Positions 1-64,000 of a stretch of DNA of 64,000 bases are shown piece after piece. A model generated the notes under the pieces. That model ran no database searches. It worked only from the letters and a program-made list of their open reading frames with translations, and had not been told where the DNA came from. Position numbers and translations under genes: made by a program. The stretch's first letter is position 1. Each line of letters begins with the position of its first letter. Source of the DNA: Halichondria panicea (Eukaryota; Porifera; Demospongiae; Suberitida; Halichondriidae); NCBI RefSeq assembly GCF_963675165.1, contig NC_087385.1, positions 1,169,501-1,233,500 of the forward strand, written 5' to 3'.

Positions 1-3000
1 CGCTCTCTACAAGGCAGTCGTCGTCCAGGGGTGCAAAGGTCGTTACCGTAGCACCGTGGAGTTGAAACGATAGTCCGAGTGTCTCCATTTCAGAGTGGAG
101 GGTGCAAAACCCGAGGTCAAAACCAGGCGTCTGTATGGGAGGGGAAAGCTGATAAGACAGTCATAGTAGACACACATGACATGACTGTACTAGTGGAGGA
201 TTTGTACGTGAGTCTGTACACATACATGTATGATTTACAGCTATAATACACATGCAGTATTTGACCATAATTATTGGAAGCACAATATTTACGCTACAGC
301 AGCAGTGCTGGTGGCAAATGGCTTCATAAACGTAGTACGAAAGCTACATTACGCATATAAAGCTACATTACGCATATAAAGCTACATTACGCATATAAAT
401 TGTATTGTACTGTTCCTTAATTAAAAGGGACAACGAATATGAGGACTATTTGAAGTGAAGACAAGACTTGGTGGAGAACACGCCATGGCATTATGTCTCA
501 CCTGTATCCTAGTTAGTGCGTCACCATCAGCAACAGCGAGATCCCCCTCTTCAATCATGAAGTGGAATAGTTTGTACTTGATCTCCTCTGAGATTGGCTC
601 AATCTTTGGCTCGATGCGATCTCCGTCAGGGGCCACTTGACAACCATCTCCGAATGAGGCAGTATGGGAAAACACCGTGACAAACCAGTCCAGAGCTGTT
701 GCCAACTGGAGGGAAGAAGACGATGGTCAGCTGTGAATAAACTGCTTGCTTTTTTAATGATTCTCACAGAAACAAGGACTTAAACATTTAGGGCGACTAT
801 CCACTTAAGGAGACTATCTTTAAAAGCTTATAACTTGAGTGGATGTATGGTCCTATTTTAATGGTAATTTCTGTACGTATAAGCCAATAATTATGTCAAG
901 CGGTATATGTGCTTCAAAATGTACTAAAACGAACACTTCAAACTTTTCGAGAAGCTGAAAGCAAGCTCTATCATACGGCATGCTTAACAAACTTGTGTTG
1001 ATTGGGCTGAAATATGCCAGATTATTGAAAGACCACAACAGTTATGATTACACAGCACAAACACATCCTAACAACACATGCCTACCTGTAGTGTTGAGAC
1101 GGTGCCTGTAATCCTCTTAATGGTGAGATTAATGAGCCATGCGTACTCCACTCTCTCCTCACACAGCAGCTCCGTGAAACCATGGCAACGGAGGCTGACC
1201 CCCGACACAATCACATGACCTAGCTCGTTGACACTGCTGAACTCTGTTGACCTTCTTAGCGGCTCAGGGACCTAACAGAAAAACAAAGACAGAATGATTA
1301 ATATACTTTGAGCATACCACCTGAAAGAGCTCTTTTAAAAAATTGGACCATTTAAAGACCCGACTCTAGTACAGACAACGTATGCTGCCTATACATGTAC
1401 GGATAATAATAATAACTATATATGCACCTCAAAAACAAGAAGCTAGTATTTAGAGAAATTGCCAGGGGGTATAATAGCCCATGCATGCTGTTTCTTTGAG
1501 AATCTGAACGCATGCAATCACTCTCATTATTTGGCCTAACTCCGTACTGACTGCTTCAGAACCAAACTCAATACTTTCTCACTCGGCAATTGGTAGTGTA
1601 GCCCCAACGAACCTTAGTGGGCACGTGCACGGAGATAGGCTCCACCTCCAGCCACACCATCGTCTCTCTGTTGGTGTACTCCACTTTCACACCCACCTGT
1701 TCCGTCACCACAGAGGGCAGGGGGAAGTCCTTCGGCCAACCCTCAGGCAAATGCTGAGAATGCATATGGAGCGAGAATGCATTCACACTATAATATTTAT
1801 GTATCACAGTCTACTATTCAACAAGCAACAAGCAAGTAGAAGTGCATGTGTGTGCTCTTGATCAATATTGATACATTTTGTACACCTAGCTAATACCAAG
1901 AGTATATGATAGAGCACGTTACTCTCCGCATACATCTGATGTACATATCGATACTCTCTCTCTCTATCATATACTCTTGCTAATACAGTACCAGTAAATG
2001 TACACGTACCAAGTGCAGCCAACCATACACAAAACTTCTGTTAGTGGTGCATGCAAAAACGTAAATTTTACTTTTCCCAAATTTCAGTAGTTTATCCATG
2101 GAGACCTGCTATGCAACAATAATTATGGCAATGCATATCACTCACGTACCGTGGGGAACTCAGCTGTGACGTTTCTCAGTCTAAAGTTCACATACATCCA
2201 TAGGGTGCGCTCATTCGGCTCATGTGATCCATCAGGAGGTGGAGAAGGGGGCGGGGCAGACCCTAGATTAGGTGGGGGTGGTCTCTCAGGTACAGATTGG
2301 GGTGTTGGAATATTCGAATTGAAAGTCTTGAAATTCATAAATTCACCGGTGTAGTTTTCATTCAGCGCCAGAAGGTCACGCCCCAGAGAACCAAATACAC
2401 GGAGTAAAACCTTTGGTGCTTCAATGTCAACTCTCATGACGTTGGGATGGAGTTGTGTGTACTGACCTGGCCTCGTATCATGGGCGTGGCTTGTGTAGTC
2501 AATGACGATGGTGATAGTAGGCCCTGAGGCTAGGTCCACCCAGCCATCCTTGTACTGTGTGACCCCTCGGTATCCCATGGGAATAGACTCGTAATCTGGG
2601 AGCTCGTCAGCGGCGGGTTCGTTGAGATAATCGAGGGAGGCATGGTGTGCTTTAATTGGACTGGTACGTCCGAGAGACGAGGGCGGTCTGAACGATCTCG
2701 TTGGAGAGGGGGGGTCCCCTATGATTGGAGCGCTAATGACGTGGGCACCCGGAGTTGTGACCTCCACGGTGATGGGTGGTGGATGATCAGAGGGGGTAGA
2801 CGGTGGTCGTGTGATCTCTGTCACAGTTGGCTGCTCTCCGCCGGGGGGCATGCTCATGGACCTCCAGCGATGCTTGTTGAGGGACGAGAGAGAGAGGACA
2901 CTCTGTTTGGTAGCCGAGGAGGGGGGCACGTAGCGACGGACCACTATATCCTCACCCTGCATGGAGGTTACGGAGATAAAGAATCACACGACAAGTACGT

Positions 3001-6000
3001 GATGTACCAAACTTGTTACAATTAAAGTCAACTTGAGAGAAGAATTTGCATATCTACAGAGTACCAGGATCTCCAATCACACTCTGAACCATACTCGTGC
3101 ATTTAACCAGTACATGTACATGTGGGAGTACATGCATGTACATGTGGGAGTACATGCATGTACATGTACGTAATGGGACTAGCTGCATGATTACTGAGAG
3201 AGAGGAACTCACGACAACTTTGAAGTGGATCTCTTGTTCTGGCGGGTTGAACCGAGTGAACGGGAACTCGAGTGTGATCTGACCACTTGTGCCACAGAAG
3301 GCAAGACGAGCTTCATGTATAGCAAAGGAGAGTGGGTATGTTAAAAATCAAAAATCAAAATTTAAACACGGTATGCAAGCCCTACATGTATAGAGTTACT
3401 AATTAAGCGCTGGTTTCATCTGATATGGTTGGCATAGTGATACAACGTGTTGTTATGTATAGAGGGGACACAATGGACTAATGTACAATCATGAATAGAA
3501 GCTTCTAATAGGCCATATGCTTTTGAACTGAGCAACGTACTGTTCTCGGCTGCGTCCATGGCAACATCAATCCAGTTGTAGCGGTTTGTGAACAGAAATA
3601 TCTCGTATCTCGTGAGGTCGATGGAGATGTTCCAATTCAGGGGTACAAAAGTCAATAGGTCATTGGGTTCGTCTCCCAACCAATCATCCAGCAGGTCTGT
3701 AGAAATCATAAGTAAAAGTACATTACAAAAATGGAGTTCATGAACGCATCATAATGCTATCCGTTAAAAGAAAGCAACAGTCACCTCCATAGAGACTGTA
3801 TATATACTATAGGGCTAGTTACGGACACATACAAGTAAGGGGAGATGCCACAGTGAACACTTAACAAAGAGGCAGGGAGGGTACTAAACAAAGCATCACA
3901 GGTAGTTTTTTCCATTGATCGATAGCTCACCATTAATGAAGTCGATGTAAGCAAACAGGATGTTGGCCTGTACAGAGTCTCCAGTGAACCTCATGTTCCA
4001 AGTCTGAGTAGCGTTCCACAGTCTCGGGAACTGGAGATCGGTTTGGAAATCCATACTGTCAGCAGAACCTAAAACCTGCAAGAAACACAACACATTTAAA
4101 CACTTCATTTGCACGGCCACTGACGAAGGGATCACTCGAAAAGAATGATGATTAAAAAAATTGGTAAAGGCAGACCATTAGCAGCCGAATAAAAGAGAAT
4201 TATATGCAAACAATAAACTTTAGGCCAGCTCTAACCTAAACCTTGGTACTGTCAAATAAAGGCAATTGAATAGTAAAATAAAGTTACAGAAGTTCTGGAG
4301 CTTATGCAGTTCTCACCTGGTAGTCAAGAGAAGAGGTGATTTGTACATTCCTCAGACTCCCCTTGACAACTGATAGTTGGCCATCTTTGGCATACACCCA
4401 CGGCTGGTGGAGCGAGACCTTTGACCCTGTACCTATGGCGACTGCCAAATGTGCCGTGTGCCCGCTCCTGTCACTAAATAAATGGTAGGCTGTTAGCGGA
4501 CTTGTGGTTTCAATGAAAACATCAAACATGGTGTATATTCTCCTCTGTCCTGGTTCCGGGAGCTGTGTGTATGGCTTCTCCGTATGGTCGTTGGGGAAAA
4601 AGATTTTCTGCATTTGATTCCGTTGACGATTACCATAGCAACTGTAGTTGACGACTGTGTTAGAGCCAAGTTTGACGTCGAAGGCGTATTTTGGAGGAGG
4701 GTTATCTCCGAGTGGTGTGATACCTGTGAGGAGTGTGTGTAAGGGTGTGAGGGCGGAGTGTTGTGTGAGGGGTGGATTGTGTGAGGGGTGGAGTGTGAGG
4801 AGTGGATTGGAGGAATGGAGAGCGTGAGGGGTGGATTGTGTGAGGGTGGAGTGTGTGAGGGGTGGATTGTGTGAGGGTGGATTGTGTGAGGGGCGGAGTG
4901 TGTGAGGGGTGGAGTGTGTGAGAGGTGGATTGTGTGAGGGGTGGAGTGTGTGAGGGGTGGATTGTGTGAGGGGTGGAGTGTGTGAGGGGTGGATTGTGTG
5001 AGGAGTGTGTGTAAGGGTGTGTAGGTACAATGCACATGCATGTATAAGGGTACATGTTAGAGTATTAGAGTGAGTACCTGGTGAGTCCAGAGAGTATGTG
5101 ATGAGAGCATTGTCAGTCTTCAAGAACAAGTAAGCATTCTCCATTCCCTCACACAAGACTGGTGGTCTGTGTAAGTGTGAGAGAGACTTAATTAAACTAG
5201 AGCTAACTAACCTCATGAGGGGTACCACAAAATACTAAAGCAAAGGTTAGTATATGCTACTGACATACTGACAGTAACAGCAAGTGGGGGGGAGTTTGAT
5301 TCCCACACAAACAAAACTGTGATTTATCATGCACTTAATAGTATCAAAACATGAGCATGGTATAATTAAGCACATGTACTTACTCTACTAAAAATTACTC
5401 TACCCCTAAGCCAAACCGCCCTACACTGTTTTACGTGAAACCCTGAGCTACATACACAGGGTCTAATCCTAACTGAACAATCACGTACTTCTCCTCCGAC
5501 ACAGGACCCTTGTACCCTACACTGGGTTCCAGCACTACCTTCACCACACGAGTGTCAAAGTTCAGCACATGCATTCGCTCGTCAAACTGATTGGACGCCT
5601 GAAAAACAAGTATTCAAATTGTCACAATAATTACAGATTTTATTCATAAACGTACCTCTGTGATTGTGTAGTGTGATTCAGAGCTGGCGAAATAAACGAC
5701 GAGGGTCCTCTCCACCAGGTGGTTGCCTAGCAATACACGACCTTTCCTTATGGAGACATGCACAGAGGGGTGTAAGCTGTTCCACCATCGCCCGAAACCA
5801 CTGGAGAGAGAGAGAGAGAGAGGGGGGGGGGTTAGATGGTTGAGAGGGAGAGGGGTTAGGGGCCGTGAAATTGTAGGTGATGGACAAGCACAGTACGAGT
5901 ACATGAGTATTCAATCCTGATGGAGGAAAGTCTAAACTTAGCCATTGTTGTCTTATTATTATTAGCCCTTTTAATGGCCACCCCTAAAGAAAGGACAATT

Positions 6001-8388
6001 GTGATATAAAGGCCAAAACACCGTTCCCCTGATGTGCCCATTATGAAGTGTGTTCCACTGGTGCATGTACCTCTCCTCTTGTTCTGTTAGGTCCTCTGCA
6101 CCTGGAGAAATAAATATTAATTTCAGGTACAGATAAATACAACGCCTTCAAAAGTTACGTTAAGCAATAAACTGATAAGAGATTAACCGTTGCCCATAGA
6201 AATGCCACACTTGGTGATTCTAAGGGCTAAATAGATGCTCACAAAATGTCTTCATTACAACAACATTGATTTGTTTTTATCATTAACTAACTCACTGTTT
6301 TCCTCATTCACCACACCCCAGTTATCGTACACCTCACTCCTGAGAGGGGGGGGGGGATTGAATCTCATACATCCATATAATTATACGTACGTACATAATA
6401 ATATGTGCTGTGATTCATGAGTACAAGTCCACCATTAAGTTAAAAGCAGTAATTAGATCTACATAATAATATAGTTATAACCTAAAGTTAGAAAAAGGGG
6501 ACACTATGCATTTGATGTTAACCACACACACGAACATATTCACTGCTGTGCTTTATAAACTATAAACTCAGGTTATGAGGTTACAATAAATTGTCTGGTG
6601 TACAGCACGCCCTGAGGGGTATACTCCAGCTGATTAATTACGTGATTTAACACAGGAACAGGAAATGCTCAATTAGGAGGGGGAACTCTTACCTGTTGTA
6701 CCAGTGCCACTCCAGCCCGTTGAGTGTGAGTTGGAGGAAGGGAGCCGTCCTCTGGACACGGTCACATGACTTGCACACTGTTGGCATGGCATTACAATAA
6801 TTACAGACCTTTGCAGAGTTCTTGCAACTCGATGTCTAGAGCGGAAGTGTCTGTCATGTGACCATTACGTAACAAGATTGAATTCTGGCTCATTCCTAAC
6901 CAATTTTTCTCCAATAGAGCCTATTTAATTTTGTTCAAATGGGAAACATTTGACCTATATAGGAGGAAGGCCTTTGCACAGCTAGCTAGCTGAAGCTATC
7001 CTGAGTTAGACTCGCCAGCCAGCCCTTCCTCGGGGTAAGGGAGGAAGGGCTGGCTGGCGAGTCTAATCCTGAGTATTTCCAATCGTTTCGTGAGTTACTA
7101 TTAGTCACACAGCCTGTGTCACAGAACTATATATCCAGCTGGAGCTAAGGCTTAGCTCCAAGCCTAAGAGAGATTTATGACTAGACTCTCAACAGCTTGC
7201 AGCAACACAAAATGAGTGGGCAGGCTGGGGCAAGCCACTTCATATAATACTGGGAAGCTACAATCCTATTTCAGAATACAAGTAACAAGTAATTTAGTGA
7301 TACATCTTGAGAACTCAATGTTGCTTCACTCAGCAATGTTGGGCTCACGTGATATTGTGTGCCTTTTTATGTACAAGAATATCACGTGACGGTAACTTCC
7401 GCTTTCGACATCGAGTTGCAAGAACTCTGCAAAGGTCTGTATAAGATGAATACTAACACAGGAGTGTAGATTGAAAGTTTGTTTCAATTACTATGTGCTC
7501 ACAATCAACTAAGTCTTTCCAAATGTACACCTACACTGAGTGTATATCTGCTCATCATTATTTGCATACTTTACATAATATCAACATGAAAACTATAAAT
7601 GCAGACAATTTTGAGGCTAGTAAGAAGACCACTAAAAATGCAACATCCCCTCAATAAATTGCACACTTCCCCCCTCAGTAATTTACATGCACATTTCCTT
7701 AGCTGAAATAAAATTCCTGTGGCTCACCATTCTTGCCGGTCTGCCACCACCACCTCAGTGACAGGTAGCCATCAAACACCCTGAGGGATCATGGGTAACA
7801 ACATATCAAACACCCTGAGCCCATGGTAACAACATAACATTGAGAGCTAGTCAGCCAAATGGTATGCGATCAAAAGGCCTTTGATAAAGTAGAGTTGTTT
7901 ACTTACAGAGTGAGACAATATCCCAACACTTATAGTAGGTACCTTCACCTCACATGCATGTACCCTTACCCAACCACGCCCTCACTTCATACCCTCAGCA
8001 CACACATACCCACCTCCCAAATCCTAACCATACCACACACCTCCACTCCTCACACACCCCACAATCCCTCACCGTAGAGAGTAGTCTCTAGTGTAGTAGT
8101 GTACGTCTTTGAAGATCAGGCGACCAGATAACACATGGATTCGTATGGCCCCTAAACACAAGGACAATAGTGTTAACACTAGCTACTGAATACAGTGCAT
8201 GCATACTCACGAATATAGATGCCACTATCAGTTAGGAAGAGGTTGGCTATCTTGGTAATCAGAAATGCAATGACTCTAGGAGCATAAAACAGCTCGTATA
8301 CTGCCCAGACTACAGATAGCAGTACGGGCAATATTAGCAGTGGGTCGGGACGGGAGGACGGCTCTGACAACGTGCTGTTGGCCTCCAT
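1..8388 (-). CDS. BLTP1: Bridge-like lipid transfer protein 1 (BLTP1/KIAA1109/Tweek), N-terminal part, runs off left edge
   Basis: Eighteen exons in one continuous frame, about 1,039 codons: 8211-8388, 8073-8151, 7728-7780, 6693-6777, 6296-6339, 6071-6101, 5656-5800, 5489-5598, 5078-5166, 4317-4723, 3931-4075, 3541-3696, 3213-3310, 2150-2956, 1583-1753, 1086-1271, 502-705, 1-130. The family protein is about 5,000 residues, a rod with a hydrophobic groove that carries lipids between the ER and other membranes. Residues 17-45 form the single N-terminal membrane anchor. Recognisable family blocks follow in order: SGRLIFKDVHYYTRD, FDGYLSLRWWW, LNGLEWHWYNR, then PPPKYAFDVKLGSN, LWNATQTWNMRFTG, LLTFVPLNWNISID, NRYNWIDV, GWVDLASGPTITIVIDYT and VEYAWLINLTI. 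Exon 14 (2150-2956) holds a long Pro/Ser-rich, probably disordered insert. The start ATG at 8388 immediately precedes the hydrophobic segment. Family identity rests on collinear matches across 18 exons; the C-terminal four-fifths lie outside the window. Confidence 0.95.
342..399. repeat. Three tandem copies of a 19-bp unit
   Basis: The unit agctacattacgcatataa is repeated three times without change in the BLTP1 intron between exons 17 and 18. No function is evident. Confidence 0.9.
1889..1987. repeat. Short inverted repeat in BLTP1 intron
   Basis: The left arm contains taataccaagagtatatgat and the right arm (about 1962-1987) is its near complement, with a 16-bp perfect core (agagtatatgatagag). 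The roughly 100-bp layout resembles a very small non-autonomous DNA element, but no clear target-site duplication is visible. Confidence 0.55.
3112..3170. repeat. Short minisatellite
   Basis: Two to three copies of a 22-bp unit built on catgtacatgtgggagta lie in the BLTP1 intron between exons 13 and 14. It is self-complementary in part (catgtacatg). Confidence 0.7.
4731..5015. repeat. 16-bp minisatellite beside a BLTP1 splice acceptor
   Basis: About 17 imperfect copies of gtgtgaggggtggatt (or ...ggagt) fill the intron between BLTP1 exons 9 and 10. On the coding (minus) strand the array reads as C/A-rich CCACCCCTCACAC and ends 5-10 bp before the exon 10 acceptor at 4723, so it supplies much of the pyrimidine-rich tract. 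It is open in several minus-strand frames and makes spurious His/Pro/Thr ORFs. Confidence 0.92.
6804..7439. mobile_element. MITE-like DNA transposon with TA target duplication
   Basis: A 636-bp insertion in BLTP1 intron 3. The termini are inverted repeats of about 50 bp: the left end starts cagacctttgcagagttctt and the right end (7390-7439) is its near-perfect complement ending ctctgcaaaggtctg. Both ends are flanked by TA, as in Tc1/mariner-type insertions. No transposase ORF is present, so it is non-autonomous. It contains a 26-bp perfect hairpin at 7006-7066. Confidence 0.85.
7006..7066. repeat. Perfect 26-bp stem hairpin
   Basis: The arm at 7006-7031 (begins ttagactcgccagccagccc) is perfectly complementary to 7041-7066, with a 9-base loop ggggtaagg. 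It is GC-rich in an AT-rich setting and lies inside the MITE at 6804-7439, so it may be a nested element or an internal fold of the MITE. Confidence 0.93.
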
Positions 8389-8594
8389 GGTAGTCCCTAA
8401 TAGTAGATATCTGTGTGCTCAACACACCTGAGTTCAACTCTTAGCTTTTTATGATTTTAAAATTACCGAGCGCTTGTTTTTCACATTATTAGAATTGGTG
8501 GGTGGGGCAAATGCCCAGTATACCCAAACCAGAGACATTACACAAATCACTAAATACACAAGCTATCATAATGTTATGAGTCTATAAGTGTTCA

Positions 8595-9823
8595 TTAGTC
8601 CATAGTGGGATCACTGAGAGGCTGAAGTGGCTGTGAGGCTCTCAAAGCAACGGGGAACTTGGAGTGGTAGGTGTCGTCAGGGATAAACTGAGCCACAATC
8701 TTCTTGCCAGAGAATAGACGGCCATTGAGAGCGTGGAAAGCTGAGGCTGCAATTTGTGGAGTAGCACACTTCACATACACATTTCCCTGCAAGAGAAAAA
8801 TAAATACAATAACAACAGTGTTAGCTGTAACAACAAAAGTAATAATGAAATGATTGCATAGTGCTGGTCAATTGCACGTCATGATTAGACAAGCAGTGAT
8901 CCAATACATGTAGGTATTTTAAAAATGTGTACAGACAAGCGGCAGTAATTAAAAAGCTTACATGACCTTTACAAAAGTACACTAGTATGAATGCTGCTGC
9001 AGAGAGACAATAGCTTCATTACATAGTGTAGTACATGTACAGACAAGCAGCAGTCATTAGAATAGTACACTATGAATGCTTGCTACAGAGACAGTAGTCT
9101 TTACCTGGGAGTACATGTCCACATGGATGTGGAGCACTGGACCATGAGCACTACACTCTCCCAACACATCGTCTCGTATGTCTACCTCCCAATCAGCCTC
9201 TGTCTCAGACTGGGGGTCAAACATGTTGCTGAGCATGAAGCAGGTGGACATCACTGGCATGGTAACTGTAGGAGGAACTAGTCCTGCACACACAAAATAA
9301 GAGCAATCTCAATGCAAAGAATATGATTAGAGACCAGTCCAATGCACTGCACTGTACTGTACATTTACTTTTATGTACAGTACACACACACACACAAGAA
9401 AAGCTCGTGTACTATTTATTCCAAGGAAAAATCTTTGAAATTTACAAGAAGACAGTTTACACAGCACATAATTATTACTGTACATTGTGTATAAATGACA
9501 AGCTATTGCTCACCAAATAAACAAACTGGCTAGCTAAAAAATGTCAATCATAAGATTTGTAGGTTCTTAAAAAGCTACGTGATGGCTACGGTATACCATA
9601 ACTCACCAACATTGTGTGTCTCTGCTAGCTTGGCCATGAGACTAGCCCTGGACTGTAGAGTGAGTCCCACTCCTCCCTGGAACTCGTCCCCATCCAGTAG
9701 TTCCATGGCACCACCACCACCCGTAGGGTTGTCAGTGACCAGGGTGACCTTGATTTTACGGTCCAGAATCTCAAAATCATTGAGGTTTTGAACAGCCCTC
9801 TCGGCAGAGCCAGAGTCTTTGAA

Positions 9824-9868
<45 letters not shown>

Positions 9869-12563
9869 ATACAATGAGAAATGGCTCTAATGAAGCTCGA
9901 CATTTGAACCCAACACCGAGCTATACACATCTATAAGTACAGTACATATATTGTTAGTACTGCATGTACACTGTACAATAATGATGACAGCCTTCAGTAT
10001 CATAGAATGCCGATTATGCAAATAAATATATGCCACACCCACACACATGTGTACCTCAATAAAACCAAAGCCCTTTGACTTCCCTCCATCGTCTCTCTGG
10101 ACTGTCAGCTTCTCAATATTACCAAAAGGCTCAAAGATCTTCTTTAACATGCCGTCAGTGATGCTTGGACTCAGATTGCCCACATACACTTTCCTGGGCC
10201 CCTCCTGTTTCATGAGGTTCTGTGCCTGTGCTGCAAGACGGTTCTTCTCTGCCATGGTGGGTTGGACAATGATAGGCACACCGTACAACTTCTGGCCAGT
10301 CAGTCTCATTGCCTGCACACAAGGAGGAAATCACATGCACATGTGATCATGTGATCCACTAGATACACTGTATACCGTTAATGCTGTGTATTGGATAACT
10401 AAGTGCCTCCATTGATTATAACTAGCTTGAACTAACTTGAATAACAGTATATGAGGGCGACTTGTAAATATTACTTGCTGACCAAGCACAATTCTGATAA
10501 TACAAGTACAAAGTCTAATAACTCTTATTATAATTACAGAACATACATAAACGCTCTACATGAAGTACATAATCTTTTCTATAAAGAGCTCACCTCCATG
10601 ACACTGGACTCGTCATGAAATTCCACATATGCTATTCCTTTTGAGCGCCTCGAGTTCTTGTCAGCAATCATCTTCACCTCTCTCACTTGACCGACTTTCT
10701 GGAAGAACTCCTCTAGATGCCTGGGCCCTATCTTGGCGGCCAGCTGCATGCACATGACTGTACGCCTGTCTCTATCTTCTGTGGGGATCTCTGGCTCAGG
10801 GGAACGCCCTCCAACACGCCTGCAAAAGAGAGAGAGAGGGAGTGAGAAATTGATATGTATGTGAAATGACCTTTACCAGATACACACACCAAATAGCAAG
10901 GTAACATGAAATTGACATTTGTACACAATGACCTTTACCAGATACACACACCGCTAACTATACTTTACACGATGACCTTTACCAGATACACACACCACTA
11001 ACTATACTTTATACATGCATGACTGTTCACTACATAAAGGGCGAAGTCTACATAGCCTTTAGTCTTTAGTTTGTCAGATTTTGAGGTTGCGTACACTTTA
11101 TTGTCAGACTCACTTGTACATGGGTGGAGCTACTGGGCCTGGGCCAGGTGGTGGTGCCCCAGCAAAGGAAGGCCTCCTCTCAGGAGTGGGCGATCGTTTG
11201 TTCCGTCTCATGTCACGTGATTGTCTCCGAGGGCTCCTTGATCTTCTCCTGGGACTACGGCTATGAGACCTGCGACGTCTTCGGTCGCCACTTCGGCTAC
11301 GTCGCCTCTCCTTGCTACCACTGCGCCTGGAGGAGGTGTGCGTACAATAGGTAAAGATGAGCATGTAGATAGATAGTTAGTGGCTATGAACACACAACCA
11401 CTCTCAAAAATGGGCAAAAAACACCACACAATTAACACAAAAAAGTGAATATTATATCTACTAGCTACGCTTAGGTACGTGCTGTTCATCTGCTTGAAAA
11501 CTTCATCATAGCCATAGCTTGAATCAGGAGTACCTTAATTTACAATCTAATTCTTGTTACGCTAGATATAGATACACTGCTCTGAAGATTTAACATGGAA
11601 TATGATCACATGACAACAATGAAAATATTTTTTTCGCACGTGGGTAACAGGATTAAAAAAGCAACTTTGCCTGGCCTTAAAAATAGGTTTGAATGTATCT
11701 ATTCTTACCTCCTATGCCTATGCCTTCTGTGCGGTGATTTGCTGCGACTCTTGTGACGTTTGTGTCTGCAGAAAGTAATGGAACGTAATACCAAGTGGCA
11801 GTGTACTGTACACGTATAACAACTGCATACACAAAAACCAGTTGCAATTTTACAGCATATAGAGTCATTCTACATGAAGTCAACAAGAGATCTTTCCAAG
11901 TAAAACTAGGCATAACTCGAGAACCAAGCATTATTTTGCAAATCCACATCCAAGAAAACATGACTAGTAGCCTATAGATCATCTAAAATAATGACTGTCA
12001 CTCAAACACACACACACTTACCTTTTTTTGTCGTCCTTTCTGCTGTCCCCTCCAGAACCATTCTGTAGAAAAAGCGCACACGAAAGTGAATAATATTGGC
12101 AGAGAAAAACAATGGTTATGGTTATTTACGGTGCAATAAAATAATATTCCTCCCAAATAATCTGAAGCCTATTCACCAGACTCTGATATTAACATTAACA
12201 GTACGGGCCGGTCTAGTGGACTAGAGCAAGTACCGGTGGGTGAGCCATATCACAGGGGGAGGGTGTAACCTGTACAAATAAAGCTATGTGTACAAATATG
12301 TGCATGTGGCCTTGAGACGTCCTCAGATAGTTGAGCAGTGTACACCTATACAAGGTGAAATGAGCATTAACTTAATAAGTATATTATAGCAGTACTCATG
12401 GAATATCAACAGTACAGCCTACCAACCTTTAAACATCTCACCTTATCCCAACTATTCATAATTTATAATTATTCTGAAATGCATGCTATCTTACCTCCTC
12501 TGATGAGGGTTTCTTGTTATACACTTCTTCGAGCATATCTTCTACATCATAGTCATCCGCCAT
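8595..12563 (-). CDS. RBM39: RNA-binding protein 39 (CAPER-alpha) splicing factor
   Basis: Nine exons, 483 aa (human about 530): 12495-12563, 12022-12062, 11709-11765, 11114-11326, 10594-10819, 10056-10312 (one base uncertain at its lower edge), 9607-9823, 9105-9283, 8595-8786. The start MADDYDVEDMLEEVY matches the family N-terminus. Residues ~24-125 are an Arg/Ser-rich domain (RRRRRSHSRSPRRRSRS). RRM1 (~140-215) contains CMQLAAKIGPRHLEEFF and KGIAYVEF; RRM2 (~235-315) has RKVYVGNL and SKGFGFIE. The C-terminal UHM domain (~375-470) has CFMLSNMFDP, GNVYVKC and the GRLF motif (R-x-F) that binds tryptophan ligand motifs in SF1/U2AF-type partners. This is a nuclear pre-mRNA splicing factor and transcriptional coactivator. 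It is head-to-head with NFS1 (227 bp between starts). Confidence 0.96.
9827..9862. repeat. (TG)n microsatellite abutting an RBM39 acceptor
   Basis: About 18 dinucleotide repeats. On the coding strand this is (CA)n running straight into acatag, the acceptor of the exon at 9607-9823. Confidence 0.95.
10866..11012. repeat. Three tandem ~50-bp repeats in RBM39 intron 4
   Basis: The core tgacctttaccagatacaca occurs three times, and two copies share ctaactatacttta downstream. The block sits about 50 bp upstream (coding sense) of exon 5. Confidence 0.85.
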
Positions 12564-12790
12564 GCCTGAGGAGAGAGAATCGTGTGTGTTGTCAGAGAGC
12601 AAAAACAGAAGTCTTCCTTGAGATGAAAAAAATGGCCTCCCTTTTATTAGCAATAACGTGTTTTCTCACGTGCCAAACTTTGCACTTCTTTTGTGACATC
12701 AGATGATAAGTGCTGACTCAGCTGTGCCATGTGGACTTGGGAAGGGGCGTGGTCTTTAGTCTATTTGTGAAGTGAAGAAATAATTCTACA
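12564..12790. promoter_or_regulatory. Shared RBM39/NFS1 divergent promoter region
   Basis: The two start codons face away from each other with 227 bp between them, so both promoters and 5' UTRs must lie here. Visible candidate sites are a CACGTG E-box near 12668, TGACATCA near 12694 and a Maf-type element at 12711. No TATA box is obvious. Confidence 0.6.
12711..12723. promoter_or_regulatory. Candidate Maf/AP-1 recognition element
   Basis: TGCTGACTCAGCT differs at one base from the canonical MARE TGCTGA(C/G)TCAGCA and contains the AP-1 core TGACTCA. It lies between the oppositely directed starts of RBM39 and NFS1. Such sites bind bZIP factors (Maf, Nrf, AP-1). A 13-bp match could be chance; its promoter position is the only other support. 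Confidence 0.35.
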
Positions 12791-13041
12791 ATGGCCAATC
12801 TTGCTCGACTGTTTCCTCTCTTCTCGTCTCGCCATGTGGCAGCAACAAGTTTTGTAGTAGCAAGATCCAGGCTCTCCACAGCCGCCCCTGCACCAGTTAC
12901 AATAGATCAGAACGGTAGGTTTGCATAAACCTCACAAATTGATAATTATATTTATATTTGATTCACAATCATAGCGGACTCAACCCATGGGATGAGGCCT
13001 CTCTATCTGGACAATATTGCTACATCACCAATTGTAAGATA

Positions 13042-13097
<56 letters not shown>

Positions 13098-16000
13098 CAA
13101 CTATCTTATCGTCTACTTTATGTCCACGTAATACAATTTATAAATGACAACCTACCAATCAGTAATAAACCTTTTATGTCGAGTATGTACATGTACATAC
13201 GTAACGTTTGCATAAATGATGTCATATAATATGTAGCATAATTATAGTACCTGATGTGTTACCACGTACCCCCCCCCCCCTCTAGGATCCCAGAGTGCTT
13301 GATGCAATGCTACCTCACATGGTGTCCCTCTATGGGAACCCTCACTCCCGCACACACACGTACGGCTGGGAGAGTGAGGCGGCCGTGGAGACCGCTAGGA
13401 AGGTGATAATGCCAAATTATATATATGCTTAACCTTTTAGGGAAATAATTTAGACTATTATTATGTAGATTTGCTTGGTTGTATATAGTTATGTTTGATT
13501 TGGTAATAATTATAGAGTCATGGATTAAATTACTCTTGTTATGTAACTTTGTACAATTCCAATAATCATGTGTCCCCATGTACGTGTAGCATATAGCCGA
13601 CCTCATCCACGCTGATCCCAGGGAGATAGTGTTCACTAGTGGAGCAACAGAGTCCAACAACATGACCATTAAGGTACAGAAGCTGGCATATTATTGTTCA
13701 TAGACACTCTCACTGCATCATCTCTGTTTCTTTACAAAGGGAGTTGCTCGATTCTACCAGCCAAAGAAGAATCATATTGTCACAGTGCAAACGGTAAGTT
13801 CTGTATAATTATTCAACATTTACTCTTGCTGTTCCTCAAGCCCCCCCCTCCCTCGTTTAAAACTAGTGTATCACGGCTTCTATCTCTCATGCAGGAGCAT
13901 AAGTGTGTGCTGGACTCGTGTCGTGCCCTGGAGGCGGAGGGCTTCTCTGTGACATACCTCCCCGTGCAGCCCAACGGCATCATCAGTCTCAAGGTGGGCC
14001 GGCCAAACACTAGCTTAACTATAGCTTCAGTGAAGTACCGTATTTATTACATTTTGCAAGACTGTGTACACAATATGATGCTGCTATAATTATGGGCGAA
14101 ATGTCGCACAATTAGAGGGTTGCCTTAAATCGAATAAATAAGGTACTGTAACTGTGTACGTACATTACCTGTTAGGTCAGAGTATATTGGTTGTCACTCG
14201 TTGAATGGCCACATGGCATGTACGTCTCCATGGCTAATTAATTAGCTACATGTTTGTATCTACGATTTCTATAGCCATAAGGATCAGCTAGATATAATGT
14301 ATTTCACTACATAACTATGCAGGATCTTAAAGCAGCCATCACTCCCAAAACCTCCCTCGTGTCTATAATGGCCGTTAACAATGAGATAGGAGTGTTGCAG
14401 CCTCTCAGGGAGATCGGTATGATGTCATTGTGTATGAATGATGACGATGATGGTAGTCATGGTAACTGTACTCGTATGCAGGTGAAATTTGTCGTGAGAA
14501 CAAGGTGTTCTTTCATTCTGATGCTGCACAGGTAAGCTTGTTTGATCTCTTCAGTACACAACCTTTTGAACCTGTAATTCTGAAACCTGATGTTGTGCAT
14601 TTCAAGAGCCTTATATAATGGGAGGGGGTGCAGTTGAGCATTTTTCAACAGCCATAACTTTAGTTCTGATGATACAATTTTTCTGAAAATGTGTTCAAAA
14701 ATACCTTTCAAATGATGTGTGTAAATCCAAAGTTTGATTGGGGCTCACCTTTGGACCATGTATCGGGTCGAAATTAGCAGTCTCCCAAATACGAACATTG
14801 ATGAAACCATTTGAAAGGTATCTTTAGTGAAATTGGATTGACATAACTCAAGTTATGACGACTGAAAGGGTTCCGGAGCCTAACCATATGGCTCCGCTAA
14901 AAATGTGTACCATATAATTATGCCACCTTTGGTACTATTGAATGTAATATTTCTTCTTTCTCCAGATGTTTGGTAAGCTGCCCATCGATGTAACGGACAT
15001 CAAGGTGGACCTGATCTCCATCAGTGGACACAAGATCTACGGGCCCAAGGGGGTGGGTGCTCTGTACGTGAGGAGAAAGCCGAGGGTGAGAATTGACCCC
15101 ATCATGAGCGGAGGGGGGCAGGAAAGGTGGGTGGATTTTGTACGTAAAGCTGTAGTGGAACTGTGCATTTTACTACGGCTTGCAATTGTTAGGCTTGAGT
15201 TTACACAAAAACTAAGATGGGGTACTAGAATTTTTCTTTATTTGGTATTGGTCCATCCTCGTAGTTTTTAATTATGTAGAGCTGTTGATCTCTTTAAGAA
15301 AGTCTATGAGCATTGTGATGTACATGTATGTATAATTTATGTGTTAGTGTTAATTGTACTCTACGTATTGCTATCACCCCAGGGGCATGCGTAGTGGTAC
15401 AGTGCCCCACTTACTGGCGGTGGGTTTGGGAGAGGCTAGCAGAATAGCGGCACAGGAAATGGAGTATGACCACGCTCACGTGAAGCGAATGTCTAAGAGG
15501 CTTATTGATGGTGTGTGGTCACAGCTGGATCATGTGATCCTCAACGGAGACCCTGTTCAAAATTATGAAGGTGATCTATATTTTTAGTATTAGAATTATT
15601 ACCCGAGGCGTGCGTGGGCGGCCACGGGTATAGTAGTCCGTTGGTCTGTTTGTTTGTTTGTGATAGCCTTTTCTACTCACCTGGATGGCACAGCACTGCG
15701 TTTACAGCATGGATAGCCTTCATACAACAATATCTTGGTTTAAATAGTGGCAGATTTTGATGTTAAAGCTTCTTTGTCGAGCAAAAACTAAGAAGCTTGA
15801 ACTTGCACGTTGGCAGCTAGCTAGCTACATGTGGCCTTGACTTTGTATTTGCAGCGGAAGTGATCCGTACCAGGAACAATTGAATAGGGTCAAAGTACGT
15901 AGAATTGTAACTGGGTTGGTTGTTGTTGACTAGACTGACTCTAGCTCTGGATCCTACTCTCCAGCCTGGCAGGAGCCATATATACTTCTCTAAGTCTAAG

Positions 16001-17653
16001 ACTCCAGGCTTCTTTGCTGTGATCCCAGTCCACAGTGCATGTCTCATGCATGTACGTTGTTTTATTGCTCCTTGAGTTGCTGTGCTAGTCATACATGTAC
16101 ATGCATGCTACATGCACTGCATTATAATTATAATTATCACTCCTCTGGTTTCTGTATTATCATATCACCAGCTGAGGGTTTGCACTTCAGTGCTCTAGTT
16201 TAACTATTTGTAAAAAATCATATTGACATAATTGTGTGTTATAATTATAAACCTGCAGGTTGTGTGAACATATCGTTTGCGTATGTGGAGGGAGAGAGCT
16301 TACTCATGTCCATGAAAGACATTGCCCTCTCCTCTGGAAGGTTTGTTTAGTCAGTCAATCTACAGAACCCCCTTTCTCTGCATACTACCCTCCATTGTCT
16401 CACCCTTTCTCTGCATAATATCCCCCATTGTCTCACTCTTTCTCTGCATACTATCCCCACTCTTTTTTCCCTTTGTTCCCCGTTATCATTGTTAGCTAGC
16501 TGTACATCTGTCGATACCATGTCTTACGTACATCTACAAATGAATGACAGTACTCAGTACTCTCCCCTACGTACATCTACAAATGAATGACAGTACTCTC
16601 CCCTACGTGTATTTATTTACAGTGCTTGTACGTCTGCATCTCTGGAGCCATCATATGTCCTGAGGGCTGTAGGAGCAGATGAGGACCTGGCACACTCCTC
16701 CATCAGGTGAGCCACAAATTATCACTGATCATACATTTAATAGCAGCCACTTTTGTAGTGATACCAGATATTGATTGTTTGTGTCACGTTTATCACTGTC
16801 TAAGCGCCATTGTATAACTACATGACTTGTACATGTCACTTTTAGTATAAGGAAATAAAGCCGTGCTTTTGTGTGTGTTACATCAGTAAAATTAACATCT
16901 ATGATCTTTTTATGATTTTAACTTCAGCAGGCCTTCCCTACAGGTAGTGTAACTATATGGATTTGTGCTCTAATAATGTGTAATATATGTATCTACAGAC
17001 TCTCTCTCTTTCTCATGCTTTAGGTTTTAGAGCTTTATGACATTAATTGTATGTACCCCTATAGCCTGTTGTGGTACGTAGGTTTGGTATTGTAGCTATG
17101 TCTACGTATATAGCTACATGCATGATACCCTATATGTAGGTTTGGTATTGGTCGGTTCACTACGGAGGAAGAGGTGGACTATACCATAGCCAAGTGTGTG
17201 GAGAGTGTCAACAGACTCAGAGAAATGAGGTAATTACCCAACGCAATTATCGGTCACTGCCTCCAACAGAGGAGGTAGAAATCAGGTCCACAATAAGTCA
17301 CTGTACAGAAAAGTGTAGTGTTGATTTTAGCAGAGGACCTCAGTCATGTCTATTACATGTGATGCATTAAATTAGACAATAATGTGACTTCATTGTATTA
17401 AACGAAGCTTAAAGTTAGTGAGTATTAATTAGTGAGTGGCCTGGGTCTCTGTAACATCCTGTAACATCACTCCATGTGATCACAATGAAAGTCCAATTTT
17501 GGTGGTGTCGTTTAGAAAATAATCATTGTTGTGTGTGCACTTTTAATTTCCCCCTTGGTATTTATAGCATACACTTTCCTCCCATGCAGCCCCCTCTATG
17601 AAATGGTCCAAGAAGGCATTGACATAAAGTCCATTCAGTGGAGTCAGCATTGA
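12791..17653 (+). CDS. NFS1: Cysteine desulfurase, mitochondrial (NFS1)
   Basis: Fourteen exons, 449 aa (human 457): 12791-12914, 12975-13033, 13286-13402, 13590-13673, 13740-13793, 13895-13993, 14323-14416, 14482-14531, 14966-15126, 15383-15570, 16259-16340, 16623-16706, 17140-17229, 17590-17653. The PLP enzyme takes sulfur from cysteine for Fe-S cluster assembly and tRNA thiolation. The N-terminus ([15 protein letters not shown], rich in Arg and Ser) looks like a mitochondrial presequence. Landmarks: [25 protein letters not shown] (PLP binding), TEHKCVLD-like [22 protein letters not shown]-lysine in [12 protein letters not shown] (Lys250) and the catalytic cysteine loop SSGSACTSAS (Cys373). 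All key residues are kept. Its 3' end converges on a GTPase gene 116 bp away. NFS1 normally works with ISD11, ISCU and frataxin. Confidence 0.97.
13044..13096. repeat. (AC)n microsatellite, NFS1 intron 2
   Basis: About 26 uninterrupted AC dinucleotides beginning only 11 bp after the exon 2 donor. Confidence 0.97.
14610..14910. repeat. Candidate dispersed repeat in NFS1 intron 8
   Basis: This holds an internal inverted repeat (atacctttcaaatg near 14701 against catttgaaaggtat near 14811) and the phrase caacagccataactttagtt. A similar phrase (gaacagccataagttagttc) occurs in a COG4 intron near 56438. Shared wording in two unrelated introns suggests a repeat family. The ends are not defined. Confidence 0.4.
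15595..16140. other. Central part of NFS1 intron 10, no gene seen
   Basis: A 688-bp intron (15571-16258). A stretch from about 15601 (acccgaggcgtgcgtgggcg, then a TTTG run) differs in composition from its surroundings and could be a dispersed repeat, but no second copy is in the window. No coding frame or structured RNA was recognised. Confidence 0.3.
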
Positions 17654-17769
17654 ACAATCAGCACACACCACGACTCTTTGATATGAACACGGAAAACAAT
17701 TCACAAATTTGTTGTGTACAATGTGTCAAATAACATTTATAAGTGTCGTGTGTATATTATATATACAGC

Positions 17770-18608
17770 TCAAAAACAAAAACATTTTCTGCGGTTATTA
17801 TCATTGTCAAGTTCATCCATACTCAACAACAACCTACTAACATCTCTTCCAGTCTCTTCAATTCCAACTTGATTGAACTTCTTGTCCACTACCTCGATGA
17901 GGGTCTGAAATGCTTTCTCCACACTTCCCTCCGTGTGTGTCGACACTCGAGCACTCAAATCCATGTTGATACTGTGTGTTGTCATGAATGCCAGTATGGC
18001 TTCATCTCTAGCGGTAAGATTTTTACTGTCAGATTTGTTCCCCCAGAGAGCGAATACTAAACGATCGCTCCATCGGCTATTTTTACGAGCCTCTTTGATC
18101 CAGTCTGACAGGTGGTAGAGAGTGTCCTCGGCTTCCAGATCGTACACTAGGATCACAGCGTGGGCATGGCGATAGTAGTTGGCAGTCATGGAGTCGTATC
18201 TCTCCTGTCCACCAGTGTCCCAAAGATTCACCTGCATGGAACACAATTAGATCTAGTGTCAGAGTATGCTTTTGGGTCAATCTTGACTTTTCGTTAAGTA
18301 CGTGCAGCAAGGTGGTTCGAACCGATTCAACAGCACGTAACAGGCTAACGACAGCTATATCAATTTTAGTAATTAGAGGAATGCTGCTTTACACATAGAC
18401 AGGCATAATTTACCTTGATCTGTCTTCCATTTGCCTCAGTCTCGTGTTCCAGTCGCTCCAGGCCCATGTCAGTGAGGGCAGCCCTAGAGTCATCAGGGTC
18501 TGTCTCGTCAGGATCGTATTTAGGAGCCACTCCTGTCTTGATGTACTGGAACAGCTCAGTCTTGCCAACACCCGCACGCCCAGCTAGGATAACGTTGTAT
18601 TCTGGCAT
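17770..18608 (-). CDS. Rab-like small GTPase with CaaX-type tail (cluster gene A)
   Basis: Two exons, 18414-18608 and 17770-18231, 218 aa. The ATG at 18608 is used because the longer reading begins with GTG. G1 is GRAGVGKT, G3 is WDTGGQE (the only cluster member keeping the catalytic Gln, but the preceding Ala is Gly), G4 is GNKSD and G5 is reduced to LSAR. Between G1 and G3 lies an acidic stretch (DPDETDPDDS) in place of a standard switch I. The tail KCFCF fits a CaaX prenylation signal. It probably binds GTP and is membrane-attached; its exact family is not recognised. The phase-0 intron just before G3 is shared by the whole cluster. Its 3' end converges with NFS1. Confidence 0.85.
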
Positions 18609-18876
18609 CACAAAGGAGAGACTATCTTTGCAGCGCAGCTAGCTAGCTAGCTAGAGCTAGTTTCCTTTTTGTCTGTGTGAATTGAAAGTACAACGGCAAC
18701 CTGACCTTTCAATAGGATGTTGCTATGTTTATGATTCTGAACATGATGATCCATACCAATTTTAAAAAATGTATCCAAACACACAGAGCATATATACAAC
18801 ACAGAGATTGGACACAAAAAGTGCTGGTGCAAATATAAGCGAAGCGTGTAAAATAGCGAGTAAAATATCAACAAAT

Positions 18877-19803
18877 TCAACACGAGCATCCACTCTTTCC
18901 AGTTTTACTTTCATTCGAATAATCATCCAAATGCACAACACTGCCAGTATCTATTCCGGTATTCTGTCGCAGCGACGGATAACTCTTTGTGTGAGTAAAA
19001 TGAATTTCTTTTAATAGCTCATTAAATTGTTCCATGATATGACCATCGTCATTGGAAACATCCACTTTAGCTAATAGACGAACTTTCTCCTCGTTCCTAT
19101 CTTGAAAACCAGTTACATTGGCCTCCTCAACAGAATTCCAACCAGAGCCTTTGTTACCCCATAGAGCACATACTGGTTGCATTTTCCCCCTCGCCCATCT
19201 CAGCATTTTGAGCCAGTGCTGTAGATTGTTCAGTGTCTCCAGATCCGTAGTGTCGTACACGAGTATAGCACCATCCGCCGAAAAGTAGTAGCTCTTTGGA
19301 GACACCACTTTTGAGGGTGTGTCACTCACACGGACCTGCATGGTTACAAAACAGACAATGTTATCATCAAGGGTATACATAATAGAGGGAGGGAAACTAA
19401 CAGCAGCTCACGTGCACGTGTACTGTGGTGTCATGTTACTTTCCACACAGTTTTTCTGTACTAGATTCTAGATCTTATACGTTCGATACTCATTGTACGT
19501 ATGTTTGTAAAACACATGCACATTTTGAGAATGCATGGTGAGAACAAACATTAACTGGTGCATAGAGAGTGTATGTGTGTTAAAGTGTCAGTGCTGTACG
19601 TGCTAAAGCCTGTCTATATATTAAAGAGCATAATATACCTCTACAGTTATGTCAGACACAGTAAAAGTAGCAGTCCAACTGTCTCTTGTCTCCTTTCTCT
19701 TATCAGGAGCCAGATTTGCCATGTACTTAAACAATCTAGCTCTCTCCGTTGATTCATCTCCCATTAGAATGATCTTATAGCATCTTTCCTTCGCTTCAGC
19801 CAT
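18877..19803 (-). CDS. Pseudo-GTPase with degenerate nucleotide-binding motifs (cluster gene B)
   Basis: Two exons, 19639-19803 and 18877-19335, 207 aa, open throughout and split at the same place as its neighbours. The fold is recognisable (CYKIILMGDES at strand 1; ADGAILVYDTTDLETLNNL at strand 4), but the P-loop Gly-Lys-Thr is replaced by DESTERAR, the DTAGQE region by VSDTPSKVV and NKxD by GNKGS. The tail SGCSC keeps a C-x-C geranylgeranylation motif. An intact frame, conserved splice sites and a kept lipid signal argue for a protein that no longer binds nucleotide normally rather than simple decay. No function is known. Confidence 0.75.
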
Positions 19804-19959
19804 GCTTTAATGCTAGCCTTGCAACTCTTCAGTGTGTTGCTGGGTGCAAAGTTAACATTATTCATTGAAGATGCATCTACAGCATAATAAACCACATCAC
19901 AAAATGTTATGTAAATACTGAAAATTGTTAAGAGTGTACAACAATACTATAATTGAAAA

Positions 19960-22670
19960 CTAAGTGTTTTTGTCAGGTGACCAGCTATAACGCCATTCTT
20001 CAGCCCCTAACAATACGTGAGAGGTCACCCATCCAACAGTAGACAAGGCGGAGATGAACTCTTCACAAGATTTGTCCATTATTGACTGTGCCATCTTTAA
20101 AGCATTGCCTGCATGGGGAAATAGACCAACATGAAATAGTTTGATTTGTGAGAGTCACTGTCACTGTGTATATAATTTTTTATAGTCAAATTTAACTACC
20201 TTACGTATTTACTTTTTGCGAGCATCAAATATACATGTACATGCAAACTTGGCGAGTGCCAATAGCTTAGCAAAAATATAAGATCGCAAAGATCTATATC
20301 AATACTTGCATAGACATCACGCTCCTTGCCAGAACCAAAAAGTCCAAACTACACAAAATTCACCGCAAAACATTGTAGTATGAATTACTACACTAGTAAT
20401 CCCAACCGGCCTCACCTTCTCCACCTAGATACTGAGCATATTCATGGGTCAGCACGGGCCCCTGCGTGTACAATAGACAAAGATTGATCGATTGTCAGTG
20501 GACACAATAACGTACTGTCATTCCAGATGTGCATATGAACTCGGCACACTCCACAGTCAGAGCTGCTCTTAACTGATCCTTCCTATCACTCTCCTCGTGA
20601 AGACAAACTGACACTGCAAGGACAGTCATATTGTGCACAGTAAATATGCCTGGAAAACACCTACATGTAAATGCTCAATCCTTCATTTCCAACCACTCTA
20701 TTAAATTACATGCACTCGACAAGTGTTTATGCAGCAGCTACCTTTGTGTCCACCACTGTGAGGTATGAACATGTAGTTATTCAATCTGATGTAGTCGTTG
20801 GTTGCAGACTGCAATGCCTTACTCAGCGGACACCCAAGACTATAGTTCAACCTCATCGGAATTCCTGTAAGGAAACATGAGATCAGTAAATAAATGCACA
20901 TTGCCTCATACATGCCATACAACGGGTTTTTATGAAGCCTCAAAAGACTAGCCCTCTACATGTATTTGATGAATAGACACGCGTTACCGCCGGAAATAGG
21001 GACGGTGGATATAATTTGCTCAAAACATTCATTGTACAAAGCTATGTAATTCCTTACGTACGTCTGAGCACAGGCTCTTGAGCGTTGGCTTGTTTGGGAG
21101 TTAGCACATCTCCTGTCTTGAGGTAGTGCTGCACAACAACATGGAGTCTGTTCTTGTTGAGTGTCTCCATGCAGAGGACAGTGACAGCACAGTAGTTGGC
21201 CCACAGGTGCAGTGCAGTGAACACCACAAACATCAGCCAGATCAATCTATACGACAGGAAACAATTGAGTACTACATTTCCTGACATAAAGTTTTTGTAC
21301 GCATGCAGTAATCATTTTTTTCTCGCAACCTCGGTAAAATATACAACCTTTGAATACGCTGAATACGTTATTACATCTTAGGTACAGATTATTCCTACTA
21401 GACATAATATACAGTATGAATATGAATAAGCTACAGGTTTCCTGGAAAAAGTTTAAGGGGGAGGAGAATTAAGTAAGGAGGCAAGATGTCTATTTACCGC
21501 TCATCCAAAGGGGGGAATGTCCCACCTGAAAGACCCCTAGCTGAGTTACTTAGTACACTTCATTATATACTCACGATTGACTGCTAGCCACCGTGGGAAT
21601 GATGATCAGGTTCACTATCAGACCAACGAGATTCATGAGTGTTTCCTAAAGACACAATACACTCAACTTCATGGCTACACCTAGCCTACATACAATTAAG
21701 TTACCTGACTACCGTCTTTAGCAGCCACATCGGCCATATTGTTCCTCCGTGCCTGATGCTGCACGAAGGCAGCTCTCGTTGCATTACCGGCCACACCCAC
21801 AATTGCCTGTGTGAGATGTGAGGGTTGAACAGTATACACAACACTAGTATGACCCACAATTATATGACTCAATCAAAATCAACGTATAATCCTCAGGGCA
21901 GCCGGTTCCATAATTATGGGATACGATAGTTTTCATTGCTAGAGACATTGCTGGTGGAGCAGTGAGTATAGTGTGTAGCTATTATTAGAGGGTAATCCCT
22001 CAAGGTGAATAATACCAATACACGTTCGTAACAATTAAGCGTTGTATTGAGCTCACCCTACAAAGACTTGCAAAACAGGCTATGAATAAGAAGACACCAG
22101 GAAATAAGGGAGCAATCAGGTTCAGTAGAATAGCCAGGTCATTGAGAGCATCAGCCACCAATCTAAGCAGGGAAACAAACACACAGTCCATTCAAGATAG
22201 CTGTTTGATTGTACACAGCACCTCCACTGCTTTGAGAAACAGTCCAGATCAGTTCTACAGTGATAAAAATAGGTCACATTAGTATATAGATAAGAAGCGA
22301 TTATGAAATTAAAACCTACCCGCATAACCAAGCAAAGAGAATTCTGCCCAGCATTCCTGTGCCATCTGGGAGAAAAAATAATTTCATCATAATAAACGAG
22401 AAGCTAAGAGGGTGTTAAAGAGACGTCCAATCACCTTTGAGCATCCAGGTGATGGTGGCTGCAAGTGGAGTAGCAGTACTGTCTCCCACGCCCACCCCCT
22501 TCAACACGGCCAGTGTCGCCAAGGTACCAGTGATGGAGGAACAGAAGGACTGCAAAATAATGAAAATAACTAAATACTTGTTATTTTCTTACCTGCAAGG
22601 TGTCCCATAGCTGGTAGGAGAGGTAGTCTGAGCTCACACTGTCAGGATAGCCTTGAGGAAGAAATGCTTC
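19960..22670 (-). CDS. RUSF1: RUS1 family protein (C16orf58/RUSF1), 5' end unresolved
   Basis: At least twelve exons, 383 codons: 22593-22670, 22435-22549, 22320-22365, 22222-22254, 22057-22162, 21705-21806, 21575-21645, 21062-21246, 20742-20864, 20516-20613, 20416-20461, 19960-20108. Family blocks in order: FLPQGYPDSVSSDYL, GVGVGDSTATPLAATITW, DGTGMLGRILFAW, LNDLAILLNLIAP, RRNNMADVAAKDGSQETL, ALHLWANYCAV and METLNKNRL. Several segments are hydrophobic, so it is probably membrane-associated; the plant relatives act in UV-B sensing and auxin transport, and the animal role is obscure. The first exon has an acceptor (ttttgcag) and no ATG. Only 72 bp separate it from the divergent WBP2-like start, so the true first exon must overlap that gene or be very short. 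Confidence 0.9.
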
Positions 22671-22742
22671 CTGCAAAATGCACAAAAACGAATTATTGAG
22701 CCCCACCCCCAAAATGGGCGTGGCTGAAACTCAAGGAAGCTA
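22671..22742. promoter_or_regulatory. 72-bp gap between RUS1 exon and WBP2-like start
   Basis: Contains a GC-rich ccccacccccaaaatgggcg (KLF/Sp-like GT box). It must contain at least the acceptor region of RUS1 and the 5' UTR of the WBP2-like gene. This is far shorter than a usual promoter. Confidence 0.4.
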
Positions 22743-23329
22743 ATGGCTGACAATCAAAGGTAAGCTTCATTTTACTATAGCTACATTTCTAGAGACTATT
22801 GAATATTCTTATAGGTGTATATTCAAGGTGGACCATGTCCACTTTCAGCTCCCCTATGCTACATGTCCAGACTGCTCAGTGCAGCTGCTTCAGAGTCAGG
22901 TATTAAGCAGTGTGTGCTGTGAAGAACCATGTGCTCTTTTAACTATTAGCTCTGCAGATCCGTGTGGTTGAGGGTGGAGAAACTAAGCACACACTACCGC
23001 TGAGTTGCATCCGCTCCATCGAGGTTCACCAGCCTATATTCAGTGCCAACTACATCAGTGGAGAGTACTCTGAGCAAGGTAGGTGGAATTGTAGAACATT
23101 GTCGTTTAATAACTATAATCTCTCGTAAAGATTCGACTACTACATTCACAATCACCTTCAATCAGGGAGGAGCAACAGATTTTGCTCGAGCATTCTTCAG
23201 ATTAACAGAAGGTATACTTATAAATAGTTAACAATCATGTGAATACTTCTATAATATGCAGGTCAACTAGTTACGAAGACCACTCCAAACGAACCAACAG
23301 TACCAAGCGAAGAGAAAAAGACAAAATAG
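22743..23329 (+). CDS. Short WBP2-like GRAM-domain protein
   Basis: Five exons, 123 aa: 22743-22759, 22815-22899, 22958-23078, 23131-23211, 23262-23329, all with GT-AG sites. The middle of the protein matches the second half of the WBP2/WBP2NL GRAM domain: SIEVHQPIFSANYISGEY followed by FTITFNQGGATDFARAFF (family pattern IKQPVFGANYIKG ... KLTFTAGGAIEFG). WBP2 is a transcriptional coactivator that binds WW-domain proteins through a C-terminal PPxY-rich region; that tail is absent here and the protein ends in PSEEKKTK. The N-terminal part has CxxC (TCPDC), which is not typical of WBP2. It could be a minimal GRAM-only relative. It is head-to-head with RUS1. Confidence 0.75.
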
Positions 23330-23845
23330 CTGTAGTCTATCTCGATCCATTTGTATTCTTGTGATTATTCTTGAATCATACCTTTGCAACTTTGCCCACT
23401 GACTCCAGCCAGCCACTCTTTTCCCCCCCAGTCTTCCACACCCTCCGACCATCATACTGGTATCTCCTCCAAGAGGAGTGTCGACCATGGCTCTCCCTAA
23501 ACTTCCCTTCAGGCATCTCTGTATGTCTCGACAGTGAGCCGTGGTGAAATTGAGGCTGCTATGCATCATCAGCATGTACACATTCTCAATTATGGGCTCC
23601 TGGTAGTAACAACAACAAGCCTAGTACAAGTGTGCTTGTACAAAAACAAGCTCAACAGTACAAGTACAACAACACTGCAAGTACAACAACACTGCTATAT
23701 ACGCTTCAATTTCAGTATAGTTTCGGTGAATCCAGGTGCATCAAACAACGGTGAAAACAATTTACAAAATAAACATGCACTGAACAACATACTTGTATAG
23801 ATAATAATGATAAGAATTCAGTTGCAAAAGATTGTGTGTTCACAA
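23330..23845. other. Intergenic, no gene seen
   Basis: Between the WBP2-like stop and the 3' end of GTPase D. It probably holds two converging 3' UTRs. A 104-codon minus-strand frame (23267-23581) overlaps the WBP2-like last exon and has no recognisable features. A short acaagtacaacaac repeat lies near 23650-23695. Confidence 0.5.
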
Positions 23846-24628
23846 TCAACAACACCCACTCTTCATTTTTGGAGTTGAAACTGTGCTAATAATTGGTAGT
23901 AAGTCACTGTCTACTCCTGAATACTTTCGCGGTGTTCCAGCTCTTTTTCTGTGCACGTACTTAACAACTGCGTCTAACGACTCTTTAACATTTGCTCCAG
24001 ATTTGGCAGATGTATAATAAAGCAGAGGTGTTCCCAGGTGCTTCCCCTTAGCTTTAATGCTACTCTCTTCAATTTCAAGATGTAGATCAGCTTTGTTACC
24101 GATGAGGGCCCAAACAAAATCCTCGGGATCGACAAATTGCAGGGCATTCTCAATTTCGTCTTCGATTCTTTCAAAACTGTACTGATCTTCGATGCTGTAC
24201 ATCAAGATAGCAGCGTCGGCATTTGTGAAGTAGTTGGAGGTGAGCGTTCGAAACCGTTCCCCTCCTGCCGTGTCAAACACATTTGTCTGTGTATGAGTTA
24301 AAGTCAAACAAAAATGTATCAAATAAGTAGTTTCATGATATGCTATATATAGGACAATGATATCAGTAGATTTAGATGTTTATTACAGTGTGTGATTTCT
24401 TACGTGTGATTTCTTACATGTATCACTGTATCACTGTCCTACCTTGACTTCTTGCCCATCTATGACAATGCGATGCTCCAAATGCTCCACTCCAGTGCAC
24501 ACAGTGGTGGGGCTCTCAGCTAGAAAGACCTCATCTCTCACTCTGAAAAAGAAGCTTGTCTTTCCCACTCCTGGTTCTCCCAGCAATATGATCTTGTATT
24601 CTGGAGTTAAGATATTATAACTTGCCAT
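23846..24628 (-). CDS. Rab-like small GTPase (cluster gene D)
   Basis: Two exons, 24443-24628 and 23846-24286, 208 aa. G1 GEPGVGKT, G3 FDTAGGERFRTLTSNYF, G4 GNKAD and G5 TSAKS are intact except that the catalytic Gln of DTAGQE is Gly, which predicts weak intrinsic GTP hydrolysis. The tail KSGCC is a di-cysteine geranylgeranylation signal typical of Rabs. The intron falls just before G3, as in its neighbours. It is the first of a run of minus-strand relatives extending to 29.1 kb. The specific Rab subfamily is not recognised. Confidence 0.88.
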
Positions 24629-24944
24629 ACTAGAACTACAACGGTCAGTGAATGTAACAGCTCAGCAAATACAAAGAACAAGCCCCTCCCATCTTCTGCA
24701 AAAGAATGGAATGCTAATTGGCAAAGACTAAGGATCTAACAATGAATGGCTAGTGCACATGTGCTGGACTAATAATAATGCAGGCCATAAATGTAGATTA
24801 GCATTGTCATTCTGTTTCATGCTTAGCAATGAGACAAGACTGTAGAATGTGGGCATTCCACTGATTGTATTAATTAACATGCTGCTGATAATTATAGGAG
24901 AACAAATCAGTGAAACACATGCATAACACAGGAAAACATGGGCT
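24629..24944. other. Upstream flank of GTPase D, duplicated
   Basis: This stretch and 25305-25440 share long similarity (for example gtaacagctcagcaa and tggctacagtacacatg-like wording), so the 5' flanks were duplicated together with the genes. No coding frame is recognised. Confidence 0.55.
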
Positions 24945-25110
24945 AGCTATATCTAGACTTCTTAGTCTTGCTGTCCCGAGAAAGTGTAGTTCTGAAACAC
25001 CCTCTACAGACTATAGACAGCTCCAGGGATCGTTGGTGAATTCTCACACCACCATGCACTCTCGGAGGCTCAATACCACCTCTCTCAGAAGGTCACTTTG
25101 ATCTGTCATT
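24945..25110 (-). pseudogene. GTPase fragment: start codon region fused to C-terminal remnant
   Basis: The segment 24945-25060 aligns with the last ~110 bp of gene E (tctagacttcttagtcttg, then the GASEP/ELS tail coding region with small gaps). About 25099-25110 matches the beginning of gene E's first exon (gatctgtcattatcataaga). Everything between, including the whole G domain, is missing, so this is an internally deleted copy. The 3' flank also matches those of the neighbouring copies. Confidence 0.7.
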
Positions 25111-25579
25111 ATCATAAGACTTTTAATATAAAATAATTATGAGCTATTTCCACTGAATCAGATTTTTATGGATGCATGAGATCTCAAATTAACCAATGCA
25201 TGTGCATTTAATTAGGATTCTATATTGCTGATACTATATATTTCAACAAATCGTCTATACTATAAGGAAACTGTAGATCTACTCTGATCTCTCAATGTAA
25301 TGTAACAGCTCAGCAAGCCCCTACCATCTTTGCATGCAAATGATGACCAAATGCTTGGTAACAAACAATGGCTACAGTACACATGCAATGCAATCCAATG
25401 CAGTCCATAAAATAATGCTGATTTGCCCAGAGCATTGTCACTCAAGCATTGTATTCTAGCAACGAGACAATAATTTAGATGCAAGACTGTTTCGCAAGAC
25501 TGTGCATAGATGTGCACAGGCATTCCATTAACATAATAATATACAAATCAGTAGAAAACACACCCATAAATTAAATGGG
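25111..25579. other. Intergenic between GTPase remnants
   Basis: Holds a second copy of the flank seen at 24655-24830, then the AT-rich 3' region of gene E. No gene recognised. Confidence 0.5.
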
Positions 25580-26275
25580 CTAGCTGCATCTAGACTTCTT
25601 AGTCTTGTTGTTCTCAGAAAGTGTAACATTTGGTTCTGAAGCACCCTCCACAGACAGCTCCCTTTTCTCCAGGGAGCGTTTGTGAACTTCCATGATAACT
25701 TCTTCCAGTGATTCCTTCACCATTTCCCCAGTCTTTGCTGAAGTAAAGAAATGAAGCTTGGCCCCAATTTCTTTGCACATTTCTTCGATAGTGTGGACTT
25801 CAATCTCCATTAGCAAGTCATATTTGGTCCCTACCAACGCCAGTATGCAATTGTCGAAGTTGGGCCCCGAAACGGTATTCTCATACCAGTCTCGCACGCT
25901 CTCTAATGTGAATCGTTCTTCAATACTGTACATGAAAATAATCGCATCTGCATTCAAAAACAACCTGTTGTGATTCATAAGCCTGTAGCGATCTCCTCCA
26001 GTTCCGGGCATGTCACACAGTTGTACCTGTGTTAGTTATTTTAAGATTCAATGATTGAGTTTGGATCTGATTCTCACCGTAACATCACAATCTTCTATTT
26101 TCATATGGTAGTCCAAAACCCAGTCATGTCCATTCAGCAATCTAGAATAATCAAGACAAAACTTGTTTCCATCTCTGATCCTTAGAAAGAAGGACGTTTT
26201 CCCAACATTTGGGTCACCTAGTAATACAACCTTGTAATAATGTGACTGTAGTTGTACAGCACCTTGATCTGCCAT
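25580..26275 (-). CDS. Atypical Rab-like GTPase (cluster gene E)
   Basis: Two exons, 26078-26275 and 25580-26026, 214 aa. G1 GDPNVGKTSFF is intact. G3 is strongly altered: CDMPGTGGDRYR in place of WDTAGQERFR, so the Thr/Ala and the catalytic Gln are lost and one residue is inserted. G4 is GTKYD (Thr for Asn). G5 TSAKTGEMVKESLEE is intact. The C-terminus KKSRCS has one cysteine three residues from a normal CaaX position, so prenylation is doubtful. The MADQ start is shared with gene G. The frame and splice sites are intact, so a protein is likely; GTP affinity may be reduced. Confidence 0.8.
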
Positions 26276-26384
26276 TATCATAAGACTTTATGAGCTAATT
26301 TATGTGGGTTCTACTGTTCTACCTGCCCCTCCCTTCTTTTGTTAAAGGTGACCTATTAATTTACGGTATTATACTTGCTGCATG

Positions 26385-26492
26385 CTAGTCTCAATCCCAG
26401 GCCGATCCGTCTCCAATTGAACGCTAGGTCGCCTATTAAAAAAAAATCGGCCTCTGTTGTATTAAAAAAAATCTGCCTGGGACCGAGGCTAG
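26385..26492. mobile_element. 108-bp MITE with CTAG-YCTC termini
   Basis: The left end CTAGTCTCAATCCCAGGC and the right end CTGGGACCGAGGCTAG form imperfect inverted repeats of about 22 bp around an A-rich middle. Related ends occur at 42023-42042 (ctagcctcgataccaggccg) and 42465-42536. There is no ORF. A target duplication is not clear. Confidence 0.65.
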
Positions 26493-26682
26493 CTACATGC
26501 ACATGCTTGACTATACTAGATTAGCACTGTCATAATAATAATTATACATGCACTCTATACATGCAATTCATGCAAACTTGAGCATTTTTGAATATTTAAA
26601 AGTTATTTGAACATTCATGCATGCATGGACCTGATAGCTATATAACAAATCGCATGCGTGCAAAGTATTAAAAACACACACA

Positions 26683-27302
26683 TTAGCTGCATCTAGGCTT
26701 CTTAGTCTTGCTGTCCCGAGAAACTCTAACATTGCTTGGTTCTGAAATTGACAAATAGACAGTTCCTTTTTCTCCAAAGAGCGTACAGTCACAATAAACT
26801 TCTTACAGTGATTCGAATTCCTTCACCATTTAAAAAATGGAGCTCGGTCCCAATTACCTCGCACAATGCTTCGATAGCCTGAGAGTCAATCTTCTCCTCC
26901 ACTGGCAAGTCACATTTGCTGCCTACCAATGCCATTACGCATTTGATAAAGTCAAGTCCGAATGCATTCTCGTGCAACTCTTTGAGGTGGTAAAATGAAA
27001 GTTGGTGTGCAGTACTACATGACTGTGTGAAAATGATTGTATATAATTATCTGTAGTATACAGAGGTAATCCATAAGCTTTTCCCTGGTTCCCAGCAGGT
27101 CATATGGCCTATATATATAAGTTTCAAACTTATACCCATGCAAACATCTATCTTTGTAGTCCAAAACATTACCTCCAATATACAGTGATCAAACGTTTCG
27201 TCAGCAACAGAAATAAGTAAGTTCCCTATAGAGCTGAGTATAACCTCCAGTAATAAAATCTTGTAATAATGTCCTGGCTTGAGTACCTAATTGATCTGCC
27301 AT
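26683..27302 (-). pseudogene. Decayed Rab-like GTPase (cluster copy F)
   Basis: The 3' part resembles gene E (MALVGSKCDLPVEEK for the G4 region, then RSLEKKELS and a C-terminus ending KTKKPRCS) but is spread over more than one frame. The first-exon region begins MADQ at 27302 yet has lost the P-loop. A G3 region is not found. At least two frame disruptions and the missing P-loop make this a dead copy of the E/G type. Confidence 0.8.
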
Positions 27303-27463
27303 TCTCATGAGCTACAAAATGAAATTGCTAATAGTGTAGGCCATAATTATAAGTGGAGATTAGCATAGTATTTCATTACAATAAATGTACAGTAGCCACA
27401 AATCAGTGAAAACACACGCATAATGATACAGAGGCAAAAAACACCTAATAATATTATTGGGCG

Positions 27464-28154
27464 CTAGCTGCATCTAGACTTCTTCGTCTTGTTGTTCTCA
27501 GAAAGTCGAACATTGCTTGGTTCTGAAGCACCCTCTACAGATAGCTCCCTTTTATCCAATTAGGAGCGTTTGTAAACTTTCATGATAATTTCTTCCAGTG
27601 ATTCCTTCACCATTTCCCCAGTCTTCGCTAAAGTATAAAGAAATGAAGCTTGGCCCCAATTTGTTCACACTTAGATTCGATAACTTCAGGCTCAATCTCC
27701 AATAACAAGTCACTTTTCTTACCTACCAACGCCATTATGCATTTGTCGAAATCGGGCCTGACTCTTTCAGTGGCATTCTCATGAAATTGTTCGACTGTGA
27801 ATTGGTCTTCAATACTGTAGATGAACATAATTGTGTCTGTAGTAACTGTGATAATTCAAACATCTGAACATAAATTTCCCCTCCGGCCCGGGCATGTCAT
27901 ATACTTGAACTTGTATAAAATTATCATAATATAACATAATCATTGTTTATAGATCTCACCAAAACATCACAATCATCTATTTTCATATGGTAGTCCAAAA
28001 CGTAATCTCCAAATGTAGACGGATCAAACTTTTCGTTGTCGAAAAGCCCATCCCTGATCCTTAGAAAGAAGGATGATTTCCCTACACCTGAGTCACCCAG
28101 TAACAAAACCTTGTAATGATGTCGTTGTATTTGTACAGCACCTTGATCTGCCAT
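27464..28154 (-). pseudogene. Recently broken Rab-like GTPase (cluster copy G)
   Basis: Exon 1 (27960-28154) is perfect: MADQGAVQIQRHHYK, G1 GDSGVGKSSFF and a normal donor. Exon 2 is damaged. The acceptor reads tacaag instead of cacag. The switch II region is out of frame before MFIYSIEDQF. Two bases are inserted after KLHFF (near 27635) relative to gene E, and the segment coding KRSLEKREL carries another small insertion (near 27560). G4 is GKKSD. The tail would be KKSRCS. Clean exon 1 beside a ruined exon 2 implies recent decay, or an assembly error that read evidence could test. Confidence 0.75.
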
Positions 28155-28398
28155 AATGTACTTTGTCACTTATACACTACAACAGTACTAGTATGTACGT
28201 GTACATACTATATTGTCCACTGTGCAAGAAACTGCACACCTTTCTTCTTCCCAGCGGCCTTGAATCGAGGCTAATGCGCAATATCCTCAGCCACACCCCA
28301 AAAGGTTCACACAAGCAACCTTTTTCATATAATTATAAACACACACACACCATTAGAAAATACACACACACACTAACTTTACAATAGTTTATAGAAAA

Positions 28399-29093
28399 TT
28401 AGCAGCATTTAGATTTATTGGTGCTACTGCCAGGAGTGCTAGTGATCTTGACCCCACTCGGTCGGAAAGTATCCATCCCATGCCCAGTAGCTCTTCTAGC
28501 CATGGACTGCTTGTGCACTTCTCTGATAACCTCCTCCAGTGATTCCTTAACCATTTCCCCCGTCTTTGCAGAAGTGTAGAACTTGAGTTTAGTCCCAATA
28601 TTTTCACACTTTATATCAACACTTTCCTCATCCACCTCTAGAGGTAGGTCAATTTTATTTCCCAGAACACCCCACACAAAGTTATCAATGTCGGGTAAAG
28701 CTTCAGACGCGTTTTCATACCATTCTTGGAGATTCTCAAATGTGAATCTGTCTTCAACACTGAACATGAGAATAGCAGCATTTGCATGCCGGTAGAAATT
28801 GGAGGTCAAAGTCCTAAATCTCTCTCCTCCACCAGTGTCGTGCAGGTGGACCTAAACAGAGAGAAAACGAATTGAGTTTTAGTCACAAAATTACTTTATG
28901 GTCTTACTAAGATTTTGCAGTCGTCTATCGTCATTTCGTATTTTAGATATTCCACTCCACTCAGTATCGTGCTACGTAGCTCTTCTGTCTCAACAAAGTT
29001 CCCATCTCTGACCCGTAGAAAGTAGCTGGTCTTGCCAACATTTGGATCTCCGATTAGAATGATCTTGTACTCGGTTTTCGGACCCTCAGCCAT
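28399..29093 (-). CDS. Rab-like small GTPase (cluster gene H)
   Basis: Two exons, 28908-29093 and 28399-28851, 212 aa. G1 GDPNVGKTSYF, G3 HDTGGGERFRTLTSNFY, G4 GNKID and G5 TSAKTGEMVKESLEE. The catalytic Gln is Gly and the Ala of DTAG is Gly. The tail KSKCC is a di-cysteine prenylation signal. It is closest to D and E in wording (AAILMFSVEDRFTFENL). It is head-to-head with gene I (197 bp between starts). Confidence 0.88.
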
Positions 29094-29290
29094 TTCTCAC
29101 AGGCAAACAAGATATCAAAATTATTTGCTGGAATGATCTGATCGACTACCGGACCACGCCCGCCCGTGCATCGGTAACATGTGATCAGGGAAATCCCTAG
29201 GTTATTCCCCTTCCAGCAACCTCTGCACTTTGGTCAACAAACACTGAGATTGCACATTGAGGTCAGACACATAAAGTTGCTTTCAGTGAG
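29094..29290. promoter_or_regulatory. Divergent promoter region between two GTPases
   Basis: A 197-bp gap between the starts of genes H (-) and I (+). No clear TATA box; gcatcggtaacatgtgatca is present near 29168. Shared control of two cluster members is plausible. Confidence 0.45.
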
Positions 29291-30287
29291 ATGGCAGCTG
29301 CTCCTAGCCGAGGTCCAACATATAAAGTGGTTCTTCTTGGAGAGCTGGGCGTGGGAAAGACGTCTATGTTCAGGAGGCTGAAGGACAATTCCTTTGATGA
29401 GTACCAGACTGCCACCACTGGCATTGATAGCTGCTCAAAGGTCGTCAAGTGTGATGGACAAACTATTATGGTGAGACTTTGGGTACATGTACAATGGCGT
29501 GTACAAAAGGGAAAGTAAAATCCTTCTCAACCGCAACCCCTAAGGAAAAGCCAACTACGATAATTATTACTGAAGGCCCCAGTTGGTGTACAAAACAAAA
29601 CAAAACAAAAGCCAGATTCTGTAAACGTGTTTTCCAGTATGTTGAAGAGGTTCCACTGTATACAGTGTATGTATCCATGTTGCTATTGACACAATAACGC
29701 CTGAAATGGAAATTGAATCTATAAGCATACAACTGTATTAAATATGTGTTGTGGCATTGTATAAGTATTACCATGCACTTGTGACCTTATAGACAATTGA
29801 TACGCTAAACAACCTCCCCCCCCCCCCTCCACAGCTGAGCATATGGGACACAGCCGGAGTGGAGAGGTTCAGAACGCTAACCAGGAACTACTACCGGAAT
29901 GCTCATGCCGCAGTTTTTGTGTACAGTGTCTCAGACGCCTCATCGCTACACTACCTGGCACAGTGGATCAAAGACGCTCAAAACTTTGCCCCTAATGCCA
30001 CTCGAATGTTAATTGGAAATAAAATAGATGTTGAACCTCCGGAGATAGACTCGACGACAGCTGCTTCATTTGCGCAAGCTCACGAGTTCGAACTGAGTTT
30101 CACTGTATCTTGCAAAACTAATCGAGGAATAGCTGATGCTTTTGAAGCGCTTGCCAAGACCTTGCACTCTGCACCCAAGGGTTCGGACGATCCCTCGCAA
30201 CGAACCAAGTCTGTGATATATGGAGATCAATTGAACCCTGGAAATCCAACTGAGACTGTTAACGAGGGCGGGGGTTGTAGGTGCTGA
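29291..30287 (+). CDS. Rab-like small GTPase (cluster gene I)
   Basis: Two exons, 29291-29470 and 29835-30287, 210 aa. G1 GELGVGKTSMF, G3 WDTAGVERFRTLTRNYY with Val for the catalytic Gln, G4 GNKID, G5 SCKTNRG. The C-terminus GGGCRC is a classical C-x-C Rab prenylation motif. The AHAAVFVYSVSDASSLHYL block is Rab/Ras typical. The intron has the same position and phase as the minus-strand members. The acceptor follows a C-run at 29815-29831. Confidence 0.88.
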
Positions 30288-31021
30288 CTGTACACGTGTT
30301 TATATAAGTATGCACTTTGTGAAATGTTGATTTAGTTGCTTTGTATATGCATACAGGTCTGAACATGCATGTACTTCTATATTCTTTTTGTAAAAATGAA
30401 CGATGGGCATGACTGTTTTTGTTGTTGTATATAATTTACAAAGCCATGTGTCAATTAAGTATATAATAAAGGAGATGTACCTATAAATAAAGTGTAATAA
30501 GTAAAGGCACCTAGGGTTTTCTGATACGTGTATTTGATGGTAGCTATAGTTAATGATAATTTTTGTGCCTATAATTATAAGACGACATTCCCAGGGTTGA
30601 ACTTGCAGTATTATATAACGATAATTATGTCATAGACACGTGATGGTATAAGTACGGTAATTTATTTAAAAGTATATATTTCCCCCAATAAAATGTTGGA
30701 CCAAAGAACTATTGTCTGGAAACAACAGTGACAGCAGATCACAGTCAAGTACCTATCCTTATACGTATGGTAATGCTAATGAGGGTATTAGGTATGAAAT
30801 ACCCCAACACCTTCATTTCCGCATTTGCACAATATGATGTAATAACAAGCTTTTATATTACATTTGTACATTTGCCAATTGAATTGTTCACTGTATTCCA
30901 AATAAGAATTATGGTGGCGTGTCTTTGGGGAAATCTTAATGCATGTGACAAATTACTACTACATAAAAACTGATAAGAATCAGCAAAATCACACAACTAA
31001 GAAACTCAATAATTATACAAG
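30288..31021. other. Intergenic between GTPases I and J
   Basis: Holds the probable 3' end of gene I, with AATAAA signals at 30465-30470 and about 30486-30491. The rest is AT-rich, with no coding frame recognised; the promoter of gene J should lie in its last part. Confidence 0.55.
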
Positions 31022-31942
31022 ATGACTAATCTTCTGAGTCCAGATACAACACACTTTGGAAATGTTCGACTGTCTAGTAAGAACGAAGTTACCAGAGTGA
31101 GACCACCCAAGCAACTGGAGAAGATGGTACTCAAAGCCGTATTGCTAGGAGATTATGGAGTGGGGAAAACCACTCTATTCAGGAGGATACGCGAGCAAGA
31201 GTTGGTTGTCAGTGAGGGATCAACATCTTGGAACAGTCAGTCAATGGATCTGTGCAATACAACCATCACCACTTCAGACAAGAAAAAGGTTGAGGTAAAG
31301 CAAATTAAAGAAAAGTATGCTCAAGAAAGCAGATTTTAGTTTCCTACTTACTGTACATGTACATGTGTGAATTACTGTACATGCACATGTGTAAAGGACA
31401 GACCTATTTTAAATTACACAAATAATTGTAACCACAAGGTAAACAAATTTCTGTTTCTCTAGTTGAACCTGTGGGACACAGCTGGAGCAGAGAGGTACAG
31501 AACACTTACACTCGACTTCTTCAGAAAGGCATTGATTGTGTTCCTAGTCTACAGAACAGACAATCCTAGCACACTCGCTAATTTACGCGTATGGAAGACC
31601 GAAGCAGCTACTTACGCTCCTCCAGGAACAATGTTTGTGCTGGTAGGTAACATCATCACAGACAGTAAGGTTGATTTGTCTACGGAAACGGCTGATGATT
31701 TTGCTAACACAGAAGGTATTTCGATTCACTTTCGACTGTCAATCACGACTACACCTAAAAGCAGCCTCACTGGCATGCTAACAAGAGTTGTGGAGGAAGT
31801 GCTTAAATTAAGATCATCAGACACTGTAGCACGATGCGCACCTACATGCACGAGAACAATCATTCTACACAAACATCCTTCAACTCAAGACTTAGATGAC
31901 CCTGAAAACTCTCCAAGTAAAAGATTGTGTTGGTGCTCGTAA
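31022..31942 (+). CDS. Atypical Rab-like GTPase with N-terminal extension (cluster gene J)
   Basis: Two exons, 31022-31294 and 31463-31942, 250 aa. The first ATG gives a 34-residue extension before the G domain; an internal ATG at 31124 (MVLKAVLLGDYGVGKT) would give a normal-length start. G1 GDYGVGKTTLF and G3 WDTAGAERYRTLTLDFF (Ala for Gln) are present. G4 is GNIITDSK, which lacks the Asn-Lys-x-Asp guanine contact, and no clear G5 SAK is seen. The tail RLCWCS fits a CaaX box. Guanine specificity is doubtful. Same intron position as the other cluster members. Confidence 0.8.
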
Positions 31943-31951
31943 TTCATTTAA

Positions 31952-32098
<147 letters not shown>

Positions 32099-32241
32099 TA
32101 TTCACATGAACAAATTCACTTCAGTTGAGACATTGCATACATTATTCACTCAAATCAACAAACAGTGTCATTATGTCATTATGTCATTATGTTATGTTCG
32201 GTGTCATTTTGAAACAAAATGTATAAACCACGTTACACAAT

Positions 32242-35200
32242 TTAAGTGAACAGTCTAATTATAGAGTCAGCCCCTGCACTAATTAACCACGGCTGAACGG
32301 GGTGAAACACACAGTCTAGAACACCTGCAAACGTAGGTGTGGTCGGTCAACAAACGCTGTTAGTTATAAGTCACATGACCTACCCATGTTGTTGGAGATT
32401 GGTCCACCTCGTAGCACCTTCACCGGGACAATCTGCGGATTCTGCATCAGGTCACTGCAAACCAACGTAGGGTGTGTGTGTGTGGGTTAACGAGTAAATG
32501 GATATGGGGAGTAGGCCTTGCCCAATTATGCTCAAAATTTTGCCTATTAGTCTAGTCTCCAAGTCTCATGCATTGTACCCAATTAGTCTTTAATTATTAC
32601 CCAATAAAAATCATCAACGAGAATTATACTGCAACGTATATCACAGACGCTTTTACATAACGTTCTTAAGGAACTATATTGGTGAAATAAATCTTAGGAG
32701 AAGAGTCAACTGATCTAGTAGTACTGACTATAGCACCTTCCATACGTATACGTACTCAGTATTAGCATTACTCATGCTATTGAGGCTATAGTGCTTCTAT
32801 AAAATCATGCTTTCTACTAAAAATTGCGCTGGCATAATGCTCAATGCTCCACCCACCTATTAGTCTCAAAATTATGCTAGCATAACTATTGGGCAAGGCC
32901 TAATGGGGAGTATACAGAATTACTATTTGGTATCATGATCCTTGCCAGATAGCAAAGTATCAAATAAATGTTCTGCTGATTTGGTTCATTCGCAAAGGTT
33001 TTCACTCACAAAACATGTTAGTAATATGGTGCGTGTTTTGACAAGATCTGTGTGCGTTTAAACTATATTCTTGCATGCATGAGCTCACTTGAAGACTTGG
33101 CCGTGGCACACGACAACAGAGCTGTCGTCACTGGCCGACGCAAACAAAGGCAGGCGAGGATGACAGCACACAGAGCGTATGGCCTGCTTATGGTGCCTGT
33201 AGTAGTAAACCAACAACACTTACAGCTGTACTCTCGATCACCTTCAGTGTTTACATACAGCATTGTGTGGGACAATACCGACTCCTAACAATGCACACTA
33301 CTCAAATAGTTGAGCACAATTAATGATTGTAACGGCCCATGCAGCAAACACACATGAACTTTCATATAGGAAGTTCCCCAATAATGCTAACTCAACTCTT
33401 AGCAAGAGTAGATGATGTAATACAATGCAACCAGGAGTGGAACATACTCCTGATGCAACATAAGGGAGATTGCTTGTAGCAACACTACAGGGTTCTCGTT
33501 AAAAAGGCATAAAGGGGCCCTGCTTAAATTATTGGGCACTCTCTGCCCGCTAAAAACCTTTTACGACTTTTAGCTTTCTAGTTGTTCCAAGTCAACATGA
33601 GTTCAGTAGTGAAGCTGCTACTGGACATACTTCTAAAAAGCATTGAGCATAATTATAACATCTATATGTAAAAGAGCTCCTGTTAAGCTTTCATAAAATG
33701 ACTGATCAGAATTCTATTAAAAGAGCCGACTTGACTAAAAATGCAAGAAATGCGTACCACTTCGAAAATTCAGAGCACATTACTCTGACTGTATTTGTGA
33801 AATAATTATGCTGCACACACATGTATCATCAGATAAGCACCTGAGTGTCTTGTAGGGCTTTGCCGAGAGGTCCATATCGAACCAGACCACCCTCTTGTCG
33901 TACGAGGAGAGGAGGACGTGGTCACCAGACGGATGAACCACCATATCCGATATCCATTTGACCCCAGATAACAGTTTCTTGATCAGCTCTTGCTTCGCAA
34001 GATTGTACACTCTCACGTAGGTCTGAGTCTGTACACACGATCAAAAATGAGCTAGTTAACTCACAGGCATAACCATATAAATTCAAGTTAGGAAGCTCTT
34101 AGGAATAGGTACGTAGAAATATATATTACATGCTTGGATTGTGATGGGCCAGAAAACCATCAAATCATTCGAATTTTTTAAGATCTTATAGCTACAGGTT
34201 ATATAATCATTGTTTCAGACTTACAGCCACAAAGAAGAAAGGTTTGGTTGGATGAAAGGCTACTCTCTGTACACTGCCCTTCAGCTTCTTGAAGGGAGTC
34301 TGAGAGCGAGACTTGGACAGCTGGTGGATGACAACCTCGCTACCACTTGCTATGGAAACAATCGCCACATTATAATAATAATTATAATTATAATAATATA
34401 ATAATAATTATGCACTTACAATCTGAAGAGACTGTAGCAAAGTAATCGCCCTTATTGTGCCAAGTGACTTGCTTCACCGGCTGTACATATGTGTGAATAA
34501 AATAAGGCATGAAAATGAACCTGCATGTATACGACCAATGGATTCCCTCGCTCACCTTATTATGACTGATCCGTATTGCCTCATGGTTTAGAGTGGACTT
34601 GCGGCTCCAGCTATACGCTGACGACTCAGCCGAAGAAAGGTCAAGGTCCGCGATGAACTTATCAGTAGCGGAGACAACCAGTCGATCTCCTAGTCCATGG
34701 TTGACCACCTCCACACTATTGCCACTGCACACATGACATGTACATAATGATATTTTTCTCACAATAAGTATAACAGTACAGAAAAATTCATTATATTCGT
34801 GGGCAAGCTGACTCTAACATTTCCCCACAAAAACCTAGGTATGGTTTACTGGAATTAACACATGCAACACAGTGCAGCACGTAATGAAGCAAACGAAATT
34901 TTTCCTCACGAAATTAAATCACCGGTAATTAACTTACAACGCAACCGCCAATAAAGTGCGAGATTGTCCCGGAGCGAATTCCAGTGAAGTGGGTGTGTCC
35001 TCCAGTGTGACCACACCCATACATCTCCCACTGACTACCTCCCATAGTCGCAGTGTAACATCTTCCCCACCGGACGCCAGCCATTGACCTTTGACCCCCT
35101 CTACGCTCACACATCGAACTAACCCCTTGTGACCTTTATACTCCTGCAGAAATTGATAGTATGCTTCAGAACTTCACAATAATTTATCAGTTTTCTCAAA

Positions 35201-37390
35201 TGCAATTTCATACTTTTTGATCACACCTAGTTTCAATCAAACGGCTCTTAGTCCATGATCTCAAGGGGCTACCAGATTACGGCTACTGTAAATAGTTTTA
35301 TGTTTTTATTTATGCTTTTATTTTACATGTACCAATTATGACTGCATTTAATTAAACACATGCTCACCAGTGCGAGTGTGGTTGGGAAAGGTTGAAGGTC
35401 GCGAGGTTTGGGCAGCTTGGGTAGCAACTCCTCCGGTTCAACTTGCACCTGTACGACAGAATTACGTTCAATACTTATGTAATAATAATTATTTTTAGGT
35501 ACTCTAGCTCAAGCAACTGATACAATGATCACCGAAAACTCAGTACCACAATCATAATCGATTGCAATGCACGTAATACGGAATATTGAGGTCTCGATTG
35601 ATATTCACTAACACCAAGTCACCCTCATTCTCCGTTGCCGTGGACACAAATAGAGGTCAAGACATCGCTCGAACCTCTCCTGAATAAACCTGGGGTAAGC
35701 GGGGACTTGTCGCAGAGAGTCGAACTGTTGAGGTAGATACTCCTTGTCTCTGTCCTCTGGGTCTTGCCCCGCCCACTCATCACGTTCCTGTGGAGTGGGG
35801 AGGTACTCAGGAGGAGGGTTGTAGGACTCAGCGTGACCCGGTAACTTTAGACGGGGTGCAGGAATGTGCATTCTGTGGCGACCAGCAGTTGTCTGTAAGG
35901 AGAGATTAATATTGGATATTATTACGCTACCAAAGTTATTGGCTACAAAAAATACATACATGTCCTTCAAGTTGCAATCAGGCAATTAACTTTAACTAGT
36001 GGTATGAACAGTCTACCATATCTCACCTCATCTCCTTGGCCCCAGAGGTCGTAGAACTTTGGCTTGTGTGGTGGTTTGCGCGGCTGTATGCGACCGGCTT
36101 TAATGGCCTGCACTAACTTGGACACTTTACGCTGCTCCCACTTTGAGGGGGCAAAACTGGACTTTGGCTTGAGAGCACTTGAGAGAGGGAACAGCTGCTT
36201 TTCGTGAGTGAAGTGGTCTGTGTATGGCTGTAGGGGGGGGGGGGGGGTTAGTCAGGTGAGCATGCATGAAACTCAAGCAAAGCTAGCTAAGTAGGAGAGC
36301 AGGCTCTCAAGAACAACATTTTTGATGTTAAGACCAAATTTAAATTACGGCGTGCCTACTTTGCAACCCCGTAAACGTTCGTACCTCATATGGGTCCCCT
36401 GTCTGCTCTGGGAACTCTGAGCGCTCAATCTTCTTAATGAGATCCAGCTGTTCGTCAGTGAGTACCACATCTCTCCCAGTCACTGGGTCTTTGACTGTAC
36501 GCCAGTAATCAGGACTCTCCATCTTGGCCAAAAACTCATCCAACTGGAGGGGGGGGGGGGTGTGCACGTAACTTGACTTCATTGCAGTTTATATTAACAT
36601 AAATAGATCATAAGAAGTAGTACAATTTTGCTAAAATAATCTAAATTAAATGTTACACAGTTCCAAAAAGTGATCAAAATACCCCCCAATAATACTAATA
36701 TCCCATTGTTTCAGCCTTACTGTTATAACATTATACACTGTACCACCAATTACACTGAGAGCCAATGGCATGTGTAATAATACACGAACACGCATCAAAC
36801 TTACTTCATCAACAGTTGGAGGCTTGGTAATAGCACGTCCATCGATATCGTACCCCCTGTGTGGGTAGTCCTCGTACCATGCCAGTGGAATATTCCCAAC
36901 TGTGTTACGAAGTTCCTACATTTAGAGTGTGAGTCCGGTAAAGGGTCATTAGCTAATCAAATGCAAAATGATCACCTCTTCATCATCAGTGTCTGTATCG
37001 TCTGCTTCCCTCCACGAGGCAGTCTGTCCAATATCCTCCACTACAGCTGTCAGTTTACCAGCCTCCGCTTCATCATCAAAATCATCAATTTCGTCCTTCA
37101 TTGTGCAAAATTTAATGCTAATAATAATTATTAAGATCTAGACTAGATCTAACTATAATTATGCACAATGGAAATGATGAGTACCTCGGATGATGACGTG
37201 TCTGGCTCACTGTTCAGTCCTGAGTACAAGCTCTCAGCACCACTGTCATCACTAACTTGAAGGCTGGGTTCTTCTATACTCTATATAAAAAGTGTTCATA
37301 TTTAGCTCATTTTCCTCATGACAAGCTTACTTTTAGGATATCTTCTTCTTCAATTTGATCATCTCTGATTGAAGAACTTCTCTTTGACAT
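32242..37390 (-). CDS. BOP1: Ribosome biogenesis protein BOP1
   Basis: Sixteen exons, 702 aa (human 746): 37331-37390, 37185-37280, 36976-37095, 36805-36915, 36385-36543, 36027-36227, 35623-35892, 35368-35448, 34938-35143, 34556-34724, 34420-34480, 34225-34349, 33841-34028, 33089-33196, 32384-32454, 32242-32324. The acidic N-terminus ([21 protein letters not shown]) leads into the BOP1NT domain: [59 protein letters not shown] and [20 protein letters not shown]. The WD40 propeller follows ([57 protein letters not shown]), ending [10 protein letters not shown]. With PES1 and WDR12 it forms the PeBoW complex required for 28S/5.8S rRNA maturation in the nucleolus. All expected blocks are present. 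Confidence 0.96.
32512..32902. mobile_element. hAT-type MITE with 8-bp target duplication
   Basis: A 391-bp insertion in the BOP1 intron between exons 14 and 15. The termini taggccttgcccaa and ttgggcaaggccta are perfect 14-bp inverted repeats, with longer imperfect similarity inward (attatgct, caaaatt). The flanks are identical 8-mers, atggggag, at 32504-32511 and 32903-32910. The 8-bp duplication and short termini fit the hAT superfamily. No transposase is encoded. Confidence 0.9.
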
Positions 37391-37486
37391 AGCAACAAGT
37401 ACAACGGATAGAGAATAGAACACACAAAACAAATGTAAATCACTAAGCTACAAAAAGCCACGTGGACTGCAAAACTAGGTCAAAGT

Positions 37487-38590
37487 TCAGTCTTGCAGGC
37501 TACTAGCCCCTCCCCTCTTTCCTGCAGATTTCTTTGATCTTGAAGTGTAACCGCCAGGGTTGACAATGGACTTTGGTCTCAGCTGGCAAGATGAAGGGTC
37601 GGAGTATGTTATCACGTCATGGGTGGAGGGTATGAGTTGCTGTGCCCTCAGGGGGTCAAACCAGCCGTAATTGAAGTCTAATTTTCCACCGTCTCCACTT
37701 TCGCTCTCAAGAGTTACAGGTGGTTTCTGGATACTCGTCTTATCCTTCTCCTCAAAGTCTTGAACATGTTTGACTGATACTGGATTGGGTGTTTGATACA
37801 TGTAGATTTGTCCTTGTGTGCCTCGTAAACCAGGAGAATGGGTGGAGTCCGCGTACATGTGTGCTTCTCGACCAGCTTTCCGGCGAGCATTCCCAGCATC
37901 ATAATCGAGTTCCCGCTCTCTTACGATGTGGTGCTTTTGGAGATTCCATTGACAAAAGTTCAAGCTATGTTCGCACTTCTTATGACTGTACTTTCTACTG
38001 AGATCAAATGCCGTCTTGTTATCATCGTCCTTGATTCTCACATCAGCACCGTTATCCAGTAGTACACACAACGTTTTCCAGTGACCTCCTTTTGCTGCAG
38101 CATGTAGAGCAGTCCTTCCGTAAGGGCTTGTCGTATTGATTGCCAAATGAGTTCTCTCTAATAGTTTAGCCACGAGGATGTGGTGGCCTTGATGGGACGC
38201 GATATATAGAGCAGTCCAGGCACAGTATTTACTCCAGGATGACTGGCCAGTAATATTTACTGAGCATTCGAAACAGTCGCTAATGTTCCCGAGATACGCC
38301 GCTTTCAGCAGATCCTCCCAGATCCTCCAAGGTGTTAGTGTCAGGGTTGCTCCAGTAATTACATCATGTCTCGATATACATGTATCTTCTTCTAGAGGTG
38401 CAGCATCTAGGTAGGAGAGGTGATACATTTCTGGCAGTAGTCCAAAATCCTTGTCTAGTCTATTTTTCAATGATTTTATCTTTGTTTGTCCTGAAATTTC
38501 TTGCAGGCATGGCCGAGCTGACCCGAAGGGAAGTTGGATGTAAATCTTGAATATAGGTCTACTGCCTTTCTTTTTCACTTTGGCAGACAT
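37487..38590 (-). CDS. Ubiquitin-like plus ankyrin-repeat protein (ANKUB1-like)
   Basis: A single-exon gene of 367 aa. Residues ~11-88 form a ubiquitin-like fold (FKIYIQLPFGSARPCLQEIS ... ATLTLTPW). Residues ~90-215 carry about three ankyrin repeats: AWTALYIASHQGHHILVAKL, YGRTALHAAAKGGHWKTLCV and DNGADVRIKDDDNKTAFDLS. The sequence WRIWEDLLKAAYLGN joining the two matches the equivalent junction in vertebrate ANKUB1. The C-terminal 150 residues are basic and low-complexity. The molecular role of this family is unknown. Absence of introns among multi-exon neighbours suggests a retrocopy origin or intron loss. It starts 1.1 kb upstream of the BOP1 start on the same strand. Confidence 0.8.
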   Translation of the reverse strand: MSAKVKKKGSRPIFKIYIQLPFGSARPCLQEISGQTKIKSLKNRLDKDFGLLPEMYHLSYLDAAPLEEDTCISRHDVITGATLTLTPWRIWEDLLKAAYLGNISDCFECSVNITGQSSWSKYCAWTALYIASHQGHHILVAKLLERTHLAINTTSPYGRTALHAAAKGGHWKTLCVLLDNGADVRIKDDDNKTAFDLSRKYSHKKCEHSLNFCQWNLQKHHIVRERELDYDAGNARRKAGREAHMYADSTHSPGLRGTQGQIYMYQTPNPVSVKHVQDFEEKDKTSIQKPPVTLESESGDGGKLDFNYGWFDPLRAQQLIPSTHDVITYSDPSSCQLRPKSIVNPGGYTSRSKKSAGKRGGASSLQD

Positions 38591-38919
38591 GTCAGCAACC
38601 GGAGCTAAGCTAGCTATGCGCTAGCTAGCTAATAACTTGCTTATTATTTACAAGTGTTACCTAGTGTTACCTAGTAACCGTGTATTGTGACGTCAGAAAT
38701 ACATATGAATTGGTGCTAATTTATTATTTGCAAGCATCCAACTCATAATTAAATATTTACTCTTGACCTTAATTTATACTTAAGCATATATAAGTTTTGC
38801 AATTGATAGGCGATTAATATTAAAAAGAGTTGATGAAATGAGGACATGATTGAAAAGTTTGTGATCATGAATGGTGGGGAAATGGATTGACAGATCATAA
38901 TAAAATTAGACTTGAATAT
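38591..38919. other. Intergenic, no gene seen
   Basis: Between the ANKUB1-like start and the 3' end of the first fibrinogen-domain gene. AT-rich, with gctagctatgcgctagctagc near 38607 and a doubled gttacctagt near 38656. It should hold the ANKUB1-like promoter and a 3' UTR. Confidence 0.5.
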
Positions 38920-39864
38920 TTATGCTGGTCGTACGGCAATCACAACAGTTTTTAACGGGGTGGAAATCCCTTGCCATTCTTCCCATATAATACCATGTCC
39001 ATTAGGTTGAGTTGCAGCATCATTGTAATAAATACCGTTCAAGTGTGCCTCATGACAGTTAGTTCCGTACCACCATCCAGAGTTGTATGTGCCTGCACAG
39101 TCTGTTCCTATTCCATCATTGTCCTTGTCGTGTGTGGAAAATTTAAAAGCATCGTGGACTCCAAACGAATCTCCAGCGTCACCAACCACACCTGTATAAG
39201 ACCCAAGATCTATCTCATAAAAATTTGCTTCATCTTTTAGAGTTATAGAGGCGTATGTAGCCTTGTTGAATGTAGTGGTCTGACTTTCAAATCCAAGGTA
39301 CAGTTCATTAGTTTCGTAATCTGTTATCTCTTTAATTTGTTCCAGTCCAAGCCAAAAGTTTCCATCGAAATCACCAAATCCAAGCTGGTAGTCTCTCCAG
39401 TCCCGGTCGAAATCCACACTGTCACTGATTCTTCTTTGAATGACAGTCCAGCCACCCCCCTGTAGATTCATGTCACAAAAGACAGTGAATTCTCTATCCC
39501 CAGGTATGATTTTGTAGCGTCCAGATAATAAGTACCCTGCATCATACAGCTCTTTGCAGCTGTAAGAGGGGAAGTCTGTAGAGAGAAGAAAACAATTATG
39601 AAGTGCCGAAAACTTCCTGAAATACAGGTAAAGTAGAGTCTATAATAATAAACTATATATAGTTTATTTGCTGTAATAACGTGAAGTACTAGTATACAGT
39701 TCCATACCTTGATCATCATTCAGTATTCCAGAATTTGTTCCTGATGTTAGGTCCCCAAGGAAAGTTGCTGATGACCTTTTCTCCAACTTGTGAAGAGGTA
39801 ATGAAGAGGTGAAACCAATAAAGAAAAGAAGTGTTGCAAAACCAAGCTTGAAAAATTGGGCCAT
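38920..39864 (-). CDS. Secreted fibrinogen-related protein (copy 1)
   Basis: Two exons, 39708-39864 and 38920-39575, 270 aa. Signal peptide: MAQFFKLGFATLLFFIGFTS. A short linker (FLGDLTSGTNSGILNDDQ) follows, then a complete fibrinogen C-terminal domain from about residue 53: SCKELYDAGYLLSGRYKI, FTVFCDM, GGGWTVIQRR, FWLGLEQI, a calcium-loop-like DKDNDG, GWWYGTNCHEAHLNGIYY and PLKTVVIAVRP. Paired cysteines are present. The domain type is that of ficolins, angiopoietins and tenascins, used for carbohydrate/acetyl-group recognition and innate immunity. No collagen or coiled-coil stalk is seen. Related to the gene at 40930-41880, with a phase-1 intron at the same place. Confidence 0.92.
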
Positions 39865-40072
39865 TGTCTTTAATGTTTAGGCTGGTAGATGACTCAAAGA
39901 GTGCAGATTGCAAAGTATGAAAACATGTAGTCCACACTCTGCTTTTTATAGCAACCACTAAGCCTTCTGCTGTCCAAGTTTGTTTACTTTCATTGCGCAT
40001 GCGCGCTATGCAACCAAGTGTCAATTTTCCTAATATAGCTAACGGCATGCATTTGTACGCTTAGATTATGTC

Positions 40073-40495
40073 TCAAGCATAATTATGTAATGATATTATA
40101 AGCAGAAATAGTAGTGTTGTTTGATGTTTTACGTTGTTGGTAGGAGTCTGGGTCAGGTTTTCTTCATAAATTGGTGTCCCAAATGCAGATCGTGTTCTGG
40201 CTTCGTACACACATTGGCAAAGCTCAGCCATCTCATTCAGCCCATGACAACAGAGTATGGTATTTTTTCGTGACAATAATTACAAATGTAGTCGTTTGTA
40301 GAACGTTGTTCTTTCCTTTCCTATGCTGCCTGTATAGTTGAAAAGACGACAAGTGTAAACACACCATGTTCTAACGTTTCGATTGCATTCTGGCGGCCTC
40401 GTATTGTTTGTGGATGGTGGCAGTGTCTTTGGAGCGATAGCAGGGGACATTTGGGTGAAACATCCCACACCGAGGAGCATCATCATATACTGCAT
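40073..40495 (-). other. Possible small secreted/GPI-type Cys-rich protein, frame broken by one stop
   Basis: A 141-codon minus-strand frame begins with an ATG and a hydrophobic stretch (MQYMMMLLGVGCF), has ten cysteines (for example ECNRNVRTWCVYTC and TILCCHGLNEMAELCQC), N-glycosylation sequons (FNYTGS, NNTR) and ends in a hydrophobic tail (TTLLFLLIISLHNYA) like a GPI signal. A single in-frame TAA at 40280-40282 divides it. Either there is an unrecognised short intron, or the gene is a pseudogene, or the pattern is chance. No family was recognised. It lies between the two fibrinogen-domain genes on the same strand. Confidence 0.3.
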
Positions 40496-40929
40496 GTATA
40501 TCGTCTTTCTTCTAATTCCAGTGTATAGTGGCGCACAAAATAATAGAACAAGCTAGTTTGGCGCTTAGCAATAAAACACGGAGTATTAGTAGCTGTTTCC
40601 ATGAGGCTATCATCAGATCAGTTGTAAGGCCGCGTTATAATTTTTTTTACTTAAGCACCATGCAGCAAAAATAATTTACTTTGCGCTCCGGCAATTGCAT
40701 GGAGTTGTAGACTTAGCGCTTCTATTAGAGTGCATGGCACTTTAGAAAGACAGTATGTAACTCTACAACTGCCTACACTTTTATTTCTTACTTAAGATTG
40801 ACTTGCTATTTTGATTATTAATTATAGAGCAGATATAATAGCAGGTGTACTTTATTGAATTGAAATGGGTGATTACAATAATAGATGAAATGAAATGAAT
40901 GTACATGGTGATGTGTAATATAAAGTCTA
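40496..40929. other. Intergenic, no gene seen
   Basis: AT-rich stretch between the candidate Cys-rich frame and the second fibrinogen-domain gene. Two related phrases (cttagcgcttctattagagt near 40713; gcgcttagcaataaa near 40560) are the only structure noticed. Confidence 0.45.
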
Positions 40930-41880
40930 TTAATTCTTTGGTCTAATCGCTAGAACAACAGTTTTTAGAGAGGCGGAATCTCCCAGCCAGTGCTGCCAGA
41001 TAATGCCGTCAGGTATATGTGAGGCCAGCTTTCCATTTTTGTAGTACAATCCATTCAGATTGGAATCGTGGCAATTTTTGTACCACCATCCTCCTTTTGT
41101 AACTTCAGCACAGTTAACAGTTCTCAAACTGTCCCTATCGTTGTCCTTTGTTGAAAATCTCATACCATTGTGACTTGCCAAAGAGTCACCAGCTGTGCTG
41201 GCTGGGTCGCATTCTCCAATTCGTAGAGTGTAGCCAGCATCTTCGTTCTCTATGAAGAAATTCGAGAAGCGTGCAAATGCATTGTCTCCATTGAAACTTT
41301 CCAATCCTACATGAAGCTCCATGTTTTCTATACCATGTGTCAGCTGATGCATTTTCTCTAAGCCCAACCAGAAATTTTCAAAGAAGTCGCCAAACCCGTT
41401 TTGGTATGATCGGTATTTTCTGTTGAAGTTCAGTGAATCGTCAATTCTTCTCTGAATCACAGTCCACCCGCCTCCAAGCAAAGTCATGTCGCAAAACACA
41501 GTGAATTCTCCACTGTTGTGTTTCGGTCGGATAACATAAAGCCCAGTTGTGTTGAGACCAGATTCCTGAATAGCTTTGCAGTTTTCAAGTGGAATATCTG
41601 CAGAGAGAAAAGAAGCCACATAAAATTGATGCAAAAGTACGATTTTTTGCATGCATATATTTATACACGTGCAATATTGCAAAGGATCCTGCATACACAA
41701 TGACTTACGTCTTCTGTTGAGGATTTTGTCGTCCATGTCTGAGTATCCAGAGCCAGTATCCAGATCTATATCTCCAAGGACCATGTTGCTAGGGAAATTT
41801 TGCAGTTTAGCAGTGGGAGCTGCTGTAATTGTGCTAATGAGAGAAAGAATGATTGCTATCGAGATGGTCATGGCTTCCAT
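40930..41880 (-). CDS. Secreted fibrinogen-related protein (copy 2)
   Basis: Two exons, 41709-41880 and 40930-41597, 279 aa. The ATG at 41880 gives the signal peptide MEAMTISIAIILSLISTITA; the longer open frame upstream begins with TTG. The linker VLGDIDLDTGSGYSDMDD resembles that of the neighbouring copy, then LNRRR. The fibrinogen domain has ENCKAIQESGLNTTGLYVI, FTVFCDM, GGGWTVIQRR, FWLGLEKM, KDNDRD, GGWWYKNCHDSNLNGLYY and LKTVVLAIRPKN. The 111-bp intron (41598-41708) is a multiple of three and lacks stops, so intron retention would add 37 residues in frame. It is head-to-head with COG4. Confidence 0.92.
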   Translation of the reverse strand: MEAMTISIAIILSLISTITAAPTAKLQNFPSNMVLGDIDLDTGSGYSDMDDKILNRRRKSLCMQDPLQYCTCINICMQKIVLLHQFYVASFLSADIPLENCKAIQESGLNTTGLYVIRPKHNSGEFTVFCDMTLLGGGWTVIQRRIDDSLNFNRKYRSYQNGFGDFFENFWLGLEKMHQLTHGIENMELHVGLESFNGDNAFARFSNFFIENEDAGYTLRIGECDPASTAGDSLASHNGMRFSTKDNDRDSLRTVNCAEVTKGGWWYKNCHDSNLNGLYYKNGKLASHIPDGIIWQHWLGDSASLKTVVLAIRPKN

Positions 41881-42101
41881 GGATGCAGTTAGCTGTATTA
41901 GGCGTTTGTTGCTGTTTTGATCGACTTGCAAATTGAATTGTGGTGTCTTCGATGCAGTTATACGCTTTTATACAATCTATCATTATGTATCTAGCGGATG
42001 TGCGTTTTTGACATGTTAGATCACTAGCCTCGATACCAGGCCGCAGTTCTAGGAATCACTAGCAAGATATCAGCACACTCATATAAATCTCCAGGGAGAC
42101 A
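41881..42101. promoter_or_regulatory. Divergent promoter region, fibrinogen gene / COG4
   Basis: A 221-bp gap between opposite starts. It contains one end of the CTAG-type MITE family at 42023-42042 (ctagcctcgataccaggccg). Confidence 0.45.
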
Positions 42102-58694
<16,593 letters not shown>

Positions 58695-58862
58695 CTAACA
58701 ACCCTTTTTGTGCTGTATAGTATAGTTATTATGCTCAATTTTGTCATCAATCATCACTAGCATTGCGGTGGATAGTGGCATGGGGGAAAACCCCCAAAGG
58801 GGGCGTGGTGTATCATCAGGTTGTTGTGATTCACAACAACATTCACAAACAGCAAAGCCAAG

Positions 58863-61336
58863 ATGCCATACCTCTCACGGAAGATCCTAGTTTCTCTGTG
58901 TCCTCTAGTCAATCTAGACCTCTTCAAGAAGGGCTACTATCATATAGCATGCCGGCTAGTCGATCAGCAATCAGAATCAGTCAATTCCCTCATCAAGTGT
59001 ACGGATATTTGTGATCTCTTGGGCCCCCAACTTGTGGAGTTTGTTTTCCCTGGTGCCTGTATTGAAGACAATCACTTCCTCACTCAGACAGTGAATATTG
59101 AGTACACAGAGCAGTCGTTTGCACTTGGAGAGAGCTTCATATTCACATCATCGGTGCCCATACTGCACGATTATACGGAGGTGTACGTTCCGTCTCATTT
59201 CACTCTACAGCTGGATCTCATGTTCAGTATAGCTGATGAGTTACCAAAAGGCCCGTCAGAGTTTTCGTCTGTCGCAAGTCATTCTCTGTCGTTCACCATT
59301 GACTGGCGTAAAGGTATCCACGACTACTTCCCAGTGCTGTTCGATTATTTCCACCTTGCGGCCATTGGGGTCACAGTACACGCCTCCATGTTTGAGTTCA
59401 ACACAGGGGATTTCCCCTACCTTGAGTCCGCTTTGGCTGCGAATGCCTCACGAAAAGGATCCCGTGTGTCACTTAGCAGTCGTCGGAAATCGTCGTACCA
59501 AACGGTACCACCCTCACTCAGTAGCCCAGGTATATATAATTATAGTAGGTGGTAGACTACATGTATAATTGATTGTATACATGTAGCTATACAGACAAAA
59601 AAACTCCCATCATTTCTAGAAAAATTGGCCGAGTATTATGTGGTTTGTGTCAACGTACATGTACATACCTTGTATGGGCTTGACACTTGTACATGTATAG
59701 CATATGTAGTGCATTTAGCACTTAATTGGTGATATAATTATTTCTTTCACATACAGCTCCTCTGTCGTGGCCTGACCTCTCTACTGTGCTGTTTGGATCA
59801 ACTACTTTGAACGAGGTCGAGGGCGAATCAGCTGACGGTCGAGAAGCAGCGTATCGAGTGCCCACACACCAGCTGCAACGTGGACAAGACGCTCACCAGA
59901 TGCTCTGTGATGTGCTGAGGTCAGCAAGGGACAGTCTCCACATTGGCTACGCTATTATGAGCGGTGAGAAGTCGGAAACAGACCCACTACCTGAGCCTGG
60001 AAACATCAGTAAGGCCATTTCCCTTGAACAAGCCGAACAAGAGTGTATAAAAGAGCTCACTGTACTCAATTCATCGCTGGCCTCTACTTGGGAGTGGTTT
60101 TGTCAGAATGCCGTTGTCCACCCGCGAATGTTTTCGTACCTAGCCGGCCAATCACATCAACTCAAACTGCTCTACCAAATCGAGTCGTTTGTGTCGAGTG
60201 GAAGTCCAATTCTAAAGAATGTTCAGAATGTAGCGAATCCACTCACTCAAGCCACTGTGGCCTCCAAGCTTCGCAAGAATCTCCAAATTCCACTGCCTCT
60301 CTACTGCAAGGATAATATCGAGGGTGGTGCTTTAGCGAGCGTGCTGTTTATTGAGCCGTGTCCGTGGGAAACGCTGAGTGAGATTCAGGTGGGGTCAAGA
60401 CCTCGCCCTGCCTCTACCAACTTCAACGTCCCCGGGACCACACCTGGACTGGAAATGTTCCCAATGCAAATCCACCCCTTTCTAATCAATGCTCTCCCAC
60501 ATCGCCAGAGACTTAGAAGATACCCGGGAATTCATTTGATTATCTGTGTGCACGGGTTGCAAGGAAACCAGTTTGATCTTCGACTGTATCGAGTGTTTCT
60601 TCAGATGGTGCTACCGCAAATCAGGTTCGATTTTCTCATGGCTCAGTCTAACCAGACAGACACTTTCTGCGATTTCAACTCCATGACAGACAAGCTGTTG
60701 GAAGAAGTGGTACGCTACGTCAACGACATGCCCACCCAGCCCTCCAAAGTGAGCTTCATCGGGCATTCTCTGGGAAGTATTGTGATACGATCTCTCGTGA
60801 CCCGGCCGGAGTTTGCGTTCCTTCAATCCAAACTACATCTCTACCTTTCAATTTGCAGCCCTCACTTGGGCACCAGACTTCAAACTGGAATCGTCAGTCT
60901 TGGAATGTGGGCTGTAAGAAGATGGTATAACTCCACCTCTCTACTTCAACTCTCGCTAAAAGATGCTCCCAGCCCTCGCGATTCATTCCTCTACCATCTC
61001 AGTGAAGCGCCAAGTATGGAGTATTTTCGCCATATAGTTCTCCTCACTTCACCGCAAGACAAATACGTTCCCTACCAATCTGCAAAGTTGGCCTCTGTGA
61101 CAGCAGATGGCTCTCTACAGTCGAACATTTGTCTGGAAATGATGCAGAATATTCTCGAGCCTTTGAGACAAGCTAAAGTGAACTTGGTACGTGTGAGTGT
61201 GGACCATTCTCTGCCCGTGACTGCTAACTCGCTGATTGGACGAGCTGCTCATATTGCCATGTTGGACTCTGAACTATTTATTGAAAAGTTTGTGTCATTG
61301 CACTTGTCTCAGTATTTTTTAGACGTAGCTCATTAA
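58863..61336 (+). CDS. FAM135: FAM135 family lipase-like protein
   Basis: Two exons, 58863-59529 and 59757-61336, 748 aa, about half the vertebrate FAM135A/B length because the long disordered middle is missing. The N-terminal third matches the DUF3657 region (LVEFVFPGACIEDNHF, FHLAAIGVTVHASMFEF). The C-terminal alpha/beta-hydrolase (DUF676-type) domain spans ~500-745: HLIICVHGLQGNQFDLRL, NQTDTFCDFNSMTDKLLEE, nucleophile elbow FIGHSLGS (Ser560), SPHLGTRLQTG, QDKYVPYQSA and SLIGRAAHIAMLDSE (His721). A Ser-His-Asp lipase/esterase fold is therefore complete; substrate unknown. It starts only 168 bp after the COG4 stop on the same strand, so its promoter lies in the COG4 3' end. Confidence 0.94.
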
Positions 61337-61497
61337 GTCAACTTCACACCATTGAAAAGAATCACTGTTGCTATAATTATTGTTTAATTGAACTGAAATC
61401 ACATTATTTTAAGAACACAATAATTATTGCACTTAAAGTTTGTTAGATCTAGAGTTCAGAGGTGGAATTTCGTGCATTTCAACAACATGTTCTCACG

Positions 61498-62397
61498 TTA
61501 CACAAAGTAGGAGACATCAAGGCCTGAGAATAGAGATGTATTTGTTACATGACAGTCATTCATACTGTTAGCATTACAAGACCACATATCAAATCTTAAA
61601 CTCAAACAAAATAATAGGCTAGTTCCATCCCTAACTTGGTAGGTACAAACATTGGATCCCATTCCAGTAGTTATTATGCCACAATCTCTGGCGTACCTTC
61701 TCATGACATTCCTGTCTATCAGTTGTTGCCAGAGAGAGTGATTTACTTTGCAGAGATGAAACGACAGCTTCCCTCCAGGAACAGCTACCGACGTATTTCC
61801 TGTGCGTGTGTGGGAGGGAGGGGTTGTAAAACAAAATGCTCTCAAATACTGACAAACTCACATACCGATTTTTGTAGCCAAATCTTTGACAAATTCCTCT
61901 GCTTTGCTGGCAAACGTGGGTGTGTCCACCATCACTTCCACCTCTCCGATCTCGTAGCCCTCGTTAGTACTGTCCAACACAACGTTACCACCGGACAGTC
62001 CCTCTATCTCGGGGCCACTCAGCAGCCAAGTCTCTCTTCTCGTTGTCAACTCAGCAATGGCTACAAGCGTGTTTGCGTCGAGCAGCTGTTCTAACAAGCA
62101 GTCCCCTTCTGAAAGTATTCCACACTCTCTCAACATTTCCAGTATTTCATCTTCAGTCTCTGTCTCCTTGTACTTGTCTGTGAGAGGCTTGGAGTCGTAA
62201 CTTTTCAAGGGAGACTTTAGTTGCCACGATCCATCTCGCTTCCTCAGCCAGAAGTCCTGAAAAGTGAGTGAGTGATCACCAGTGTCATAGTAAATGTCGG
62301 TAAATGATTTGCAGCCCTTTCTTGTCGCTCCAATGGCTACAAGCTTGTCTCTAGTGTCCGTAGAAACAGAAAACTTCTGCTCCACTTCAATAGCCAT
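61498..62397 (-). CDS. THTPA: Thiamine triphosphatase (CYTH domain)
   Basis: Two exons, 61866-62397 and 61498-61799, 277 aa (human 230). The N-terminal CYTH signature E-x-E-x-K is seen as IEVEQKF (residues 3-9). Further family blocks are DIYYDTGDHSLT, FWLRKRDGSWQLKSP, LTTRRETWLL, LDSTNEGYEIGEVEVMV and the C-terminal VPGGKLSFHL. The enzyme hydrolyses thiamine triphosphate to the diphosphate in the cytosol, with Mg2+. The frame continues ~50 residues past the usual end, so either a C-terminal extension or a missed final splice. Its 3' end converges with FAM135; it is head-to-head with a sulfotransferase. Confidence 0.9.
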
Positions 62398-62493
62398 TTT
62401 TCATAGCATCTAGACTATATCCCATATCCAAAGAGGGTGGGGCTGGCTGGGCCACTTTGTGTGGTTTACAAAGAAGCAACTTTCTGAGCAATA
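62398..62493. promoter_or_regulatory. 96-bp divergent promoter, THTPA / sulfotransferase
   Basis: Contains a GT-box, gggtggggc, near 62440. Both starts face outward, so both 5' UTRs and promoters must share these bases or reach into the neighbouring genes. Confidence 0.5.
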
Positions 62494-63428
62494 ATGTCTG
62501 ACTTGAGCAAGGAACAAGCCATGCAGAAACTTTGTGAGGTGTATGTAGCAGCACCTGGTATTGAGGGCTGGTCTTATAAAGGTCTTGTAGTTCCTCATTT
62601 TATGACCCCTAAAAGCATTGCTGATCTAGCCAGTCTCCCCCTTGACCCCAGTGATGTGTGGATCGTTTCCTACCCCAAAGCTGGACAAACATGGACCCAA
62701 AACATTGTGAAACTGATTCGCAGCAAAGGAGAAAAAGATGGCGTTGAATTGCAGCATAGTATTCCCTTTGCAGAATGCAACAGCGAGGAAAACTCATTTC
62801 TCGGGAAAGTTGATCTTATAATTTACCAAAGCCTCGTGCCTTCAAGAGTCACTTGACGTACGACTTAATGCCCTGTGGTAAACCAAGTACCACTCCTTGC
62901 AAGTACATCTACGTTGCTCGTAACCCAAAGGATGTTGTGGTTTCTTATTTTTTCCACACATATCGGCTCATGATAAGACGAGATGCTCCTTTTGACTTGA
63001 AACTGTTCTTCCGTAATTACGTCTATGGGAACCTCTTGTATGGAGACTTCTTTGATCATGTTTTGAGCTGGTGGTCTCACAGAAACGAGGATAATGTTCT
63101 CTTCCTAATGTTTGAAGATATGAAGAAGGATCCACGAGCAGCCATCACTCGTATTGCAACGTTCATTGGTGCTGACGTCTCTGATGAGGTAATCGATAAA
63201 GTTGTTGCTGAGACGTCTTTTGATTCGATGAAGAAAGACGAAACTGCCAATTTCTCATTTGTTGACAAATATTTAACTGCTACAAATCCTGATTCAGGGG
63301 CATTCATGAGGAAGGGGGAGGTGGGCGACTGGAAGAACCATTTGACGCCCGAGCAATCTGCAGAGATTGACCAACTCTGTGAAGAGAAGCTTACGGACGC
63401 TGGACTAGTGTTTGACTTTGGAAATTAA
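62494..63428 (+). CDS. Cytosolic sulfotransferase (SULT family) with an apparent single-base frameshift
   Basis: One exon, about 311 codons. The first part (62494-62830) has the 5'-phosphosulfate loop SYPKAGQTWTQN. The second (frame of 62853-63428) has FKSH-type catalytic His context (PSRVT/SHLTYDLMPCGKP region), the 3'-phosphate-binding VARNPKDVVVSYFFHTYRLM, and the C-terminal PAPS motif RKGEVGDWKNHL. SULTs transfer sulfate from PAPS to small hydroxyl or amine substrates. Near 62817-62823 the text gatcttataatttacc is one base shorter than gatcttacgagtttacc in the adjacent inverted copy, and the frame shifts there. Either a sequencing/assembly slip or recent inactivation; all downstream motifs are intact, favouring the former or a very young lesion. 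Confidence 0.8.
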
Positions 63429-63646
63429 CGATTGATTTAGTTGCTAGAATAAATTTTGTGGATTGACATGTGATCTAATTATAAACGTAATTATTGGTAC
63501 CAAGAGTTTCCTGTTGATACATTCATGTAGATCTACATTCCTATTATCATTATAATAATTATTATTGTCAAATTACATAATGACTATTATCATGCAATGT
63601 ACTTCACAGTAAGTGAGATATAATGGTCTAACTATATATAGCTAGT
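63429..63646. other. Spacer between inverted sulfotransferase copies
   Basis: AT-rich (taattataaacgtaattatt, ataataattattattg), the centre of a large inverted duplication. No gene. Confidence 0.6.
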
Positions 63647-64000
63647 CTACTCTCCAAAGTCAAACACTAGTCCAGTGTCCTTGAGCTTCTCTTCACAGAG
63701 TTGGTCAATCTCTGCAGATTGCTCGGGCGTCAAATGGTTCCTCCAGTCGCCCACCTCCCCCTTCCTCATGAATGCCCCTGAATCAGGCTTTGCATATTAT
63801 TTTGTCAGCAAATGAAAAATTGGCAGTTTTGTCTTTCTTCATCGAACATAAATGTACTTGCAAGGAGTGGTGCTTGGTTTACCACAGGGCATTAAGTCGT
63901 ATGTTAATTGGCTCTTAAAGGCACGAGGCTTTGGTAAACTCGTAAGATCAACTTTTCCAAACAATTTGTTTTCCTCGCTGTTGCCCTCTACATAGGGAAT
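63647..64000 (-). pseudogene. Inverted, internally deleted sulfotransferase copy, runs off right edge
   Basis: Reads from the right edge: EGNSEENKLFGKVDLTSLPK, then PRAFKSQLTYDLMPCGKPST and CKYIYV, with normal frame where the upstream gene is shifted. It then jumps directly to SMKKDKTANFSF, omitting about 330 bp (the region from VARNPKDVVVS to ETSFD in the neighbour). Further small gaps follow and the last ~100 bp encode a good C-terminus (WRNHLTPEQSAEIDQLCEEK in another frame, ending at 63647). The deletion removes the 3'-phosphate-binding motif, so this copy cannot be functional. The catalytic His of FKSH is Gln here. Confidence 0.85.

Follow-up and report, generated by a model that had tools for sequence, protein, structure and literature searches.

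The window analyzed here is a 64,000-nucleotide stretch of the Halichondria panicea genome (NC_087385.1, positions 1,169,501 to 1,233,500 of the forward strand), and all coordinates given below are window positions. Between 17.8 and 31.9 kb the window holds seven intact two-exon Rab-like genes, designated A, B, D, E, H, I and J, with two pseudogenes, F and G, interspersed among them. Each of the seven gene models has a GT donor and an AG acceptor, all frames are open, and the seven genes have in common the position of a phase-0 intron directly before the G3 strand. All seven also score above the cut-off for PF00071 (Pfam Ras), which indicates a Ras-type G domain. The local cluster of Rab-like genes without the switch-II glutamine (Gln) that an earlier note on this DNA had described is real.

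Genes A, B, D, E and H and both pseudogenes lie on the reverse strand. In gene A, exon 1 (18414..18608) carries the P-loop GRAGVGKT and ends in a phase-0 GT donor, and exon 2 (17770..18231) carries DTGGQE, with Gln kept, followed by NKSD and the tail CFCF (Pfam Ras 3.8e-25; this and the following Pfam Ras values are for whole genes). Gene B (exon 1, 19639..19803; exon 2, 18877..19335) has a degenerate P-loop in exon 1, and an unrecognizable G3, no NKxD and the tail CSC in exon 2 (1.1e-8). Gene D (24443..24628 and 23846..24286) has the P-loop GEPGVGKT in its first exon and DTAGGE, NKAD, TSAK and the tail CC in its second (1.3e-33), and gene H (28908..29093 and 28399..28851) has, in the same order, GDPNVGKT, DTGGGE, NKID, TSAK and CC (1.1e-30). 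Gene E (26078..26275 and 25580..26026) has the P-loop GDPNVGKT, the altered G3 DMPGTGGD, TKYD, TSAK and the tail RCS (5.7e-21). Between E and H lie the two E-type pseudogenes: F (26792..27286), which has a broken frame and a P-loop and G3 that are unrecognizable, and G (27563..28169), which has frame shifts and the G3 remnant DMPGPEGK. The remaining two genes are on the forward strand. Gene I (29291..29470 and 29835..30287) has GELGVGKT, DTAGVE, NKID, SCK and the tail CRC (3.3e-41), and is the sole window gene with the Rab spacing of the switch-I Thr. Gene J (31124..31294 and 31463..31942) has GDYGVGKT and DTAGAE, has lost G4 (NIIT) and G5, and ends in CWCS (1.9e-22).

The G3 strings quoted earlier for A, D, E, H, I and J were all found in the sequence, in open frames. 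The residue at the DxxGQ position is not Gln in D, H, I and J, nor in E with its altered G3; gene A is, as had been claimed, the only Gln keeper among the window genes, and B has no recognizable G3. The P-loops of D, E, H, I and J had been called intact, and GxxxxGKT is indeed kept in these five genes and in A, and lost in B. B has also lost G3 and G4. Since gene J lacks NKxD (G4) and SAK (G5), its GTP binding is doubtful. In gene A the Gln is present but the switch-I Thr is shifted from its usual place and SAK is missing, and gene I has the switch-I Thr but Val in place of Gln; none of the seven window genes (0/7) combines complete G1-G5 motifs with the switch-II Gln and the switch-I Thr. Switch I is altered in every window gene except I, and its length varies. 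A blanket loss of the switch-I Thr outside I was considered and dropped because the outcome varies with the alignment; the Thr is one to two residues off in A, D, H and two C8 genes.

Canonical Rabs carry a C-terminal prenylated Cys motif, CC or CXC. The tails of D and H (CC) and of I and B (CXC) have this form, with prenylation putative. The J (CWCS) and A (CFCF) tails are CaaX-like at best, and their prenylation is likewise putative, and the terminus of gene E, KSRCS, holds no canonical Rab prenylation motif. Of the prenyl tails that had been attributed to the Gln-less neighbours, those of D, H and I (CRC) are matched at sequence level, and that of E is not.

Purifying selection acts between D, E and H, and is plain for these three genes only. 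D and H differ at 34% of second versus 67% of third codon positions, and E and H at 31% versus 55%. For most pairs dN/dS was discarded as uninformative, because synonymous sites are saturated or nearly so. E, F and G are a recent array with 69-74% DNA identity (longest alignment per pair), in which two copies, F and G, are broken: F matches E at 70% across 283 bases and G matches E at 74% across 757 bases. One explanation for the cluster is relaxed constraint, by which most copies would be decaying or would be nucleotide-independent scaffolds (pseudoGTPases) and Gln loss would be a by-product. The degeneration of B, F and G and the loss of G4 and G5 in J are consistent with this, as are the varying switch-I lengths and the range of residues that replace Gln across members (G, V, A, L, I, M and R). 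However, most G motifs persist in D, E and H, which change less at second than at third codon positions, and all seven open frames are preserved with their splice sites. We consider this explanation unlikely.

When a profile of A, D, E, H, I and J and gene I alone were each compared with solved structures, Rabs scored best in both cases (best 60 of 958 and best 60 of 909, respectively), and all molecule names in both best-60 lists were Rab, Ypt or Sec4 except one, GH01619p. By these two queries, the six genes resemble Rab more closely than they do Ras, Rho, Arf or Ran. Three other contigs hold five more Gln-less genes, with splice joints placed by analogy, and these form a single clade with the window genes. 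Support for this clade was 98/98 in a 25-row tree, for which the Gln column, the columns on either side of it and that of the switch-I Thr were removed. In a 29-row tree with more Rabs, but without B and J and with the Gln and Thr columns removed, support was 98/96. Canonical Rabs are thinly sampled in these trees, with four from the genome, six and then 12 from human and HRAS. D, E and H form one group (100/99). Branching within the clade is mostly not resolved, and the window genes alone as one clade were neither rejected nor demonstrated (p-AU 0.44, 25-row tree).

Gln is absent in 10 of the 11 clade members with a recognizable G3. On the 29-row tree, the Gln/non-Gln state changes a minimum of two times within the clade and six times over the whole tree. 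The earlier note had counted four or five independent substitutions. That many independent substitutions are not supported, because the presence of Gln needs only two changes inside a single clade, within which D, E and H group together; Gln may be missing by one old loss rather than several. Gene A keeps Gln inside the clade, and therefore Gln was either regained in A or lost more than once.

Gln is also absent in other branches, namely the C10 array, the C16 gene, Rab24 and Rab25. Genome-wide, the pattern D-T-[A/G]-G-x-E-R-[F/Y] gave 35 raw pattern matches, 24 with Gln and 11 without, from a search that overlooks E, B and any gene with a more divergent or intron-split G3; the reversed pattern, used as a control, gave 0. 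Gln was absent in 4 of 5 matches in the window versus 7 of 30 elsewhere (Fisher p 0.026). Treating the C10 array as a single case gave p 0.009, and treating D and H as a single case as well gave 0.028; these p values are only a guide because the copies are related and the cluster was chosen for Gln loss. Bacterial and archaeal contigs, scanned with gene H for host DNA in symbiont bins, gave 25 pattern matches and no relatives.

Several known systems resemble the sponge clade in part. Rab25, of the Rab11 subfamily, has a non-Gln residue at the same site (DTAGLE in PDB 3tso and 2oil). In the 29-row tree, however, it joins Rab11A (100/100) and not the sponge clade. It also differs in that its switch I and NKxD are otherwise canonical. 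Human Rab24, with Ser instead of Gln, is like the sponge clade in its natural Gln loss but lies outside it, joining Rab5A in the 29-row tree. A Rab24-like gene with DTAGSERY is found elsewhere in the genome (C2:8493950). The tree does not support orthology with Rab24 or Rab25, as the sponge genes stand apart in it (98/96; B and J left out). The available parts of PMC7818423 and PMC10205766 treat Rab25 and Rab24 and leave the Gln unmentioned, and no literature joining Rab24, Rab25, glutamine and GTPase deficiency was found. Rnd and RGK, placed in pseudoGTPase classes ii and iii (PMC5593906, available part), likewise have altered switch-II or other G motifs and keep the G fold; they belong to the Rho and Ras branches, not to Rab, and their biochemistry is described. 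The divergent Rabs or RabX of protists and animals are lineage-specific and outside the named subfamilies (PMC2954822 and PMC3192815, available parts). The sponge clade is similarly lineage-specific, with no named subfamily that fits, and identity is 34-36% for the matches elsewhere in the genome that score highest with A, H and I (short pieces higher). Gln loss as a family trait, however, goes unmentioned in the available parts of those two papers. In agreement with the earlier note, no described cluster of this kind was found in the literature, among the matches listed.

The same note had held that Gln loss locks these proteins in the GTP state. With TBC GAPs, however, the Rab switch-II Gln is not directly catalytic (PMC3919269; PMC3919270, available part), and the GAP supplies its own Gln finger in a dual-finger mechanism (PMC3919269). 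According to the same two papers, Gln mutation changes intrinsic hydrolysis little in Rab1 and strongly in Rab5, and Gln mutants of Rab35 and Rab1 are not activatable by some exchange factors, Rab1 being activatable by another. For both reasons, the non-catalytic Gln and the failure of activation, the term "constitutively active" is unwarranted. The opposite outcome, that without Gln the clade members would escape activation by DENN-type exchange factors and would be GDP-bound or empty decoys for Rab regulators, draws on the use of the switch-II Gln in DENND1-Rab35 and DrrA-Rab1 exchange; it is quite improbable, as TRAPP is able to activate Rab1 Gln mutants, Rabex uses Rab5 Asp instead (PMC3919270, available part, for all of these) and no exchange factor for the clade genes is known.

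Repeated, selected Gln loss giving GTPase-deficient, constitutively active membrane switches, as originally suggested, is in our estimation rather unlikely. D, H and I do retain the P-loop and prenyl-type tails, Gln is mostly replaced by small or hydrophobic residues (compare Leu in Rab25), and the six changes over the whole tree include other branches. In addition, the available parts of the literature describe very low intrinsic GTPase activity in Rab24 (PMC4756281), a longer active state of the Rab5 Gln mutant (PMC3919270) and a cnidarian Rnd with G3 changes that is said to be GTPase-less and active until degraded (PMC7600811). Against these stand the single clade with its minimum of two state changes, the TBC mechanism and the Gln mutants that cannot be activated, and the state of the other motifs, with J lacking NKxD and SAK and switch I altered in all but I.

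The explanation we favor, with a probability of roughly 0.55, is that the cluster is the tandemly arranged portion of a divergent clade of Rab-like genes evolving by duplication and decay, in which Gln was lost or freed early and D, H and I would be slow hydrolysers. Once Gln was lost or released from constraint early in the clade, the site would have drifted. With the P-loop, NKxD and prenyl-type tail intact, D, H and I would bind GTP and GDP and show slow intrinsic hydrolysis; should they cycle, GAPs with their own Gln finger would switch them off, as in the TBC mechanism. Closer to pseudoGTPases would be J and B, and perhaps also E. The clade members are probably slow-hydrolysing nucleotide binders under birth-and-death. 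More tentatively, an animal Rab clade could have given up Gln as a trait of the whole family and gone on to diversify with its nucleotide-binding motifs under selection; its members would be either GTP-loaded, non-cycling membrane tags that are removed by degradation or by relocation, or else Rabs that depend wholly on the Gln finger of a GAP, and the tandem array would be a continuing source of new switch-II variants.

Gln-less Rabs (Rab24, Rab25) have been known as single genes; here they make up a whole animal clade, a small, fast-changing Rab-like family that is partly tandem and in which nearly all members are Gln-less. The clade provides natural replicates of what the Rab Gln does if the GAP supplies its own (Langemeyer et al. 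2014, PMC3919270, available part). It also corrects a common shortcut, by which a missing switch-II Gln is equated with a permanently active Rab: Gln loss alone does not make the clade members permanently "on."

Seven intact Rab-like genes were identified in the window (C9:1169501-1233500) between 17.8 and 31.9 kb, A, B, D, E and H on the minus strand and I and J on the plus strand. Each of the seven has two exons and a single terminal stop; the intron between the exons is phase 0, lies directly 5' of the strand leading into G3 (the switch-II motif DTAGQE) and has GT and AG as donor and acceptor. Pfam Ras scored above its cut-off in all seven, weakly in B. When a six-gene profile or gene I was the query, the best 60 solved structures were Rab, Ypt or Sec4 by name, except for one GH01619p per list. 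A class-V aminotransferase exon (PF00266), which we take to resemble a cysteine desulfurase, adjoins the cluster at window 14948-15268. A minus-strand open frame lies at window 33783-34040, with a sub-threshold WD40 match only, and a long TG/CA microsatellite starts shortly 3' of the J stop codon (window about 31955-32100).

The G3 strings reported in the earlier note are correct: DTAGGE in D, DTGGGE in H, DTAGVE in I, DTAGAE in J, DMPGTGGD in E and DTGGQE in A. B has no recognisable G3. The accompanying description of intact P-loops (G1) and prenyl tails holds for the P-loops of D, E, H, I and J, and indeed for every window gene except B, but it holds less well for the tails. Classed by prenyl motifs, D and H end in CC, I and B in CXC, J and A are CaaX-like and E has no such motif. 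NKxD (G4) is kept in A, D, H and I, is TKxD in E and is lost in B and J. Switch I is changed in length or sequence in all window genes except I, the only one with the Rab-like threonine two residues before the glycine. A threonine lies one or two residues off in A, D and H, E has none, and J is ambiguous; in genes other than I, whether the functional residue is gone depends on the alignment.

The genome (G000; 131 Mb, 39 contigs) was searched with the pattern D-T-[A/G]-G-x-E-R-[F/Y], which misses genes with a more divergent G3. There were 35 matches and none in a reversed control. Glutamine was found in 24 of the 35, including gene A. Of the 11 without it, the window contributed four (G, G, V, A) and an array on contig C10 another four (R, H, H, R); the other three were one on C12 with leucine and two with serine. 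Glutamine was absent from 4 of 5 window matches versus 7 of 30 elsewhere (Fisher p 0.026), the copies not being independent. One serine gene (L083, C2:8493600-8494300) looks Rab24-like when its exon pieces are compared with human Rab24; the other (L084, C13:4566200-4567000) reads DTAGSERF. Further variants among the loci examined were DTAGIERH (C12:695478), DTAGMECY (C8:2745369), DTAGVDKQ (C8:2744275), DTASRERY (C3:6317902) and DTAGMEQF (C16:737998), with DTAGTEQF twice in the Ras branch (C9:150554, C7:644605). These variants are a minimum, with 150 of 310 candidates scored in the Pfam search, whose matches number at least those given, and with the arrays on C5, C14 and C4 lying outside the loci examined. 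The pattern had no match in the Ras-family exon clusters at C5:4734000-4878000, C14:5855000-5915000 and C4:1715000-1728000. The C10 array (C10:2576000-2621400; L044, L046, L047, L048) consists of closely similar single-exon Rab-like genes, with histidine or arginine replacing glutamine in the four pattern matches, DTFGQE in one copy, asparagine at the switch-I threonine position in the copies aligned, and internal stops in the copy at C10:2612992.

With A, H and I as single queries, the best-scoring match outside the window had 36% identity to A, 36% to I and 34% to H, and short pieces of other Rabs reached up to 54% over 37 residues. In a tree of 25 rows, from which the glutamine column, both its neighbours and the switch-I threonine column were removed, the seven window genes and five dispersed Gln-less genes formed one clade (support 98/98). 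The five, with M, V, L, I and R at the site, lie at C8:2744200-2746500, C12:522450-523800, C12:694700-695950 and C3:6317800-6318400 (L059, L085, L066, L079, L061, L080, L067), and the C8 pair has switch-II insertions. The clade was defined post hoc from the first tree, which included the glutamine column and grouped the same twelve rows (97.4 aLRT / 74 bootstrap). It was recovered (98/96) for the ten remaining genes in a 29-row tree in which B and J, the two longest branches, were dropped, six more human Rabs were added and the glutamine and threonine columns were removed. D, E and H formed one group (100/99); branching elsewhere inside the clade was mostly without resolution. The gene on C16 fell outside it, as did the C10 array, of which the C10_H copy lay near Rab1A and locus L051. 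In four outside genes (L061, L064, L066, L067) a CA-rich intron end, which translates as THTHTQ or HTQ, runs straight into the acceptor before G3.

Glutamine was lost repeatedly in the wider tree (C10, C16, Rab24, Rab25), with a minimum of six Gln/non-Gln changes overall. The four or five independent substitutions proposed for the cluster are possible only, because the minimum for ten clade members and four canonical Rabs is two. These two changes are either one loss and a regain in A, or there were more losses if glutamine cannot return.

Codon positions 1, 2 and 3 differ by 40, 34 and 67% between D and H, 37, 31 and 55% between E and H, and 43, 41 and 67% between D and E, and E-H has dN 0.45 and dS 1.67. 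The protein is under purifying selection in this group. The contrast is small in pairs with B, and the majority of the remaining pairs have reached or almost reached saturation. Two additional copies of E type, F and G, are both broken. DNA identity is 74% over 757 bases for E-G and 70% over 283 bases for E-F; the three copies form an array of recent origin in which F and G are dead. When pieces of E and G are compared, codon positions 1, 2 and 3 differ 14, 9 and 16 times across 63 codons of exon 1, 21, 14 and 26 times across 68 codons of the middle part, and 3, 0 and 1 times across 22 codons near the end. The DMPG change in E probably predates the duplication, because G also has DMPG at G3.

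The earlier note also suggested that these proteins are GTPase-deficient and perhaps constitutively active. This may hold for a Rab5-like protein, but it cannot be assumed in general. According to two papers (PMC3919269, Nottingham and Pfeffer 2014; PMC3919270, Langemeyer et al. 2014), TBC GAPs bring their own arginine and glutamine, the Rab glutamine not being directly catalytic there; its mutation affects intrinsic hydrolysis slightly in Rab1 and strongly in Rab5; and some exchange factors fail to activate Gln mutants of Rab1 and Rab35, while TRAPP activates the Rab1 mutant. For these reasons, an inference from lost glutamine to constant activity would not be safe. Natural Gln-less Rabs include Rab25, with leucine (PDB 3tso, 2oil), and Rab24, whose intrinsic GTPase activity is described as very low (PMC4756281). 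Among pseudoGTPases, Rnd proteins bind without hydrolysis and RGK proteins keep some (PMC5593906); cnidarian Rnd with G3 changes is described as without GTPase activity and active until degraded (PMC7600811).

Among the matches listed, as titles and abstract openings with few subscription journals covered, no account of such a cluster was found in the literature on sponge or animal Rab expansions; the earlier note likewise knew of none. A word search in PMC3425129 and PMC3192815 yielded nothing for sponge, Amphimedon or glutamine beyond one mention of RabX4, which the former names for Amphimedon. The Gln-less Rab-like clade is real; its core is a tandem cluster, its history is one of birth and death, and it is apparently lineage-specific, as far as one genome can tell. 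From their motifs, J and B are predicted to be nearer to pseudoGTPases, and the functional class of E is uncertain. D, H and I are likely to be membrane-anchored nucleotide binders with slow hydrolysis of their own.
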